Positions 1-64,000 of a DNA stretch of 64,000 bases are shown piece by piece. Below the pieces are notes generated by a model. It searched no databases. It saw nothing but the letters and a program-made list of their open reading frames with translations, and was not told the DNA's origin. A program made the translations under genes and the position numbers. The stretch is from Desulfuribacillus stibiiarsenatis (lineage in GTDB: Bacteria > Bacillota > Bacilli > Desulfuribacillales > Desulfuribacillaceae). Numbering within the stretch: position 1 is the first letter of the stretch; every line of letters begins with the position of its first letter. The stretch lies in NCBI RefSeq assembly GCF_001742305.1, contig NZ_MJAT01000012.1, forward strand, positions 124,001 to 188,000, read 5' to 3'.

Positions 1-144
1 TTACGCTATTTGCAAGATATGACGTATAAAGAGATAGCTGATATCTTGGAGATACCTGAGAATACAGTAAAGACCCATCTCTTCCGGGCACGAAAACATC
101 TTAAAGAGTTACTACGAACTTCAATGTGTGGGGGGGTGTCATAA
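1..144 (+). CDS. RNA polymerase ECF sigma factor, C-terminal end (partial)
   Basis: Open from the first base of the window and ending at TAA 142-144, so only the last 47 codons are present. The peptide has the sigma-70 region 4 helix-turn-helix pattern (TYKEIADIL, then IPENTVKTHLFRARKHLKE), which binds the -35 element. The stop codon overlaps the ATG of the next gene (TAATG), and that next gene encodes a zinc-finger anti-sigma protein, so the two are a sigma/anti-sigma pair. Which stimulus it answers to cannot be read from this fragment. Confidence 0.85.
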   Translation, partial: LRYLQDMTYKEIADILEIPENTVKTHLFRARKHLKELLRTSMCGGVS

Positions 145-1709
145 TGCATTGCGAAAAATATGAAGTTAACATTCAACGGTATTTAGATAATGATTTGACA
201 GAAGCGGAGATTGCGGAGCTTTTACAGCACTTAGAAGAATGTCCCGCTTGTAAACAAGAATATGATGAATTTCAAAAACTGCATCAGCAATTACTCGAAC
301 TTCCGCAAGTGACAATGGAAGATAGCTGTATTGATGACATTTTAAGTCGAATTGATTCAGGGGAAATAATACAGCAAAATAAGCAAATGGAAGAAAAGCC
401 CAGTACAGAAGACGTAGTGAAACAACGACCGTTGTTCAATCGATATAAGCAGTATCTAGCACCAGTGGCAATTGCTGCTTCGATTCTGATTGCCATACTC
501 ATAAGCAATGGTTCGTTCCTAAATGGCGACCCATATGCAGGGGAAGCACCTCGGGTCATGGAAGACTTAGAGCTTTCGATGGAAGCTATACCAAGCCCAG
601 CTGATCCTGCTAACGAGTTCACTAACGACGGCCGAGATGCTCGTAACTTCAGTCTTTCGATAGCAGAAGAACAAAGTCATATGAAAAAGTTTGGTGTGGA
701 TCGATCATTACTAAAAGACATGATGTTTAAGACAGAAGATATCAATCGTGCACCACGTGTCATCCAAACTTGGGTTGAATCATCCAAGGATATCTTCGCG
801 GGACAATCCTATGCACTGAATGGAAAAACATACATTTTCGTTTCTTTAGGGAAGAAAACGACATCTGGTTTTGCGGTAAATATAGACAAAGTATACGTTT
901 TAGAAGATGCATTATACATCTTCACAAAGATTAAAGAGCCTAGATTTAATGAGGTTGTGACAGAAACAACATCGTATCCAACAGCATTGGTGGTTGTGGA
1001 TGGAGAGTATCAAAATGTGAATTTTAACGACTGGCAAGGGGCAGAAATAGAAGTTTGGATTCCAGAGATTTATGGTATAGAATCGATATCAGAATTCCAG
1101 CAGTCTAGCTCTGAACTCATTAAAGTAGCATCTCCACAAGCGAATGCAACTCTTAAGGATTCAATTATGATACAAGGCATTGCACGAACTTTTGATGCGA
1201 CAGTCTACTATCGTGTCATTACAGAGAAGCAGGAAGAGCTTGCGAGTGGATCGTTCTTTGCTACGAAAGGGATTCCGGATTGGGGATATTTTGAGCAAGA
1301 AATATTCTTTGAATTACCGCAAAATCTTGCATCACAAGCGTATGTAGAATTATATGAATTAAGCTTACGAGATGGCGGGAAACTTGGCACGGTGACCATA
1401 CCTGTAAAATTAGAAAATACTGAGGATCGGCAAGCGATACAGCAGAAACATTGGGTTAGCTATCTAGTCAAAGCAATTGATTCTGGCAAACAACGGATTC
1501 AAGTGGAACAATTATCAGTGGATGCTAGAGATATTAAAGCGCCGAATATGATTGATATGAAGAACATTCCGATAATCCGCGATATTTCAACAGATAAAGT
1601 AAATACTGCAGTAAAGCATGCAGCGTTTGCGGATATCCAGTTGAACACAGAAATTGGTGCGTTGTTCACACCCGAGGGAAAGCTAATACAAATATATATA
1701 TTCGACTAA
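144..1709 (+). CDS. Membrane anti-sigma factor with zinc finger and Gmad2-like domain
   Basis: The protein is about 521 residues from ATG 144; a GTG at 126 would add six residues but lies inside the sigma gene and has no better ribosome site. The N-terminus carries a zf-HC2 anti-sigma zinc finger (H2, C3, then CPAC near residues 33-36), followed by one membrane helix at about 105-122 and a long external part. Around residues 320-420 there is a pattern (SPQANATL, IQGIARTFDATVYYRV, PDWGYFEQEI, LYELSLRDGG) typical of the Gmad2 immunoglobulin-like domain found in spore germination and anti-sigma proteins. It should hold the preceding sigma factor at the membrane. The external ligand is unknown. 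The zinc finger is clear; the Gmad2 call is good but not certain. Confidence 0.8.
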   Translation: MHCEKYEVNIQRYLDNDLTEAEIAELLQHLEECPACKQEYDEFQKLHQQLLELPQVTMEDSCIDDILSRIDSGEIIQQNKQMEEKPSTEDVVKQRPLFNRYKQYLAPVAIAASILIAILISNGSFLNGDPYAGEAPRVMEDLELSMEAIPSPADPANEFTNDGRDARNFSLSIAEEQSHMKKFGVDRSLLKDMMFKTEDINRAPRVIQTWVESSKDIFAGQSYALNGKTYIFVSLGKKTTSGFAVNIDKVYVLEDALYIFTKIKEPRFNEVVTETTSYPTALVVVDGEYQNVNFNDWQGAEIEVWIPEIYGIESISEFQQSSSELIKVASPQANATLKDSIMIQGIARTFDATVYYRVITEKQEELASGSFFATKGIPDWGYFEQEIFFELPQNLASQAYVELYELSLRDGGKLGTVTIPVKLENTEDRQAIQQKHWVSYLVKAIDSGKQRIQVEQLSVDARDIKAPNMIDMKNIPIIRDISTDKVNTAVKHAAFADIQLNTEIGALFTPEGKLIQIYIFD

Positions 1710-1735
1710 CACCGCAAACGCGGTGTTTTTTTTGT
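1708..1735 (+). terminator. Rho-independent terminator after the anti-sigma gene
   Basis: An 8 bp stem AACACCGC/GCGGTGTT with a four-base loop starts at the stop codon and is followed by a T-rich run. It ends the sigma/anti-sigma operon. Confidence 0.85.
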
Positions 1736-1785
1736 TTTTTATACATAAAAATTATAGAAGACTTAAAGTGTTAGGAAGTGTTGCT

Positions 1786-2187
1786 ATGAAACAATTACCT
1801 ACTATTGATCATATTGGGATTGCCGTTGAAGACCTGGACGATGCGAAATATCTTTATGAATCTCTATTAGGTTTTCAATATATAGGTACATTTACTGTTC
1901 CAAATCAAAGGGTAAAGGTTGGAATTCTTCAGGCAGCAAATATCAGAATCGAATTACTGCAAGCAATCGATGAAGATAGCGTAATCCATCGATTTATACA
2001 GCAGAAGGGACCAGGTATACATCATATCGCTCTAGAGGTATCTGATATGCAGCATACGATCAAAACATTGAAAGAAAAGAATATTGAATTACTCGAGCCT
2101 GTACATGCGAAAGGTGTCAATCATTCACAAATTGTCTTTATCCATCCTAAATCAATGTCTGGGGTGTTATTAGAGCTATGCCAGTAG
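1786..2187 (+). CDS. mce: Methylmalonyl-CoA epimerase (YqjC-like)
   Basis: A 133-residue protein of the glyoxalase/VOC fold that interconverts (R)- and (S)-methylmalonyl-CoA in propionyl-CoA metabolism. Start ATG 1786 is chosen because the peptide then opens with the family's MKQLPTIDHIGIAVEDLDDA pattern and AGGAAG lies just upstream; the longer frame overlaps the terminator. Metal ligands are expected at H of DHIGIAV, at Q/E in the middle (RIELLQ), at H of GIHHIALEV and at the E of VLLELC. It lies directly before a carboxyltransferase gene and an M20 peptidase gene, the same order as yqjC-yqjD-yqjE of Bacillus subtilis. Confidence 0.88.
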   Translation: MKQLPTIDHIGIAVEDLDDAKYLYESLLGFQYIGTFTVPNQRVKVGILQAANIRIELLQAIDEDSVIHRFIQQKGPGIHHIALEVSDMQHTIKTLKEKNIELLEPVHAKGVNHSQIVFIHPKSMSGVLLELCQ

Positions 2188-2254
2188 TTAGCTTTGCAAT
2201 GAAAAAGCAGGACATTAAAAATTTTTGGACATGAAACATTGATGAGGTGAAACG

Positions 2255-3646
2255 ATGGATAAAATGAGAGAGAAAATTAGAATATTGTGTGATCAAGATA
2301 GTTTTGAAGAAATTAATGCATTCGTGACATCAAGAATGAGTCAAGGCGTATATAAACAAAACAGCATGGGGGACGGTGTAATCACGGGTTATGCAACCAT
2401 AGCGAATCGAAAAGTGTTTATATACGGACAAGATTTCACCTTTTGTGGCGGATCATTAGGAGAAATGCATGGCAAAAAAATTGCGCATTTATATGAGCTC
2501 GCGGAGAAATGTGGCTCTCCAGTTATCGGACTCATACACTCTGGGGGTGCAAGAATTAACGAGGGTGTCTTAGCCCTCGATAGCTATGGCCATATTTTTC
2601 GCAAAAACGTTGAATTATCAGGGAAAATACCGCAGATATCAATTATTCTAGGCCCTTGTGCTGGGGGAGCTGTTTACTCACCTGCTTTAACGGATTTTGT
2701 ATGTATGGTAGAGAATCAAAGCCAGATGTTTATTACCGGACCGAAAGTCATTGAGGTAATATCTGGTGAAAAAATCATTGCCAATGATTTAGGTGGAACT
2801 AATATCCATGCCAATTCCAGTGGAGTGTGTCATTTAGTGCGAGAATCAGAAGAAGAGATGTTTCATTCGATTCAACAATTACTTGAATATATACCGCAGA
2901 ATCATCAAGAATATCCTAGGAATATAGAGTACATAGGGGAACTCTATAATGAAATGCTAGAAGCATGTATACCATATGAGAAGAATAAGACTTACGATAT
3001 GCGGAATATTGTATTAGAGCTAATGGATAATCATAGGTTTTTTGAAATCCAAGCAACCTATGCGAAGAACATTATGATTGGTTTTGGAAGAGTAGGTGGT
3101 CACACGATTGCCATAGTTGCCAACCAACCAAAATATCGAGCAGGTGGAATTGATATTGACGCATCCGATAAAGCTGCAAGGTTTATCAGATTCTGCGATT
3201 GCTTCAATATACCGATTCTTACTATTATTGATGTTCCAGGCTTTATTCCTGGTCAGCAACAGGAGGCACTAGGGATTATCCGACATGGAGCGAAGTTATT
3301 ATATGCTTATGCAGAGGCTACTGTACCTAAGATCTCGCTAGTTGTAAGAAAGGCATATGGAGGCGCATATGTAGCTTTAAATAGTAAGAGTATTGGTGCA
3401 GATATGGTATTCGCTTGGCCAACAGCAGAAATATCTGTTATGGGACCTCAGGGTTTACAAGCTATAATGAAAGACACTAAGAACAGTCCTGATTCTGATC
3501 CAATGATAGCTGCTTCATATGGACTTATTGATGAAATCATAAATCCAAACGAAACAAGAAGGAAACTTAAAAGCGCCTTGATGTGTCTACAAACAAAATC
3601 AAATCCACAAAAGCATTCAAAAAAACATGGGAACATCCCATTGTAA
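2255..3646 (+). CDS. yqjD: Acyl-CoA carboxyltransferase subunit (propionyl/methylmalonyl-CoA type, YqjD-like)
   Basis: 463 residues, crotonase-superfamily carboxyltransferase related to propionyl-CoA carboxylase beta and methylmalonyl-CoA decarboxylase alpha. Seen are GGSLGEMHGKKI, IHSGGARINEGV, the oxyanion-type GPCAGGAVYSPALTDF, the second-half motif DVPGFIPGQQQE, RKAYGGAYVAL, and the family ending KKHGNIPL. It is about 40-50 residues shorter than common members because the usual basic N-terminal stretch is missing; the start ATG 2255 has GAGGTG nine bases upstream. No biotin carrier or biotin carboxylase gene is nearby, so the partner subunits must lie elsewhere, or the enzyme works as a decarboxylase component. 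The substrate is inferred from the adjacent epimerase. Confidence 0.85.
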   Translation: MDKMREKIRILCDQDSFEEINAFVTSRMSQGVYKQNSMGDGVITGYATIANRKVFIYGQDFTFCGGSLGEMHGKKIAHLYELAEKCGSPVIGLIHSGGARINEGVLALDSYGHIFRKNVELSGKIPQISIILGPCAGGAVYSPALTDFVCMVENQSQMFITGPKVIEVISGEKIIANDLGGTNIHANSSGVCHLVRESEEEMFHSIQQLLEYIPQNHQEYPRNIEYIGELYNEMLEACIPYEKNKTYDMRNIVLELMDNHRFFEIQATYAKNIMIGFGRVGGHTIAIVANQPKYRAGGIDIDASDKAARFIRFCDCFNIPILTIIDVPGFIPGQQQEALGIIRHGAKLLYAYAEATVPKISLVVRKAYGGAYVALNSKSIGADMVFAWPTAEISVMGPQGLQAIMKDTKNSPDSDPMIAASYGLIDEIINPNETRRKLKSALMCLQTKSNPQKHSKKHGNIPL

Positions 3647-3736
3647 TAACGTCCTATTATAGTATGGGTACAATTGCAGAGTCCCTTCACGTTGTGATAT
3701 CATGTGTTTACATTTTTAGAACAGGAGGCAATATTT

Positions 3737-4861
3737 GTGATCAATGAGAAACGACTTTTAGAGCAGTTTTTAGCATTGGTAAAAATCGATAGTGAGACTA
3801 GAAATGAGCGTTTAATCGTCAATGAGTTATTAGAGATAATTCAAAATATGGGATATAATGCAGTGGAAGATGATTCTGCTACAAAAGCACAAGTAGGAGC
3901 AGGGAATATTATTGTTACAATACCTGGAACGAAAAAAGCGAAGAGTATTATGTTTACAGCACATGTGGATACAGTAGTACCAGGTAAGAATATTCAGCCA
4001 GTCGTTAAGGATGGGTATGTGTATTCTTGTGGAAAAACAATATTAGGCTCAGATGATAAAGCAGGAGTAGCAGCAATCCTTGAAATGGCGCATGTCATTC
4101 GTGAGCAGCAAATGGAGCATGGAAATATACTTATAATCTTAACAGTTGGTGAGGAATGCGGTTTATTAGGGTCTAAGAACATCAATCGCGATCTTTTGAA
4201 AGCTGACATGGGAGTTGCCTTAGATAGTAACGGGAATGTAGGGCGAATTGTAATTCAAGGGCCAGTGCAGAAGACTTTACAAGCAACAATCACAGGAAAA
4301 GCTGCCCATGCAGGAGTAAATCCTGAAGATGGAATTAGTGCAATTGAAATTGCTGCTGAAGCGATTTACCACATGCCCTTAGGTAGAATTGATAAAGAAT
4401 CGACAGCTAATATTGGAATCATTGAAGGAGGCAAGGCAACCAATATCGTCTGTGAATCGATAACTCTCAAAGGCGAAGCTAGAAGCTTAAATCGAGAAAA
4501 ATTGGCCAGACAAATTTCAGCTATGGAAGCTGAACTTCATAAAGCAACGGAAAAACGCGGAGCTACTATAGCTTTAGATATTATCGAAGAATATCCAGAG
4601 TTTTCGTTTACAGAGCAGGATGAAGAAATAAAGATTGTGAAGAAAGCTATGGAGAACATTGGAGTTATCCCTGAGCTCGTGGGTAGTGGCGGCGGAAGTG
4701 ATGCTAACATCTTTAACGGATATGGGATTCGCACACTAAACTTGGGTATAGGTATGGAGAATATTCATTCCGTCAATGAACGTATTGAAATTGAACAGAT
4801 ATATCAAGCATCTCGATTGCTTGTGGAAATTGTCAAGGTTGTTGCTGATCATGATAGATAA
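3737..4861 (+). CDS. yqjE: M20-family peptidase, PepT-like tripeptidase (YqjE-like)
   Basis: About 374 residues; a cytosolic zinc aminopeptidase of the M20 family. Zinc-site motifs are TAHVDTV (His and catalytic Asp), GSDDKAGVAAILE, the catalytic glutamates in VGEECGLLGS, and AHAGVNPEDG with the late HSVNERI histidine. The start is GTG 3737, because AGGAGG lies eight bases upstream and the peptide then begins VINEKRLLEQFL as family members do; the longer frame has no ribosome site. Third gene of the yqjCDE-like cluster. The exact peptide substrate is not knowable from sequence. Confidence 0.85.
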   Translation: MINEKRLLEQFLALVKIDSETRNERLIVNELLEIIQNMGYNAVEDDSATKAQVGAGNIIVTIPGTKKAKSIMFTAHVDTVVPGKNIQPVVKDGYVYSCGKTILGSDDKAGVAAILEMAHVIREQQMEHGNILIILTVGEECGLLGSKNINRDLLKADMGVALDSNGNVGRIVIQGPVQKTLQATITGKAAHAGVNPEDGISAIEIAAEAIYHMPLGRIDKESTANIGIIEGGKATNIVCESITLKGEARSLNREKLARQISAMEAELHKATEKRGATIALDIIEEYPEFSFTEQDEEIKIVKKAMENIGVIPELVGSGGGSDANIFNGYGIRTLNLGIGMENIHSVNERIEIEQIYQASRLLVEIVKVVADHDR

Positions 4862-4920
4862 ATAATTGGCTTTGTCGCTAATATATTCTAATGGCAGTAA
4901 AAGAGAAGGAGAATCATAGT

Positions 4921-5493
4921 ATGGAAGAAAAACGCATAAAACGCCAACCAGTTTTTGATGGGAAATTGATAAAAGTGTATCAGGATACAGTACTACTTCC
5001 CAATGGCAAAGAAGCCAATCGTGAGGTCGTCGAACATCCAGGCGCTGTAGCAGTATTAGCAATTGACGAGCAAGGGCAAATCATAATAGTGAAACAATAC
5101 CGTTACCCAATGGCACAAATATCTTTGGAAATTCCCGCGGGAAAATTAGAAGAGAATGAAGATCCACTAGAATGTGCGAAACGCGAGTTAACAGAAGAAA
5201 CAGGATACATAGCAAATGCATGGAAAAAGATCATGACGCCTTATACTTCCCCTGGGTTTGCCAATGAAGTAATCCATATCTATCTAGCGCAGCAACTTGA
5301 GCAAATCGGTGCAAGCCCTGACGAGGATGAATTTGTAGAGTGTATTCATATAACGTTAGAAGACGCCTTACACATGATAGACACACAGGAAATACGAGAT
5401 GCAAAAACGATTACAGCGCTATTATGGTGGAGTACACAAAATTCCCATTTTCAGACAGAGATGAATATATTGGCGGAGTCTATGGAAAGGTGA
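4921..5493 (+). CDS. nudF: ADP-ribose pyrophosphatase (Nudix hydrolase)
   Basis: 190 residues; hydrolyses ADP-ribose to AMP and ribose 5-phosphate. A perfect Nudix box starts at GKLEENE and runs through RELTEETGY (G-x5-E-x7-RE-U-x-EE-x-G-U), preceded by the YRYPMAQISLEIPAGK pattern of the ADPRase subfamily and followed by the PGFANEVIHIY segment. ATG 4921 is chosen because GAAGGAG lies just upstream; an in-frame ATG at 4891 has none. Gene order nudF-spoIIM-fur matches Bacillus. Confidence 0.9.
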   Translation: MEEKRIKRQPVFDGKLIKVYQDTVLLPNGKEANREVVEHPGAVAVLAIDEQGQIIIVKQYRYPMAQISLEIPAGKLEENEDPLECAKRELTEETGYIANAWKKIMTPYTSPGFANEVIHIYLAQQLEQIGASPDEDEFVECIHITLEDALHMIDTQEIRDAKTITALLWWSTQNSHFQTEMNILAESMER

Positions 5494-5528
5494 AATCTTA
5501 ATACTTATAAATTTCAGTGTCATAATGG

Positions 5529-5569
5529 TTGTCCTCCATTCATAAAGTAAGAGTAAATGGGAGGGACAA
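5529..5569 (+). promoter_or_regulatory. Hairpin burying the spoIIM ribosome binding site
   Basis: TTGTCCTCCATT at 5529-5540 can pair with AATGGGAGGGACAA at 5556-5569, leaving two single-G bulges. The right arm contains the whole Shine-Dalgarno GGGAGGG of spoIIM (5559-5565), three bases before the start codon region at 5572. Read-through RNA from nudF would have its ribosome site paired. There is no T-run, so it is not a normal terminator. Confidence 0.5.
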
Positions 5570-5571
5570 AC

Positions 5572-6198
5572 ATGATTAGTAGAATCTTTCAATCGACACA
5601 TAGATTTGTCAGTAATCATATACTTATCTTTATCTTTCTTTTGGTGCTTTTCTCTATTAGTATCCTCTTTGGTACACTTGTGGTACAAGCATTGCAAAGC
5701 AATCAAAAAAACGAGTTATATATGTATTTCAATAGTTTTATTAAATACAGTCATCAACATCAATTATCTACCAATCAAATCCTATGGGAAGCCCTTGGCC
5801 AAAATATTAAATTTATCGGTCTTTTATGGATCCTCGGTTTGTCAGTGATTGGATTGCCATTTATTATATTAGTTGTATTTGTGAAAGGATTTTCGATTGG
5901 ATTTACAACAACGTTTTTGCTTGAACAATACTCTTACCAGGGCATGAAGTTAGCGTTAGGGGCAATATTGCCACAGAATCTAATTATGGTACCAGTCACT
6001 ATATTGGTAGGAGTGTCAGGCATAGTATTTTCCATACAATTAATACAAAATCGTATCGTACAAGCTGGCGAACCATTGTTTTCGAAATTTTTACAATATA
6101 TATTAATTATGGTTATAAGTATTGTGTTAGTCCTGCTTGCGTCAATGTACGAAGCATATTTAGCACCATATTTTTATAAACTCTTGGAATTTGTTTGA
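5572..6198 (+). CDS. spoIIM: Stage II sporulation protein M (engulfment)
   Basis: 208 residues with several hydrophobic helices (about residues 19-40, 75-105, 125-155, 175-195), the SpoIIM/DUF95 arrangement. In Bacillus, SpoIIM is a mother-cell membrane protein that scaffolds SpoIID and SpoIIP for septal peptidoglycan thinning and engulfment. The conserved core KFIGLLWILG...VVFVKGFSIGF is present. Start ATG 5572 follows GGGAGGG; the in-frame ATG 5557 overlaps that site and is rejected. It sits between nudF and fur as in B. subtilis, where it belongs to the SigE regulon; no clear SigE promoter was found here. Confidence 0.87.
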   Translation: MISRIFQSTHRFVSNHILIFIFLLVLFSISILFGTLVVQALQSNQKNELYMYFNSFIKYSHQHQLSTNQILWEALGQNIKFIGLLWILGLSVIGLPFIILVVFVKGFSIGFTTTFLLEQYSYQGMKLALGAILPQNLIMVPVTILVGVSGIVFSIQLIQNRIVQAGEPLFSKFLQYILIMVISIVLVLLASMYEAYLAPYFYKLLEFV

Positions 6199-6289
6199 GT
6201 TATTGGTAAAAATATTTTATAATGGACACATAAATGTAGACATTGTAGATATTAGCTGTCGCATTTGCTATCGACTGGAGGGAAGGCCC

Positions 6290-6763
6290 TTGAATGAGAA
6301 ACTACATGAAATAAAGAAAATGTTGCAAGAAGATGGTTATAAACTTACTCCACAACGGGAAGCAACTGTCCGAATTTTACTAGAAAAGGATAAAGAACAT
6401 TTAAGTGCAGAAGACATTTATATGCTAGTGAAAGACAAAGCCCCAGATATAGGACTAGCTACTGTGTATCGTACATTAGAATTATTAAGTGAGCTGCGTA
6501 TTGTACATAAGTTGAATTTTGGTGATGGAGTAGCTAGATATGAAATCACCAGCGATGATGAAGGACATCATCACCACCATATTGTTTGCCTGGAATGTGG
6601 GAAGTTAGAAGAGTTTGAAGACGATTTATTAGAGGAAATTGAGAAAAGAATCGAGTCTACTAAAAATTTCCAAATAGTAGATCATAGACTTAGCTTCTTT
6701 GGATACTGCAAAGACTGCAAAGACAAGCCTAAGAGCGAACGCCCGAAGATGAAAATTGAATAA
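6290..6763 (+). CDS. fur: Ferric uptake regulator family repressor Fur
   Basis: 157 residues. The DNA-binding wing begins YKLTPQREATVRILLE and continues LSAEDIYMLVKDKAPDIGLATVYRTLELL; the metal-sensing part has GHHHHHIVCLECGKLEEF, a second histidine region DHRLSFFGYC, and a final CKDCK pair, so the structural CxxC zinc sites are complete. The start is TTG 6290, with GGAGGGAAGG at 6277-6286; the longer frame reads into spoIIM and lacks a ribosome site. Synteny (spoIIM-fur-yqzK-xerD) supports Fur rather than PerR or Zur. Confidence 0.9.
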   Translation: MNEKLHEIKKMLQEDGYKLTPQREATVRILLEKDKEHLSAEDIYMLVKDKAPDIGLATVYRTLELLSELRIVHKLNFGDGVARYEITSDDEGHHHHHIVCLECGKLEEFEDDLLEEIEKRIESTKNFQIVDHRLSFFGYCKDCKDKPKSERPKMKIE

Positions 6764-6784
6764 ATACATACATTCGATTATGCG

Positions 6785-6824
6785 AAAAAACAAGCAGGAA
6801 ATGAATCCTTGCTTGTTTTTTGTT
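6785..6824. terminator. Bidirectional terminator between fur and the cytochrome gene
   Basis: Stem AACAAGCAGGA/TCCTTGCTTGTT with A-rich left and T-rich right flanks sits between the two convergent genes, so it can serve both strands. Confidence 0.8.
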
Positions 6825-6827
6825 ATT

Positions 6828-7331
6828 TCAATAGATTTCCTGCTTGAGGGTAAATAAGTGCTCTTTGAGAATATCTTTTAGATATAAATATAGAATCTCG
6901 ATTTCCTGGTCAGAAAGAATGTGCCCGTAAACTGGCATGTGTCCTTGGCCGTAGTTGATGACTTGAACAGCCTGGTCAATGGGTAGTGGAGTCAAGTTTA
7001 CTTGGCGGCTTTCAAAAGATACAGTGAGTTGTGGGACGAGATCATGACAATTTCTACAATTTTTATTGAAGAGATCTTGCCCTGTATTCGTTGTAACTTC
7101 TGTCTCTATAGATGCTTTGCATATATTCGTTGGTTGAAATTCAGAAATATGTATTTCTTGAATCTCAGGTGGAATAGAAACGTTTTCTTCGTATCGAAGA
7201 GAAGAGCTAGACGCTGAGTAAGAACCTAAAACATAAATCACTATACATAGAAATGAACCGTATAGACCCAAATATTGAAGTTTCCTCAAGATTTCACCCG
7301 TCTCTTTAAGAAAGTGGTACTGCATAATCAT
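6828..7331 (-). CDS. Membrane-anchored monohaem c-type cytochrome
   Basis: 167 residues. An N-terminal membrane helix (about 22-38) is followed by a Ser-rich linker and a small cytochrome c domain with CRNCH at 92-96 (haem attachment) and a likely axial methionine in GHMPVYGH (M132). The pattern DLFNKNCRNCHDL and ILSDQEIEILYLYLKDIL is usual for class I cytochromes on the outer face of the membrane. It should carry electrons to a terminal reductase or oxidase. The start may be M1 or M3; neither has a strong ribosome site. It is encoded opposite to its neighbours, inside an otherwise conserved fur-yqzK-xerD order, which suggests a local insertion. Confidence 0.85.
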   Translation of the reverse strand: MIMQYHFLKETGEILRKLQYLGLYGSFLCIVIYVLGSYSASSSSLRYEENVSIPPEIQEIHISEFQPTNICKASIETEVTTNTGQDLFNKNCRNCHDLVPQLTVSFESRQVNLTPLPIDQAVQVINYGQGHMPVYGHILSDQEIEILYLYLKDILKEHLFTLKQEIY

Positions 7332-7490
7332 TAACTTTCTAACTTAGAACACTATTAAGTCTACAAGAATTATAAAAAAGTGTAAATGATTATGAACTAT
7401 AAATCATATTTAGCAAATGCCTTAAAAAGACTTCTAGTTTAATTTCTATCGAATATTTATAAATGGATAACGGTAGAAAGGACTGTTTCC

Positions 7491-7733
7491 ATGAAACGAC
7501 TAAAAATATTTAAATGCTTTGTGAAGGACAGCCTAATGTTTTTTGTAACTTTTTTCACATTAACGTTTGTCATCTACCTAGTACTGAATTTAACAGTAGG
7601 ATATATAATGCCGTACGATCGCTATCAAGAACCGTATGGGAGGGCTGTTAAAGTCGCTTCTCATGAAGATTCGACGCAACCAATGGAGCGCGTTCTCTAT
7701 CATTGGAAACATTTTATGATATATGGTGAATAA
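7491..7733 (+). CDS. yqzK: YqzK family small membrane protein (DUF4227)
   Basis: 80 residues with one membrane helix (about residues 14-38, MFFVTFFTLTFVIYLV) and a short hydrophilic tail containing MPYDRYQEPYGRAVKV, the conserved family patch. GAAAGGAC precedes ATG 7491. Size, topology and position between fur and xerD match YqzK of Bacillus. Function is unknown. Confidence 0.8.
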   Translation: MKRLKIFKCFVKDSLMFFVTFFTLTFVIYLVLNLTVGYIMPYDRYQEPYGRAVKVASHEDSTQPMERVLYHWKHFMIYGE

Positions 7734-7814
7734 ATGAACTTGCAATAAAAAGAAGGAAAAGTACATTGATGTGTTGAATTATGTTAATAAAGAAGTATTA
7801 AAGGAGTATGTGTT

Positions 7815-8720
7815 ATGAATACCTATTGCACAATAGAATTAGAAAAGTGTGTCGAGGACTTTTTTGAATATTTAACACAAGAAAGAAACCTTGCTAAGAA
7901 TACATTAGACTCCTATTCGCGTGATATTAAGCAATACATCCTATTTGTAAATACGAATGGTATGAGTAGTCAGTGGCATGGGAAACGTGCTGTCTATGAT
8001 TATCTTAAATTACTTCAAAAAATGGGTAGAGCAGCGGCTACTGTAAATAGGAACCTAGTATCTTTAAGGGCGATGTTTCAATATTTATTGCGTAAGCAAA
8101 TTGTTGAGCAAGACCCAACTTTAGACTTCGAATCTACGAAAGTAGAGAAAAAACAAACATCAGCTTTAACAATTGAAGAAATTAATGAAATTCTAGTAAA
8201 GCCTGATATGAGCACTTCTATGGGAGTACGTGACAAGGCGATGTTAGAATTGTTGTATGCAACAGGTCTTAAAGTTTCAGAACTTGTTGCCTTGAATATC
8301 TTTGATATAAATATCACTTCAGGATATATTTATTGTCGTTCAACAGGTAAAGAAAGAATTATCCCAATGGGTAAGAATGCGACTTTAGCGCAAGAGCAAT
8401 ACCTACAAGAACGAAGAAGACACTTTTTACGATCTGACGAAGAACAAGCCTTTTTCCTCAATAATCACGGTCAACGATTATCCAGACAAGGGTTTTGGAA
8501 GATTCTAAAAAAATATTCAGATATTGCAGATATTAGTAAGGAGATTACACCCCATTCGTTACGTCAATCATTTGCAACGCATCTGATTGAAAGTGGTGCT
8601 GACTTACATGCTGTAAAGGAAATGTTAGGTCACTCCGACATTGCCTCGACGCAAGTATACAAACATCACGTGAAACTAAAACTAAAGGAAGTATATAGCA
8701 GTCATCATCCCCGAGCTTAA
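7815..8720 (+). CDS. xerD: Tyrosine recombinase XerD, with altered catalytic residues
   Basis: 301 residues, the normal XerD length, with the core-binding domain (about 10-95) and the catalytic domain (about 115-295). XerD with XerC resolves chromosome dimers at dif. The HxxR pair ([13 protein letters not shown]247 and R250), the GH histidine (LGHSD, H273) and the nucleophile Tyr282 are present. Two other catalytic positions are changed: ATGLRVSEL of the family reads ATGLKVSEL (K153 for the first Arg), and the beta-hairpin GKGxKER reads STGKER, one residue shorter and without the usual catalytic Lys. The frame is intact and gene order (yqzK-xerD-deoB) is that of the true XerD. It may be weak, or inactive without a partner. 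Confidence 0.88.
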
Positions 8721-8735
8721 ACTTGGGGATGTCTT
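8706..8735 (+). terminator. Probable terminator overlapping the xerD stop codon
   Basis: A 10 bp stem CATCCCCGAG/CTTGGGGATG (one G-T pair) with loop CTTAAA contains the xerD stop and is followed by TCTTTC. The short T run makes it a weak terminator or attenuator ahead of deoB. Confidence 0.55.
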
Positions 8736-8751
8736 TCATAGGAGGGTTCGT

Positions 8752-9924
8752 ATGAAAAGATTTGAAAGAGTCATTTTGCTGGTTTTGGATAGTGTTGGAG
8801 TGGGTGCACTTCCTGATGCGAATAAATACGGGGACGAAAGTGCGAATACGTTGGCAAATGTCGCGACATACGTAAAGGGATTACATTTACCTAATTTACA
8901 GGCACTTGGGCTAGGGAATATCATTTCTATACAGGGATTACAACTAAGCGAAGAGCCACAGGGACATTATGGGAAAATGGCAGAAGCATCTGTCGGGAAA
9001 GATACAACTACAGGACATTGGGAGATTGCAGGGTTGAAGACGGACATTCCTTTCAATACGTATCCGAATGGCTTTCCAGAGGAGATTATCAAACCTTTTT
9101 GTGAGGCGATTGGTAGAAATATTCTAGGAAACAAGACTGCTAGTGGAACGGACATTATTAACGAACTAGGCGAAGAGCATATGCGAACAGGAGCGCCAAT
9201 TGTATATACTTCTGCTGATAGCGTGTTCCAAGTAGCTGCGCATGAACAAGTGATACCATTGGATGAGTTATATCGTATATGTAAAGTGGCGAGGGAGCTA
9301 TTAGTTGGCGAGTATTCTGTTGCAAGGGTTATAGCCAGACCATTTATTGGTAGTGCTAATGCCTTTCAACGGACACCGAATCGGAAGGATTTGTCCGTAT
9401 TGCCCCCTCAGCCTACAATCTTAGATCATGTGGTAGAATCGAATCATGAAGTGATTGGAATAGGAAAAATATACGACATTTTTGGTGGACAAGGGGTTTC
9501 GACAAGCTATAAAACCGTTAGCAATTATCACGGTTTAGAAGTGTTAGAGCAAGAACTCATGAAGGATACGAAAGGCCTTATATTTACGAATCTCGTTGAT
9601 TTTGACATGATGTTCGGCCATCGTAATGACCCAGTAGGGTACGCAAAGGCTTTAGAGGAAGTAGATGATTTTATACCTAGAATCCTTCGGAACCTAAATG
9701 ACACAGACCTGTTAATCATCACAGCAGATCATGGTTGTGATCCTACACACGCAGGTACGGACCATACGAGAGAATATGTTCCGATTATTGTCTATCACAA
9801 CAATATAGCGGTAGGAAACGATTTAGGGATTAGAAGTTCTTTCTCAGATATTGCTGCTACGATTTCGGAGGCATTACAAGTGAAACGACCAGCCAATGGA
9901 ACAAGTTTTTACGCTAATATTTAG
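8752..9924 (+). CDS. deoB: Phosphopentomutase
   Basis: 390 residues, alkaline-phosphatase superfamily. It converts (deoxy)ribose 1-phosphate to the 5-phosphate in nucleoside salvage. Metal-site motifs are [12 protein letters not shown] at the N-terminus, [12 protein letters not shown] with the phospho-threonine region, [16 protein letters not shown], and [23 protein letters not shown] 8752 follows AGGAGGG. It forms an operon with punA (15-base gap, each with its own AGGAGG) and pdp, equal to drm-pupG of B. subtilis plus a pyrimidine phosphorylase. Confidence 0.95.
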
Positions 9925-9939
9925 GAGGATATTATAGAG

Positions 9940-10755
9940 ATGACTTATATCGAACAATTAAATGAAGCAGTTGAATATATTCAAAGCAAACTCACTCAAA
10001 AGCCAGAAGTTGCATTGATTTTAGGCTCTGGACTAGGAGTATTAGCAGATAATATACAGGGAATAGAACTCCCTTATAACGAAATACCGCACTTCCCAGT
10101 ATCTACTGTTGAAGGGCACAAAGGTCAATTCGTGATTGGAGAACTTGAAGGCAAACAGGTCATAGCCATGCAAGGAAGATTTCATTACTATGAGGGGTAC
10201 GATTTAGCAGCAGTAACTTTTCCAATTCGTGTGTTGAAACTGTTGGGAGTAGATACAATGATTGTGACAAATGCTGCTGGTGGGGTGAATAAAGAATACC
10301 AACCAGGGGATTTGATGTTGATTGCAGATCATCTTAACCTGACAGGGCAAAACCCTTTAATAGGCCATAATTTGAATCAATTCGGACCTCGCTTTCCTGA
10401 TATGTCAAATGCATATGATAAGCAACTAAGAGAAAAGGCTAAAGTCATTGCCGAATCTCAAGGACTCCATGTAAGAGAAGGAGTGTATGCTGGAATGACG
10501 GGGCCTAGCTATGAAACTCCAGCAGAAATACGTATGCTCCGAACAATCGGCGCAGATGCCATTGGGATGTCGACAGTACACGAAGTCATTATTGGTGTTC
10601 ATAGTGGGATAAAGGTGTTAGGAATATCATGTATCTCAAATATGGCTGCTGGAATTTTACCGCAACCATTATCGCATCAAGAAGTGATTGAGACAACAGA
10701 ACGAGTGAAAAATCATTTTATACAATTCGTTCGAAGCTTTATTGCTAATATGTAA
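9940..10755 (+). CDS. punA: Purine nucleoside phosphorylase (trimeric type)
   Basis: 271 residues. Cleaves purine (deoxy)nucleosides with phosphate to free base and sugar 1-phosphate, feeding DeoB. Family motifs: LGSGLGVLADNI (phosphate loop), GRFHYYEGYDLAAVTFP, TNAAGGVNKEYQPGDLMLI, AGMTGPSYETPAEIRMLR and GMSTVHEVI with the base-binding residues. AGGAGG at 9923-9928 sets ATG 9940. Confidence 0.95.
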   Translation: MTYIEQLNEAVEYIQSKLTQKPEVALILGSGLGVLADNIQGIELPYNEIPHFPVSTVEGHKGQFVIGELEGKQVIAMQGRFHYYEGYDLAAVTFPIRVLKLLGVDTMIVTNAAGGVNKEYQPGDLMLIADHLNLTGQNPLIGHNLNQFGPRFPDMSNAYDKQLREKAKVIAESQGLHVREGVYAGMTGPSYETPAEIRMLRTIGADAIGMSTVHEVIIGVHSGIKVLGISCISNMAAGILPQPLSHQEVIETTERVKNHFIQFVRSFIANM

Positions 10756-10803
10756 TATTAAATGCCTAGAAAATAACATAACCTGTAAAAAGGATGATTC
10801 CTC

Positions 10804-12135
10804 ATGCGAATGTACGACATTATTGTTAATAAGAGAGATGGCCTTCGACTCACAGAAGAGGAAATTCACTATTTCATACAGAATTATGTACATGGTAAGA
10901 TACCAGATTATCAAATATCAGCATTATTGATGGCTATATACTTGAACGGAATGACTTCTGAAGAGACGGCTCAATTAACATTGGAAATGGTGAAATCCGG
11001 TGATACAATCGATTTGAGCCGAATTAGTGGATTGAAAGTAGATAAACACAGTACTGGAGGCGTTGGTGACAAAGCAACTTTAATTGTTGCTCCAATTGTC
11101 GCTGCTTGTGGACTACCAGTAGCAAAGATGTCTGGACGGGGACTTGGACATACGGGTGGAACCATTGATAAACTAGAATCTGTCACAGGATTTCGTGCGG
11201 AATTAACAGTTGATCAATTTATTGAACAAGTCAACGAAAAGCGATTAGCGATTGTAGGACAATCAGGGAATTTAACCCCTGCAGATAAGAAGCTATACGC
11301 TCTTCGTGATGTAACAGCTACTGTTGATTCAATCCCTCTTATTGCTAGCTCTATCATGAGTAAGAAGATAGCAGCTGGTGCGGATGCCATCGTATTAGAC
11401 GTTAAAGTTGGTAGTGGCGCTTTTATGAAAACGTTCGATGAGGCTGTTAAGCTATCGAAAGAAATGGTTGCAATCGGAGAAAATCTAGGGCGTTCTACTG
11501 TAGCCATAATTAGCGATATGGATCAGCCATTAGGATATGCTGTCGGGAACTCTTTAGAAGTATACGAAGCAATTCAAACACTTAAAGGCAATGGTCCTCA
11601 AGATCTTTTAGAAGTGTGTATCAAGCTCTCATCCTATATGTTATTATTAGGTCAACTTGCTAACAATGAAGGTGAGGCCGAAGTAATGGCAACACAGGCG
11701 ATTGATGATGGCAGTGCATACGCATGCTTTTTAGAGTTTATGCAGGCCCAGGGTGCAGATTTACAGATTCTAATTAACCAAGAGGAGTCTTTAATCTCAA
11801 AAGAAAATTGCAAGATAATCACAGCAAAACATTCAGGATTTATTCAGCATATTTCAGCATCACAAATTGGACACGCCTCTATGATTTTAGGCGCAGGCCG
11901 AGAAACGAAAGAAAGTGCGATTGATTATTTTGCAGGCGTTAGGCTTTTAAGAAAGCCAGGAGAGTTTGTGCAAGTGGGTGAGCAGATAGCAGAGGCATAT
12001 TCCACTAAAGCTGATATTGGGCAAGCACTATCCTTGATTCAGCAAGCATACATAATTGGAGATCATAGCATCGATCAACCAGCATTGATCAAAGCAATTA
12101 TTACAAAAAGAGAGATAGAGAGTAGAAAAATCTAA
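10804..12135 (+). CDS. pdp: Pyrimidine-nucleoside phosphorylase
   Basis: 443 residues, close to the usual 433. Cytosolic enzyme splitting uridine, deoxyuridine and thymidine with phosphate. Motifs: KVDKHSTGGVGDKATLIVAPI (phosphate/K+ site; the family signature), KMSGRGLGHTGGTIDKLES, and KKIAAGADAIVLDVKVGSGAFMK. ATG 10804 has AAAGGATG upstream. It is the third gene of the deoB-punA-pdp salvage operon, so purine and pyrimidine arms sit together. Confidence 0.95.
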   Translation: MRMYDIIVNKRDGLRLTEEEIHYFIQNYVHGKIPDYQISALLMAIYLNGMTSEETAQLTLEMVKSGDTIDLSRISGLKVDKHSTGGVGDKATLIVAPIVAACGLPVAKMSGRGLGHTGGTIDKLESVTGFRAELTVDQFIEQVNEKRLAIVGQSGNLTPADKKLYALRDVTATVDSIPLIASSIMSKKIAAGADAIVLDVKVGSGAFMKTFDEAVKLSKEMVAIGENLGRSTVAIISDMDQPLGYAVGNSLEVYEAIQTLKGNGPQDLLEVCIKLSSYMLLLGQLANNEGEAEVMATQAIDDGSAYACFLEFMQAQGADLQILINQEESLISKENCKIITAKHSGFIQHISASQIGHASMILGAGRETKESAIDYFAGVRLLRKPGEFVQVGEQIAEAYSTKADIGQALSLIQQAYIIGDHSIDQPALIKAIITKREIESRKI

Positions 12136-12176
12136 AAAAAATTGAGGAAAAACAATATGTTAGGCAGGTTTTTGCG

Positions 12177-13547
12177 ATGAAGAATAATCCTATAACCATC
12201 CTCCTGATCATAGTGGCAATATTTGTGGCTTTAATAGAATTTCTAAGGTATCAAATTACAATTAATATTGATGCCCAAAGCTTCCCGCCGTATTATATTG
12301 CGCTAGTTACAGGTGTTCTACTTGCTGTAGGAAACTATATTATACTGAACAAACTTCTTAAAAAGTACATAGAACAACAGGCAAAGTTAAAGCAAACAGA
12401 GTCTCTATATAAGTTAGGGATTGAGCTAGGCTCTTTTCGAGATGTAGCAAGTAATTTAGAAATAGCGGTGAAACAAGTGTTAGACTTATTGAAGACAGAC
12501 TTTGTTGCTCTTGCCTTATATAATCAACGAAAAAACGAAATACAATGGCGCTTTGTAGCTGGTAATAAGACGGATAAACACAAGATGATTCGCCATAAGA
12601 AGGGTGAAGGTGTAGCGGGTCTTTGTATAGAACGAAGGACGATAGTGAAAGTAGAAGAGTATCCTCACAAGATACCATTACCTACCGCTGATAACATGCC
12701 AATTATGAAAGTGGAAAAACTAGTATCGGGGATTGCTGTTCCTTTAACATATGAGGAGCAGATTTACGGAGCGATTTTCATTGCTCATCGTAAATTTTAT
12801 CAATATAATGATGATGAAATCTTTATTCTGTATGGAATTGCCAATCAACTAGGCGTATTATTGGAACATTCGCGTTTATATCAAGAGATAGAAAGCCTAG
12901 CAACTGTTGCAGAGCGTGAAAGATTAGCACGGGAAATACACGATGGGGTTGCACAGACCATTGGATATGTAAAGTTACAATTAAAAAAGCTACAACGACT
13001 TCTAGAAGAAGAAAAAATTTCAGATGCGAAAGTTATTATGAAGGATATTACGGACGCCATTGAACAATCCTATGAGGAAGTCAGAGACTCGATTCACGGA
13101 TTAAAAGATAAAGAGCTTTTCTCTAAAGGCTTGCATCATTGGATTGGGGTTCATGCGAAGAATTATGAAAACCAACATAAAATTCAGGTAGAAGTTGATT
13201 TCTTAGATCAGACGACAAGTCAGTTATCGGAGATAGCAAAAATTCAAATTGGACGAATCATTCAAGAAGCGTTAAATAACATTCGCAAACATGCTCAAGC
13301 TACTCAGGTAAAGATAACAGTGGGTAGGGATGAGAATAATCAAACGTTCATAGAAATCGCAGACAATGGTAAAGGATTTGACTGTAATGGATCCCCAGAA
13401 GGACATTATGGGCTGACAATCATGGAAGAAAGAGCGAATTCAATTGGCGGGACAATGGTGATAGAGTCTGCCAAAGGTAAAGGAACGAAGGTCATTGTAA
13501 AAATTCCACATAGTGAAAATGAGAGGAGAGATTTTTCATGGATTTAA
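12177..13547 (+). CDS. NarL-type sensor histidine kinase with GAF domain
   Basis: 456 residues. Two membrane helices near the N-terminus (about 5-24 and 38-60), a GAF domain (about 85-235), a HisKA_3 dimerisation segment with ERLAREIHDGVAQTIG (phospho-acceptor H255), and a HATPase_c domain (EALNNIRKHAQATQV, EIADNGKGFD, GHYGLTIMEERA). The GAF domain rather than an external loop is the likely sensor. It overlaps the next gene, a LuxR-type response regulator, by ten bases, so they are a cognate pair. The pair and the following gene are inserted between pdp and dacF, which adjoin in Bacillus. The signal is unknown. Confidence 0.9.
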   Translation: MKNNPITILLIIVAIFVALIEFLRYQITINIDAQSFPPYYIALVTGVLLAVGNYIILNKLLKKYIEQQAKLKQTESLYKLGIELGSFRDVASNLEIAVKQVLDLLKTDFVALALYNQRKNEIQWRFVAGNKTDKHKMIRHKKGEGVAGLCIERRTIVKVEEYPHKIPLPTADNMPIMKVEKLVSGIAVPLTYEEQIYGAIFIAHRKFYQYNDDEIFILYGIANQLGVLLEHSRLYQEIESLATVAERERLAREIHDGVAQTIGYVKLQLKKLQRLLEEEKISDAKVIMKDITDAIEQSYEEVRDSIHGLKDKELFSKGLHHWIGVHAKNYENQHKIQVEVDFLDQTTSQLSEIAKIQIGRIIQEALNNIRKHAQATQVKITVGRDENNQTFIEIADNGKGFDCNGSPEGHYGLTIMEERANSIGGTMVIESAKGKGTKVIVKIPHSENERRDFSWI

Positions 13548-14200
13548 TCCGCGTGTTGTTAGTTGATGATCACATATTATTTCGTAAAGGTTTAGTTAAT
13601 ATCTTAAATGAAGAACAAGGCATAGAGGTTGCCGGTGAAGCTAGTAATGGTGAAGAAGCAATTGAAAAGGCTAGAGAGCTCATGCCAGACGTCATCTTAA
13701 TGGACATCAATATGCCTAAATACAATGGTTTAGAGGCGACGAAAATTATTAAGTCGGAAATGCCATACGTGAAAATCGTCATGCTTACAGTTAGTGATGA
13801 TGATGATAAGTTATTTGAGTCCATTAAAGCAGGCGCACAAGGCTACCTTTTGAAAAATTTAGAACCTGAAGATCTTGTCACATACTTATTAGGTGTGATG
13901 CGTGGGGAAACACCGATTTCTGGCTTGATGGCTACTAAGATATTTGAACACTTTACAGATGGTCAATTTTCTAGTGAGCCTAAGATAGAGCGCGAAAAGA
14001 AGCCTTTGACAAAAAGGGAAATTGAAGTATTACAACTAGTTATTCGCGGTGCGACGAATCGAGATATAGCGACTGAATTACATATTTCTGAGAATACAGT
14101 AAAAAATCACTTACGTAACATAATGGAGAAACTTCATATGCAAAATCGCATCCAGGCAGCAACCTATGCATTAAAAGAAGGCTTGATAAGGGATGTGTAG
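13538..14200 (+). CDS. NarL/LuxR-type response regulator
   Basis: 220 residues. Receiver domain with the acidic pair in LLVDDH (D10, D11), phospho-acceptor D56 in VILMDINMP, conserved T in MLTVS and K in YLLKN; then a LuxR-type helix-turn-helix (LTKREIEVLQLVIRGATNRDIATELHISENTVKNHLRNIMEKL). ATG 13538 has GAGAGGAG upstream and overlaps the kinase gene. Most like DegU/LiaR/NarL regulators; targets cannot be predicted. Confidence 0.93.
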   Translation: MDLIRVLLVDDHILFRKGLVNILNEEQGIEVAGEASNGEEAIEKARELMPDVILMDINMPKYNGLEATKIIKSEMPYVKIVMLTVSDDDDKLFESIKAGAQGYLLKNLEPEDLVTYLLGVMRGETPISGLMATKIFEHFTDGQFSSEPKIEREKKPLTKREIEVLQLVIRGATNRDIATELHISENTVKNHLRNIMEKLHMQNRIQAATYALKEGLIRDV

Positions 14201-14246
14201 GCTTCAGTGAACCAAACAACAACTTTTGTTAATGGAGTGAAATAGT

Positions 14247-14624
14247 ATGGAGAAGCCGATTCGTGTAATGATGGCCTTTACAAATCCATTATTGGTACGA
14301 GCGATCCGGGATGTACTTGGAAATCTAGCTGCTTTTGAATTACAAGAGGGAAAGCTATCCGCGATTTCCTGCGACGATATCGAAGAGATAGATGTCATTC
14401 TTTGTGAAACAGAATCTCTAGCTTTATTTGAACAGCAACACGTATGTCTAGCACCTAAGACGTTAGGAATCAGTGTGTGGAATAATATGATTTCTGTTTC
14501 CAAAGGAGATTTGCAATCCTATGATGAACTAGATGAAATCATTGCATATATTGAAAAGATTGCCGCTCTGAAAAACGTTGAAGAGCGCTGTACGGATTGT
14601 AATACTGATAAGGTAAAGCATTAA
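14247..14624 (+). CDS. Degenerate receiver-like protein of unknown function
   Basis: 125 residues, not matched to a named family. The first 55 residues line up with the receiver domain of the regulator just upstream: IRVMMAFTNPLLVRAIRDVL against IRVLLVDDHILFRKGLVNIL, and DVILCETESL against DVILMDINMP. The acidic pocket is lost and the phospho-acceptor Asp falls on E54. The tail carries a CTDC pair. It follows the kinase/regulator pair by 46 bases with GGAGTG upstream, so it is probably co-transcribed. It may be a non-phosphorylated accessory regulator; this is inference from alignment by eye. Confidence 0.6.
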   Translation: MEKPIRVMMAFTNPLLVRAIRDVLGNLAAFELQEGKLSAISCDDIEEIDVILCETESLALFEQQHVCLAPKTLGISVWNNMISVSKGDLQSYDELDEIIAYIEKIAALKNVEERCTDCNTDKVKH

Positions 14625-14653
14625 AAAAAACACTGCATAATAGCAAAATTTCT

Positions 14654-14681
14654 AAAACGCACATTTTGTGCGTTTTTTTTT
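14654..14681 (+). terminator. Rho-independent terminator
   Basis: Stem of AAACGCACA with TTTGTGCGTTT and a nine-T run ends the two-component operon ahead of dacF. Confidence 0.85.
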
Positions 14682-14712
14682 GTTATAAAAAATCCTAAGT
14701 CGGTACAAACTA
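14682..14712 (+). promoter_or_regulatory. Candidate forespore (SigF/SigG) promoter of dacF
   Basis: GTTATA at 14682-14687 and GTACAAACTA at 14703-14712, 15 bases apart, resemble the SigF pattern (G-Y-W-T-A, then G-n-n-n-A-n-A-n-T-A). In B. subtilis dacF is transcribed by SigF and SigG. The match is by eye and partial. Confidence 0.4.
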
Positions 14713-14736
14713 ATATTTGACAAAGGAGGCAAAGAT

Positions 14737-16014
14737 ATGAGGAAATATACAAAAATTATAGTAGCTAACTTATTATGTTTTATCTTAATCGTCTCAAATC
14801 TTACAGTTGTTAGCGCAGAAGCTAATAAAACGGAAGGTGCATTAGCTGAGCTTGCATCAAATGCTAAATCAGCTGTCTTAATGGATTCTTATACTGGTCA
14901 AATTATGTTTGAGAAAAACAGCCATCAAAAGCTTCCACCAGCATCTATTACAAAGGTAATGTCGATTCTATTAATAATGGAAGCATTAGAACAACAAGCT
15001 CTTTCTCTTACTGATGTAGTAACAGCAAGTGAAAACGCATCTGCTATGGGTGGTTCACAGATTTTTCTAGCGACGAATGAGCAAATGACAGTGGAAGAAA
15101 TGCTGCGAGGAATTACTATTGCATCAGGGAATGACGCAACAGTAGCTATGGCAGAGCACTTAGCTGGCACGGAAGCAGAATTCGTCAAAATGATGAACCA
15201 AAAAGCAAAAGAACTTGGTATGAAGAACACGAATTTCATGAATAGTCATGGGCTACCACATGAATCACATTATACAACAGCGTTTGATATAGCGATTATG
15301 TCACGAGAGCTATTAAGGAAGTATCCACAAATTACTATGTATACGAGTATTTACAGTGATTATTTAAGAAAAGACACAGATCGTCCTCTATGGTTAGTCA
15401 ATACAAACCGTCTCGTGAAGTTTTACGAGGGAGCTGATGGATTAAAAACTGGATATACGAGTGAAGCGAAGTACTGCTTGTCTGCCACAGCCAAAAAAGA
15501 CAATTTACGCGTCATTGCAGTCGTGATGGGTGAGCCAACTTCGAAGATGCGGAGTCAAGAAGTATCAGAGATGTTCAATTATGCGTTTAGTAAATATAAG
15601 AGCGAGCCAATTATTAAAAAGGGTGAATTCGTTAGTGAGCTTTTTGTAAATAAAGGGCAATCGAATCGAGTAAACATTGTAGCTGAAGATGACCTACTTC
15701 TGTTACTTAAGAAAAGTGAGAATACATCTACATTTACGAAAGAGATTTTCGTGCCTGAACATATAAATGCTCCTGTGAAAAAAGGGGAACCAATCGGATA
15801 CATAGCCATCCAAAATGGAGACAAAGAAATGGCAAGAATTTCACTAGTTGCCGAAACAGATATTGAAAAAGCAAGCTTTATGAAGATGAGTATGAGGTCA
15901 ATCGGTTATTGGTTTAAGCCTAGTGCTAAGTTACTTGGAAACAAAGCTGAAATCGGAGAAACACAATTGGAAGAGAATGAGAAACAACAAACAGAACCGT
16001 CAGCTAATAAATAG
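14737..16014 (+). CDS. dacF: Sporulation-linked D-alanyl-D-alanine carboxypeptidase DacF
   Basis: 425 residues; exported low-molecular-weight penicillin-binding protein that trims the terminal D-Ala of peptidoglycan stem peptides. It has a signal peptide (residues 1-27, ending VVSAEA), the active-site SITK (S70-K73), SGN (S130-N132) and KTG (K236-G238) triad, and the C-terminal PBP5-type beta domain with an amphipathic anchor at about 385-410. AGGAGG precedes ATG 14737. Position just upstream of spoIIAA identifies it as DacF rather than the vegetative DacA. Confidence 0.93.
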   Translation: MRKYTKIIVANLLCFILIVSNLTVVSAEANKTEGALAELASNAKSAVLMDSYTGQIMFEKNSHQKLPPASITKVMSILLIMEALEQQALSLTDVVTASENASAMGGSQIFLATNEQMTVEEMLRGITIASGNDATVAMAEHLAGTEAEFVKMMNQKAKELGMKNTNFMNSHGLPHESHYTTAFDIAIMSRELLRKYPQITMYTSIYSDYLRKDTDRPLWLVNTNRLVKFYEGADGLKTGYTSEAKYCLSATAKKDNLRVIAVVMGEPTSKMRSQEVSEMFNYAFSKYKSEPIIKKGEFVSELFVNKGQSNRVNIVAEDDLLLLLKKSENTSTFTKEIFVPEHINAPVKKGEPIGYIAIQNGDKEMARISLVAETDIEKASFMKMSMRSIGYWFKPSAKLLGNKAEIGETQLEENEKQQTEPSANK

Positions 16015-16041
16015 GGTTCAAATCGGGACGCAAAACTTGTC

Positions 16042-16073
16042 GCGAAGTGTCGAAATTGACACTTCGCAATTTT
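16042..16073 (+). terminator. Terminator-like hairpin between dacF and spoIIAA
   Basis: A perfect 10 bp stem GCGAAGTGTC/GACACTTCGC with a six-base loop is followed by AATTTTCGTT. The T run is short, so dacF transcripts may partly read through into spoIIA, as known in Bacillus. Confidence 0.7.
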
Positions 16074-16119
16074 CGTTCCTTGACGAATTAGATAATGTTT
16101 TGACTAGTTTTGTCGACAG

Positions 16120-16147
16120 GCAGGAAAACAAAAAATCAATGTAGAAT
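16120..16147 (+). promoter_or_regulatory. Candidate SigH promoter of the spoIIA operon
   Basis: GCAGGAAAA at 16120-16128, a 14-base spacer and AGAAT at 16143-16147 fit the SigH pattern (RWAGGAxxT, N14, HGAAT) in all but two positions and in spacing. The spoIIA operon is SigH-controlled in Bacillus. Confidence 0.55.
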
Positions 16148-16174
16148 GGAGGATAGAAAAGGAGGAATACATAT

Positions 16175-16525
16175 ATGAATTTAACGGTCAGCCATAAGAA
16201 TTCCCAAGACAGTCTAATAGTTTATTTAAGTGGTGAATTAGATCAACATACTGCCGATATAGTTCGTTCAGCGATTGAAAAAGAATGGACGAAGAAGCTA
16301 GCGAAACACATAGTACTGAATTTAGAGAATCTGACGTTTATGGATTCTAGTGGTCTAGGTGTCATTTTGGGCAGATATAAGCAGGTCAATAATGATGGGG
16401 GAAAACTAGTAATTTGCTGCATTAATAGACAAGTAGATAAAATAGTGGAGCTATCTGGATTAAAGAAGATCATGAGTTTCTACGAAACAGAAACAGATGC
16501 ACTGAAGGCACTTGGGGAGGAGTAA
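16175..16525 (+). CDS. spoIIAA: Anti-sigma F factor antagonist
   Basis: 116 residues, STAS domain. When unphosphorylated it binds SpoIIAB and frees SigF in the forespore. The phosphorylation site is S58 in TFMDSSGLGVILGR, at the same residue number as in B. subtilis; LSGELDQHTAD is the conserved N-terminal patch. AAGGAGG precedes ATG 16175. First gene of spoIIAA-AB-sigF, only 3-8 bases between genes. Confidence 0.97.
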   Translation: MNLTVSHKNSQDSLIVYLSGELDQHTADIVRSAIEKEWTKKLAKHIVLNLENLTFMDSSGLGVILGRYKQVNNDGGKLVICCINRQVDKIVELSGLKKIMSFYETETDALKALGEE

Positions 16526-16528
16526 ACA

Positions 16529-16969
16529 GTGGAACAGACAAATAAAATGCAGTTAGCTTTTTCTAGCATATCGGGGAATGAGAGTTTTGCAAGAGCTACA
16601 GTAGCTGCTTTTGCAGCAAAATTAGATCCGACAGTGGAAGAACTTGAAGATATTAAAACGGCAGTATCGGAAGCAGTTACGAACGCAATCATTCATGGGT
16701 ACAATCGTCAGTCAGGTTTTGTATATATAGAAGCAACAATTGATAGTGATGGAATAGAAATAATAATCCGTGACGAAGGTTGTGGGATTCAAAATGTCGA
16801 TGAAGCAAAAGAAGCAACTTATACTTCGCGACCAGACTTAGAACGTTCAGGAATGGGTTTCACAATCATGGAGCACTTGATGGATGAAATGGAAGTATTA
16901 TCAGTGTTAGATAAAGGTACGCAGATTAAGATGCGTAAAAAGATTAAAAAGACTGCTCCAACGAATTAG
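16529..16969 (+). CDS. spoIIAB: Anti-sigma F factor, serine kinase
   Basis: 146 residues, GHKL-type ATPase/kinase. It binds and holds SigF and phosphorylates SpoIIAA. The N-box is [12 protein letters not shown], the G1 box DEGCGIQNV and the G2-like [12 protein letters not shown]. The start is GTG 16529 with GGGGAGG upstream. Confidence 0.96.
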
Positions 16970-16977
16970 GTGAGGAT

Positions 16978-17700
16978 ATGTACTTAAAAGATGAAGAGTT
17001 AAAAGAATTAATTGTAAGGAGCCAGGCAGGTGACCACGAGGCAAAAGATCGAATCGTAAATACGAATTTACGATTAGTTTGGTCTGTTGTGCAACGCTTT
17101 ATTAACCGTGGGTATGAACCGGATGATTTATTTCAGATTGGCAGTATTGGACTGATTAAAGCGATTGATAAATTTGACTTATCCTATGAAGTGAAATTCT
17201 CTACGTATGCGGTTCCTATGATTATCGGAGAAATTCAAAGATTCATTCGTGATGATGGATCTATAAAAGTTAGTCGTTCGATCAAAGAGCTATCGCAAAA
17301 AGTAAAAAAAGCTAGGGATCATTTATCAAAGACCCTATCGCGAACTCCGAAGATTAGCGAAATAGCGGAAGAGCTTGGTGTTACATCGGAAGAAGTAGTG
17401 TTTGCGTTAGAAGCAAATAAACAACCAAAGTCTATCTACGAAACCGTTTTTGAAAACGACGGGGATCCAATATTATTAATGGACCAAATCACTGATACCG
17501 ATGAGAATAAATGGTTTGACAAACTAGCATTAGCAGAAGTAATAAAAGATCTTCCAGAACGAGAAAAACTCATTATATATTTGCGATATTTTAAAGATCA
17601 GACGCAGACTGAGGTAGCCAATCGTCTTGGAATTTCCCAAGTACAAGTCTCAAGACTAGAAAAGAAAATACTCAATCATATTAAAGAACAAATTAGTTGA
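16978..17700 (+). CDS. sigF: Forespore RNA polymerase sigma factor SigF
   Basis: 240 residues. Region 2 (NLRLVWSVVQRFINRGYEPDDLFQIGSIGLIKAIDKFD, KFSTYAVPMIIGEIQRFIRDDG), region 3 and region 4 helix-turn-helix (QTQTEVANRLGISQVQVSRLEKKIL) are complete. First forespore-specific sigma factor. ATG 16978 has GGTGAGG upstream. Position after spoIIAB separates it from SigG. Confidence 0.96.
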   Translation: MYLKDEELKELIVRSQAGDHEAKDRIVNTNLRLVWSVVQRFINRGYEPDDLFQIGSIGLIKAIDKFDLSYEVKFSTYAVPMIIGEIQRFIRDDGSIKVSRSIKELSQKVKKARDHLSKTLSRTPKISEIAEELGVTSEEVVFALEANKQPKSIYETVFENDGDPILLMDQITDTDENKWFDKLALAEVIKDLPEREKLIIYLRYFKDQTQTEVANRLGISQVQVSRLEKKILNHIKEQIS

Positions 17701-17727
17701 ATAGGATCATAGTCTTAACAAATACTA
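17698..17727 (+). promoter_or_regulatory. Candidate SigG promoter of the spoVA operon
   Basis: TGAATA at 17698-17703 (overlapping the sigF stop codon) and AATACTA at 17721-17727, 17 bases apart, fit the SigG pattern (TGMATA, 17-18, CATAMTA). Transcription would begin near 17734. The spoVA operon is known to be SigG-dependent in Bacillus. Confidence 0.55.
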
Positions 17728-17758
17728 AACCTACAGTTTTCTGACTGGAGGTTTTTTT
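17727..17758 (+). terminator. Terminator hairpin that contains the spoVAA ribosome binding site
   Basis: AAACCTACAGT (17727-17737) pairs with ACTGGAGGTTT (17744-17754), one mismatch, and is followed by T residues up to the spoVAA ATG. The right arm holds the GGAGG (17747-17751). RNA coming through from sigF would either stop here or have the ribosome site paired; RNA begun at the SigG promoter starts inside the left arm. Confidence 0.65.
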
Positions 17759-18364
17759 ATGTCCGAAATTGTCTTGCAGATGAAACAAAAGATTGTGATT
17801 GCCCCTCAAGTGATAAATCTATATGTAAAAGATATTGCAAGGGTTACTGCAACCAATGCATGTATAGTTGGTGAAGTTAAAGTCTATACTTTAACTGAGG
17901 AAGATGGAAATATCTGTGTCATTTCTGCACTCGATGTCATAAAAGAAATATCGATTGCAATACCGAATTCTAATATTAATTTAATAGGTGCAGACCATAT
18001 AATCGTAGAGAAGACAAATGAGAAGAAATCTACAAATGTCTTTTTCGTAGGATTAGCATGGCTAGTTTTGTTTTTTGGTGCTGGACTCACAATCATGAAC
18101 TTTCATGAAGATGTAAGTATGAAGGAAGTCCATCAAAATTTACATTTTCTTTTATCCGGGGAAGAAAATGATAACCCTTACTGGCTACAAATTCCATATT
18201 CTTTAGGGGTTGGCCTAGGGATGATTATATTTTTTAATCACTTATTTAAAAAGAAGATTACAGAAGAGCCTAGCCCTTTAGATGTTGAAATGTTCTTATA
18301 TCAAGAGAATGTGGATAAATATCTCATAAAAAAACAAAAAAACAGTAGCAAGGATTCTAATTGA
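17759..18364 (+). CDS. spoVAA: Stage V sporulation protein AA
   Basis: 201 residues; soluble N-terminal domain (about 1-90) followed by two membrane helices (about 94-115 and 143-165). SpoVAA belongs to the membrane channel complex that moves dipicolinic acid and calcium into the spore and out at germination. Identity rests on the family N-terminus (VLQMKQKIVIAPQVINLYVKDIARV), size, and its place after sigF and before spoVAB. ATG 17759 has GGAGG seven bases upstream. The stop overlaps the spoVAB start. Confidence 0.88.
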   Translation: MSEIVLQMKQKIVIAPQVINLYVKDIARVTATNACIVGEVKVYTLTEEDGNICVISALDVIKEISIAIPNSNINLIGADHIIVEKTNEKKSTNVFFVGLAWLVLFFGAGLTIMNFHEDVSMKEVHQNLHFLLSGEENDNPYWLQIPYSLGVGLGMIIFFNHLFKKKITEEPSPLDVEMFLYQENVDKYLIKKQKNSSKDSN

Positions 18365-18786
18365 TGGTCATTATCATAACGGAAATCTTAGTCGGATTTG
18401 CCAATGGAATTGCTGTTGGTGGGGCTTTAGCGGCTGTATTGACGGTATTAGATATCCTGCCTAGACTGGCACAGTTAACAAAAACGGAAAGTACAGTCAA
18501 TCGTTATGCAACAGCTACTATATTTGGAGCTGTGACATGGACCGTATGTGATTTTTTCACTTTGCAAATCCCTACCGGATTTATCGGACTCTTCACGTTT
18601 GGATTATTTAGTGGAGTATTTATCGGGCTACTAGCCGCAGGGTTAACAGAGGTCTTTAATTTATTGCCAGTCATGACGAAACGCCTGAGAATGACGGATT
18701 ATATGATTCATTTTGTATTTGCTCTAGTATTAGGGAAAGTCTCTGGGGCATTATTCTATTGGGTTATATATGTGAATATCAAATGA
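18364..18786 (+). CDS. spoVAB: Stage V sporulation protein AB
   Basis: 140 residues, nearly all membrane helices. Conserved GFANGIAVGGALAAVLTVLDILPRLAQLT is present. ATG 18364 overlaps the spoVAA stop (TGATG), with AAGGA nine bases upstream; TTG 18361 is an alternative. Part of the dipicolinate channel operon. Confidence 0.88.
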   Translation: MVIIITEILVGFANGIAVGGALAAVLTVLDILPRLAQLTKTESTVNRYATATIFGAVTWTVCDFFTLQIPTGFIGLFTFGLFSGVFIGLLAAGLTEVFNLLPVMTKRLRMTDYMIHFVFALVLGKVSGALFYWVIYVNIK

Positions 18787-18823
18787 ATCACAATCACCAA
18801 CATCAAGATGTGGAGGTAGAACA

Positions 18824-19270
18824 ATGGAGAATAACCCTCAAAAGTATCAGACCTTAACGAAGCAATTATCGCCTAAGCCACCGATTCTACGAAACGTAGC
18901 TGTAGCCTTTGTTGTCGGAGGTCTTATCTGTATGTTTGGACAATTTGTACAAAACATTTTTCTTACGTATTTTAATTTTACACCAGAAACAGTGGGGAAT
19001 CCTACGGTTGCAGTCATGATTTTCATTGCTGCCTTACTGACTGGCTTAGGAGTTTATGATAAATTAGGACAATTTGCAGGTGCGGGTTCAGCAGTTCCCG
19101 TGACAGGCTTTGCCAATTCTATTACCTCTGCAGCAATGGAGCATCGATCAGAAGGATTGGTGTTGGGTGTTGGTGGAAATATGTTTAAGCTCGCAGGATC
19201 AGTTATAGTATTTGGTGTTGTCGCTGCTTTCTTCATTGCTTTAATCAAAACGCTATGGAGGATGATCTAA
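18824..19270 (+). CDS. spoVAC: Stage V sporulation protein AC
   Basis: 148 residues with four membrane segments. The core of the SpoVAC/AE family is present: VGGLICMFGQFVQ, LTGLGVYDKLGQFAGAGSAVPVTGFANS, and LGVGGNMFKLAGSVIVFG. SpoVAC is reported to form a mechanosensitive channel for dipicolinate release. GGAGGT precedes ATG 18824. Confidence 0.95.
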   Translation: MENNPQKYQTLTKQLSPKPPILRNVAVAFVVGGLICMFGQFVQNIFLTYFNFTPETVGNPTVAVMIFIAALLTGLGVYDKLGQFAGAGSAVPVTGFANSITSAAMEHRSEGLVLGVGGNMFKLAGSVIVFGVVAAFFIALIKTLWRMI

Positions 19271-19271
19271 C

Positions 19272-20288
19272 TTGGGGAACAAAATAGGGAAACAGACATG
19301 GCACTATTCCAATGTTAACGTCATAAGCTATTCAAGTGTAGTTGGTGAAATGGAGTCTAAGGGGCCTTTAGCGAGTGACTTTGATGAACGATATGAAGAT
19401 CAATATATGGGCCAAGACTCTTGGGAAAAGGCAGAAAGATTTCTGCTGGAAAGAAGTATAGACATTGCAATCAAAAAGGCAAATCTCGCAAAAACAGATA
19501 TTGATGTGTTTTTAGCTGGAGATTTATTAAACCAGAATATAAGTGCTGGTTTTGCAGCTAGAACCTTAAGTCAACCGTATTTAGGCATATACGGCGCTTG
19601 CTCTACATCCATGGAAGGATTGTCACTTGCTTCCGCCATTGTAGAAGGCGGCTTTGGTAAATATGCGTTAGCCGCGACGTGTAGCCATAATGCTACGGCA
19701 GAAAGACAGTATCGTTATCCCACTGAGTATGGTGGCCAAAAACCTGTTACAGCACAATGTACAGTCACAGGTGCTGGATCCATTATTGTAGGTGCAACCC
19801 CAACGGATATTGCAGTTACATATTCGACGATTGGGAAGATTCAAGATTTAGGGGTAAAAAATCCGTTTGACATGGGGTCGGCCATGGCACCTGCAGCAGC
19901 ACATACGATAGCTACACATTTACGTGACACAGGCAGATCTCCCGATGATTACGACTTGATTATGACAGGTGATTTAGCAAGCGTTGGACATCCAATTGCT
20001 AAAGAGTTATTAAAGCAAGAAGGAATTGCTTTATCTAATCAATTTTTAGACAGTGGGCTTCTGATTTACGATTTAAAGAATCAAGAAGCATTTGCAGGTG
20101 GAAGTGGCTGTGGTTGTTGTGCAACAGTCACCTATGGACATGTACTAAAGAAAATGGCAGCTGGAAAATTGAATAAAGTGTTAATAGTAGCAACAGGTGC
20201 CTTGTTAAGTCCAGTAAGTTATATGCAAGGAGAATCGATTCCTTGTATTGCACATGCAGTAGCAATTGAAAGGAAGGTGAATCCATAA
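19272..20288 (+). CDS. spoVAD: Stage V sporulation protein AD
   Basis: 338 residues, the same length as in B. subtilis. Thiolase-like fold; SpoVAD binds dipicolinic acid on the spore inner membrane. Patterns: [40 protein letters not shown] (the former catalytic Cys region), [20 protein letters not shown], and [12 protein letters not shown]. Start TTG 19272 with GGAGG ten bases upstream. Its stop overlaps the ATG of spoVAE. Confidence 0.95.
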
Positions 20289-20641
20289 TGGGTACTTATT
20301 GGGCAGCGTTTTTAGTTGGAGGCTTAATCTGTGTCATAGGACAACTCATGATAGACGTTATTAAAATGACGCCAGCACACGTGATGAGTACTCTTGTAGT
20401 TGCTGGAGCAATTCTTGATGGATTTGGCTTATATGAACCACTGATTCAATTCGCTGGTGCAGGTGCGACAGTACCGATTACGAGCTTTGGTAATGCTTTA
20501 GTTCATGGTGCGATGGCGGAAGCAGAACGAAATGGATTGATTGGAATTGTTACGGGTATCTTTGAAGTTCCTAGTGCTGGGATTTCATCCGCAATTATCT
20601 TCGGGTTTTTCATGTCGCTCATATTTAAACCCAAGGGTTAA
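20288..20641 (+). CDS. spoVAE: Stage V sporulation protein AE (SpoVAEb type)
   Basis: 117 residues, homologous to SpoVAC, with [14 protein letters not shown] and [31 protein letters not shown]. Membrane subunit of the dipicolinate channel. ATG 20288 shares its A with the spoVAD stop. The operon ends here: no spoVAEa and no spoVAF (GerA-type) follows, unlike B. subtilis. Confidence 0.94.
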
Positions 20642-20676
20642 TACATATAGGGAAAATACTAATAGGGGGGATATTA

Positions 20677-21735
20677 ATGCTTAGAGTCGGAATACCTAAA
20701 GCGTTTCTATATCATAAATATTATCCAATGTGGCATACATTTTTTACGAAATTAGGCGTAGAGGTGGTTACGTCCTCGAATACGACAAAAGAAATTCTTA
20801 AAGAAGGCGTCATGAACACCATTGATGAGGCATGCTTGCCATTGAAACTGTACATGGGTCATATATTAGAACTATCAAAAATGAAAGTAGACTACATTTT
20901 TATCCCAAGATTCATTAGTGTCGAGCAATATCGATTTCTTTGTCCGAAATTTCTAGGGCTTCCGGACTTAGTGAAAAGCTCATTAAGAGAGCATGACCTG
21001 CCGCCTATATTAGAGCCAACCATTAACGTAAGGATTAACAAGAATGACTTTTATATGGAAGTATTGAAGTTAGCATCTAAGTTCAACAAGAGTCCAATTA
21101 CTATCTATCAAGCAGTTTCTGCAGCCGTTGATATTCACAAAAAATTTAAAGCAGCCATTCACTCCGGTATGGACTATTCCAAAGCTTTACATCACTATAG
21201 TAAAGGGTTTCCGACATTGAAAAGTCAAGAGAAACGAAGCGATCAATCTTTAAGCATAGCTGTCATTGGCCATTCGTATATCATCCATGATTATCAAGTA
21301 TCGATGAACTTGATTGAAAAATTAGAAGAATCTGGTTGCACGGTCAAAACAACAGAGATGTTAACGGAAACACAAATTGATGAAGCAACGAATCATTTAC
21401 AAAAAGATTTGTTTTGGTCTTTGAACAGAGAATTAATCGGTGGAGCGTTCCACCATCTAGATCATAAAAATATTGATGGACTTATTCTAGTGAACGCATT
21501 TTCTTGTGGGCCGGATGCAATTACTAAGGAACTGATTGAGAGAAGATATAAACGCGAATCTGATATTCCAATCTTATCAATCACTGTAGATGAACACACG
21601 GGGGAAGCTGGGTTCATTACTCGCTTAGAGGCATTTATCGATATGATTAAGAGAAAAGCTAAAGGAGGTACAGTTGATGAAAGTGACATTTCCGCACATG
21701 GGCAGCTTTTACGTCGGGATGAAAGCGTTGTTTGA
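20677..21735 (+). CDS. Acyl-CoA dehydratase activase-related protein (DUF2229), first copy
   Basis: 352 residues. Resembles the DUF2229 / 2-hydroxyacyl-CoA dehydratase family: MLRVGIPKAFLYHKYYPMW at the start, EACLPLKLYMGHI with a conserved Cys, YIFIPRF, AVIGHSYIIHDYQVSMNL, VNAFSCGPDAIT and SITVDEHTGEAGFITRLEAFIDM near the end. The conserved cysteines suggest an iron-sulphur cluster. It lies 35 bases after spoVAE with a G-rich ribosome site. The last 20 residues overlap the next gene by 59 bases and look unlike the family, which normally ends soon after the RLEAF segment. The exact reaction is unknown. Confidence 0.75.
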   Translation: MLRVGIPKAFLYHKYYPMWHTFFTKLGVEVVTSSNTTKEILKEGVMNTIDEACLPLKLYMGHILELSKMKVDYIFIPRFISVEQYRFLCPKFLGLPDLVKSSLREHDLPPILEPTINVRINKNDFYMEVLKLASKFNKSPITIYQAVSAAVDIHKKFKAAIHSGMDYSKALHHYSKGFPTLKSQEKRSDQSLSIAVIGHSYIIHDYQVSMNLIEKLEESGCTVKTTEMLTETQIDEATNHLQKDLFWSLNRELIGGAFHHLDHKNIDGLILVNAFSCGPDAITKELIERRYKRESDIPILSITVDEHTGEAGFITRLEAFIDMIKRKAKGGTVDESDISAHGQLLRRDESVV

Positions 21736-22798
21736 AGCATTAGACATAGAAGTGATTGTACCACCACCAATCACTAAGAAAACAATGAATTTAGGGAATG
21801 TACATGGTCCGGAGTCAGCGTGCTTGCCTTTAAAGATAAATCTTGGGAATTTTCTTGAGTCCATCGAAAAAGGGGCAGATACTGTTGTCATGGCAGGTGG
21901 ACATGGACCATGCCGATTTGGATATTATGCGCAAGTGCATAGGGAAATTCTTAAGGATTTAGGTTATGACATTAATGTTATTGTCATTGAACAACCCCGT
22001 ACCGGAAGACAAGAGTTCTTCCGAAGTATTAAAGCAAATTTCCCCAATAAAAGCTGGTATGCGATTCTTTCAGCCGTTTTTCACGGTTGGCAAAAAATTA
22101 AAATGTTAGATGAATTAGAAGAAATCATACTACGTAACCGAGCGTTCGAAGTGGAGTCAGGTGCTCATTCGAAGTTTTGGAAAAAGGCCGTTCGTTTAAT
22201 TGATCAGACCAATGATAAAGAGTTAATGAAAAAGCTTTTTGGAGATCTTAAGCAAGAAGTAGAAGATATCCCGAAAAAGTGGAATCGTGAAGTATTACAT
22301 ATTGCGATTGTCGGAGAAATATATTTATTACTCGAACCATCGGCCAATCACAATGTGGAAGAAAAGCTCGGGAATTTAGGAGTAAGTATTACGCGTACGG
22401 AGTACGTAAGCGATTATATTAGCGAAAATGTATTTAAAACCAAGAATACAGGTGGCCACGAATTGTTTGCATCACGCTATTTGAAAAACAAGATTGGCGG
22501 TCATGGATATCATACCGTTGCAAATGCAGTGAAATATGCTCGCAAAGGGTATGATGGCATCATCCAAATTATGCCTTTTACTTGCACTCCAGAAATCGTG
22601 AGTATGTCAATCTTAAATGAAATATCGGAAAAAGAAGACATTCCTATACTCTCACTAATATTTGATGAACATTCTGGAGAAGCCGGTGTTGACACTAGAA
22701 TTGAAGCATTCGTAGATTTAATTCGACGCAAGCAAAGAATAGCAGATGCCAATCCAAACCTGACAACACGTGAAAATTTAAGCTTGGAAGGAGTATAA
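21677..22798 (+). CDS. Acyl-CoA dehydratase activase-related protein (DUF2229), second copy
   Basis: 373 residues, homologous to the preceding protein: MKVTFPHMGSFYVGMKALFE, ESACLPLKINLGNFLE, VVMAGGHGPCRFGYYAQVHREIL, MPFTCTPEIVSM and SLIFDEHSGEAGVDTRIEAFVDL. Four or more conserved Cys could bind a cluster. ATG 21677 is chosen because AAAGGAGGT lies eight bases upstream, in the end of the preceding gene. Ends one base before the activase gene, so the three are one operon. Confidence 0.75.
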   Translation: MKVTFPHMGSFYVGMKALFEALDIEVIVPPPITKKTMNLGNVHGPESACLPLKINLGNFLESIEKGADTVVMAGGHGPCRFGYYAQVHREILKDLGYDINVIVIEQPRTGRQEFFRSIKANFPNKSWYAILSAVFHGWQKIKMLDELEEIILRNRAFEVESGAHSKFWKKAVRLIDQTNDKELMKKLFGDLKQEVEDIPKKWNREVLHIAIVGEIYLLLEPSANHNVEEKLGNLGVSITRTEYVSDYISENVFKTKNTGGHELFASRYLKNKIGGHGYHTVANAVKYARKGYDGIIQIMPFTCTPEIVSMSILNEISEKEDIPILSLIFDEHSGEAGVDTRIEAFVDLIRRKQRIADANPNLTTRENLSLEGV

Positions 22799-22799
22799 T

Positions 22800-23777
22800 A
22801 TGAATATATATCTTGGAATTGATGTAGGATCAGTTAGTACTAATATTGTTGCTTTAGATGAATTAGGGAAAGTGATTGCATCCTTATATTTAAGAACGCA
22901 CGGTAGACCTATTCAGACTGTGCAAAATGGTATGAAATTAATTATGAAAGAACTGCCAGAGGATGTAACAATTGCTGGTGTGGGGACTACCGGTAGTGCG
23001 AGAAACCTGACTAGCATTATTGCTGGGGGCGATGTTGTAAAAAATGAAATTACAGCCCATGCAGTAGCGGCACAACACTTGATTCCCAATGTAAGAACAG
23101 TGATAGAAATTGGCGGACAGGATTCGAAGCTGATTTTACTAGAAAACGGTATTATTACAGACTTTGCTATGAACACAGTATGTGCAGCGGGTACTGGCTC
23201 TTTTCTAGACCAACAGGCTGCAAGACTAGGTATACCAATTGAAGAATTCGGAACCTATGCTCTGCAATCGAAGGCGGATGTGAGAATTGCGGGTAGATGC
23301 GGCGTATTCGCAGAATCTGATATGATACACAAACAGCAAATTGGATGTAACATTGATGATATTATATACGGACTTTGTAAAGCATTAGTTAGAAACTATA
23401 TTAATAACCTTGCAAAAGGCAAGAAGATAGTAGGTCCTGTGATATTCCAAGGCGGGGTGGCGGCGAATGCTGGATTGAAAAAAGCATTTGAAGAAGAGTT
23501 AGGGATAGAAATTCACATCCCTGAGTATTTTAATGTCATGGGGGCCATTGGAAGTGCTATTTTGGCGAAAGAAGAAGTAATGGTAACAAAGCGTACTAAT
23601 TTCCGTGGATTCGAGTTAACAGATCGACAATTTGCTACCAAGGGCTTTGAATGTAAAGATTGCCCGAATGTTTGTGAAGTTATAGAGACAGTTATGGATG
23701 GTAACGTCATTGCATGCTGGGGCGATAAGTGTGGCAAGCATCAGAACAGCATAAAGCCAGACTATTTGAAAGCTTAA
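22800..23777 (+). CDS. CoA-dehydratase activase, BadF/BadG/BcrA/HgdC-type ATPase
   Basis: 325 residues, ASKHA-fold ATPase. In known systems this protein, with a [4Fe-4S] cluster held between two subunits, passes a low-potential electron to a 2-hydroxyacyl-CoA dehydratase or benzoyl-CoA reductase. Seen: ATP-site LGIDVGSVSTN, EIGGQDSKLI, cluster ligands C128 (NTVCAAGTGSFLDQQA) and C167 (GRCGVFAESDM), FQGGVAAN. A Cys-rich tail (CKDCPNVC, CWGDKCGKH) goes beyond the minimal HgdC. No dehydratase subunits are found in the window. Confidence 0.85.
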   Translation: MNIYLGIDVGSVSTNIVALDELGKVIASLYLRTHGRPIQTVQNGMKLIMKELPEDVTIAGVGTTGSARNLTSIIAGGDVVKNEITAHAVAAQHLIPNVRTVIEIGGQDSKLILLENGIITDFAMNTVCAAGTGSFLDQQAARLGIPIEEFGTYALQSKADVRIAGRCGVFAESDMIHKQQIGCNIDDIIYGLCKALVRNYINNLAKGKKIVGPVIFQGGVAANAGLKKAFEEELGIEIHIPEYFNVMGAIGSAILAKEEVMVTKRTNFRGFELTDRQFATKGFECKDCPNVCEVIETVMDGNVIACWGDKCGKHQNSIKPDYLKA

Positions 23778-23790
23778 AGTTGAATATATA

Positions 23791-23884
23791 GAATTCATTG
23801 AAATATTTTAATCTTAATGTTAAAATAATTCACATGAATTCTTTCGTCATATATGAAACTTGGCGTAAGCCAAGTTTTCTTTAG
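23791..23884 (+). repeat. Structured intergenic repeat, copy 1 (short form), acting as terminator
   Basis: An imperfect 51-base inverted repeat (GAATTCAT at 23791 to ATGAATTC at 23841) is followed by TCGTCA and by AACTTGGC-GTAA-GCCAAGTT at 23857-23876 with TTCTTT after it. The last hairpin is a good terminator for the activase operon. The order (long AT-rich hairpin, CGTCA, stem ending in AAGTTTTCTTTA) is shared with the copies at 31.4, 34.5 and 43.2 kb. Confidence 0.6.
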
Positions 23885-23953
23885 TACCTAGATTTAAATC
23901 AATATCTAGTCGATTCAACGATACGAATAAATTGGGAGAAAAGGGGCGGTATT

Positions 23954-25270
23954 ATGTATTTACATGGTACAAGCAAAATTAATGATAGAGGTCATCTGGA
24001 TATCGGAGGCTGTGATACGGTTGATTTAGTGCAACAGTTTGGGACTCCTCTATATGTTTTTGATGAAGCTTTAATTCGCAAACAAATTCAGAATTATCAC
24101 CAAGCCTTCCAAGAGTGTGGAGTGAAGTATCAAGTAGCCTATGCAAGTAAAGCTTTTTCTACGGTTGCTATGTATAAATTAGTTGAGCAAGAAAATATGT
24201 CTTTAGAAGTAGTGTCTGAAGGGGAATTACATACTGCAGTAAAAGCAGACTTCCCTAGAGACCGCATCCATTTTCATGGAAATAATAAAACCGTTTCCGA
24301 GATACAATACGGATTAAAAGAGAACATCGGTTGCTTTGTAGTTGATAATTTAGTGGAATTAGAGTTGCTAAATAAGGTAGCTCAAGAGATGGGTAAAGTA
24401 GCCAAAATTTTAATGCGTATTACACCAGGTGTTGAAGCACATACCCATGAATATATTCAAACAGGACAAGCAGATTCTAAGTTTGGATTTGATTTGAACA
24501 ATGGTCAAGCGCGTCAAGGTGTTGAAGTTGTTCAAGCGCTAAAGAATCTTGAATTGATAGGTTTCCACGCACACATTGGATCGCAAATTTTTGATGTACG
24601 TGGGTTTGAAATGGCAGCAGAGAAAATGGTTGCATGGTATGCACAAGTGATTAAGGACTTTGATATCACAATTCGCGTTCTGAATCTTGGCGGAGGATTT
24701 GGTATTCGCTATAATAAAGCAGACGCACCTCTACCTGTCGCTGATTATATTAAGGCATTAGCACAAGCAATCCGTAATGATGTTGAGAAATTTGGAATTG
24801 ACATGCCAGAGATTTGGGTAGAACCAGGTCGTAGTATCGTAGGCGAAGCTGGTACAACACTGTACACCATCGGAACCTCTAAAGATATCCCTGGAATCCG
24901 TCGTTATGTTGCAGTCGATGGAGGTATGACAGATAATCTTCGACCAGCAATGTATAAGGCGAAGTATGAAGCTATGATTGCTAACAAAGCAACAATAGCA
25001 GCAAAAGAAAAAGTATCGATTGCTGGTAAGTGTTGTGAAAGCGGAGATATGTTAATCTGGGATATAGACTTACCAGAAGCTACACCAGGAGATATATTAG
25101 CCGTATCATGCACGGGAGCATATGGTTACTCGATGTCCAACAACTATAATCGAATTCCACGCCCTGCTGTTATATTTGTCTACGATGGACAAGCGGATCT
25201 TGTGGTGGAGCGTGAGAGCCTTGATGATATTGTGAAGAACGACCGCATTCCACAAAGATTTAATCGATAG
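23954..25270 (+). CDS. lysA: Diaminopimelate decarboxylase
   Basis: 438 residues, PLP-dependent fold III decarboxylase; last step of lysine synthesis. PLP lysine K66 in YASKAF, SEGELHTA, FHGNNKT, GFHAHIGSQIF, LNLGGGFGI, EPGRSIVGEAG, and the active-site Cys in CCESGDML. An AGGGGCGG ribosome site precedes ATG 23954. It follows the spoVA region as in Bacillus, where lysA is linked to sporulation because diaminopimelate metabolism feeds dipicolinate and cortex. No lysine riboswitch is seen upstream. Confidence 0.95.
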   Translation: MYLHGTSKINDRGHLDIGGCDTVDLVQQFGTPLYVFDEALIRKQIQNYHQAFQECGVKYQVAYASKAFSTVAMYKLVEQENMSLEVVSEGELHTAVKADFPRDRIHFHGNNKTVSEIQYGLKENIGCFVVDNLVELELLNKVAQEMGKVAKILMRITPGVEAHTHEYIQTGQADSKFGFDLNNGQARQGVEVVQALKNLELIGFHAHIGSQIFDVRGFEMAAEKMVAWYAQVIKDFDITIRVLNLGGGFGIRYNKADAPLPVADYIKALAQAIRNDVEKFGIDMPEIWVEPGRSIVGEAGTTLYTIGTSKDIPGIRRYVAVDGGMTDNLRPAMYKAKYEAMIANKATIAAKEKVSIAGKCCESGDMLIWDIDLPEATPGDILAVSCTGAYGYSMSNNYNRIPRPAVIFVYDGQADLVVERESLDDIVKNDRIPQRFNR

Positions 25271-25277
25271 TAATCGA

Positions 25278-25305
25278 TTGTAATAAGTTCTACTAATTTC
25301 ATATT
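25278..25305 (+). promoter_or_regulatory. Candidate SigA promoter of the riboflavin operon
   Basis: TTGTAA at 25278-25283 and CATATT at 25300-25305, 16 bases apart, place the start of transcription at about 25311, exactly where the FMN riboswitch begins. Confidence 0.5.
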
Positions 25306-25310
25306 TTTTT

Positions 25311-25438
25311 GACTGTAGGGGCAGGGTGAAATTCCCGACCGGCGGTAACAGTATGAACTGAAGCCCGCGAACTACTTCATTGTAGTTGATTTGGTGAGAA
25401 TCCAAAGCCGACAGTAAAGTCTGGATGAAATATCAGTC
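25311..25438 (+). ncRNA. FMN riboswitch (RFN element)
   Basis: The conserved RFN blocks are all present in order: GGGGCAGGGTGAAATTCCCG, ACCGGCGGTAACAGT, AGCCCGCGA, GGTGAGAATCC, AAGCCGACAG and GGATGAAA. The ends GACTG and CAGTC close stem P1. FMN binding should favour the terminator just downstream and shut off ribD-ribE-ribBA-ribH. Confidence 0.97.
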
Positions 25439-25490
25439 AAAAATCATGTAGAGCATATGTCTATTAATATGCTTTTCACATTGTATGATC

Positions 25491-25518
25491 AGCCCCAGAA
25501 ATTTTTCTGGGGCTTTTA
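25491..25518 (+). terminator. Riboswitch-controlled terminator ahead of ribD
   Basis: Stem AGCCCCAGAA/TTCTGGGGCT followed by TTTATT, 50 bases after the riboswitch. It is the expression platform of the FMN riboswitch. Confidence 0.9.
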
Positions 25519-25550
25519 TTGTCAGGACTAGTAAACAAAGGGGAGTACCA

Positions 25551-26663
25551 ATGAACGATATTGATTATATGAACTTGGCCCTTACATTGGCAGAATCTGC
25601 CGAAGGTAGGACTAGCCCAAACCCGATGGTAGGGGCTGTTATTGTTAAGAATCAGCAGATTATTGGTATGGGAGCACATCTAAAAGCAGGAACTGAACAT
25701 GCTGAAATTCATGCATTAAATATGGCAGGAAGTGCCGCTCATGGAAGCACAATGTATGTCACATTAGAGCCGTGTAATCATTTTGGCAAAACACCTCCAT
25801 GCACACAAAGGATTATTCAAGAAGGTGTTCGGAAGGTGTATATTGCTACCCTCGACCCAAATCCATTGGTTTCTGGAAGAGGTGTTGCAGCGCTACAAGA
25901 AGCTGGAATTGAAGTAGTTGTTGGTTTACTAGCAGAAAAATCAATGAAAATGAATGAAATATTCAATAAATATGTAGTTTCAAAGATTCCATATATAGTC
26001 TTAAAAGCAGCAATTACGCTTGATGGCAAAATCGCTTCAAAATCTGGAGATAGTAAGTGGATAACCAACGAACTATCAAGAAACAAAGTACATCAATTGC
26101 GTAATCAGTTAGATGCGATTTTAGTTGGTGTGAATACAGTAAGTTACGACGATCCAATGCTGACGACTAGATTAGGTGAGGGTGGTCGGAACCCAATTCG
26201 CGTTATTCTCGATAGCCATTTAACAATTCAAGAGGATGCCCAAGTGTTAGACACTGATATTGCACCAACTCTAATTATTTGTACAGAACAGCGGGATCAT
26301 GAGAAGGAGCAGAGATTGCTAGAGCGAGGCATCCAGATTATTATCGCTAAATCGCAGGATGGACAAGTGGATTTGCGAGATTGTCTGATACAACTTGGAG
26401 CTAGAGGGATTACAAGTATATTAGTAGAGGGTGGTAGTCGAACACACGGAAGCTTTTTGCGACAGCAGTTGTTCGATAAATTAGTCTTGTTTATAGCGCC
26501 AAAAATCATTGGCGGTAATGACGCTATATCTGTATTTGGAGGATCTAGCTTTCCTTCGATGAAGCAGGCGATTGAGTTGAAAAATATTGAAACGCGACAT
26601 TATGGAGAAGATTTATGTATAATAGGCTATCCTAACTATATAACGGATGTTCAGGAAGGGTAG
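25551..26663 (+). CDS. ribD: Bifunctional pyrimidine deaminase / reductase of riboflavin synthesis
   Basis: 370 residues. N-terminal deaminase with the zinc motifs GTEHAEIHAL and EPCNHFGKTPPC; C-terminal reductase from about residue 145 (LKAAITLDGKIA, LVEGGSRTHGSFL). It acts on the GTP-derived pyrimidine after RibA. ATG 25551 follows GGGGAG; the upstream part of the frame lies in the leader. First gene of the rib operon. Confidence 0.95.
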   Translation: MNDIDYMNLALTLAESAEGRTSPNPMVGAVIVKNQQIIGMGAHLKAGTEHAEIHALNMAGSAAHGSTMYVTLEPCNHFGKTPPCTQRIIQEGVRKVYIATLDPNPLVSGRGVAALQEAGIEVVVGLLAEKSMKMNEIFNKYVVSKIPYIVLKAAITLDGKIASKSGDSKWITNELSRNKVHQLRNQLDAILVGVNTVSYDDPMLTTRLGEGGRNPIRVILDSHLTIQEDAQVLDTDIAPTLIICTEQRDHEKEQRLLERGIQIIIAKSQDGQVDLRDCLIQLGARGITSILVEGGSRTHGSFLRQQLFDKLVLFIAPKIIGGNDAISVFGGSSFPSMKQAIELKNIETRHYGEDLCIIGYPNYITDVQEG

Positions 26664-26672
26664 GTCGTAGAG

Positions 26673-27323
26673 ATGTTTACTGGAATTATAGAGGAGATTG
26701 GTTATATACAATCCATACAAAACGCACAAGGTTTAGGGCGTAGAGTCACCATTCAAGCGAAAGAAATTTTACGAGATGTAAACTTAGGCGATAGTATTGC
26801 AGTGAATGGCATTTGCTTAACAGTTACCCAGTATAATCAGCAACAATTTTCAGTGGATGTAATGCCGGAGACAATGGAGCATACCAATCTTGGATTATTA
26901 AAAGCCAATAGCCCTGTGAACTTAGAGCGAGCCATGCAAGCAGGAGGCCGGTTCGGTGGACATATAGTAAGTGGTCATGTGGACGGCGTTGCAACTCTAG
27001 CTGAAAGAAAAACACTAGCAAACGCGATTATTCTCACCTTTCAAACGTTGGAAAATATGTTGCGCTACATGATACCAAAGGGTTCAATCACAATCGACGG
27101 CATTAGTTTAACTATTATTGAGGTTACGCATCAATCGTTTTCAGTGTCTATCATTCCACATACGAAAGACATCACCACCCTTGGCAAGAAAAAAGTAGGA
27201 GATATCGTCAATATTGAATGTGATATGATTGCGAAATATGTAGAACGCTTAGTAAGCTTTAAGGAACCCAAAGAATCAAAGAAGATCGATATGGACTATC
27301 TAGCAAAAATGGGTATGATATAA
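26673..27323 (+). CDS. ribE: Riboflavin synthase alpha chain
   Basis: 216 residues, two lumazine-binding repeats. Begins with MFTGIIEEIG; NGICLTV and IDGISLTI mark the two barrels, GHIVSGHVDG the ligand site. Dismutates two 6,7-dimethyl-8-ribityllumazine molecules to riboflavin. Confidence 0.96.
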   Translation: MFTGIIEEIGYIQSIQNAQGLGRRVTIQAKEILRDVNLGDSIAVNGICLTVTQYNQQQFSVDVMPETMEHTNLGLLKANSPVNLERAMQAGGRFGGHIVSGHVDGVATLAERKTLANAIILTFQTLENMLRYMIPKGSITIDGISLTIIEVTHQSFSVSIIPHTKDITTLGKKKVGDIVNIECDMIAKYVERLVSFKEPKESKKIDMDYLAKMGMI

Positions 27324-27344
27324 ATATGAATTGGGGGTCACAGC

Positions 27345-28538
27345 ATGTTTAACAGAATAGAAGAAGCCATTCAAGATTTACAAGAAGGTAAGATTGTCAT
27401 TGTCGTAGACGATGAAGACCGTGAGAATGAAGGGGATTTTGTTTGTCTAGCGGATAAGGCAACACCAGAAAATATAAATTTTATGATATGTCATGGTAAG
27501 GGATTGGTCTGTGTACCAATTCATGAACAACGCGCCAAAGAATTAAAGCTGCAACCAATGGTAGAAACGAATACAGACAGCCTTTGCACAGCATTTACCG
27601 TATCGATAGATGGACCACTCTCAACTACAGGTATATCTGCATACGAACGTGCACAAACAATTGCTGATATGTTAAATCCAGAGATTAAGCCAGAGGATTT
27701 TAAGAAACCAGGGCATATTTTCCCGTTAGTCGCTAAAACTGGTGGTGTATTAGTACGTGCTGGTCATACAGAAGCGGCAGTAGATTTAGCGAAACTTGCT
27801 GGAGGGTATCCAGCGGGTGTAATCTGTGAGATTATTAATGATGATGGTACAATGGCCAGGGTACCACAGCTTCAAGAATTGGCTCGAAAATTCGACCTGA
27901 AGTTCATTACGATTAAGGATCTCATCAGTTATCGCGCATCGAATGAACAACACGTGGAAGTTGCAGCAGAAGCGAATCTTCCCACTGAGTTTGGTGAATT
28001 TAGGGTATTAGTATATAAGAATAGCTTTGATAATAAAGAACATTTAGCGATAGTAAAAGGTGATGTATCAGATGGTGAGCCAGTTCTAGTAAGAGTTCAT
28101 TCAGAGTGTCTTACGGGAGACGTGCTAGGATCTTTACGTTGTGATTGTGGTTCACAATTAAAAGAAGCGCTTAAGAAAATCGAAGAAACTGGACGAGGCG
28201 TATTGTTATATATGCGTCAAGAAGGCAGAGGCATTGGCTTAACCAATAAAATTAAAGCATATAACCTTCAAGATGAAGGTTACGATACAGTAGAAGCGAA
28301 TATTAAATTAGGCTTTGCTGCTGATTTAAGAGATTACGGAATTGGCGCTCAGATTCTTAAGGATCTAAAAATACATGGGATTCAACTCATGACGAATAAT
28401 CCGAAAAAATTAAAAGGATTAGAAGGATATGGACTGCAAATTGTGGAAAGAGTTCCATTAGAAGTCGGATCATGCACATGTAATAATCATTATTTGCGTA
28501 CGAAAAAAGAAAAACTTGGCCATATGTTACAATTCTAA
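27345..28538 (+). CDS. ribBA: Bifunctional 3,4-dihydroxy-2-butanone-4-phosphate synthase / GTP cyclohydrolase II
   Basis: 397 residues. RibB half has [12 protein letters not shown] and [14 protein letters not shown]; RibA half has [21 protein letters not shown] (zinc cysteines), [11 protein letters not shown] and [16 protein letters not shown]. Supplies both precursors of the pathway. Third gene of the operon, 21 bases after ribE. Confidence 0.96.
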
Positions 28539-28584
28539 GATTTATAAGCTAGATTCCACTACGATACAAGAAAGGTTGATAATA

Positions 28585-29052
28585 ATGAAAATATATGAAG
28601 GTAATTTAATAGGACAAGGACTGAGAGTAGGCATTATAGTCGGCAGATTTAATGAGTTTATTTCTTCTAAATTGTATACTGGTGCGGTTGACGCTTTTAA
28701 ACGTCATGGTGTAGAAGAAGATGATATTGAAGTTGCATGGGTGCCAGGGGCATTTGAAATTCCATTAATTGCGCAAAAAATGGCAGACTCCAAGAAATAT
28801 GATGCCATTATTACTTTAGGTGCTGTCATCCGTGGGTCTACACCTCACTTTGATTACGTATGCAATGAGGTGGCGAAAGGGGTAGCTTCTACAAGCTTAA
28901 AAGCAGGACTACCAATTATCTTCGGTGTATTAACGGTAGACTCCATTGAACAAGCGATTGAACGTGCAGGCACAAAAGCAGGGAATAAAGGTTGGGAAGC
29001 GGCAGTATCTGCGATTGAAATGGCTAACTTAAGCCGTAACTTTGATATATAA
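28585..29052 (+). CDS. ribH: 6,7-dimethyl-8-ribityllumazine synthase
   Basis: 155 residues, forms icosahedral shells. [48 protein letters not shown] and [23 protein letters not shown] are standard. ATG 28585 is preceded by AAAGG; the longer frame starts within ribBA. Last gene of the rib operon. Confidence 0.96.
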
Positions 29053-29107
29053 GGATAGATTGTTATCGAGTAAAAGACACGGAATACCAAACTGAGGGGG
29101 TAACAAA

Positions 29108-30100
29108 ATGACAGATGTGAAAAAAACGCTCATGAGTGGAATGCGTCCTACGGGTGAACTTCATTTAGGGAACTATTTAGGAGCCTTAGAAAATTGGGTA
29201 AAGTTACAGAACGAATACAACTGTTTCTTTTCAATAGTAGATTGGCATGCATTGACCACTGCATATAAAGAAGTGGAACAACTGGATATGAGAATTTTTG
29301 ATATGGCTTGTGATTGGTTAGCAGCAGGACTTGACCCGAAGCAATGTGCTATTTTCCGCCAATCAGATATTAAAGAGATTGCTGAGCTCCACTTACTCTT
29401 TTCTATGATTATTCCGTTATCTTGGTTAGAGAGAGTACCGACGTATAAAGACCAATTACAACAATTAAAGGAAAAAGAAATCAATACTTATGGATTCCTA
29501 GGTTATCCATTACTACAAGCATGTGATATTCTTGTCTGTCAAGGAGAAGTAATTCCGGTAGGGGAAGATCAAGTTCCGCATATTGAATTAACGAGAGAAA
29601 TCGGTAGAAGATTCAATCATTTATACAATTCGGAAGTATTCAAGGACCCAATTGCCAAACTTACAGAGAATAAAGTGCTTCCAGGCTTAGATAATCGCAA
29701 GATGAGTAAAAGTTATCAAAACTATATTCGCTTAACGGCTAGCCCTGACGAAATCATGCAAAAAGTACGTTCTATGGTAACTGATCCAGAGCGTATTCGC
29801 AAAGATGATCCAGGCAACCCTGAAGTATGTAGTGTATATGCATATCACAAAATTTTCAATACGGACCAAGCTCAAGAGGTTGCAACTGCTTGTAAAGCAG
29901 GAACGATTGGTTGTATGCAATGCAAAAAAATATTAGCTGAAAAATTAACACTTCTCATTCAACCAATCTATGAGAAAAAACAAGAGCTAGTCGCAAATCC
30001 AGATTACGTAAAAGATGTGCTCAATGATGGTGCGAAGAAGACGAGAGCCATTGCATTACAATCACTAGAAAAAGTTAGGGAACTGATGGGTGTAAGGTAA
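29108..30100 (+). CDS. trpS: Tryptophanyl-tRNA synthetase
   Basis: 330 residues, class I. HLGNY (HIGH motif) near residue 20, KMSKS at about 200, GYPLLQACDIL and VPVGEDQVPHIELTREIGRRFN type segment in the active site. GGGGG precedes ATG 29108. No T-box is found in front of it; 55 bases separate it from ribH. Its stop overlaps the start of scpA. Confidence 0.96.
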   Translation: MTDVKKTLMSGMRPTGELHLGNYLGALENWVKLQNEYNCFFSIVDWHALTTAYKEVEQLDMRIFDMACDWLAAGLDPKQCAIFRQSDIKEIAELHLLFSMIIPLSWLERVPTYKDQLQQLKEKEINTYGFLGYPLLQACDILVCQGEVIPVGEDQVPHIELTREIGRRFNHLYNSEVFKDPIAKLTENKVLPGLDNRKMSKSYQNYIRLTASPDEIMQKVRSMVTDPERIRKDDPGNPEVCSVYAYHKIFNTDQAQEVATACKAGTIGCMQCKKILAEKLTLLIQPIYEKKQELVANPDYVKDVLNDGAKKTRAIALQSLEKVRELMGVR

Positions 30101-30831
30101 TGGCCTATAGTGTACGCCTTGACTCGTTTGAGGGGCCGCTCGACCTACTCCTGTACTTGATAGAGCAAGCAGAAGTAGACATCTATGACATTTCTATTGC
30201 TGAGATTACACAACAATATTTAGACTATTTAAAAGCGATGAAAAGCTTAGAATTAGATATCGCCAGTGAGTTTATCTTGATGGCTGCTACGTTATTGTCT
30301 ATGAAAAGTAGAAAGCTATTACCAAAACCTATACAGCTACAACCGCTAATTTCTGAATATGTAGAAGAGATTGATCCGCAAGTTGAGCTTATGAACCGTT
30401 TGATTGAATATAAGAAATATAAGAAGATTGCTGAGTATCTTAGAGAGAAAGAGAGTAAGAGGAGTTTATATTTCAGTAAATTACCATCAAACCTGGAGCA
30501 ATTCTATCAAGAACAGACGGAGCAAAAGATTGATACAATCTCAGTATACGACCTAGTCAGTGCGTTCATCCATGGGATCCATCGGAAGTATCAAGTGGAT
30601 CCAATTGCAACGATTCAAAAAGAGGAAGTTTCTGTAGATGATAAAATCTCGCAAATACGCTCATTTCTATCGATTAACGATTCCATAGCTTTCTCTAAGC
30701 TAGTATCAAGAAAGAGTGTTAGTGAAGTAGTGGTAACTTTACTAGCGATTTTGGAGCTGATGAAGACTCGGGAAGTTACTTGTATTCAAGATCAGTTATT
30801 TGAAGACTTTATCATTATGGTGATGAAATAG
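30100..30831 (+). CDS. scpA: Segregation and condensation protein A
   Basis: 243 residues, kleisin of the SMC complex. N-terminal YSVRLDSFEGPLDLLLYLIEQAEVDIYDI binds the SMC neck; the C-terminal winged helix (VVVTLLAILELMKTREV) binds the SMC cap. ATG 30100 shares bases with the trpS stop (TAATG). scpB follows after 15 bases. Confidence 0.95.
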   Translation: MAYSVRLDSFEGPLDLLLYLIEQAEVDIYDISIAEITQQYLDYLKAMKSLELDIASEFILMAATLLSMKSRKLLPKPIQLQPLISEYVEEIDPQVELMNRLIEYKKYKKIAEYLREKESKRSLYFSKLPSNLEQFYQEQTEQKIDTISVYDLVSAFIHGIHRKYQVDPIATIQKEEVSVDDKISQIRSFLSINDSIAFSKLVSRKSVSEVVVTLLAILELMKTREVTCIQDQLFEDFIIMVMK

Positions 30832-30846
30832 GGTGGGGGAAACGTA

Positions 30847-31413
30847 ATGGATGACATAGAGAAGAAAAGAGTCATAGAAGGCGCCCTTTATTTATTTGGT
30901 GAAGATGGGTTATCTCTGAAACAAATTTGCTCTTTACTTGATACGGATGAGGATGATGCCCTTGATTTAGTACTAGACCTACAACAGGATTTCATTCGCG
31001 ACAGTAGAGGGCTACAAATCATCGAAATCGCTGATAGTTTCTCTCTTGTCACATGCATAGAACATGCACCATACTACGAGAAACTTGCGAAAGAGAATCA
31101 ACAAACCGCTTTGTCACAAGCTGCCATTGAAGTGTTATCGATTATTGCGTACAAGCAACCGATGACCCGGGCAGAAGTGGAAGAGATACGTGGCGTTAAG
31201 TCTGAAAAGGCAATTAACTCATTATTGCAGCGGAACTTAATTGAAGAAGCAGGAAGAAAAGAAGGTTTGGGTAGGGCAAGACTATATAAGACAACGAGAG
31301 ACTTCCTTGACTGTTTCGGGCTACGAGATATTACTGAGTTACCGAGTATACCTGAACTTACACTGGAAGAAGAAGAACAAATTAGAAATCTATTTCAAGA
31401 AGAGCGTGAATAG
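30847..31413 (+). CDS. scpB: Segregation and condensation protein B
   Basis: 188 residues, two winged-helix domains; dimer that binds the middle of ScpA. AALSQAAIEVLSIIAYKQPMTRAEVEEIRGV-type segment is present (here TALSQAAIEVLSIIAYKQP). GGGTGGGGG precedes ATG 30847. Its stop lies inside a terminator. Confidence 0.94.
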   Translation: MDDIEKKRVIEGALYLFGEDGLSLKQICSLLDTDEDDALDLVLDLQQDFIRDSRGLQIIEIADSFSLVTCIEHAPYYEKLAKENQQTALSQAAIEVLSIIAYKQPMTRAEVEEIRGVKSEKAINSLLQRNLIEEAGRKEGLGRARLYKTTRDFLDCFGLRDITELPSIPELTLEEEEQIRNLFQEERE

Positions 31414-31429
31414 TCACGTTCTTTTTTTA
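31400..31429 (+). terminator. Terminator of scpAB
   Basis: 10 bp stem AAGAGCGTGA/TCACGTTCTT (one G-T pair), loop ATAG containing part of the stop codon, then seven T. Confidence 0.85.
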
Positions 31430-31625
31430 GTACATCAGAATTTATAAATTTTATCTGATGTACATAGCTCTGCATTAGCAACACATTAGTAAATAAATTA
31501 CTGTGTTTTTGCGTCAGTGCAACTAAAGGTATTCTTAAATCGAGTCTTAATGCAAAGCATATAGCGAGACTTATGTACCTGTGTGCTTCGCTAAAGCTCG
31601 GCGAATACCAAGTTTTCTTTATTCT
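31430..31625 (+). repeat. Structured intergenic repeat, copy 2 (long form)
   Basis: Begins with GTACATCAGA/TCTGATGTAC (31430-31463), then a second hairpin AACACATTAG.../TGTGTT (31480-31507), GCGTCA, and a long-range stem GGTATTC (31528-31534) with GAATACC (31603-31609), ending AAGTTTTCTTTA. It aligns along almost its whole length with the copy at 43181-43374, and differences fall in pairs that keep the stems. No open frame of interest lies inside. It fills the gap between scpB and ytfI. Confidence 0.75.
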
Positions 31626-31685
31626 AAGTTTAGCACATAGATAAAATGGGTAATAATGTAATATTACTTTTTACGGAGGATATAT

Positions 31686-32324
31686 ATGCCCTGGTATTGG
31701 TTGCTCTTAATTTTCTCACTCTTTATTACTTTCCTTATCATGGTTACTAACACAAAGGCCGAGATTTACTTCCAAAGACACGGGGAAGACAATGATTATC
31801 TTTTGATTACTATTACCATTTTATATTTTATTAAATTGAAAAAAGAGATTGCAGTAATCGATCTCAATAAAAAGGGCAATGATTTAGGAATTCAGCTCAA
31901 AGATCAACAAAGCTCACCGCTTGGGTCAGATTTAATTAACATTAAGTTTGAATCGATTAGGAGGGTATTGGAAAAAATCAATCAAATCGTGAAAAGATTA
32001 CATCATGTCATTCAATCAATGAGGAAAATTTTACGTGGTTTTAAAGTCACAACATTTCATTGGACAACACATGTAGGCATTAATGATGCAGCAGTTTTAG
32101 GGCCAGTAGTTGGCGGAATTTGGGCAATTAAAGGTACGATTATGCAATACTTCTTTTTTTTCTTTCCACTTAAGGAAAAGCCGAAGGTGCACGTCAATCC
32201 GGACTACTATCAATATTTATTCAAAATGCAGTTCCATTGTATATTCCAATTTAAGGTAGGCTATGCTATATATGCTGGAATAAAATTATTTTATCTATAT
32301 TGGAAAGGGGTACGTCATGTCTAA
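31686..32324 (+). CDS. YtfI-like membrane protein (DUF2953)
   Basis: 212 residues. One N-terminal membrane helix (residues 3-22), then a domain with HGEDNDYLLITITILYFIKLKKEIAVI and, after a basic helical stretch, FHWTTHVGINDAAVLGPVVGGIWAIKG, the DUF2953 signature. GGAGGATATAT precedes ATG 31686. It overlaps the gerW/ytfJ gene by 8 bases, the same pair as ytfI-ytfJ in Bacillus, where both are sporulation genes. Its function is unknown. Confidence 0.82.
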   Translation: MPWYWLLLIFSLFITFLIMVTNTKAEIYFQRHGEDNDYLLITITILYFIKLKKEIAVIDLNKKGNDLGIQLKDQQSSPLGSDLINIKFESIRRVLEKINQIVKRLHHVIQSMRKILRGFKVTTFHWTTHVGINDAAVLGPVVGGIWAIKGTIMQYFFFFFPLKEKPKVHVNPDYYQYLFKMQFHCIFQFKVGYAIYAGIKLFYLYWKGVRHV

Positions 32325-32712
32325 TCATCCAATTCAAAACTTAATGTCAAATGCAATGGAAAATTTGAAAACCATGATTGACGTCAATACAATCGTAGGT
32401 GATGCGGTAGAAACTCCTGATGGTAGTATCATTATTCCTGTATCAAAAGTGGGTTTTGCTTTCGCAGCTGGGGGAACAGAATTTGATATCGGAGAGACGA
32501 AAGGGCAACAAGGATATCCATTCGGTGGTGGTAGCGGTGGAGGAGTATCCATTTCTCCCGTAGCTTTTCTGGTCATAAATCGTGGTGAGATTCGATTACT
32601 ACCCCTTGATAACAACATTCAGCTTTTAGATCGCATTGTCGATTTGACACCAGAAGTAATAGACAAAATACAAAAAGCATTTAGCAAGGAAGAGAGCAAG
32701 CCTCAGTATTGA
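32317..32712 (+). CDS. gerW: Spore germination protein GerW (YtfJ)
   Basis: 131 residues. The YtfJ family signature is complete: HPIQNLMSNAMENLKTMIDVNTIVGDAVETPDGSIIIPVSKVGFAFAAGG in the first half and a Gly-rich GGGSGGGVSISPVAFLV in the second. In B. subtilis it is a forespore protein needed for normal germination with L-alanine. Translation is coupled to ytfI. Confidence 0.93.
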   Translation: MSNHPIQNLMSNAMENLKTMIDVNTIVGDAVETPDGSIIIPVSKVGFAFAAGGTEFDIGETKGQQGYPFGGGSGGGVSISPVAFLVINRGEIRLLPLDNNIQLLDRIVDLTPEVIDKIQKAFSKEESKPQY

Positions 32713-32728
32713 TGGCTTGTTTTTTTTC
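32697..32728 (+). terminator. Terminator after gerW
   Basis: CAAGCC/GGCTTG stem, loop across the stop codon, followed by eight T. Confidence 0.8.
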
Positions 32729-32781
32729 GTTCTAGCCCTCGAATATAGGACATATATTGCAGTAATGGGAGGGGTCGATTT

Positions 32782-33921
32782 ATGCGTAATTTCAAGTCGA
32801 AATTGACAAAAAACAAGATCATTCTAAAAACAATTGTAATTTTATGTATGCTAGCGTTTTTAATACAGCCGGTAAATGTTATGGCTGTCGCCCTGAGCGC
32901 TCAAACAGCAGTGTTGGTAGATGTTGAGAGTGGAAGGGTACTATATAGTAAAAACGAGAATCAAAAAATGTTAATCGCATCTTTAACGAAGATTATGACT
33001 GCCATTGTAGCTATAGAGAATGCAAAGCTAGAGAGTCAAGTAAAAGTGAGCAAAACTGCATTTGGTGTAGAAGGATCATCGATTTATCTAAAGCTCAATG
33101 AAAAAATGAAATTACATGATATGCTATACGGCCTTATGCTACGATCGGGAAATGATGCGGCCACGGCGGTAGCAGAGCATGTTAGTAGTAGTATGGATAA
33201 GTTCGCCGAAGTAATGAATGGAAAAGCTAAAGAGATAGGAATGAACGGTACAAATTTTTCTAATTCCCATGGCTTAGACTGGGGAGAAGGGAATTATTCA
33301 ACGGCAAGTGATATGGGGAAATTGCTGGCATACTCTTTAAGAAATCCAGTGTTTAAGGATATTGTCAGTACCAAAGTAAAAAAGGTTCCATGGGAAGGCG
33401 AATCCTATGACCGTGTATTTTATAACAAGAATAAAATGCTTTCTCTCTATCCGGGGGGAGACGGGGTTAAAACGGGATACACCAAGAAAGCTGGGCGCTG
33501 TCTAGCTTCATCAGCTTCAAAAGACGGCTGGCAGCTCGCGACGATTGTACTAAATGCACCTGACTGGTGGAGAGACTCTGCAAGATTACTAGACTATGGT
33601 TTCCAAAACTATCAGAGACATTTACTTATAGAAACAGGCAAACCTGTAAAAGATGTCCCTGTGTTATTAGGGAAAGCTGCAAGAATTAATTTAATCGTAG
33701 AAAAAGAAATGCACTATCCAATTAAAGAAGATGAGAAAGATAAATTCTCTTATGTGTGGAATATTCCAGATACCGTAAAAGCACCTGTGAAGAAAGGGCA
33801 GACTATCGGAAATGTGGTAGTGCTCTTTGAGGAGCAAGAAATCGCGAATGTGGCATTATATAGTAACACCTCTGTTGATAAACTAAGCTTCTTTGAGAGA
33901 ATTCGGGGATACTTTCAATGA
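32782..33921 (+). CDS. dacB: D-alanyl-D-alanine carboxypeptidase DacB (PBP5*)
   Basis: 379 residues with an N-terminal membrane/signal helix (about 15-35), active-site SLTK (S67-K70), SGN (S122-N124), KTG near 229, and a C-terminal beta domain. In B. subtilis the mother-cell PBP5* regulates cortex cross-linking. Adjacent spmA and spmB, as in Bacillus, identify it. A GGGAGGGG ribosome site precedes ATG 32782. No convincing SigE promoter was found upstream. Confidence 0.92.
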   Translation: MRNFKSKLTKNKIILKTIVILCMLAFLIQPVNVMAVALSAQTAVLVDVESGRVLYSKNENQKMLIASLTKIMTAIVAIENAKLESQVKVSKTAFGVEGSSIYLKLNEKMKLHDMLYGLMLRSGNDAATAVAEHVSSSMDKFAEVMNGKAKEIGMNGTNFSNSHGLDWGEGNYSTASDMGKLLAYSLRNPVFKDIVSTKVKKVPWEGESYDRVFYNKNKMLSLYPGGDGVKTGYTKKAGRCLASSASKDGWQLATIVLNAPDWWRDSARLLDYGFQNYQRHLLIETGKPVKDVPVLLGKAARINLIVEKEMHYPIKEDEKDKFSYVWNIPDTVKAPVKKGQTIGNVVVLFEEQEIANVALYSNTSVDKLSFFERIRGYFQ

Positions 33922-34505
33922 TTAATGGAATTTGGTTATTCTTTTTAGTTGTTGGGGTAGGGTTTGCTGGGGTAACTGGAAACATCGATAAAGTCACCAA
34001 TTCAGTATTGCAAGGTGCAGAGTTAGGGGTTGGCGTTAGTATAGGACTTATAAGTATTCTTGTGTTTTGGCTGGGAATCGTTAATATTGCAGAAAAAGCT
34101 GGATTGATAGAAAAACTATCAATTATCCTTGGGCCAATCGCAAGATTTTTGTTTCCAGAGATTCCTAGAAATCATCCGGCCATGGGATATATATTATCGA
34201 ATATGAGCGCAAATATGCTTGGTATTGGTAATGCAGCCACACCATTAGGTATTAAAGCTATGGAAGAACTGCAAAAGATTAATCCTAATAAAGAAACAGC
34301 GAGTAGAGCCATGTGTACCTTACTTGCATTAAATACATCAAGTATAACGCTAATTCCGACTACTATTATTGGTTTGCGATTAAAGTTTGGTTCTGTGAAC
34401 CCAGCTGAAATCATTATTACTACAATCATTGCTACTATGATTTCTACAACGGTAGCAATTATGGCGGATAAATATTATAGAAATAAAGAGAGACATATAG
34501 CATAA
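33918..34505 (+). CDS. spmA: Spore maturation protein A
   Basis: 195 residues, membrane protein with a nucleoside-recognition (Gate) domain. GVSIGLISILVFWLGIVNIAEKAGLI, SNMSANMLGIGNAATPLG and LALNTSSITLIPTTIIGLR are typical. Needed for spore core dehydration in Bacillus. Overlaps dacB by four bases (ATGA). Confidence 0.95.
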   Translation: MINGIWLFFLVVGVGFAGVTGNIDKVTNSVLQGAELGVGVSIGLISILVFWLGIVNIAEKAGLIEKLSIILGPIARFLFPEIPRNHPAMGYILSNMSANMLGIGNAATPLGIKAMEELQKINPNKETASRAMCTLLALNTSSITLIPTTIIGLRLKFGSVNPAEIIITTIIATMISTTVAIMADKYYRNKERHIA

Positions 34506-34507
34506 AC

Positions 34508-34616
34508 GCCGTTATTTTTATACTATCAGATTTTATAAATTTAATGTTGATAGTATAACGGCAACTAAGGCATTCACCTGCGTCAAAAAGGACTTGGTGT
34601 ATGCAAGTTTTGTTTA
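34508..34616 (+). repeat. Structured intergenic repeat, copy 3, inside the spmA-spmB operon
   Basis: A long hairpin pairs GCCGTTAT (34508-34515) and ACTATCA with TGATAGT-ATAACGGC (34548-34562). Then AACTAAGGCATTCACC (34563-34578) pairs with GGTGTATGCAAGTT (34596-34609), with one T-T mismatch, enclosing CTGCGTCA. It ends AAGTTTTGTTTA. The order of parts is that of copies 2 and 4, with the middle shortened. Confidence 0.7.
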
Positions 34617-34646
34617 TAATGTTTTGCTATATTAGGGGGATGTATC

Positions 34647-35186
34647 GTGTATGATTCCGTTGCTAAGATATCGTCCTGGGCAATACCAATCATTGTAGTT
34701 GGGATTCCACTGTATGCCTATGCGATAAAGAAAATACCCGTGTATGAGATTTTTATTGACGGTGCCAAAAATGGTTTTACTACTGCAATTTCAATATTGC
34801 CGCACCTAGTAGGAATGATGGTTGCAATCACAGTGTTCCGTGAATCTGGCGCTTTAGATTTTTTTCTGTTGCTTTTAGAACCAGTACTAAAGCCTATTAT
34901 GATTCCTAAAGAAGCGATCCCATTAGGATTAATTCGTCCAATATCGGGAAGTGCAGCATTGGGGATTACTACAGATATTATGAATACCTTTGGACCAGAT
35001 TCTATGATTGGTCGTATCGCATCTACAGTGCAAGGCAGTACAGATACTACCTTATACGTGCTTACGGTGTATTTTGGTAGTGTCGGTGTCAAGAAAATTC
35101 GTTATGCTTTGAAAGTAGGATTATTAGCAGATGTTGCAGGATTTATTGCAGCCGTATACATTTGTTTATTGTTTTTCGGTAGCTAG
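34647..35186 (+). CDS. spmB: Spore maturation protein B
   Basis: 179 residues, Gate-domain membrane protein paired with SpmA. ILPHLVGMMVAITVFRESGALD, PLGLIRPISGSAALGI, GSTDTTLYVLTVYFGSVGVKKIRYALK are family hallmarks. Start GTG 34647 with AGGGGG upstream. The gene is separated from spmA by a repeat element, whereas in Bacillus they abut. Confidence 0.95.
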   Translation: MYDSVAKISSWAIPIIVVGIPLYAYAIKKIPVYEIFIDGAKNGFTTAISILPHLVGMMVAITVFRESGALDFFLLLLEPVLKPIMIPKEAIPLGLIRPISGSAALGITTDIMNTFGPDSMIGRIASTVQGSTDTTLYVLTVYFGSVGVKKIRYALKVGLLADVAGFIAAVYICLLFFGS

Positions 35187-35214
35187 AGGGATTGAGCAAT
35201 CAATCCCTCTTCTT
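35185..35214 (+). terminator. Terminator-like hairpin after spmB
   Basis: 10 bp perfect stem AGAGGGATTG/CAATCCCTCT starting in the stop codon, followed by TCTTCTT. Confidence 0.65.
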
Positions 35215-35273
35215 GCATGATATAGCTTAATAGTTTATTATTCTATCATAAGCTACTCGAAATGAGGAAGACA

Positions 35274-35999
35274 ATGGAACGATTACAGAAATATATGGCA
35301 GCTTGTGGTGTGGCTTCACGTCGTAAGTGTGAAGAGTTAATTGAATCAGGACAAGTTACAGTCAATGGACAAACGATTACCGAATTAGGCTTTCGTGTGG
35401 ACCCTATCATGGATCTCATTCATGTGAATGGACAACCCTTACATAAAGAAAACAAAAAATATATCATGCTTCATAAACCACGGGGATATGTAACAACTGT
35501 TACAGACCCGCAGAATCGTAAAACAGTGATTGATTTACTTGATAATATTGAAGAAAGATTATTCCCTGTTGGCAGACTAGATTATGACACTAGTGGACTA
35601 TTATTATTAACGAACGATGGGGACCTAGCATATAAGCTGACGCACCCAAGTTTTGAGTTAGAAAAAGAGTACGTTGCAAAGGTCCTAGGAAAGCCGCATG
35701 AAAATGCTTTAAATGCTCTTCGCAAAGGTGTTATGCTTGAGGATGGAATAACAGCTCCCGCAAAGGTTGAACTTCTCGAATGTGATGCGAATTTTTCTAA
35801 GATTAAAATAATCATCCACGAAGGTCGAAATCGTCAAGTGAGAAGAATGTTTGACTATATTAAACATCCAGTCAGAAGGTTAATGAGAGAAAAGGTTGGA
35901 TTTCTCACACTCGAAGGATTGGACATTGGGAATTATCGTGACTTAACTTCGGAGGAAGTAACTCGCTTATTTAATGAATTAGCTAAGGAAAGAGAGTGA
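35274..35999 (+). CDS. rluB: 23S rRNA pseudouridine synthase RluB
   Basis: 241 residues. S4 RNA-binding domain (MERLQKYMAACGVASRRKCEELI) and an RsuA/RluB catalytic domain with GRLDYDTSGLLLLTNDG, the Asp being catalytic, and HEGRNRQVRRMF. Expected to modify position 2605 (E. coli numbering) of 23S rRNA. ATG 35274 is chosen over 35262 because GAGGAAG lies between them. It directly precedes resD. Confidence 0.93.
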   Translation: MERLQKYMAACGVASRRKCEELIESGQVTVNGQTITELGFRVDPIMDLIHVNGQPLHKENKKYIMLHKPRGYVTTVTDPQNRKTVIDLLDNIEERLFPVGRLDYDTSGLLLLTNDGDLAYKLTHPSFELEKEYVAKVLGKPHENALNALRKGVMLEDGITAPAKVELLECDANFSKIKIIIHEGRNRQVRRMFDYIKHPVRRLMREKVGFLTLEGLDIGNYRDLTSEEVTRLFNELAKERE

Positions 36000-36718
36000 A
36001 ATCTATGGATGCAAATAAAATATTAATAGTCGATGACGAAGATCGTATTCGTAAATTACTAAGGATGTACCTTGAAAGAGAAGGTTATGAAATAGACGAA
36101 GCGGAAGATGGTACTACTGGTTATGACAAGATTATAGGAAATGAATATGATTTGATTTTGTTAGATATTATGCTACCTGGTATGGATGGATGGGAGATTT
36201 GCCAAAAAGTCAGGAAGCATAAGTCTGTTCCGATTATTATGTTAACAGCAAAAGGCGAAGAAGAGAATCGTATTCAAGGCTTTGAAATTGGGGCAGATGA
36301 TTACGTGGTTAAGCCCTTCAGCCCAAGGGAAGTAATCATGCGTGTCAAGGCTTTGTTGAAAAGGTCATCTGCGACAGCCTACCTTGCAGGTGACACACAG
36401 TCGTCCAATGTACTCATTTTTTCTAATATTATTATTGATCACGATGCTCACCTTGTGCAAATCGATAATCAAGAAGTTAGTTTAACCCCTAAAGAGTACG
36501 ATTTACTATATTATCTTGCGAAAAAACCGGAGAAGGTATTTAGTCGTGAAGAGCTTTTAAAAGAAGTATGGAATTACGATTTTTTTGGTGACCTTAGAAC
36601 GGTAGACACCCATGTAAAACGCCTTCGCGAAAAAATAGGAAATATTTCACCAGAAGCTGAGCAACGGATTGCAACAGTATGGGGAGTAGGTTATAAATTT
36701 AAAGCAGGGAAAATATAA
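35996..36718 (+). CDS. resD: Respiration response regulator ResD
   Basis: 240 residues, OmpR family. Receiver with DDED near the start, phospho-Asp in LILLDIMLPGMDGWEIC, K in VVKPFSPREV; winged helix with LTPKEYDLLYYLAKKPEKVFSREELL and GDLRTVDTHVKRLREKI. Very close to B. subtilis ResD, which controls aerobic and anaerobic respiration. GTG 35996 overlaps the rluB stop; ATG 36005 is an alternative. The resABC cytochrome maturation genes normally in front are missing. Confidence 0.9.
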   Translation: MKSMDANKILIVDDEDRIRKLLRMYLEREGYEIDEAEDGTTGYDKIIGNEYDLILLDIMLPGMDGWEICQKVRKHKSVPIIMLTAKGEEENRIQGFEIGADDYVVKPFSPREVIMRVKALLKRSSATAYLAGDTQSSNVLIFSNIIIDHDAHLVQIDNQEVSLTPKEYDLLYYLAKKPEKVFSREELLKEVWNYDFFGDLRTVDTHVKRLREKIGNISPEAEQRIATVWGVGYKFKAGKI

Positions 36719-36727
36719 GGAGAACCC

Positions 36728-38500
36728 ATGATAAGAAAGAGCATTATTTTTAAGTTATGGATATCTATATTGATGCTCATGATGTTTACTATTGTTTTTC
36801 TTGGTGTTTTTGTTGGTAAGTATTTTGATGAGCTATATTATTCCTTTGAGACAAGGAGTCTAGTATCGAAGGCCAATCATATATCAGAAGTGATTGTATT
36901 TCGCCAGGATAAGAAACTAGCTTCTGAGATTACGTGGGAAATTGCTAGGGAAGCAAAAGCTTCTGTCTTTATAGAAACGCAATGGGAATTTATCGGTTCT
37001 GTGGATACGGGTGTTAATTTAGAAGAGATTCCAGAAGAAGTTAAGCTCTCGCCGACAGATATCGAACGGATATATCAAGGACAGGTAGTTGTAAGACGTG
37101 GATTTCTCCAAGATCAACAGTCGGAGATTTTAGCTGTCGGAGTTCCTTTGGTGAATCAAAGGCGTGAAATTTTTGGTGCTGTAACGTTATACAAGCCAAC
37201 ACAACAAATTTCAGAAATCATTAACCAGGCGGAGATGTTGATTGTATACACTGCTACAATTGCTCTGCTTCTTAGTATTGTACTAGCAATCTATTTATCC
37301 AAGCGGATATCCGATCCACTACTACAAATGAATGATGTTGCAAGGAATATGGCAGAGGGTAAATTTAACCGCCAAATTCACGTGAAAACGGACGATGAGA
37401 TAGGGACGTTAGGTCATTCGATGAATGTTCTTGCTCTTGAATTAGATAGTTCTATTCAGGCGTTAAATAAAGAGAAAGAACAATTAAATAGTATTCTATC
37501 ATCGATGTCAGATTCGGTAATGACCATTAGTAAGGATAAGAAAATCATAATATCTAACCCACCAGCTACCAAACTCTTAAAGCAATGGGTAATGAACTAC
37601 CGTACAGGACAACAGTATTATATTGATAGGCTTCCGAAGGAACTTGCCGACATGATTGTAGAAGCTTTCAATAAGGAAGAAGAGTTAAATCATGATGTGA
37701 ATATACTAGGAAGAACATACGCTGTCGCAGTCGACCCACTATATCAGAATTCTAAGCAAATTAATGGAATCGTTGCGGTATTAAGGGATGTAACGGAAGA
37801 GAAGAGAATGGATAAGCTTCGTAAAGACTTTGTAGCGAATGTTTCCCACGAGTTACGTACGCCGTTAGCGATGCTTCAAGGTTATAGTGAAGCATTATTA
37901 GACGATATAGCAGAGGATCCCAAGACGCGCAAAGAATTAGCAGAAGTAATTAATGATGAGGCGCTTAGGATGAAACGCTTAGTCAACGATTTATTAGATC
38001 TTGCAAAATTAGAGGCCAGACAAATTGAATTAGATAAAACAACAATTGAAATGAGGGAAGTCTTAGATTCATTGTTAAAAAAATATACCCGTTTACATCC
38101 GAATAAAGAATTTGCATTTCAAACGAGTGGCCATGATATTTACTGTTATGTGGATATTGCACGTATAGAACAAGTGTTGATTAACTTAATCGATAACGCG
38201 GTTCGTCACACGGGTGATCATGGGAAAATCACCGTCGAATTATTTCAAAATGATATGGTTACGATTACGGTGCAGGATAATGGTTTTGGTATTCCAGAAG
38301 AAGATTTACCTTTTATATTTGAAAGATTTTATAAGGCAGATAAAGCGAGAACGCGTTCGAAATCTGGAACCGGTTTGGGATTAGCGATTACCAAAAATAT
38401 CATTGAGGCTCATCTTGGTGAGATAAGTGTAAAGAGTCAAATAGATGTAGGCACAACATTTATCATAGAATTACCGAAGTTAAGTGGCGAACAATGGTAG
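36728..38500 (+). CDS. resE: Respiration sensor kinase ResE
   Basis: 590 residues. Two membrane helices (about 9-30 and 172-193) flank an external sensor; then HAMP, PAS (about 255-360), HisKA with VANVSHELRTPLAML and HATPase_c with NLIDNAVRH, DNGFGIPEEDLPFIFERFYKAD, GTGLGLAI. Pairs with ResD nine bases upstream. AAGGAG precedes ATG 36728. Confidence 0.92.
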   Translation: MIRKSIIFKLWISILMLMMFTIVFLGVFVGKYFDELYYSFETRSLVSKANHISEVIVFRQDKKLASEITWEIAREAKASVFIETQWEFIGSVDTGVNLEEIPEEVKLSPTDIERIYQGQVVVRRGFLQDQQSEILAVGVPLVNQRREIFGAVTLYKPTQQISEIINQAEMLIVYTATIALLLSIVLAIYLSKRISDPLLQMNDVARNMAEGKFNRQIHVKTDDEIGTLGHSMNVLALELDSSIQALNKEKEQLNSILSSMSDSVMTISKDKKIIISNPPATKLLKQWVMNYRTGQQYYIDRLPKELADMIVEAFNKEEELNHDVNILGRTYAVAVDPLYQNSKQINGIVAVLRDVTEEKRMDKLRKDFVANVSHELRTPLAMLQGYSEALLDDIAEDPKTRKELAEVINDEALRMKRLVNDLLDLAKLEARQIELDKTTIEMREVLDSLLKKYTRLHPNKEFAFQTSGHDIYCYVDIARIEQVLINLIDNAVRHTGDHGKITVELFQNDMVTITVQDNGFGIPEEDLPFIFERFYKADKARTRSKSGTGLGLAITKNIIEAHLGEISVKSQIDVGTTFIIELPKLSGEQW

Positions 38501-38534
38501 AACTTTTTTCGTCGGAAAGAAGGTTTTTTTGTCA
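38501..38534 (+). terminator. Terminator after resE
   Basis: AACTTTTTTC can pair with GAAAGAAGGTT, with seven T after the stem; A-T rich and with a small bulge. Confidence 0.6.
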
Positions 38535-38567
38535 GAACCTCGAATAGTATAAATAGCCTATAAGAAA

Positions 38568-39395
38568 GTGGTGATTACGCTGCTAACGGACTATCATGTG
38601 CATATAGAACAAGGGAAATATGACTTAGAGTGGTTGCGGAAGTTTGTAAATAAAGCCAAGGAGCAAGGGATTGATGATCTTGGTATAAGCGAGCATGCAT
38701 ACAGGTTTAAAGAGACTAAGGACATTCTATTTAACCCATGGGTCGAAAAGCGACAAACCGAAAGTATTGAAGAATATTTACATCTGCTTTTTTCAGCTAG
38801 AGAACAAGGGATGCCTATAAAAATTGGCATTGAGATGGATTATATTCCTGGTAAAGAGGATGTAACGAAATTGTTTCTTGATCAATATCAATGGGATTAT
38901 GTCATTGGCTCTATTCATTGGATTGATCAATGGGGCTTTGATTTAAGTGAAATGAAAGAAGAATGGAATAAGCGCGATGTAACGGAAGTTTATATCACAT
39001 ATTTCCAAAACCTAAAGAAGATGGTAGATAGTAAACTGTTTGATATAGTAGGGCATTTTGATGTGATTAAGATTTTTGGCCATGTACCTGAAATGCGAGA
39101 AGAGTTACTCGTTGTCATTGACGATGTGATTCAAAGTATTAAGCAAAATAATATGGTTGTAGAAGTAAGTACTGCGGGATTTAGAAAACCAGTAAAAGAG
39201 ATTTATCCGAAACCACAATGGCTTGAAAAGTTTTTTGCTAATGAAATTCCGATTTGTTTATGCTCGGATGCACACGCTCCTAATGATGTGGGAAGCGGAT
39301 ACTCAGATGCATTACAAATCATATCAGAGATAGGATATAAGCAACTAGCAGTATTTGAACAACGCAACTTTCAGCTGAAGGATATTAAATCTTAA
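38568..39395 (+). CDS. PHP-domain phosphatase, histidinol-phosphatase family
   Basis: About 270 residues. PHP metal ligands: TDYHVHIE near the N-terminus, GISEHAYRF, GIEMDYIPG, GSIHWID, VGHFDVIKIFG, and SDAHAPNDVG at the end. Closest to the HisK/HisJ-type histidinol phosphatases (YtvP of Bacillus); other PHP phosphoesterase activity is possible because no his genes are nearby. The start is uncertain: GTG 38568 or 38571 are used here, without a strong ribosome site. Confidence 0.78.
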   Translation: MVITLLTDYHVHIEQGKYDLEWLRKFVNKAKEQGIDDLGISEHAYRFKETKDILFNPWVEKRQTESIEEYLHLLFSAREQGMPIKIGIEMDYIPGKEDVTKLFLDQYQWDYVIGSIHWIDQWGFDLSEMKEEWNKRDVTEVYITYFQNLKKMVDSKLFDIVGHFDVIKIFGHVPEMREELLVVIDDVIQSIKQNNMVVEVSTAGFRKPVKEIYPKPQWLEKFFANEIPICLCSDAHAPNDVGSGYSDALQIISEIGYKQLAVFEQRNFQLKDIKS

Positions 39396-39400
39396 ACAAA

Positions 39401-39440
39401 AAAACAAGCACTCAATCATAACTGGTTGAGTGCTTGTTTA
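39401..39440. terminator. Bidirectional terminator between the PHP gene and serA
   Basis: Perfect 14 bp stem AAACAAGCACTCAA/TTGAGTGCTTGTTT between convergent genes, with A and T runs outside. Confidence 0.88.
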
Positions 39441-39453
39441 TCACAATATACTG

Positions 39454-41043
39454 CTAGTTTTGTAAATCTACATTGAAAATGCTATTTATACCACTTACGG
39501 CTTCTAATTTTTTTACTACATCTTCTGGAATACGTTTATCAACACCTAGAACCATAACTGCGTCTCCGCCAGCTACTTTTCTGCCCACTTGCATTGTTGC
39601 AATGTTGATATCAGCTTCTCCGAGCATGGTACCTACAATCCCGATAATACCTGGTTTATCAGTATGCTGTGCTAAAAGAAGATTACCTACAGGATTTGCA
39701 TCTACAGTATAACCATTGATGTTTACGATTTTAGCTCCGTATCCATTGAGCAGGGAGCCAGCTACTTGAATGTACTCATTCGCTGTTTTTACAGAAATGC
39801 TAACCAAGTTAGCAAATCCTTTACTTGTATGAGTTTTGCTTTCCACGATTTCAACATGTTTAGACTTTGCTGCTTTGTAGGCGTTAATATAGTTCACGTC
39901 ATCTGCTAGATGGTAAGATAATAATCCGCGAATAATATAACGGCTTAGTGGTTCGCATTTCAAGTCTGCAATATTTCCTGCGTATGTGATTTCTAACTTT
40001 TCGATTCTACCTGTACTGATTTGCGCAGCTAATGAACCTAATTTCTGTCCTAACTTGAGGTAAGGTTTTAATTCAGCAAAATCTTCTTCTGGAAGGATTG
40101 CTAAATTGACTGCATTCTTAAAACCTTTGCCATGAAGGACATTCGCTACTTCCTCCGCTACGTCGATAGCAACATTCAATTGTGCTTCCTCAGTAGAAGC
40201 CCCTAAATGAGGTGTTGCTACAAGCTGTGGAAGCTCCAGAAGAGGATTCCCAACAGCCGGTTCTTCTTCAAATACATCTAAAGCTGCTCCAGCTACGATA
40301 CCTTCTTTGATAGCGTCATACAAAGCCTCTTCATTTACAATTCCTCCACGGGCACAGTTAACGATTCTAACACCCTTTTTCATCTTTGCAAATTGTGGCT
40401 TGTCTAACATATATTTCGTTTCTTTAGTTAACGGGGTATGGAATGTTACAAAGTCTGCCTTTTCAAATATTTGTTCAACAGAGGCTAGAGTAATGCCTAA
40501 TTGCTCAGCTCGTTCTTGCGACATAAATGGGTCAAAGCCCAAAATGTCCATGTTAAACGCCTTCGCTCTTTTCGCAACTTCAGCACCTATACGTCCAACA
40601 CCAACAACACCTAATACTTTTTTGTTTAATTCAACACCTGTAAAGTTCTTGCGATCCCATACGCCATGCTTTAATTTGCCATGTGCTTGAGGGATGTTAC
40701 GTGCCATGCTGATTAACATTGCAAAGGCATGTTCAGCTGTAGAAATTGTATTTCCATCAGGTGCATTGATAACAAGGATACCACGATCCGTAGCTGCATC
40801 AAGATCAATATTATCTACCCCGACACCAGCTCGTCCTATAACCTTAAGATTTTTCCCTGCGTTGATAACTTCAGCAGTAACTTTTGTTTGGCTTCTAACT
40901 AATAATGCATCAAAATTTCCGATGATATTCAATAGTTGTTCTTTTTCTAAGCCTGTTTGAATGGTAAGATCAACCATAGGATCTTCAATTAAGCTTTTTA
41001 AACCAACATCTGAAATAGGGTCACTAACTAACACTTTAAACAT
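39454..41043 (-). CDS. serA: D-3-phosphoglycerate dehydrogenase
   Basis: 529 residues; first step of serine synthesis. NAD-binding domain with GVVGVGRIGAEVAKRAKAF, catalytic ARGGIVNEEAL (Arg), DVFEEEPA (Glu) and ATPHLGAST (His), then an intervening domain and a C-terminal ACT domain (DKPGIIGIVGTMLGEADINIATMQVGR). The start at 41043 has AGGAGG ten bases upstream; nine extra residues in the frame are not used. Controlled by the T-box leader described next. Confidence 0.95.
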   Translation of the reverse strand: MFKVLVSDPISDVGLKSLIEDPMVDLTIQTGLEKEQLLNIIGNFDALLVRSQTKVTAEVINAGKNLKVIGRAGVGVDNIDLDAATDRGILVINAPDGNTISTAEHAFAMLISMARNIPQAHGKLKHGVWDRKNFTGVELNKKVLGVVGVGRIGAEVAKRAKAFNMDILGFDPFMSQERAEQLGITLASVEQIFEKADFVTFHTPLTKETKYMLDKPQFAKMKKGVRIVNCARGGIVNEEALYDAIKEGIVAGAALDVFEEEPAVGNPLLELPQLVATPHLGASTEEAQLNVAIDVAEEVANVLHGKGFKNAVNLAILPEEDFAELKPYLKLGQKLGSLAAQISTGRIEKLEITYAGNIADLKCEPLSRYIIRGLLSYHLADDVNYINAYKAAKSKHVEIVESKTHTSKGFANLVSISVKTANEYIQVAGSLLNGYGAKIVNINGYTVDANPVGNLLLAQHTDKPGIIGIVGTMLGEADINIATMQVGRKVAGGDAVMVLGVDKRIPEDVVKKLEAVSGINSIFNVDLQN

Positions 41044-41078
41044 GAATACATTACCTCCTATAGTTATCAAAATCTAAT

Positions 41079-41346
41079 AAAAAAAGCCCATACGTGCGCC
41101 TTTATGCTTTGCATAAAGGGACGTAGGACATTGCCTCCGTGGTACCACCCTTGTTCGTCTAAACTTCACAGTTTCAGACCTTGGTAGGTTATTACAACCT
41201 TGCATTATAACGGAATGCACCGGGTTACCCTAATATTATCTTCAGGTAAACAGCTCGTAATTGCTTCGTTAATAGTTTGTATCGATTTGCACCAACCATC
41301 GACTCTCTGGGAACAAATATATTAACAATTATTCGTCATAGCTGTT
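41079..41346 (-). ncRNA. T-box leader of serA (probably tRNA-Ser)
   Basis: On the minus strand the T-box core AAGGGTGGTACCACGG (41137-41152) is perfect. Upstream is stem I with AGAGAGTCGATGGTTGGTG and GCAAATCGAT; downstream a terminator with CTTTATGC/GCATAAAG and seven T (41079-41127). Arms near 41340 and 41252 (ACAGCT/AGCTGT) close stem I. An AGC triplet at 41263-41265, or at 41252-41254, could be the serine specifier; the exact one is not settled. Uncharged tRNA-Ser should switch serA on. Confidence 0.93.
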
Positions 41347-41487
41347 CGATTATTTTGAATATTTGTTTTAGATATTGTATAAAAATGTATCACGGTAGAA
41401 GTATTTCGTCAAGTATAAATCTACCTCATAAAGCAAGTTTTCATGAATAATATAATGTAAATAGATTTGTTTTGAGGGGGTTAATCA

Positions 41488-42516
41488 ATGAAGAAAATGT
41501 TAATCAGTACACTGGTCATTATCTTCTGTATCTTTTCTTTTTGGACAGGAATTCATAGAATCATGGACACGAAAGAGGGATTCCACTATATTAACCCTAA
41601 CTTTGCATTAGTGGAAAAAGCGCTGTTTATAAAGGCTCAGGAATATGGAAATAAGTCTATGTTGAACAGTAGTATAAAAATAATGCAGGAAAATGGAATC
41701 CGAAGTGTATTTCTGGAAATGCCGTCCGAACCAAACTTGGAAACATTAGTAAATACAGCAACTATATTGAACAATTATGGCCTTACAATCGGTGTCTGGT
41801 ATAACTATCATCAAATCGTTTCTTTATCCCGTGAAGATATTTGGAATCAAATACAACGTGTTCAACAAGAGCTTATCGTAACGACGATTCCGGTTTATGC
41901 ATTCGTAACACTCGAAACAAACGATTTAATATCCTATCGTGATGCATATTTAAAGAAAATTAATGAATTTACAAAAGAGCTAAAGGAACGACAAGCATCT
42001 CATCGTTTGAACGTACCAGTAGGGTGGATAATACCCGCCAGTGAAAATCAAAAGCTTTTTCAAACGTATCATGATAACTATACTAAAAAATTTCATTTCC
42101 ATGTTTTGGACGTTGCTGATCAATTAGCCATTGTTCCGAACGGGAAGCTACCGTTTAAGAACCAAGTGCTAAATGAAATCGTGTATGGGTCTAAGAAAAG
42201 TAAAACTGCTCATCTTGCACTAGATGGTAATTATCTGAAACATAACATTGGGAAAATGGAAGAATTATTAATGGATGTATTTGAAATTCAAAGGATTGAT
42301 AAAGAAAGTAAACTTATTATACTAGATCAGCAGATACTACATCAGATGATTAACAATCGATATGATCTCAATCAAGATCACGTTGTAAACTATAAAGATT
42401 TATTTGACTTTGTCATAGCATACATTACACGATCAACGACAAAACAACACGATTTTAACCAGAACCGTGTTGTTGATTATTATGACTTGTTAGCGTTGTT
42501 TATCAATCTTAAGTAG
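41488..42516 (+). CDS. Membrane-anchored protein with C-terminal dockerin-like repeats
   Basis: 342 residues. An N-terminal signal-anchor helix (about 3-20), a middle part (about 45-270) with repeated beta/alpha character (GIRSVFLEMPSE, GLTIGVWYNYHQIV, VPVGWIIPASENQ) that may be a TIM-barrel of a glycoside-hydrolase type, and at the end two calcium-loop repeats DLNQDHVVNYKDL and DFNQNRVVDYYDL, about 30 residues apart, as in dockerin type I. No recognised catalytic signature was seen. A GAGGGGG ribosome site precedes ATG 41488. The stop codon touches a tRNA gene on the other strand. Confidence 0.6.
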   Translation: MKKMLISTLVIIFCIFSFWTGIHRIMDTKEGFHYINPNFALVEKALFIKAQEYGNKSMLNSSIKIMQENGIRSVFLEMPSEPNLETLVNTATILNNYGLTIGVWYNYHQIVSLSREDIWNQIQRVQQELIVTTIPVYAFVTLETNDLISYRDAYLKKINEFTKELKERQASHRLNVPVGWIIPASENQKLFQTYHDNYTKKFHFHVLDVADQLAIVPNGKLPFKNQVLNEIVYGSKKSKTAHLALDGNYLKHNIGKMEELLMDVFEIQRIDKESKLIILDQQILHQMINNRYDLNQDHVVNYKDLFDFVIAYITRSTTKQHDFNQNRVVDYYDLLALFINLK

Positions 42517-42591
42517 TGGCTGGGAAGGCAGGGATTGAACCTACGAATACCAGAGTCAAAGTCTGGTGCCTTACCACTTGGCAACTTCCCA
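42517..42591 (-). tRNA. tRNA-Gln (TTG), encoded with CCA
   Basis: Minus strand: acceptor TGGGAAG/CTTCCCA, anticodon TTG in GACTTTGACTC, T-loop GGTTCAATCC, encoded CCA. It begins right after the stop codon of the dockerin-like gene. A near-copy lies in the cluster at 46169. Confidence 0.95.
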
Positions 42592-42676
42592 ATGCATTAT
42601 TATTACAATACTAGAATATCCTGAAGAGTTTAGTTCATGCATTCCAATATATAACAGCCTAATTGTTATAAAACAC

Positions 42677-42705
42677 TTTTGTTATATAAAGAAATGTGTT
42701 ATACT
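42677..42705 (+). promoter_or_regulatory. Candidate SigA promoter for the zinc-ribbon gene
   Basis: TTTTGT at 42677 and TATACT at 42700, 17 bases apart; the -10 is good, the -35 weak. The surrounding 150 bases also carry repeated TGTTATA motifs. Confidence 0.4.
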
Positions 42706-42768
42706 ATATACATAACAGATTGTGCTACATAGTAAGAAAAAACTTTGCATTATATAGGAGGGTCTTTC

Positions 42769-43143
42769 ATGAAATTGCGTCAAGACTTACACAAGTACCC
42801 ATATAATCAGGATCCTGTTTATAAAACTTATGATCATAATTTTGCTCTAAATATATTAAAGCACCCTGATGAGATTCAGATGTTTGAAGAGCTTATGGGT
42901 TCCCATGACGAGGTTTTAACTGAATTCGTTAAAGTCTGCTGTAGTCAATGCGACTGTAAATTTTTCTCGCCGCAGGTGATTGTAAATCCTTACGGTTACG
43001 GAACGGAGGGCGCTATGGTATTGGATCAACACCATTCGTGTCATCATTGTGGGGCATCTTCAAATATAGAAGAAAGCATTTTCAAACTACTTGGACGGGT
43101 AAAGGAATACTTAATGGAAGATACTTTGGATTACGTAGGGTAA
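42769..43143 (+). CDS. Hypothetical protein with zinc-ribbon-like cysteines
   Basis: 124 residues, not recognised. Two Cys clusters, CCSQCDCKFF (about 62-71) and HHSCHHCGAS (about 95-104), are spaced like a zinc ribbon; the rest is acidic and helical. AGGAGGG precedes ATG 42769, eliminating the longer frame. Single-gene transcript with its own promoter and terminator. Confidence 0.65.
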   Translation: MKLRQDLHKYPYNQDPVYKTYDHNFALNILKHPDEIQMFEELMGSHDEVLTEFVKVCCSQCDCKFFSPQVIVNPYGYGTEGAMVLDQHHSCHHCGASSNIEESIFKLLGRVKEYLMEDTLDYVG

Positions 43144-43152
43144 AGACTTTGG

Positions 43153-43181
43153 AAAAGCTGTTCTATGAACGGCTTTTTTTA
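43153..43181 (+). terminator. Terminator after the zinc-ribbon gene
   Basis: AAAGCTGTTC/GAACGGCTTT stem with one G-T pair and seven T. Confidence 0.82.
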
Positions 43182-43374
43182 TTACACTATCAGAAAGTAT
43201 AAGTTTTAAATGTAGTAATATAGCTGTGCATTAGCAACACATCAGCAGTAAACTGCTGTGTTTATGCGTCAGGCAACTAAGGCATTCTTAAAACGAGACT
43301 ATGCGAAGCATATAGCGAGACTTATGCGCTTGTGTGCTTCGCCAAAGCTTGGCGAATGCCAAGTTTTCCTTAAA
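43181..43374 (+). repeat. Structured intergenic repeat, copy 4 (long form)
   Basis: Starts with ATTAC-TA/TAGTAAT (43181-43219, bulged), then AACACATCAGCAG/CTGCTGTGTT (43236-43262), ATGCGTCA, and GGCATTC (43281-43287) paired with GAATGCC (43354-43360), ending AAGTTTTCCTTA. Inside is a TTCGCCAA/TTGGCGAA hairpin. Compared with copy 2, GGTATTC/GAATACC has become GGCATTC/GAATGCC: both sides of a pair changed. It lies in front of alaR. Confidence 0.75.
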
Positions 43375-43490
43375 TTTCTAACTTATATTTCATGAATAGA
43401 AACACCTTGACAATCCAATATATCTATAATACGCTACCTGATAAAATAGCCAAATTTACTGAATTCTTTGATAAAAAGGGGAGTAGGGTT

Positions 43491-43982
43491 ATGACTGAGA
43501 TTCATTTACAAATTGCACAATTAATTCGCGATAATAGTAAGATTACCCATAACGAAATAGCAAAAATGCTTGATTTAGAGGAACAAAAAGTAACAGAGCT
43601 AGTCCGTGAGATGGAAGAGAACGGTACAATCGTTAAGTATACAGCGATGATTAACTGGGAAAAAGTATCTTCTGAGCAAGTGATTGCAATGATTGATGTA
43701 AAAGTAGCGCCCAAAAGAGGGCAGGGATTTGATGCTTTAGCTGAACGCATCTATAGATTTCCTGAAGTACAATCAGTGTATTTAATGTCTGGAAGTTATG
43801 ATCTTTCTGTAGTCGTCGAAGGGGATAACTTGAAACAAGTTGCTGAATTTGTTCGTTCTAGGTTAGCTCCATTAGAGGATGTTGTATCTACTACCACTCA
43901 CTTTATCTTGAAGAAGTATAAAGAAAATGGAGTAATTTTTGATAACTCCAAAAATGATGAGCGTTTGGTGGTTTCGCCATGA
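43491..43982 (+). CDS. alaR: Lrp/AsnC-family regulator (AlaR-like)
   Basis: 163 residues. N-terminal winged helix (HLQIAQLIRDNSKITHNEIAKMLDLEEQKVTELVREMEENGTIVKYTA) and a C-terminal RAM ligand-binding domain (YRFPEVQSVYLMSGSYDLSVVVEGDNL). ATG 43491 follows AGGGGAG; the upstream frame runs into the repeat. It overlaps an aminotransferase gene by four bases, the pair known as alaR-alaT (yugG-yugH) in Bacillus, so it probably controls alanine transaminase. Confidence 0.85.
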   Translation: MTEIHLQIAQLIRDNSKITHNEIAKMLDLEEQKVTELVREMEENGTIVKYTAMINWEKVSSEQVIAMIDVKVAPKRGQGFDALAERIYRFPEVQSVYLMSGSYDLSVVVEGDNLKQVAEFVRSRLAPLEDVVSTTTHFILKKYKENGVIFDNSKNDERLVVSP

Positions 43983-45169
43983 ACATACAAGACAAATTAT
44001 CACCAACAGCAAAAGAAATTCCTCCTTCCGGCATAAGGAAGTTTTTTGATTTAGTAGTAGCTACTGAAGGTGTCATATCGCTAGGTGTCGGAGAACCAGA
44101 TTTCATCACGCCATGGCATATTCGTGAGAGCTCCATTCATTCGTTAGAGAAAGGTATTACATCTTATACATCGAATGCTGGTTTGTTAGAACTACGAGAA
44201 GAAATTAGTAAGTATTTAGAAACGGGTTTTTCACTTAAGTATTCACCGCAAAATGAACTAATGGTTACTGTCGGGGCTAGTGAAGCCATAGATATTGCAT
44301 TACGTGCATTAGTTTCTTCTGGCGATGAAGTATTGGTTGTTGAACCTGCGTATGTTTCCTATTCCCCTTGTGTCATCCTTGCTGGAGGAACCCCAGTATC
44401 TGTGCCAACATTTCAAAAAGATGATTTCAAATTAATGCCGGACGCACTGGAATCTAAAATTACAGCGAAGACGAAAGCAATTATCATGTGTTTTCCTAAT
44501 AATCCTACTGGAGCAATTATGGAAAAAGAAGATCTTGAAAAAATAGCAAAGATTATCGATAAACATGACCTCATCGTAATATCAGATGAGGTATATGCAG
44601 AATTGACTTATGGCAAACGCCATGTAAGTATAGCGAGTCTTCCAGGTATGAAAGATCGAACAATTAATATAGGCGGACTATCTAAATCTTTTGCTATGAC
44701 TGGCTGGAGAATTGGATACGTGGCAGCTCACCCAGAAATTATTGGAGCGATGTTGAAAATCCATCAATATACGATTTTATGTGCTCCTATCATGGGTCAA
44801 GTCGCAGCTTTAGAAGCAATGAAAAATGGTCATAATGAGATGAAAAAAATGATAGAGCAGTATGACCAAAGAAGGCGATTGATTGTTAAGGGATTTCAGG
44901 AGATGGGGCTTTCATGTCATACTCCAAAAGGTGCATTTTATGCGTTCCCATCGATTCAAGCAACAGGGTATGATGACCACGTGTTCGCAGAAGAATTATT
45001 AAAAGAAACAAAGGTCGCAGTAGTGCCGGGATCGGTATTTGGTGAAGGTGGTAAAGGCTTTATTCGTTGTTCGTATGCAACGTCGTACTCAAAAATCTCA
45101 GAGGCTTTAGAACGAATCGAGAAATTTGTTACACCACGACTTAATGGGACTTGTGACAAGGTCATCTAA
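43979..45169 (+). CDS. alaT: Class I aminotransferase (AlaT-like)
   Basis: 396 residues, PLP fold I. VGEPDFITPWHI, NNPTGA, ISDEVYAELTYG, PLP lysine K236 in GGLSKSFAMTGWRIGY and the substrate Arg in IRCSYATSY. In B. subtilis the alaR-linked enzyme makes alanine from pyruvate. ATG 43979 overlaps the regulator stop. Other keto acid partners are possible. Confidence 0.87.
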   Translation: MNIQDKLSPTAKEIPPSGIRKFFDLVVATEGVISLGVGEPDFITPWHIRESSIHSLEKGITSYTSNAGLLELREEISKYLETGFSLKYSPQNELMVTVGASEAIDIALRALVSSGDEVLVVEPAYVSYSPCVILAGGTPVSVPTFQKDDFKLMPDALESKITAKTKAIIMCFPNNPTGAIMEKEDLEKIAKIIDKHDLIVISDEVYAELTYGKRHVSIASLPGMKDRTINIGGLSKSFAMTGWRIGYVAAHPEIIGAMLKIHQYTILCAPIMGQVAALEAMKNGHNEMKKMIEQYDQRRRLIVKGFQEMGLSCHTPKGAFYAFPSIQATGYDDHVFAEELLKETKVAVVPGSVFGEGGKGFIRCSYATSYSKISEALERIEKFVTPRLNGTCDKVI

Positions 45170-45171
45170 CA

Positions 45172-45250
45172 TTATCAGAAATATTAAATTTTGATAAATA
45201 AGTAGCTTTGTATTACAATAAATCAGTAATATTATATTTTGTGAAAAATG
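45172..45250 (+). repeat. Degraded copy 5 of the structured intergenic repeat
   Basis: ATTATCAGA and TTGATAAAT flank an AT-rich loop as in the first hairpin of the family, followed by TAGCTTTGTATTACAATAAATC, which lines up loosely with TAGCTxTGCATTAGCAACACAT. The 3' half is missing. Similarity is weak. Confidence 0.4.
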
Positions 45251-45285
45251 TTGAATGATAATGAATACAAGAGATATAATACAAT

Positions 45286-45311
45286 AAAAGCGCTTTTTAA
45301 GCGCTTTTATT
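45286..45311 (+). terminator. Terminator-like hairpin after alaT
   Basis: AAAAGCGC/GCGCTTTT perfect 8 bp stem, loop TTTTTAA, followed by ATTGTT. A TTGAAT-N18-TATAAT promoter-like pair (45251-45280) ends six bases before it. Confidence 0.65.
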
Positions 45312-45402
45312 GTTAGAAGATGAGTTGCATTTATTAATCGAGAATGGTAATATAACAATTGTCGCTGTTTTGGACACGCGCAACATTGAATGAAAATAAT
45401 AG

Positions 45403-45432
45403 TTGACAAATCTGCGAGCCACATTATATAAT
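45403..45432 (+). promoter_or_regulatory. Strong SigA promoter of the tRNA cluster
   Basis: TTGACA at 45403-45408 and TATAAT at 45427-45432, both consensus, 18 bases apart; the first tRNA begins 26 bases later. Confidence 0.85.
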
Positions 45433-45457
45433 AGTACTTGCAGCTTAAAAATAATAT

Positions 45458-45532
45458 TCCTTCGTAGCTCAACGGTGGAGCAACCGGCTGTTAACCGGTA
45501 GGTTGTAGGTTCGAGTCCTACCGAAGGAGCCA
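45458..45532 (+). tRNA. tRNA-Asn (GTT)
   Basis: Acceptor TCCTTCG/CGAAGGA, anticodon GTT, T-loop GTTCGAGTC, encoded CCA. First of twelve tRNAs in the cluster. Confidence 0.97.
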
Positions 45533-45545
45533 AAATGCATGATAT

Positions 45546-45622
45546 GGCGGTGTAGCTCAGCTGGCTAGAGCGTACGGTTCATACCCGTGAGGTCGGGGGT
45601 TCGACTCCCTCCGCCGCTACCA
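45546..45622 (+). tRNA. tRNA-Met (CAT), elongator type
   Basis: Acceptor GGCGGTG/CGCCGCT, anticodon CAT in GGTTCATACCC, encoded CCA. A closed first pair G-T/U and the sequence resemble elongator tRNA-Met of Bacillus. Confidence 0.94.
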
Positions 45623-45629
45623 TATTTAA

Positions 45630-45704
45630 GGCCCGTTGGTCAAGCGGTTAAGACACCGCCCTTTCACGGCGGTAACAGGGGTTCGATTCCCCTACGGGTC
45701 ACCA
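45630..45704 (+). tRNA. tRNA-Glu (TTC)
   Basis: Acceptor GGCCCGT/ACGGGTC, anticodon TTC in CCCTTTCACGG, encoded CCA. Confidence 0.97.
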
Positions 45705-45712
45705 TTTTGAAT

Positions 45713-45788
45713 GGACGGTTAGCTCAGCTGGGAGAGCACCTGCCTTACAAGCAGGGGGTCGGCGGTTCGATCCCGTCACCGTCCACCA
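45713..45788 (+). tRNA. tRNA-Val (TAC)
   Basis: Acceptor GGACGGT/ACCGTCC, anticodon TAC in CCTTACAAG, encoded CCA. Confidence 0.97.
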
Positions 45789-45820
45789 GAGTTTTACTCA
45801 TAAACAAACACATTAAACAC

Positions 45821-45896
<76 letters not shown>

Positions 45897-45899
45897 AAT

Positions 45900-45985
<86 letters not shown>

Positions 45986-45993
45986 TTGTTTGT

Positions 45994-46069
45994 AGGGGAG
46001 TAGCTCAATTGGTAGAGTAGCGGCCTCCAAAGCCGACGGTTGCGGGTTCAATTCCTGTCTCCCCTGCCA
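45994..46069 (+). tRNA. tRNA-Trp (CCA)
   Basis: Acceptor AGGGGAG/CTCCCCT, anticodon CCA in CCTCCAAAG, encoded 3' CCA. Confidence 0.97.
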
Positions 46070-46088
46070 TTATTATTACACAAAGCAT

Positions 46089-46165
46089 GGTGGGTGTGGC
46101 GAAATGGCTAACGCATCGGATTGTGGTTCCGACATTCGTGGGTTCAATCCCCATCACTCACCCCA
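46089..46165 (+). tRNA. tRNA-His (GTG)
   Basis: Extra G at position -1, acceptor GTGGGTG/CACTCAC, discriminator C, anticodon GTG in GATTGTGGTTC, encoded CCA. Confidence 0.96.
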
Positions 46166-46168
46166 TGT

Positions 46169-46243
46169 TGGGAAGTCGCCAAGCGGTAAGGCACCAGACT
46201 TTGACTCTGGCATTCGTAGGTTCGATCCCTGCCTTCCCAGCCA
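46169..46243 (+). tRNA. tRNA-Gln (TTG)
   Basis: Acceptor TGGGAAG/CTTCCCA, anticodon TTG, encoded CCA. Differs from the minus-strand tRNA-Gln at 42517 at a few D-arm, anticodon-stem and T-loop positions. Confidence 0.97.
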
Positions 46244-46248
46244 AGTGC

Positions 46249-46324
46249 GAGCCATTAGCTCAGTTGGTAGAGCACCTGACTTTTAATCAGGGTGTCGCTG
46301 GTTCGAGTCCAGCATGGCTCACCA
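46249..46324 (+). tRNA. tRNA-Lys (TTT)
   Basis: Acceptor GAGCCAT/ATGGCTC, anticodon TTT in ACTTTTAATC, encoded CCA. Confidence 0.97.
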
Positions 46325-46366
46325 TTTATATTACTAAGAAGTACAAATTGAATCTAAATCACACAT

Positions 46367-46449
46367 GCGGGTGTGGCGGAATTGGCAGACGCACTAGACT
46401 TAGGATCTAGCGGGCAACCGTGGGGGTTCAAGTCCCTCCACCCGCACCA
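46367..46449 (+). tRNA. tRNA-Leu (TAG)
   Basis: Acceptor GCGGGTG/CACCCGC, anticodon TAG in GACTTAGGATC, medium-long variable arm, encoded CCA. Confidence 0.96.
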
Positions 46450-46465
46450 CATTGCTGTTGAATAC

Positions 46466-46541
46466 GGGGCTATAGCTCAGCTGGGAGAGCGCCTGCCTTG
46501 CACGCAGGAGGTCAGCGGTTCGATCCCGCTTGGCTCCACCA
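46466..46541 (+). tRNA. tRNA-Ala (TGC)
   Basis: Acceptor GGGGCTA/TGGCTCC with a mismatch-tolerant G-T, anticodon TGC in CTTGCACG, encoded CCA. Last tRNA of the cluster. Confidence 0.96.
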
Positions 46542-46574
46542 AAAAAACTGTACATTATATGTGCAGTTTTTTCC
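46542..46574 (+). terminator. Terminator of the tRNA cluster
   Basis: AAAACTGTACA pairs with TGTGCAGTTTT and is followed by TTCC; begins directly after the last CCA. Confidence 0.8.
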
Positions 46575-46662
46575 TATTTTAAAACTTGCATAAATCCATT
46601 GGTTGGAGAGAAAATAGAAATAACCCATAAGTGGTAATATCATCTGAAAGAGGGATTTCATA

Positions 46663-47103
46663 ATGAGAATTAGTGGAATGAGAACTGGTTTTATGATGGG
46701 AAGCATGATTGGATTATTTGCAGGAATGTTTCTTTCATCAAAGGCAGGACATAAAGTGAAAGAGGAATTTGAAAGAACATATTCAGAAACAAAAAAACAA
46801 CTAAGAAATTTTGCTGGTGAAACTGCAGAAAACGCGACTGACACATGGGATAACATTCAACAGAGAATGTATAACACTGTAGATGAAACTATGGACCACA
46901 TGAAGCATATGAGAAGAGATATGGAAATTGGTAACACAGGTATGAGTGACGCAGGTATGGGTAACATGGGTAGTATGAAAAACATGAATGGAATGACAAT
47001 GGACACTTTTGAAAATACCATTAAAAACGATAAAAGTAAAACAGATGCTTTAGTGCAAGCATTCTTATCTTCCGAAGGAATTAAAACTAAAAAGAACAAA
47101 TAA
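46663..47103 (+). CDS. YtxH-like general-stress/envelope protein
   Basis: 146 residues. A Gly-rich N-terminal membrane helix (GFMMGSMIGLFAGMFLSSKAG, about residues 9-29) followed by an amphipathic, charged helix, the YtxH pattern. The region 95-115 is Met- and Asn-rich (GMGNMGSMKNMNGM), unusual for the family. GAGGG precedes ATG 46663. Function unknown; a weakly possible metal-binding tail is only inference. Confidence 0.7.
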   Translation: MRISGMRTGFMMGSMIGLFAGMFLSSKAGHKVKEEFERTYSETKKQLRNFAGETAENATDTWDNIQQRMYNTVDETMDHMKHMRRDMEIGNTGMSDAGMGNMGSMKNMNGMTMDTFENTIKNDKSKTDALVQAFLSSEGIKTKKNK

Positions 47104-47130
47104 GGGATTGATTATTCAATCCTTTTTTCT
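47103..47130 (+). terminator. Terminator after the YtxH-like gene
   Basis: GGATTGA/TCAATCC stem, loop TTAT, followed by six T. Confidence 0.85.
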
Positions 47131-47153
47131 TTAACTTCTTTACGACCAAAAAC

Positions 47154-47180
47154 TTTACAGTACATGTAAATCGTTATAAT
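47154..47180 (+). promoter_or_regulatory. Inverted repeat at the chemoreceptor promoter region
   Basis: TTTACA-N5-TGTAAA at 47154-47170 is a perfect palindrome with a 5-base centre, and TATAAT follows at 47175-47180. It could be an operator over a -35/-10 region; spacing of 15 is short for SigA. Confidence 0.3.
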
Positions 47181-47226
47181 ATATAATTAATAAGTAGTGT
47201 AGTTTAGTGAAAAGGGGCTAACAACA

Positions 47227-49245
47227 ATGGGCGGGATACGAGGTAGATTATTATTGTTTTTTGGCACTCTAGTCGCAATTATCTGTATAGGTTTAGGTGT
47301 AGGGGCAACAATTATTGCATCTATGGCACTAGAATCGGAAATAGAAAAAGCAATACCGCAGAAAGCGGTGGATGCATCCAAGTTAATTACAAGTATGATC
47401 GACGCGCAGTTTACCTTCTTAGAAGGGGTAGCAAAGATTGAAGTGATACAAGACCCGACAATACCTATAGAAGAAAAGATATTAATTATGCAGGAAGAAC
47501 ATGCAAAGAGTAATTTCTCGCGGCTATTATATGCGGATACCGAAGGGAAGGCCTATGCTTCTGATGCGTATTTACGGACCAACGCCGTAGTTAATGTATC
47601 CGCCCGAAATTATTATCACAGCGCACTAAGTGGAAAGCGTAGTATAATGGAACCAACCCTAAGTGTGAATCCTGATGACAACGGAGCAATGATTATCGTT
47701 TATGCAGTACCGATTTATCATAACAACCAAACAGTAGGAGTACTAATTGCAGTAGGACAAGCTGCATTTTTGAACAACATTGCTGAGAGTATACATTACG
47801 GGAAAACGGGTTATTCATACATCGTGAATAAAGACGGTGTAGTCATAGCACATCGAAATGTGGATTTTGTAGTTAATCAATTTAATCCAATTGAGGAAGC
47901 GAAATCCGATGTAAGTTACAACAGTTTAGCAGCACAATTTAGGAGAATGATCAATAAAGAAAATAGTTTTGGAGAGTATAAAATCAATGGTGTCGATATG
48001 TATGTTGGTTTTGCTCCTGTAGAGAGTAGTGATTGGTCAGTAGCTGTAACGATAGATCGTGCAGAAGTATTAGAAGCCATCCCAGTATTACGCAATACTT
48101 TAATTGTCGGTAGTATAGTAGCACTTATAATCGGACTTATGGCTGCGTTTCTAATTGGAAGAAGTATATCGGCACCAATTAAAAATATAACGGAAACGGT
48201 TAAAATCATTTCAACCGGCGATCTAACGCCAGTTGTACCACAAGATATTATGAATAGAAAGGACGAAACAGGTGAAATAGCTGTAGCTATCAACAATATG
48301 AAGGATAACCTTAAGGGAATCGTGTCAGCAATGACGTTAAATTCCCAACAGGTTGCAACATCATCGGAGGAATTACTTGCAAGTGCCGAGCAAACAATGG
48401 ACGCAACCCATCAAGCTGCTCAATCGGCACAGGAAGTGGCAGAAGGATCCGAACGACAAGTAATTAGTGCTGATGAGACGGCGAAGGCAATGGAAGAAAT
48501 GACAATTGGGGTTACTAAGGTAGCTGAATCGTCGATGAATATAGCAGAGTCTGCTAGCGATATGACAGGAAGGGCCAAAGAAGGAAATCTTGCATTAAAG
48601 CAAACTATCATAAAAATGGATGCCGTAAAGGAAGGGACGGAATCAACAGCCGCAATCATTAAGACACTTAACGAACAATCCACAAAAATCAATGATATCA
48701 TCCAAATCATTACAAACATTGCAGATCAAACGAATCTATTAGCTTTAAATGCAGCTATTGAAGCAGCAAGGGCTGGAGAAGCGGGCCGTGGTTTTGCGGT
48801 AGTAGCGGATGAGATTCGTAAGCTAGCGGATCAATCCTCTTCTTCTGCAGGACAAATTAAGGAGCTTATTCACATAGTTCAACAACATACACAAAAGGCA
48901 TTTCATTCGATGGAACAGAATCAGAACGTTGTATCCGAGGGAACACAGATGATTGAAAATGTAGAAATCATCTTTGCAGCTATTATGGAATCAATCCAGA
49001 ATGTATCTGGTCAGATTGAGGAAATCTCCTCTGTTTCGGAGCAAATGTCTGCCGGTGCAGAGCAAGTCTCTGCCTCTGTGCATGATCTAGCTGGTATTGC
49101 TAGAACCTCCGCCGATCATATGCAAGGACTGGCTGCCACTTCAGAGGAACAGCTAGCAACAATGGAAGAAGTTACGAAGCTTTCTGAGAACTTATTGAAC
49201 ATGGCAGATGAATTGAAACATATTGTAGAGAAATTCAGAGTATAA
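47227..49245 (+). CDS. Methyl-accepting chemotaxis protein with external sensor
   Basis: 672 residues. Membrane helix at about 9-30, an external dCache-like sensor (about 40-285; [36 protein letters not shown]), second helix at about 292-313, HAMP (314-370), and a long signalling helix with the hairpin tip [32 protein letters not shown]. It relays ligand binding to CheA/CheW. The ligand is unknown. GGGG precedes ATG 47227. Confidence 0.93.
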
Positions 49246-49247
49246 TG

Positions 49248-49275
49248 GAGCAGGGAGTTTACTCCCTGCTTTTCG
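49248..49275 (+). terminator. Terminator after the chemoreceptor gene
   Basis: 10 bp perfect stem AGCAGGGAGT/ACTCCCTGCT with a TT loop and TTTTC after it. Confidence 0.85.
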
Positions 49276-49853
49276 TATTTACCGCTTGCCCAACAAGCCT
49301 TAAATTAGCTAATTCTCTTAATCCTTGTGTTCGAAACTCATACAATCAGTACTACGGAAGTCACGCGCAATTGACTCATGAGTGCTGATTTGAACTTTTT
49401 TCTTACTGCAGCGATCCCTAGTGGTATGATGCTTGCAGGTGACAACGGTACAAAAAATTTTGTTTCCAAACATATATAACTTCCTTCCTTAGTAGCGTAG
49501 ATTTTACAATTTGACTACTCTAATGTCCATCTAAGTACCATTTCAATTATCTATTTCCGTAACGTCCAATCATTATTCTTTGACCTTACATATTATAATA
49601 ATATCAACTGGGTCTTGTGAACAAATTCCATTGAATGGGTTATAGGCAGGACTACTGACTGTGAATACTGCATAATAATTATTGAAAGAATGCTTTAGTA
49701 TATGACATCCATTGGTTTCCTAGTATTTTATTATCAAGATTTGAACAATTTTATTTCTCTTTTGTACTGTTTTTGTGTAAAATGGATATAAGGACAAGTT
49801 TCCTAGGTTTATCTATCGTAAAATCTGTTAATAACTGATGGAATAGGTTGGTT
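49276..49853. other. Long AT-rich intergenic stretch with no clear gene
   Basis: About 580 bases without a convincing open frame on either strand, tRNA or repeat copy. Stop codons are frequent in all frames. It may be decayed sequence or an untranslated leader of mecA; no promoter could be placed with confidence. Confidence 0.4.
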
Positions 49854-49940
49854 AGGAGGTGGGCGACATCAAGTGCGAATATTTTTTAGAATGCCGCTCA
49901 CTTTTTGCGTATGCAAGGCATATTCTAAATTAAAGTGAGC
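49854..49940 (+). promoter_or_regulatory. mecA leader with interleaved inverted repeats and an orphan ribosome site
   Basis: AGGAGG at 49854-49859 has no normal gene behind it. A 21-codon frame opens at GTG 49873 and ends at TGA 49936-49938. Two inverted repeats overlap in order: TAGAATGCC (49887-49895) pairs with GGCATATTCTA (49917-49927), and GCTCACTTT (49896-49904) with AAAGTGAGC (49932-49940). They cannot both form as simple hairpins, so they are either a pseudoknot or a switch. Confidence 0.45.
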
Positions 49941-49969
49941 AGCCTTTCGTTAAGACAGGAGGGAAGCAA

Positions 49970-50545
49970 ATGCGTGTTGAACGTTTGAATAAAGATAAAG
50001 TGAAAATTTTTATGAGCTATGAAGATTTAACGGAACGGGGCGTTGCGAAAGATGATATCTGGAGTGATGCACCAGAAGTACATGAACTATTAAACGATAT
50101 GATGGATGAGGTTTACGATGAATTAGGTTTTGAAATCTATGGTTCCGTAGCAATTGAAGTATACGCTTTACCTACTCAAGGAGTTATTGTAATTATTACA
50201 AGAGGTGACGACGTAAGCAAAGAGCAACACGCAGTATATCAAGTGGATGTACGATTAGGAAATCATAGTTACATTACCTTCGCTTTCGAAAACTTTGACC
50301 ACTTAGTGAACGCAGCAAAGGATCTCAATCGATTTGTAGAAGAAAAAGGTGCAGTCTATTCTTATAATGGTCAATACTTATTGTTGCTTTTGGAAGAGGA
50401 TTTTAAAGTAGACCAATATGAATCTATTACAGCTATTCTTTCTGAATATGGTTCCATTTCATCTCTAACAAAGGACTTCCTAGCGGAATACGCTAAGCCG
50501 ATTATTCAAGAAAATGCTATTAAAACAATTAAAGAGTATTTTTAA
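49970..50545 (+). CDS. mecA: Adapter protein MecA
   Basis: 191 residues. MecA targets substrates (such as ComK, and in others MurAA or Spo0A) to the ClpC ATPase. N-terminal domain MRVERLNKDKVKIFMSYEDLTERGVAKDDIWSD and C-terminal domain with acidic, ClpC-binding face; short compared with B. subtilis MecA (218) because the linker is reduced. AGGAGGG precedes ATG 49970. MecA and its paralogue YpbH cannot be told apart here. Confidence 0.88.
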   Translation: MRVERLNKDKVKIFMSYEDLTERGVAKDDIWSDAPEVHELLNDMMDEVYDELGFEIYGSVAIEVYALPTQGVIVIITRGDDVSKEQHAVYQVDVRLGNHSYITFAFENFDHLVNAAKDLNRFVEEKGAVYSYNGQYLLLLLEEDFKVDQYESITAILSEYGSISSLTKDFLAEYAKPIIQENAIKTIKEYF

Positions 50546-50548
50546 TAA

Positions 50549-50595
50549 AGACAGTCATGTACACTCACTAGGGTGAAAACATGGCTGTTTTTACT
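50549..50595 (+). terminator. Terminator after mecA
   Basis: ACAGTCATGT/ACATGGCTGT stem with a G-T pair and a large loop, followed by TTTTT. Confidence 0.75.
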
Positions 50596-50663
50596 AACTT
50601 CATATAAAGAATCCTGTATAAATCGTTGTAAAACGTTAACAATGATTAAAAAGGAGGTAAAAT

Positions 50664-51920
50664 ATGAAGTTACAACATATAAGTTTGAGTATATTTGCAG
50701 TAGTCTTATTATCGGGTATTATTCTATATGATATCGCCCTTGCAGTCGTTGGCTTACTTGGTATTGCATTTAGTGGTTGGGGATTTGTGTATCCTGATCG
50801 TGCAAACTTTTTAATCTATAGAGTTCAATCAAACATCGCTAAGGAAAGACTTGAAAAAGAATATCGCGAGTATCAACATTTATTAAATAAAGCAGAAGGT
50901 TACATCATTCGTTTTGCAGACACGTTTGATATGAAGTTCCCGTTAGAATGGAGTATCGATAAGAAGGGGAACGTGATGAATGCCGCCGAGAACGAATTAG
51001 GTGTAGATAAACTAATAGAGCCGTTCAAACATTTTCAAGAACTCCTACAGGACGAGGGCATGGAAATCCCAGATTATGTTGTACAGTTAGAGATTAACCG
51101 TATGGTCGATGACATGCGCTATAATGAATTTAAAATACTTCTCGAGAAACTCATAGGTGAACAACCTACTCCGAAAAATATTGTAAAAACATTTGCGCAA
51201 CAAATTGGGACAACACCAGAAGAAGTACGCTATATGAATCGTGTATTCACAATAGATTTTCTGCTGCGATATTTAACGCAAAGATTCTCGCAGCGCGACA
51301 TACAACTACAATTACAATTAGATATTACAAAGCCAGAAAAAGCTAAAACAGATGTACAGTTATCGCTGAAGCACTATTCGCAAGATTTAGAAAAAGAACG
51401 TCGCGTCAATACGATGCGCGGGATTTTGTATGGTAAAATTCAACCGACCAGTCATAAAGAAGTAGCCCAATGGCTTGCTTTCAGCAATAAGGAACTTGAA
51501 GAAGACTTGAGAGAATTGTTTGTACGTATGGGCTATGAAGTCAAAGAGCCAAGCACAAGAGTTCAAGGAACAGATTTCTTACTTAAGCGTTTACAACAAA
51601 AGCTTTCGATAAAGAACGCCTTTGTAATGGACGATACTACTGTATCAGCAAAGACAATCCAAGAGGCATTTGCAGGCATGAAGTATTGGGATTGCGAGAT
51701 TGGAATTGTCGTTTCTAACGGTAAGTTTTCAGATGAGGCAATTGATCTTGCAAGAAAATTAGGTATTGAAATGTGGGATGCCGACACTTTGCAAAGAATG
51801 TTAGATAAATACTGGAATAACGATATTGAGTATTGGCAATTGTTAAAGCACAAAAAAATAGATTCTTTAGAAGAAAAAACTAGTGATGCGCCTCAGGTAT
51901 TGCAGAGTTATAGTCACTAA
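50664..51920 (+). CDS. Membrane-anchored protein with Mrr-like restriction endonuclease fold domain
   Basis: 418 residues. Two N-terminal membrane helices (about 5-23 and 26-44), a helical middle, and a C-terminal domain (about 280-395) that resembles the Mrr catalytic fold: LRELFVRMGYEVKEPSTRVQGTDFLLKRL, then SIKNAF, a helix TIQEAFAGMKYWDCEIGIVVSNGKFSDEAIDLARKLGIEMWDADTLQRML split over several strands. An Asp (GTD) and a Lys (SIK) stand where the PD-(D/E)xK residues should, but the usual QxK is not exact. No methylase is nearby. AAGGAGG precedes ATG 50664. Function unknown. Confidence 0.65.
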   Translation: MKLQHISLSIFAVVLLSGIILYDIALAVVGLLGIAFSGWGFVYPDRANFLIYRVQSNIAKERLEKEYREYQHLLNKAEGYIIRFADTFDMKFPLEWSIDKKGNVMNAAENELGVDKLIEPFKHFQELLQDEGMEIPDYVVQLEINRMVDDMRYNEFKILLEKLIGEQPTPKNIVKTFAQQIGTTPEEVRYMNRVFTIDFLLRYLTQRFSQRDIQLQLQLDITKPEKAKTDVQLSLKHYSQDLEKERRVNTMRGILYGKIQPTSHKEVAQWLAFSNKELEEDLRELFVRMGYEVKEPSTRVQGTDFLLKRLQQKLSIKNAFVMDDTTVSAKTIQEAFAGMKYWDCEIGIVVSNGKFSDEAIDLARKLGIEMWDADTLQRMLDKYWNNDIEYWQLLKHKKIDSLEEKTSDAPQVLQSYSH

Positions 51921-51940
51921 CATATACTATATATAGCAAA

Positions 51941-51968
51941 AAAAATCGCTGATTAAGCGATTTTTTGT
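51941..51968 (+). terminator. Terminator after the Mrr-like gene
   Basis: AAAATCGCT/AGCGATTTT stem, loop GATTA, six T. Confidence 0.85.
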
Positions 51969-52001
51969 TTATTTAGACTCATAATGAACTTTCAAATACT
52001 T

Positions 52002-52029
52002 TTGATTGAAGGTAACACTAGGGTATAAT
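52002..52029 (+). promoter_or_regulatory. Probable SigA promoter of the queuosine operon
   Basis: TTGATT at 52002 and TATAAT at 52024, 16 bases apart, ending 38 bases before queD. No preQ1 riboswitch pattern lies between them. Confidence 0.65.
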
Positions 52030-52066
52030 AGTATAGTATTACATTGATGTTTATGGAGGATATGAC

Positions 52067-52453
52067 ATGTATGAATTAAAGATAATTACTCATTTCGACT
52101 CGGCACACTCTCTGCGTGGATATAATGGAGATTGTGCGAATCTCCACGGACATACTTGGACGATTGAGGTTTACGTAGAAGGAGATCAGTTGAATGAGAT
52201 TGGTTTATTAGTAGATTTTAAAGAAGTCAAAAAATACACGAATGAAATTATTAAAAGATTTGATCACCAATGTATTAATCAAATACCTGGGTTTCGGGAA
52301 AATGAATTAAATCCGACGGCTGAGAATTTAAGCAGATATATATATGAGGAATTAGCAAAACTGATGAGTCATATTGACATTCAATTGAAAAAAATATCTG
52401 TATGGGAGTCACCAAATGCTTGCGCTACATATTTTCCCAACGGTAAATCATAG
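52067..52453 (+). CDS. queD: 6-carboxy-5,6,7,8-tetrahydropterin synthase
   Basis: 128 residues, T-fold enzyme, second step to preQ0. Zinc His in FDSAHSL and NLHGHTW, catalytic Cys in DCANLHGH, VDFKEVK, FDHQCIN, and substrate Glu in VWESPNACATY. GGAGGATATGAC precedes ATG 52067. First gene of queD-queC-DUF366-queE. Confidence 0.94.
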   Translation: MYELKIITHFDSAHSLRGYNGDCANLHGHTWTIEVYVEGDQLNEIGLLVDFKEVKKYTNEIIKRFDHQCINQIPGFRENELNPTAENLSRYIYEELAKLMSHIDIQLKKISVWESPNACATYFPNGKS

Positions 52454-52496
52454 TAAATAAAAAAATAAAGCCATTGATTGATGGGAGGGACACGAA

Positions 52497-53198
52497 ATGG
52501 GAGAAGAAATGGGACAAGCTGCGGTTATATTATTATCTTCAGGGATTGATTCGTTTACATCGTTAGCGATAGCAAAAGAAAAGGGATACGAAGTTCAGTT
52601 AGCACTCACTGTCAACTACGGGCAAAAGGCTGCCTTAAGGGAGATTATGTTTGCAGAACTCATCTGTAAGCATTATGGTGTACCACATAAGGTATTAGAT
52701 GTACAGGGAATCATGAACGGGGTTACATCAGGATTAACGACGAACGATGTGCCAAACATAGCACAAGATCAATTGGATGATATGGATTTGACGACTAGAA
52801 CCGCTAAGAAAGTTTGGGTCCCAAACAGAAATGGACTACTGATTAATATTGCGGCCACGTATGCAGAAAATTTAGGTTGTGAATGGGTAATCACCGGTTT
52901 TAATCGCGAAGAAGCAGTGACCTTCCCGGATAATTCGGATGATTTCGTACATGCGATTAACCAATCATTGTATTACTCGACAAGCAATCATGTACAAGTG
53001 ATTAGTTTTACACAATCGATGACAAAACAAGAGATTATCGATACAGCAGTGAATTTACAAGTGCCCTTGGAATATGTATGGAGTTGCTATCATGGCAATG
53101 AGCTTATGTGTGGGACTTGTGAATCTTGTCAGAGGTTAAAACGAGCGATTTCCAAGTATCCAATGTTAGTAAGTAGTATTAAATTTACGACGGAATAA
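52497..53198 (+). CDS. queC: 7-cyano-7-deazaguanine (preQ0) synthase
   Basis: 233 residues, PP-loop ATPase that turns CDG into preQ0. The loop reads LSSGIDSFTSLAIA, with Ser in place of the first Gly of SGGxDS. VPNRNGLLINIAATYAE and GFNREEAVTFPDNS follow; a zinc site SCYHGNELMCGTCESCQRL ends it. GGGAGGG precedes ATG 52497. Confidence 0.92.
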   Translation: MGEEMGQAAVILLSSGIDSFTSLAIAKEKGYEVQLALTVNYGQKAALREIMFAELICKHYGVPHKVLDVQGIMNGVTSGLTTNDVPNIAQDQLDDMDLTTRTAKKVWVPNRNGLLINIAATYAENLGCEWVITGFNREEAVTFPDNSDDFVHAINQSLYYSTSNHVQVISFTQSMTKQEIIDTAVNLQVPLEYVWSCYHGNELMCGTCESCQRLKRAISKYPMLVSSIKFTTE

Positions 53199-53212
53199 CT
53201 TAGAGGTGTATG

Positions 53213-53767
53213 ATGAAGTATTTATGGCATGATGAAAGACTAACGTATGATGGAACACAACTTTCTTCGTTATTTGCGTATCGAAATTTTTCTATACAGG
53301 GTAATAGCATTATTGGTTTTCAAGGACCATGTCATGTTTCTATAGAAGAAATGGTCGACTTAGCTGACGTGAAACAGAACGCACATATCTATAGTTTAAA
53401 AATGGTGCATTTTATTGTGGAAGTTTTTGAAATGGATTTAGTGAAGACTGTATATATTCAAAGAATTCTTGTTAGTCTTGTGAAAGAGATTTTAGAGAAG
53501 TTAAGTGTGCAAGGTGTAGTTCGTCGTGGAGATGATTTATATATCGCTGATAAAAAACTGTCCGTATCGATTGCAACACTGAGCCCTGTAAGTACAATGA
53601 TTCATTTTGGCATTAATGTTTCAAGTGAGGATACGCCTGTGCCAACATTAGGACTCAATGATTTAAATATTGATGCTGTTGTATTTGGGGAAATGCTACT
53701 AAAGGAATTTTCCGATGAAGTTGAGAGTGTAAATATGGCAAGATGTAAAGTAAGAGGTGTACTGTAG
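53213..53767 (+). CDS. DUF366 protein in the queuosine operon
   Basis: 184 residues. The DUF366 family pattern is complete: YDGTQLSSLFAYRNF, GNSIIGFQGPCHVSIEEMVDLAD, YSLKMVHFIVEVFEMDL, RRGDDLYIADKKLSVSIATLSPVSTMIHFGINVSS split over two strands, and a final CKVRGVL. The reaction is unknown. ATG 53213 has GAGGTG four bases upstream; ATG 53210 is an alternative. It lies 11-14 bases from queC and queE, so it is likely part of 7-deazaguanine or related RNA metabolism. Confidence 0.85.
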   Translation: MKYLWHDERLTYDGTQLSSLFAYRNFSIQGNSIIGFQGPCHVSIEEMVDLADVKQNAHIYSLKMVHFIVEVFEMDLVKTVYIQRILVSLVKEILEKLSVQGVVRRGDDLYIADKKLSVSIATLSPVSTMIHFGINVSSEDTPVPTLGLNDLNIDAVVFGEMLLKEFSDEVESVNMARCKVRGVL

Positions 53768-53778
53768 GGGGTGTTCGC

Positions 53779-54522
53779 TTGACAAAATTTACAAATGTCG
53801 TGGAAGTATTTTCAGGAATCCAGGGTGAAGGTCCTATTGTAGGTTACCGTCAGATTTTCATTCGCTTCACAGGCTGCCAGCTCAATTGCCAATATTGTGA
53901 CACGAATTTTGCGATTCAAGAACAGGCTTTGATTGAAGAGAGCCCAGGACGACGTAATTTCCTAAAGGTATCCAATCCGTTATCCGATTTTGATCTATAT
54001 ACTTTTGTAAAGGTCTTAAATGAACAATTAGAGCATCACTCCATAAGTTTAACGGGCGGTGAACCTCTATTGCACGCAGATTTCTTGCAGTCATTTCTAC
54101 CAATGGTGCAACCAATAGGGGTCCAAGTCTATCTAGAGACCAACGGGTTATTAACAGAAGAATTACAAAAGGTCCTTCCTTGGATTGATGTCATAGGTAT
54201 GGATATAAAGCTCGAGAGTGCCACTCAAGAAGTAACACAGTGGGAAGTACATAAAGAATTTTTAGAATTAGCAAAAGACAAAAATGTGTTCGTAAAAGTA
54301 GTCTGTTCCGAAAAATCAACTAAAGACGAAATTCAAAGGGTGGCTCGTTTAGTACAAGCAGTTGGTGTTGATATTCCTTTGATTTTGCAGCCAGTGACTG
54401 CTTTTCAAAGCTGCCATTCACCAACACCTCAACAAGTGATTGATTTTATGGATACAGCATTACTGACGCATAAGTTAGTGAGAGTGATCCCGCAAACACA
54501 TGTAATGTTACAGCAATTATAA
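53779..54522 (+). CDS. queE: 7-carboxy-7-deazaguanine synthase
   Basis: 247 residues, radical SAM. Cluster motif CQLNCQYC near residue 33 (CxxxCxxC), SGIQGEGPIVGYRQIFIRFTG before it, SLTGGEPLLH, and YLETNGL. Makes CDG from carboxy-tetrahydropterin. Start is TTG 53779 with GGGGGTG upstream. Confidence 0.93.
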   Translation: MTKFTNVVEVFSGIQGEGPIVGYRQIFIRFTGCQLNCQYCDTNFAIQEQALIEESPGRRNFLKVSNPLSDFDLYTFVKVLNEQLEHHSISLTGGEPLLHADFLQSFLPMVQPIGVQVYLETNGLLTEELQKVLPWIDVIGMDIKLESATQEVTQWEVHKEFLELAKDKNVFVKVVCSEKSTKDEIQRVARLVQAVGVDIPLILQPVTAFQSCHSPTPQQVIDFMDTALLTHKLVRVIPQTHVMLQQL

Positions 54523-54611
54523 CTGATTTTAGTAATTCGTTTGCATATTTAGCAGGATTTATCATTTTTATGACGAAAACTATACATGAGACTGTATCGG
54601 GTGGTGGAATC

Positions 54612-55190
54612 ATGGAAGTACCAATGCAACAGACGAATCTAGAAACAGATAAGGCGAAGCTAGATGCAAAGGGATCTAGAGTTTTAAAATATAAGGATCA
54701 GGGAAACAGCATGAGGTTTATATTTTTAACGATGGTATTGTTTGGAGTAGTAATTGCTTTAGTGATGTTTCAAGGCCAGATTACGACCTTATTCACTCAA
54801 GATACAGAATATGTAGCCAATCGTGTGGATGTAATTGAAGGGCAAACGATTCGATTAACTCAAAGTGTAAGAGACCAACAGCAAGCAATCCATAGTTTTG
54901 AAGTGCGATTTGCAGATAATAAGAATCAAACCGAGCAAAAATTTCAAGAGCTTGAACAGCGCATTCTTCAAATAGAAAAGGAAATGCAAGGCTTTCATCT
55001 AGCACAGGTAACTTCTTATAAAGTGAGACCTGGAGACACCCTATGGAGTATCACGGTGCGACATTATGGAACTGGGAAATATATGTTGCCGTTAGCTCAG
55101 TATAATAATCTGAGTAATCCACGACATGTTGTTTCTGGCTCAATATTGAAAATACCGCCAGCATCCTATTTTAGTGGGCTTAAAAAATAA
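54612..55190 (+). CDS. Membrane-anchored LysM protein
   Basis: 192 residues. One membrane helix (about 34-54, FIFLTMVLFGVVIALVMF), a coiled-coil-like middle (about 65-130), and a C-terminal LysM domain (SYKVRPGDTLWSITVRHYGTG, LPLAQYNNLSNPRHVVSGSILKIP) that binds peptidoglycan. ATG 54612 follows GGTGGTGG; the longer frame from 54570 has no ribosome site. No catalytic domain, so probably structural or spore coat-linked; this is unproven. Confidence 0.85.
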   Translation: MEVPMQQTNLETDKAKLDAKGSRVLKYKDQGNSMRFIFLTMVLFGVVIALVMFQGQITTLFTQDTEYVANRVDVIEGQTIRLTQSVRDQQQAIHSFEVRFADNKNQTEQKFQELEQRILQIEKEMQGFHLAQVTSYKVRPGDTLWSITVRHYGTGKYMLPLAQYNNLSNPRHVVSGSILKIPPASYFSGLKK

Positions 55191-55205
55191 CAGCAAAGAT
55201 ATATA

Positions 55206-55901
55206 TTATTTGTATAAAAGCTTAGGGATAAACTTGATATAATCGCATGAAATAAGAAGGAATTCAATACCCCAATGAGTTCCTTCTATTCTTATGTCAT
55301 GACCATAACTATGTAAATGTCCATAGACGACCTTTTGCACATGGTAGGATTCTAATAATTCTATCATTTCATTTCGTTCGTGCTTGTCGTTTGTAGGCAT
55401 ATAGTGGAGCATTACCCAGATTGAATTCGGGTTTAAGCGTTTCGTATATTGTAATGATAACTCTAGCCTTTGTACTTCGCGCTGATATACTTTGCCGTCG
55501 TGTTCGGTGAATTCTCTATCGTTTGGGCATACCCAACCACGTGTCCCAGCGATGGCAATCCCGTCTGGTAATAAAATACTATCATTTTGTAGAGCGAAAA
55601 ACCCCTCACCAAAGTAATTTCTGACTTTGCTCACGGTACTCCACCAATAATCATGATTACCGCGTACAAGTATTTTCTTACCCGGTAGATCCTTGAGATA
55701 TTCTAGATCAGGGGCTAATTCGTCGAAGTTCATAGCCCACGAAATATCACCAGGAATCAGTACGTAATCATCATTATTAATAAGCTCGTGCCAATGCGCC
55801 TGGATTTTCATATGATGATCTACCCAGTGGTTTCCGAAAACATCCATAGGCTTGTCTGTGCCTAATGATAAGTGTAAGTCACTAATACCGTAAATTGCCA
55901 A
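55206..55901 (-). CDS. Calcineurin-like metallophosphoesterase
   Basis: 231 residues. Dimetal motifs ISDLHLS, LIPGDISWA, VRGNHDYWW, LHYMPTND and VYGHLHSYG complete the phosphoesterase site. The start is TTG 55901 with GGAGGTGG eight bases upstream. 13 bases after recX, same strand, so probably one operon. Substrate unknown. Confidence 0.9.
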   Translation of the reverse strand: MAIYGISDLHLSLGTDKPMDVFGNHWVDHHMKIQAHWHELINNDDYVLIPGDISWAMNFDELAPDLEYLKDLPGKKILVRGNHDYWWSTVSKVRNYFGEGFFALQNDSILLPDGIAIAGTRGWVCPNDREFTEHDGKVYQREVQRLELSLQYTKRLNPNSIWVMLHYMPTNDKHERNEMIELLESYHVQKVVYGHLHSYGHDIRIEGTHWGIEFLLISCDYIKFIPKLLYK

Positions 55902-55914
55902 TCAATCCACCTCC

Positions 55915-56733
55915 TTAATCAAACGTTTCCTCTGTTGTCAGCTCCTGCAGAAACCTATTGATATCAACCTCTTGAAAACCCTTTGCGTATAAGTATCGTT
56001 TCATGCGACTTGTATATTCCCAGTTTGCATACTTGCTATATTTTTTGTGTGCTTTCATGCCAATGAGCTTCAAGGTAGTTACGTCATGGATGGAATCAAA
56101 TATATCACGACAGTGATATATTGCTTTCTCAATAATGTCTAAAGAAAACCCTTTTCTTTGTAAATCAAGTAGCACTTTTCGTTTCCATTGTATTGCTGAA
56201 TGTTTATTGTCTTTTACTATATTGTTTATATAAGAAATTGCGTTTTCTAGTTGCTTGGAATCCGAATATATGGAAAGCGCTTTTTGAATGGTATCTGGAT
56301 GAATCCCTTTTTCATGTAGTGCTCGTAGGATAAGCTGAGGCCCTTTTTTTCCAGCTTGTAAATATTGTCGGACGTAGGCGTACGCATACTCTGAGTCATT
56401 CACATAAGATAATTTTACTAATTTATCGATAATCGTATGAATTACCAGGTCATCATAACTTTTACGTTGTAAATAGTCTCTAATTTCTTGGATGGTACGC
56501 ATCTTCGCGCCAAGATATCGTAATGCTAACTGATATCCTTTTTTTATGCGGTCTTCCTTTGATATTGTTTCCAAAAACTGTTCATCGAATAAGGTATCTT
56601 TCTTGATTCCATATTCAATAATAATATCCTGATCTACCGCAGTTAAATATACATCTTGACCATTTTGTTCAGTATATAAGTTGTAGCGTTCTGGATTGTT
56701 TTTTTGTTGCTCTATTTTACTTATTATTGGCAT
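55915..56733 (-). CDS. recX: RecA-modulating protein RecX
   Basis: 272 residues, near the length of Bacillus RecX (264). Tandem three-helix repeats: ALRYLGAKMRTIQEIRDYLQRKSYDD, DSEYAYAYVRQYLQAGKKGPQLILRALHEKGI, and WKRKVLLDLQRKGFSLDIIEKAI. Interacts with RecA filaments. GAGGTG lies six to eight bases before ATG 56733. Confidence 0.88.
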   Translation of the reverse strand: MPIISKIEQQKNNPERYNLYTEQNGQDVYLTAVDQDIIIEYGIKKDTLFDEQFLETISKEDRIKKGYQLALRYLGAKMRTIQEIRDYLQRKSYDDLVIHTIIDKLVKLSYVNDSEYAYAYVRQYLQAGKKGPQLILRALHEKGIHPDTIQKALSIYSDSKQLENAISYINNIVKDNKHSAIQWKRKVLLDLQRKGFSLDIIEKAIYHCRDIFDSIHDVTTLKLIGMKAHKKYSKYANWEYTSRMKRYLYAKGFQEVDINRFLQELTTEETFD

Positions 56734-56929
56734 GGAAAGGTCACCTCAAATTGCAAAAATCGACCATTTGATAAAAGATGTTTTAGAATGGAAGTATTAT
56801 ATCACATTTTACTTGTGATAAAGATATTGTTTTCAAAGAAGCACTGGGTTATAATGAAAAGCATTCTGAAAAGTGAGTCATTCACGACTGTTTGTGGAAC
56901 TTGTAAGGATACGATATGGAGGTCATGAA

Positions 56930-57292
56930 ATGAAAGTATTATTAGTATTAGGTCATGGAAGTAGAACGATAGAGGCTCAAAACATTTTTAATAGATTAGT
57001 AGATTTGATCCGGGAAAAAAGTGATTTTGAAATCGTAAAGGGTTGTTCGATGGAGAATAGTACGCCTACGTTTGAAGAAGCTGTTGAGGAACTAGTGGAA
57101 TCTGGTCATCATCATATTGTATTAGCGCCGCTATTCATATACCGCGGAGTACATATCCAGGAGGACATTCCTAACACAATACTAGAATTAAAGAAGAAGT
57201 ACCCAAATTTAGAGTTCCATATGACAGATGTCATAGGTGCAGATGATAGAATTGCAGAGATTATGATCGATAGAATACGTGATAGCTTTTAA
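56930..57292 (+). CDS. Short CbiX-type sirohydrochlorin chelatase
   Basis: 120 residues, a single chelatase half-domain, as in archaeal CbiXS; SirB/CbiX proteins of Bacillus are about twice as long. Motifs: LVLGHGSRTIEAQNIF (His 10), APLFIYRGVHIQEDIPN (second His), KGCSMENSTPTFEEAVEELVESGHHHIVLAPLF split. Expected to work as a homodimer inserting Fe, Co or Ni into sirohydrochlorin-like tetrapyrroles. ATG 56930 has GGAGG seven bases upstream. Confidence 0.8.
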   Translation: MKVLLVLGHGSRTIEAQNIFNRLVDLIREKSDFEIVKGCSMENSTPTFEEAVEELVESGHHHIVLAPLFIYRGVHIQEDIPNTILELKKKYPNLEFHMTDVIGADDRIAEIMIDRIRDSF

Positions 57293-57383
57293 TTGATACC
57301 AGTATTTGATGGTTGCTGTGATATGTGTTAATTATATACAATCATTATATAATGTCGTGTATTGAGAAAGGAATTATGAATAT

Positions 57384-59096
57384 ATGCTATCTAGAAAGCT
57401 TATCAGTATGCTATTAGTTCTTACGTTTATTACGTCTATTCCTGTGACGGTTTTTGGGAACGAACAAAAGTTGAATATGAGTTATGTGTATTTTGGGGAT
57501 ACGAACTCTTTTATTCAGCAAGTAAATAATACAAATGGAGCTCTTCAAACCGTTTCTCCTAGTTATTTTGACTTGAAAAGTGATGGGTCATTGCATTTGA
57601 AAGTAGATGCTAGATTTGTACAAGAAATGCACAAGCAGAATATTAAAGTAGTGCCTTTTCTTAGTAATCATTGGGATCGTGAATTAGGGCGTAAAGCTTT
57701 ACTAAATCGCGAAAAGCTAGCAAAGCAAATTGCGGATGCAATTAAAACCTATAATCTCGACGGGGTCAATGTTGATATTGAAAATGTTACTAGAGTCGAT
57801 CGAGATAATTATACGGATTTAGTACGTCAATTACGTCAATTGCTACCAGATAAAGAGGTATCCGTTGCAGTGGCGGCAAACCCTAATGCTTGGATTGAAG
57901 GATGGCATGGATCATATAATTACACAGAGTTAGCAAAGTATAGTGATTATTTAATGATTATGGCATATGATGAGAGCTATTATGGTAGCAAACCAGGACC
58001 TGTCGCTAGTAGTTCATTTGTTGAACGATCCATTCAATACGCGTTAAAGCAAACGACTGGCGATAAGATAGTCCTTGGTATACCTTTTTACGGTAGGTAC
58101 TGGCGTCATGAGTCAGATAAAGGCGGGCACGGAATTTCTGCCAATACAGTCGATGTATTAATAGAGCGGTATAATGGAAAGGTGTTTTTTGACGAAAAGA
58201 GTAAGTCGCCGTATACAACATTCACGATTCATTCTTGGCAGCCTGTTACGAAGTTAAGTAATCGTACGCTTGAGCCTGGGACGTATACAGTTTGGTACGA
58301 GGACTTCCGTTCGATTCAGCATAAAGTAGAGCTTGTTCATAAGTATAATCTAAAGGGTACTGGTAGCTGGAGTTTGAATCAAGCTCCTAAGGGGATTTGG
58401 GACCAATACGTCACATGGTTAAACGGAACATACTATGACATTCGCAATCATTGGGCAAATCATGATATGAAATCTATGATAGATAAGGGTTGGATGGTAG
58501 GAAACCAGCATACTCAGTTTCTACCGGAAAATAAATTAACCCGTGCGGAGGCAATTGCCGTATTAGTTAGAGCACTAGGATTAAAGGATAAACATTTAGA
58601 ACTATATGAGCATTCAAAGTTTGCAGATATTAGTAATCACTGGGCAAAAGAGGAAATTGAATTAGCATTTCGCTTCGGTTTAGTCGAAGGGATTGATGAC
58701 TACACGTTTGCTCCTAAAGACCTGTTAACACGCGAGCAAATGGCTACATTACTTGCTCGAGTTTTTGACCTAGAGAACTCACAGTCAGGCTCAAATTCTT
58801 TAATAGAAGGGGTTTCTAACGAATCTATAGCGATATCAGATGCAGAATCAACTGCTTCTACTACCAATAAAACAAATGTTGAAGTATCGCAGATAACACA
58901 AACATTATTCCCAGATCTTATATTCGGGCATTGGTCGTACTCTAGTGTTACAGCGATGGCTCATAAACAAATTATTCAAGGCTATGATGACGGATTCTTC
59001 CATCCTAAACGCAATGTAACAAGGGCGCAGTTTGCTGCCGTGATGAATCGTATAGCTAAAGACGACGCTACGAATAAGATTCTCGTCTTGAAATAA
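57384..59096 (+). CDS. Cell-surface GH18 glycosyl hydrolase with three SLH domains
   Basis: 570 residues. Signal peptide (1-26), GH18 domain (about 30-350) with DGVNVDIEN (D126 to E133, E133 being the acid/base), LGIPFYGRYW and the final GTGSWSLNQ, then three SLH repeats (about 352-415, 416-475, 505-570: YDIRNHWANHDM, FADISNHWAKEEI, FPDLIFGHWSYSSV). It is close to spore-cortex/YaaH-like enzymes that cut N-acetylglucosaminyl bonds. The Asn in DGxN is common in this subgroup. SLH domains would hold it in the S-layer or cell wall polymer. Confidence 0.9.
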   Translation: MLSRKLISMLLVLTFITSIPVTVFGNEQKLNMSYVYFGDTNSFIQQVNNTNGALQTVSPSYFDLKSDGSLHLKVDARFVQEMHKQNIKVVPFLSNHWDRELGRKALLNREKLAKQIADAIKTYNLDGVNVDIENVTRVDRDNYTDLVRQLRQLLPDKEVSVAVAANPNAWIEGWHGSYNYTELAKYSDYLMIMAYDESYYGSKPGPVASSSFVERSIQYALKQTTGDKIVLGIPFYGRYWRHESDKGGHGISANTVDVLIERYNGKVFFDEKSKSPYTTFTIHSWQPVTKLSNRTLEPGTYTVWYEDFRSIQHKVELVHKYNLKGTGSWSLNQAPKGIWDQYVTWLNGTYYDIRNHWANHDMKSMIDKGWMVGNQHTQFLPENKLTRAEAIAVLVRALGLKDKHLELYEHSKFADISNHWAKEEIELAFRFGLVEGIDDYTFAPKDLLTREQMATLLARVFDLENSQSGSNSLIEGVSNESIAISDAESTASTTNKTNVEVSQITQTLFPDLIFGHWSYSSVTAMAHKQIIQGYDDGFFHPKRNVTRAQFAAVMNRIAKDDATNKILVLK

Positions 59097-59098
59097 TA

Positions 59099-59135
59099 TA
59101 AAAACCTTAGTGCTATTTTTGCACTAAGGTTTTTA
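59099..59135. terminator. Bidirectional terminator between the GH18 gene and rqcH
   Basis: 13 bp perfect stem AAAACCTTAGTGC/GCACTAAGGTTTT with A and T runs at its ends; it contains the rqcH stop codon. Confidence 0.9.
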
Positions 59136-60861
59136 TTGTGTGTAAGTCTGGGTTAATGTATAGAGTCTTCTGTTGTTCATAAATCACGTAACCAGGTTTT
59201 GATCCACTTGGTTTTTTTACATGCTTTACTAATGTGTAATCGACAGGTACTTGTCCAGATTCACGGGCTTTACTAAAGTATGCAGCTAAATGGGCTGCTT
59301 CTAACAGCGTTGTATCATCATATTGAGTGCTGCGAATGACAACGTGGGAGCCAGGAATATCTTTTGTATGTAACCACGTATCTAATTTATCTGCCAACTG
59401 TGTGGTTAATACATCGTTTTGTTTGTTGTTTTTCCCCACCCAAATATCAATTCCTGAACTAGATACATATTTTTGTGGTATTATTTTCTGCTGCTTTTGC
59501 TTCTTCTTGTGTTGTGTGGTCTTATTATCAAACCAATAACCTTCTTCTTCTAACTCCTGTCGAATCTCAGCCAAATCATCTAATTCCGTCGTCTCAAGTT
59601 GCTGTAAGATTGATTCTAGATAATCGATCTCTAATCGAGTGACTTGTATTTGTTCAGTCACAACGGGGATACTGTTCTTTTGCTTATTATATTTTTTAAA
59701 GTAGCTTTGGGCATTTTCGTTAGGAGTTAGACGGGGATCTAGTGGAATTATAAGCTCCGACTGTTCAGGATCGTAATAGTCTATGACGATTACTTGCTGT
59801 AACCCCTTCTGCATTTGATATAAATTGGCTGTTAAAAGTTCGCCCATTAATCGATATTGCTCTGCTTGCTCTGCTCCCTCTAATGTCCTAACTAATTTCT
59901 CAAGTTTGTTTTTTGATCGTTTTAAAGAAGAGTTTACTTTTTGGAATATAGAATGACTTTCTCTTTGCACTAGAAAATGTTGTGCCTTGTTCTGATAGAA
60001 AGCATCGATACAAGCATTAATAGATGCAAAACTATTGACTTTTGCATCTTTATACAATGGTTGTAAGTCTACAGCAGAAAAAGCAATATATTTTCCATTG
60101 TTTTGTTCAACAAGACAAGGCTGATAGTCATGCTGTTTCAATTGTAATTGTAAGTCGTTCGCTACATTGATTAGTTGGTCCGGTTGTTGATGTGATTTCT
60201 CCCATAAGAGCTCTGATATCATTGGGCTGATTCCTTGAAAATGATGAAGAAAGAATTGTTTCCACAAGACAGCTTCTCCCGAAGACTCTTTACTTTTCCA
60301 AGCTGTAAGTAGGGTTTCCAGAGACTCTGTGTTCATTTCCATCACGTTAAGCTTATCTTGGGTAGGAGGCAACGTATATTCTTTACCTGGAAGTAATTCA
60401 CGAAAGCTATTGACTTGCCTGTTGACGTGGTGAATACTATCTAGAATGATTTTCCTAGATGGATCGATGAAAAGAATATTACTATGTTTGCCCATAATTT
60501 CTACAACAAGCCAGAAACGTGCAGTATCCCCGAGTTCATTTAAAGCTTCAAATTCAATTTTAATCATTCTTTCGAGTTTCCACTGTTCAATTCTGCGCAC
60601 GTAACTACCTTCGAGATATTTACGTAATAGCATGCAATACATTGGTGGAATCTCAGGATTCGTATACTTTGTATTCGTCAGGTGAATCCGCGGATGGGTT
60701 GGGTCACATGAAATAAATAATTGATGACTTTTTCCGCGAGCGCGGACTTTAATAATCAGTTCTTTTGCTAGTGGTTGGTAAATCTTTTCAACCTTTCCAC
60801 CGTGTATTGTATCTATTAATTCATTCGTGATAGCCCGGATTACGATACCATCAAATGCCAT
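59113..60861 (-). CDS. rqcH: Ribosome quality control factor RqcH (NEMF/FbpA family)
   Basis: 582 residues. NFACT-N domain at the start (AFDGIVIRAITNELIDTIHGGKVEKIYQP), CDPTHPRIHLT, LRKYLEGSYVRRI, VVEIMGKHSNILFID (family motif), a long coiled coil (about 285-430), and NFACT-R (YVSSSGIDIWVGKNNKQND, PGSHVVIRS). RqcH binds stalled 60S/50S subunits and recruits tRNA-Ala for alanine tailing; the same protein also binds fibronectin in some hosts. The start at 60861 has AAAGGA nine bases upstream; ATG 60870 touches it. Confidence 0.93.
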   Translation of the reverse strand: MAFDGIVIRAITNELIDTIHGGKVEKIYQPLAKELIIKVRARGKSHQLFISCDPTHPRIHLTNTKYTNPEIPPMYCMLLRKYLEGSYVRRIEQWKLERMIKIEFEALNELGDTARFWLVVEIMGKHSNILFIDPSRKIILDSIHHVNRQVNSFRELLPGKEYTLPPTQDKLNVMEMNTESLETLLTAWKSKESSGEAVLWKQFFLHHFQGISPMISELLWEKSHQQPDQLINVANDLQLQLKQHDYQPCLVEQNNGKYIAFSAVDLQPLYKDAKVNSFASINACIDAFYQNKAQHFLVQRESHSIFQKVNSSLKRSKNKLEKLVRTLEGAEQAEQYRLMGELLTANLYQMQKGLQQVIVIDYYDPEQSELIIPLDPRLTPNENAQSYFKKYNKQKNSIPVVTEQIQVTRLEIDYLESILQQLETTELDDLAEIRQELEEEGYWFDNKTTQHKKKQKQQKIIPQKYVSSSGIDIWVGKNNKQNDVLTTQLADKLDTWLHTKDIPGSHVVIRSTQYDDTTLLEAAHLAAYFSKARESGQVPVDYTLVKHVKKPSGSKPGYVIYEQQKTLYINPDLHTIKTLVQK

Positions 60862-61160
60862 ACAAATCATCCTTTCAAAAAACTAAAGCTAACATATTAC
60901 TTTTGGATTATATATTATACCATGTTTTAGCGATAATCGATAACAATCAAAATTTATGTTGTTTGTGTTGTTTGTTTTGAATGAAGCGAAATACATAAAG
61001 AATAAAAATATAGTGTACGCAAAAAGGATTTTCTCAAATGATTGCGAAATATATATACTAATTCAGAATATTTGCGTGCGTATCTTCTGTGCTTGCATTA
61101 TAATGGGAATGGAAAGAGATGCTGTATCTGTGAGAATACTTATACGGGATGGTGTTTTCT
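60862..61160. other. AT-rich divergent intergenic region between rqcH and the PilZ gene
   Basis: About 300 bases with the two outward promoters presumably inside. A run of TTGTTTG repeats lies near 60960. The short open frame across 60956-61234 has poor codon use and overlaps the PilZ gene in another frame, so it is not called. Confidence 0.5.
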
Positions 61161-61508
61161 ATGGAAAGACGGAGACTAGATCGATTTGGTATGAACATAC
61201 CAGTTATGTTAGAGGTGCATCAGTGGGAAGGTGATGGATCTTTTAAAGGGCAGAAGATTGAAGGCATTCTCAGTGATATTTCTGAGAAAGGTTTGGGCAT
61301 CATCTCAAAATACCCTTTAGCAATAGAAATGTTTGTTCAAATTACAATTGTCAATGAAGAACAGATTTTACCGCTTATAGGGAAAATTATAAGAATAGAG
61401 ATTCTAGAGCCAAATGAGCAATTTAAGTACGGTTGCATCTTGTCAGGAACATCTTTAAGCAGACAACTTGCGTTACAAGACTATATTCATAATAAGTTCG
61501 GAGCTTAA
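61161..61508 (+). CDS. PilZ domain protein
   Basis: 115 residues. RRRLDR near the N-terminus (RRxxR) and DISEKGLGI (D-x-S-x-x-G) form the cyclic di-GMP site. The protein consists of the PilZ domain only, so it must act on a partner. ATG 61161 is preferred to 61149, with GGATGGTG upstream. Confidence 0.85.
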   Translation: MERRRLDRFGMNIPVMLEVHQWEGDGSFKGQKIEGILSDISEKGLGIISKYPLAIEMFVQITIVNEEQILPLIGKIIRIEILEPNEQFKYGCILSGTSLSRQLALQDYIHNKFGA

Positions 61509-61555
61509 TAAAAGATTATAAAATATATTGGATTGGAATAAAGGAGAGAATCAAA

Positions 61556-62386
61556 TTGAAATTCACGAAAATGCATGGTTTAGGGAATGATTTTGTTGTA
61601 GTTAATGAAAAAACTGTACCTACAGATGTACTGGATTTAGCAGTCAAAGTATGTGATCGCAATTTTGGTGTAGGGGCTGACGGTTTAGTATATATTCTAC
61701 CATCGGAAATAGCGGACTTCCAAATGCGTATCTTTAACTCTGATGGAACGGAAGCGGAACAATGTGGAAATGCGATTCGTTGCGTTGCTAAATATATCTA
61801 TGATTATCAATTAACGGCTGCCACGGAAATAAACTTAGAGACGAAAGCCGGCATACAGGCTGTCTCGCTTACAGTTGTGGATAGTAAAGTAACGGCTGTG
61901 CGAGTCAATATGGGCTCTCCAATCTTGGAAGGCGAAAAGGTTCCAACAATTTTTAATGAGAATCCTGTGATAGAAAAGGAAATCATGATTGATGGCACCT
62001 CTCTATGCTTCACTGCTGTTTCTATGGGAAACCCACATGCCGTGATATTTGTTGATACAATTGAAAATCACTTTGTGAAAGGTCTAGGACCTATCATTGA
62101 GAAACACGAGTATTTCCCACGTAAGACGAATGTCGAATTTGTTGAAATTCTGAACCAATCAGAAGTGAATATGCACGTATGGGAACGTGGGTGCGGCGAA
62201 ACCTTAGCCTGTGGTACTGGGGCATGTGCTACTGCTGTTGCGGCTTACTTAACAGGACGGACAGGGCCAAGTGTAACGGTGCGTTTAAAAGGTGGAGACT
62301 TATTTATTGAATGGGATCAAGAACAGAATGTTGTTTACATGACTGGACCTTCGACGGTAGTTTTTACAGGAACATGGCTTTTATAG
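61556..62386 (+). CDS. dapF: Diaminopimelate epimerase
   Basis: 276 residues. Converts LL- to meso-diaminopimelate. Catalytic cysteines in AEQCGNAIRC and ETLACGTGACATA; MHGLGNDFVV at the start. TTG 61556 has AAGGAG eleven bases upstream. Confidence 0.95.
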   Translation: MKFTKMHGLGNDFVVVNEKTVPTDVLDLAVKVCDRNFGVGADGLVYILPSEIADFQMRIFNSDGTEAEQCGNAIRCVAKYIYDYQLTAATEINLETKAGIQAVSLTVVDSKVTAVRVNMGSPILEGEKVPTIFNENPVIEKEIMIDGTSLCFTAVSMGNPHAVIFVDTIENHFVKGLGPIIEKHEYFPRKTNVEFVEILNQSEVNMHVWERGCGETLACGTGACATAVAAYLTGRTGPSVTVRLKGGDLFIEWDQEQNVVYMTGPSTVVFTGTWLL

Positions 62387-62419
62387 TATTATAATAAGGC
62401 GAATTAGCTAGTAATGCGC

Positions 62420-62452
62420 GGAAAACTGGCCAAAAGGTTAGTTTTCCTTGTA
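62420..62452 (+). terminator. Terminator-like hairpin after dapF
   Basis: GGAAAACTGGCC/GGTTAGTTTTCC stem with an AAAA loop and TTGTA after it; weak T run. Confidence 0.6.
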
Positions 62453-62499
62453 TTTATTATGATATTTAAGTAAAATAAGGTATTGAGAGAAGGATACAT

Positions 62500-63381
62500 A
62501 TGTTAAAAAGTATGACTGGCTACGGGAGATCAACTCAATCTTTTCTTGGCTACAGTGTTACTGTTGAGATGAAGGCTGTGAATCATCGCTACAAAGAGGT
62601 TGTGATTCGAATGCCTCGCGATATCATTTCATTAGAAGAGCCAATCAAAAAGCGAATTGGTGATCGTGTAAAACGTGGTAGAGTTGATGTATTTATAACC
62701 ATTGAGCAAGACAAAGGTTTACAAGAATCAATTCAAATCAATCCTGATATCATCGCAGCATATATTATAGCAGCCAAGAAAATTGCCGAAGAGCATCCAG
62801 ATGTCAAAAATGACTTATCAATACTTGATATCATGAGACTTCCTGACGCCGTTTCAGTGAAAAAGTTCGAAATTTCAGTGGATGAGTTTGCTGAGCCATT
62901 AGGATTACTCGTTGAACAAGCCCTTGTCGAACTCTTAGAGTTTCGAAAAAATGAAGGGATAAGTCTTGAGCAGGATTTCCAAAATCGTCTAGCAGTCACA
63001 GAAGAGTATGTATCAAGCATCGAAACTACAATCCTTTCATCAATTACTGAATATACTGATAAATTAAGAAAAAGATTAAATGAATTATTAGTAGACATCA
63101 ACATTGATGAAGATCGTTTAGCACTTGAAGTCGTTATATTTGCCGATCGGACGAACATAGATGAAGAACTTACGAGGTTGAAAAGCCATATATATCAATT
63201 TCGCAAGTTTTTAAAAGAGGAAGACGCTATTGGCAGGAAGTTAGATTTCTTAGTACAAGAAATGAATCGTGAAATCAATACCATTGGTTCAAAAGCAAAT
63301 CATATAGATTTAAGTAATTATGTAATTGAAGTCAAAAGTGAATTGGAAAAAATAAGGGAACAAGTTCAAAATGTTGAGTAA
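62500..63381 (+). CDS. yicC: YicC/YloC-type endoribonuclease
   Basis: 293 residues. YicC N-terminal signature MLKSMTGYGRS and VEMKAVNHRYKEVVIRMPR, C-terminal LVQEMNREINTIGSKANHIDLSNYVIEVKSELEKIREQVQN split motif. Reported as an endoribonuclease in E. coli and Bacillus. Order yicC-remA-gmk is that of B. subtilis yloC-remA-gmk. Confidence 0.93.
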   Translation: MLKSMTGYGRSTQSFLGYSVTVEMKAVNHRYKEVVIRMPRDIISLEEPIKKRIGDRVKRGRVDVFITIEQDKGLQESIQINPDIIAAYIIAAKKIAEEHPDVKNDLSILDIMRLPDAVSVKKFEISVDEFAEPLGLLVEQALVELLEFRKNEGISLEQDFQNRLAVTEEYVSSIETTILSSITEYTDKLRKRLNELLVDINIDEDRLALEVVIFADRTNIDEELTRLKSHIYQFRKFLKEEDAIGRKLDFLVQEMNREINTIGSKANHIDLSNYVIEVKSELEKIREQVQNVE

Positions 63382-63434
63382 ATAGTGAAAATTAGGTAAA
63401 AATAGAGTTTGTCTATTGATTAGGAGGAGTCATT

Positions 63435-63716
63435 ATGAGTATTAAGCTTATAAATATTGGGTTTGGTAATATCGTATCTGCCCATCGAATTATTTCCATT
63501 GTAAGTCCGGAGTCAGCACCTATTAAACGTATCATACAAGAAGCAAGAGACCGTGGTATGTTAATAGACGCAACTTATGGTCGTAGAACACGAGCTGTCA
63601 TTATAACGGACAGTGATCATGTGATTCTATCGGCAGTTCAACCAGAAACAGTGGCTCATCGCCTGACATCAAAAGATACTTCTTCTTCATCAGCTGCTGA
63701 TGAAAGTGATGAATAG
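63435..63716 (+). CDS. remA: Extracellular matrix regulator RemA (DUF370)
   Basis: 93 residues. [34 protein letters not shown] and [29 protein letters not shown] are the whole RemA family core; only the Ser/Asp-rich tail (after residue 78) is unusual. RemA is a DNA-binding ring protein that activates matrix genes. AGGAGG precedes ATG 63435. Confidence 0.95.
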
Positions 63717-63724
63717 AGGTAAGT

Positions 63725-64000
63725 ATGAATAGAGAAGAAGGATTATTAATTGTTTTATCAGGGCCTTCAGGTGTGGGAAAAGGTACTGTTTGCAAGCAAA
63801 TTCGTTGTAGACAGAAATTGCAACATCTAAAATATTCGGTATCTGCGACAACTCGAGCTCCTCGAGAAGGAGAAGCCAATGGGGTCGATTATTTCTTTAA
63901 ACAAAAAGAAGAGTTTGAAGATATGATAAATAATGGCGAGTTGCTTGAATGGGCGAAATATGTAGATAATTATTATGGAACCCCGTATAGTTTCGTACAA
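63725..64000 (+). CDS. gmk: Guanylate kinase, N-terminal part (runs off the window)
   Basis: First 92 codons. P-loop [10 protein letters not shown] near residue 12, and the GMP-binding patterns [21 protein letters not shown] and [16 protein letters not shown] are present. ATG 63725 has GAGGT five to ten bases upstream. The end lies beyond the window. Confidence 0.93.

Follow-up and report, generated by a model that had tools for sequence, protein, structure and literature searches.

Organization of the sigF-spoVAA junction

The window considered here, i.e. the whole 64,000-nucleotide stretch of Desulfuribacillus stibiiarsenatis DNA that was analysed, contains the genes dacF, spoIIAA (16175), spoIIAB (16529), sigF, spoVAA, spoVAB, spoVAC, spoVAD, and spoVAE in this order. 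The stop codon of sigF (TGA, 17698-17700) and the start codon of spoVAA are separated by a gap of 58 bases, and the elements of a candidate promoter, the two arms of a hairpin, a T run and the spoVAA Shine-Dalgarno sequence (SD) all lie in or overlap this gap (Table 1). In B. subtilis the spoIIA operon is transcribed early (SigH/Spo0A) and spoVA late (SigG). Before spoIIAA, at positions 16042-16067 and 16120-16149 of the window, a perfect inverted repeat (GCGAAGTGTC/GACACTTCGC) with a 0A-box-like TGTCGAA and a SigH-like GCAGGAAAA...GTAGAATGG are present; an altered copy of the repeat is found in the sister genus.

Table 1. Features of the sigF-spoVAA junction and a related terminator of the same genome (window positions unless a locus is named).
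Feature	Position	Strand	Remarks
sigF	16978..17700	+	last gene of the spoIIA operon and source of read-through RNA; NCBIfam TIGR02885, 367.5 bits, above cut-off
SigG -35 element TGAATA	17698..17703	+	overlaps sigF stop codon; identical in sister genus
SigG -10 element AATACTA	17721..17727	+	17-nt spacer; CATACTA-type boxes orthologous upstream of spoVAA across Bacilli
Outer left arm AAACCT (anti-SD)	17727..17732	+	pairs with 17749-17754; identical in sister genus; predicted to be present in read-through RNA only
Predicted transcription start region	17733..17735	+	6-8 nt after -10, as judged from spacing; inside left arm
Inner left arm CAGTT	17734..17738	+	expected to stay in SigG RNA; weak 5-bp hairpin, -3.0 kcal/mol
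Right arm GACTG-G-AGGTTT	17743..17754	+	contains Shine-Dalgarno sequence
spoVAA Shine-Dalgarno GGAGG	17747..17751	+	7 nt before ATG
T run TTTTTTT of terminator-like hairpin	17752..17758	+	doubles as SD-to-ATG spacer
spoVAA	17759..18364	+	start ATG at 17759; assigned by position, followed by spoVAB, -AC, -AD, -AE
Plain bidirectional terminator AACCTACAGTTTTTTAACTGCAGGTT	L156:1508-1533 (G000:C35:168508-168533)		near-identical arms; 3' end of 471-codon gene

A candidate SigG promoter upstream of spoVAA

The promoter upstream of spoVAA (TGAATA-N17-AATACTA) fits the SigG type, in which a -35 element near TGAATA and a -10 element near CATACTA are spaced by 17-18 nucleotides. Its SigG score of 12.9 is the highest found on either strand of the 64-kb window (the next scores are 12.3 and 12.1), and a SigG-type promoter is present at spoVAA in most of the Bacilli examined. 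This element is thus a candidate SigG-dependent promoter, of SigG type in its sequence. The first-pass annotation of this DNA had proposed a SigG promoter that starts inside a hairpin, and both the top score in the window of the promoter at 17698-17727 and the predicted start within the left arm agree with that proposal.

A terminator-like hairpin containing the ribosome-binding site

Downstream of the -10 element the sequence reads AAACCT-A-CAGTT-TTCT-GACTG-G-AGGTTT-TTTT-ATG and folds into a hairpin (17727-17754) of 11 pairs with a TTCT loop, a single A-G mismatch (A17733 opposite G17748), and a free energy of -10.8 kcal/mol. The stem is modest, with 4 G-C pairs, and four of the five bases of GGAGG are paired within it. 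The stable hairpin is directly followed by the T run, so that the sequence at 17727-17758 has the make-up of an intrinsic terminator. Among the terminator candidates of the window it ranks 21st of 52, and 21 sites of the real sequence attain its terminator score, as against 0-7 in six Markov controls. A simple terminator scan did not pick it up because the stem contains a mismatch. A single hairpin of equal stability that ends in the SD and T run was obtained in 8 of 1000 shuffled sequences and, for the corresponding region of the sister genus, in 2 of 1000. Taken as a whole, the 111-nt stretch does not fold more stably than shuffled sequences (z -0.26), and a search of Rfam gave no match at the gathering score, the one sub-threshold chance match being on the opposite strand (25.9 bits vs 90).

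Conservation in the sister genus

The family and order are represented in our collection by two genomes, and the locus of the sister genus (L003) provides the only close comparison. SpoVAA shares 58% identity with its homolog in the sister genus, and 37 of the 102 fourfold-degenerate sites of sigF and spoVAA are identical, which indicates that neutral sites are saturated. The -35 and -10 elements are retained in L003, as are 10 of the 11 positions of the left arm and 10 of the 12 positions of the right arm, whereas the spacer over its initial 13 bases (4/13 identical) and the loop (1/5) have diverged. The binomial chance of the identity seen in the left arm at the neutral rate is about 0.0003. 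The L003 hairpin has a free energy of -12.7 kcal/mol, and the fused arrangement of terminator and SD is also present there, with GGGGG as the SD. The claim made earlier from the sequence alone, that a hairpin with a T run at 17727-17758 holds the GGAGG of spoVAA, is borne out in its coordinates, and the arms are kept in the sister genus.

Both right-arm changes at paired positions preserve pairing (U-G to U-A and U-A to U-G), and the third arm change between the two sequences falls at the mismatch position. These are two one-sided changes; no compensatory change was observed in the stem between the two loci, and the evidence from covariation is thin because only two genomes are available and neither shows a true compensatory change. 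That the hairpin is functionless and arose by chance would agree with the unexceptional fold of the stretch as a whole, but the low frequency of such hairpins among shuffled sequences and the retention of both arms where neutral sites are saturated make this extremely improbable. The 12-nt inverted repeat could also act at the DNA level, as an operator through which a regulator controls the SigG promoter, as it straddles +1, has its centre just after the start site, and is kept in two genera. However, each locus contains one G-U pair, at a different place, which is acceptable in RNA but breaks the symmetry of DNA; the loops differ in length, and the repeat is followed by a T run. The differing positions of the G-U pairs and the differing loop lengths therefore favour an RNA structure, and we regard an operator as very improbable.

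Terminators at the sigF-spoVAA junctions of other Bacilli

Junctions between sigF and spoVAA were gathered from genomes across the class Bacilli. An intrinsic terminator is located between sigF and the -10 element in 100 of the 106 distinct junctions that have a SigG-like promoter. Under strict criteria, an intrinsic terminator lies upstream of the SigG promoter in 76 of 78 junctions (median -18.5 kcal/mol), compared with 7 of 234 shuffled regions in the control for this count. The two strict exceptions are the D. stibiiarsenatis locus and L180, where the junction contains a strong stem but no good T run; L003 was omitted from the junction counts solely because of its GGGGG SD. Even in the tightest junction (L030, 56 bases) the stem still lies over the sigF stop. 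The terminator that is ordinarily found at this junction resembles the D. stibiiarsenatis element in being a hairpin with a T run placed between the two operons and in the insulating role proposed for it, but it differs in that it is located at the sigF stop, ends before the SigG promoter begins, and leaves the SD untouched.

In the 58-nt gap of D. stibiiarsenatis no second terminator was found, and the sole terminator-like hairpin is that at 17727-17758; hence, no element other than this hairpin can supply the terminator function that is expected here. It could be a plain terminator and nothing else, in which case its overlap with the SD and start region would serve to save space in a gap of 58 nt, and masking would be of no real importance. 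The terminators carried at this junction by nearly all other Bacilli speak for this explanation, as do the match of the arms to an ordinary terminator in the same genome and the finding that SD masking in read-through RNA is not generally enriched among 75 spoVAA leaders. On the other hand, the pairing of the outer arm with the SD is kept in both genomes, and the SD of the sister genus is buried, on folding, in all read-through contexts tried. Since masking follows automatically from such a terminator, this explanation differs only in weight from the one that we prefer, a terminator fused with the ribosome-binding site; we consider it unlikely, although it deserves serious attention.

Accessibility of the spoVAA ribosome-binding site

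Among the 64 genes of the window, to which the ranking of opening costs applies, the SD of spoVAA is the second costliest to open. In read-through RNA the opening of GGAGG requires 4.6-10.2 kcal/mol in D. stibiiarsenatis and 8.3-12.0 kcal/mol in the sister genus (20 contexts each), compared with 0.6-4.0 and 2.1-5.9 kcal/mol, respectively, in RNA that starts +4 to +9 after the -10 element. The SD of the sister genus was buried in every read-through folding context tried, and folding of the D. stibiiarsenatis sequence likewise pairs the SD in RNA initiated upstream. These energies vary with context: when the folded RNA includes 45 nt of upstream and 15 nt of downstream sequence, the cost for D. 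stibiiarsenatis is 4.6 kcal/mol, and in this same context the masking is not above that obtained with shuffled upstream sequence (fraction 0.47). If transcription starts at 17733-17735, RNA from the spoVAA promoter would lack the outer 5' arm and retain the 5-bp inner hairpin alone (CAGTT/GACTG, -3.0 to -4.6 kcal/mol); because GAGG intervenes between this hairpin and the T run, it is not a terminator. A ribosome halted at the sigF stop would fall short of the left arm, which lies 27 bases further, and for this reason translation of sigF should not open the hairpin.

These results could be taken to mean that the hairpin acts as a translation lock only, comparable to those of T4 gene e and B. 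subtilis sigG, with abundant read-through, weak termination, and masking as the controlling step. The pairing of four of the five SD bases, the second-highest opening cost in the window and the presence in the same genome of a sigG read-through hairpin of such a type (see below) are consistent with a lock. However, a full T run directly 3' of the stem is superfluous for a lock, and the gap has no other terminator, though nearly all relatives possess one. A lock without a significant terminator function is in our view improbable.

A general rule, by which the read-through RNA of spoVAA would be masked in all Bacilli, was considered and rejected, as the fraction of shuffled sequences with equally strong masking varies over the whole range among 75 leaders. 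In the spoVAA leaders of L007 and L078 (both Aneurinibacillus-type) and of L042, a CCTCC or CCTTC within the spacer of the SigG promoter pairs with the SD, and judging from these sequences their read-through RNA could be masked too. Within the window, the costliest SD (9.1 kcal/mol) is that of the gene at 5572 (region 5525-5572), where an upstream TTGTCCTCCAT pairs with ATGGGAGGGACAA. Opening of the spoVAC SD (18824) likewise has a high cost (6.5 kcal/mol), which perhaps reflects translational coupling inside the operon.

Possible origin of the fused element

A BLAST search of the region against the D. stibiiarsenatis genome yielded one further match, the plain terminator AACCTACAGTTTTTTAACTGCAGGTT (Table 1). 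The spoVAA stem differs from it at one paired place, with G instead of C at 17748, a difference that abolishes one pair and produces GGAGG. This comparison suggests that the spoVAA SD arose within a terminator arm by a single base change. Alternatively, the two elements may possibly have originated independently from a common style of terminator, as AACCT...AGGTTTTT is frequent in Bacilli. The pattern AACCT...AGGTTTTT...ATG is common across 398 genomes, and 14 of 15 loci inspected for the fused motif at other genes were rejected as ordinary terminators at which an ATG occurs by chance (the ORFs have 1-43 codons). Only L236, of the 15 loci, starts an ORF of real size. At this locus (minus strand, G137:C4 about 228290-228327), a SigG-like TAGATA-N18-AATAATA contains AACCTCC in its spacer, opposite AGGAGGTT, and is followed by an ORF of 125 codons whose start resembles a signal peptide; it represents a candidate for the same design.

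Proposed mechanism

With this anatomy, conserved in two genera, and with no other terminator in the gap, we infer the start site, termination, masking, and timing as follows. The element at 17727-17758 would be the intrinsic terminator of spoIIA, moved to a place where the right arm and the T run also form the ribosome-binding site of spoVAA. Polymerases coming from spoIIA (at the SigH/Spo0A time, before or just after septation) would transcribe the full hairpin; most of them would terminate in the T run, and those passing it would yield RNA with a masked GGAGG. SigG polymerase would start at 17733-17735, past the outer left arm AAACCT, and its RNA would carry only the weak 5-bp hairpin, set off from the T run, which should neither terminate transcription nor hide the SD. 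SigG transcripts would thus escape both termination and masking owing to the absence of the outer left arm, and one hairpin would insulate spoVA from spoIIA at the levels of transcript and translation, while leaving the SigG promoter unhindered. We consider this fusion of the spoIIA terminator with the spoVAA ribosome-binding site, as read from the sequence, to be the probable explanation. The further idea of a "self-exempting terminator", a selected developmental switch in which one and the same DNA halts early transcription but lets late transcription through and whose SD originated by one base change, is more tentative, and we lean slightly against it.

The interpretation given in the first-pass annotation holds as regards the anatomy, and the SD is computed to be costlier to open in read-through RNA, but the annotation's contention that SpoVA synthesis is restricted to the late forespore "by position alone" is overstated, because SigG specificity sets the late timing and the hairpin only insulates; elsewhere in the Bacilli this insulation is provided by separate terminators. 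The fused hairpin leaves existing knowledge of the timing of spoVA expression unaltered. Termination, which was not weighed in that annotation, may be the main effect, with masking as a back-up only.

Comparison with known systems

In phage T4, the ribosome-binding sites of gene e (lysozyme) and of soc, 49, and I-TevI are sequestered in early read-through RNA, and the sequence for the 5' strand of the hiding structure is contained in the late promoters (PMC3014915). The arrangement proposed at spoVAA resembles that of gene e in that early upstream RNA would hide the ribosome-binding site and a later promoter, which starts inside or after the 5' arm, would give the only RNA that is translated; it differs in that T4 is a phage whose late sigma factor is gp55, not SigG, and no terminator T run is described in the T4 device. 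For sigG (spoIIIG) of B. subtilis, PMC5942855 (citing Sun 1991; Masuda 1988) describes a large hairpin that cannot form in RNA from PsigG and whose predicted effect is to prevent the translation of RNA that reads through from spoIIG. The developmental setting is that of spoVAA, as a forespore gene lies downstream of a sporulation operon that is transcribed earlier and reads into it, and a hairpin restricted to read-through RNA would hide the ribosome-binding site; but the gene is a different one, the hairpin has 20+ bp, its left arm lies upstream of the start, and it is a proposed translation block, not a terminator. A read-through hairpin as in B. subtilis is present in the sigG leaders of D. 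stibiiarsenatis (L112:1376-1447) and the sister genus (L113, minus strand, ~2350-2265), whose promoters are TGCATA-N17-CATAATT / AATAATT. In these leaders TTTCCTTGG or ATCCCTTGG in the spacer (left arm) lies opposite CCAAGGGAG (right arm, overlapping the SD), and in these folds the two RNAs show only a small difference in the cost of opening the SD (8.0 vs 6.8; 4.0 vs 1.7).

Searches of the freely accessible literature gave no paper that deals with read-through into spoVA or with a terminator combined with a ribosome-binding site and a start site. In view of the T4 and sigG precedents, the principle is already known, and what looks new, from the sequence, is the compact variant, which is fused with a terminator and located at spoVA. 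If the proposed mechanism is true, the insulation of operons in a developmental cascade would be packed into 58 bases in which terminator, start, and ribosome-binding site share letters, and a simple route would exist by which a ribosome-binding site is born inside a terminator. The spoVAA junction would then represent a small cellular counterpart of the T4 late-gene lock, and one that is directly testable.
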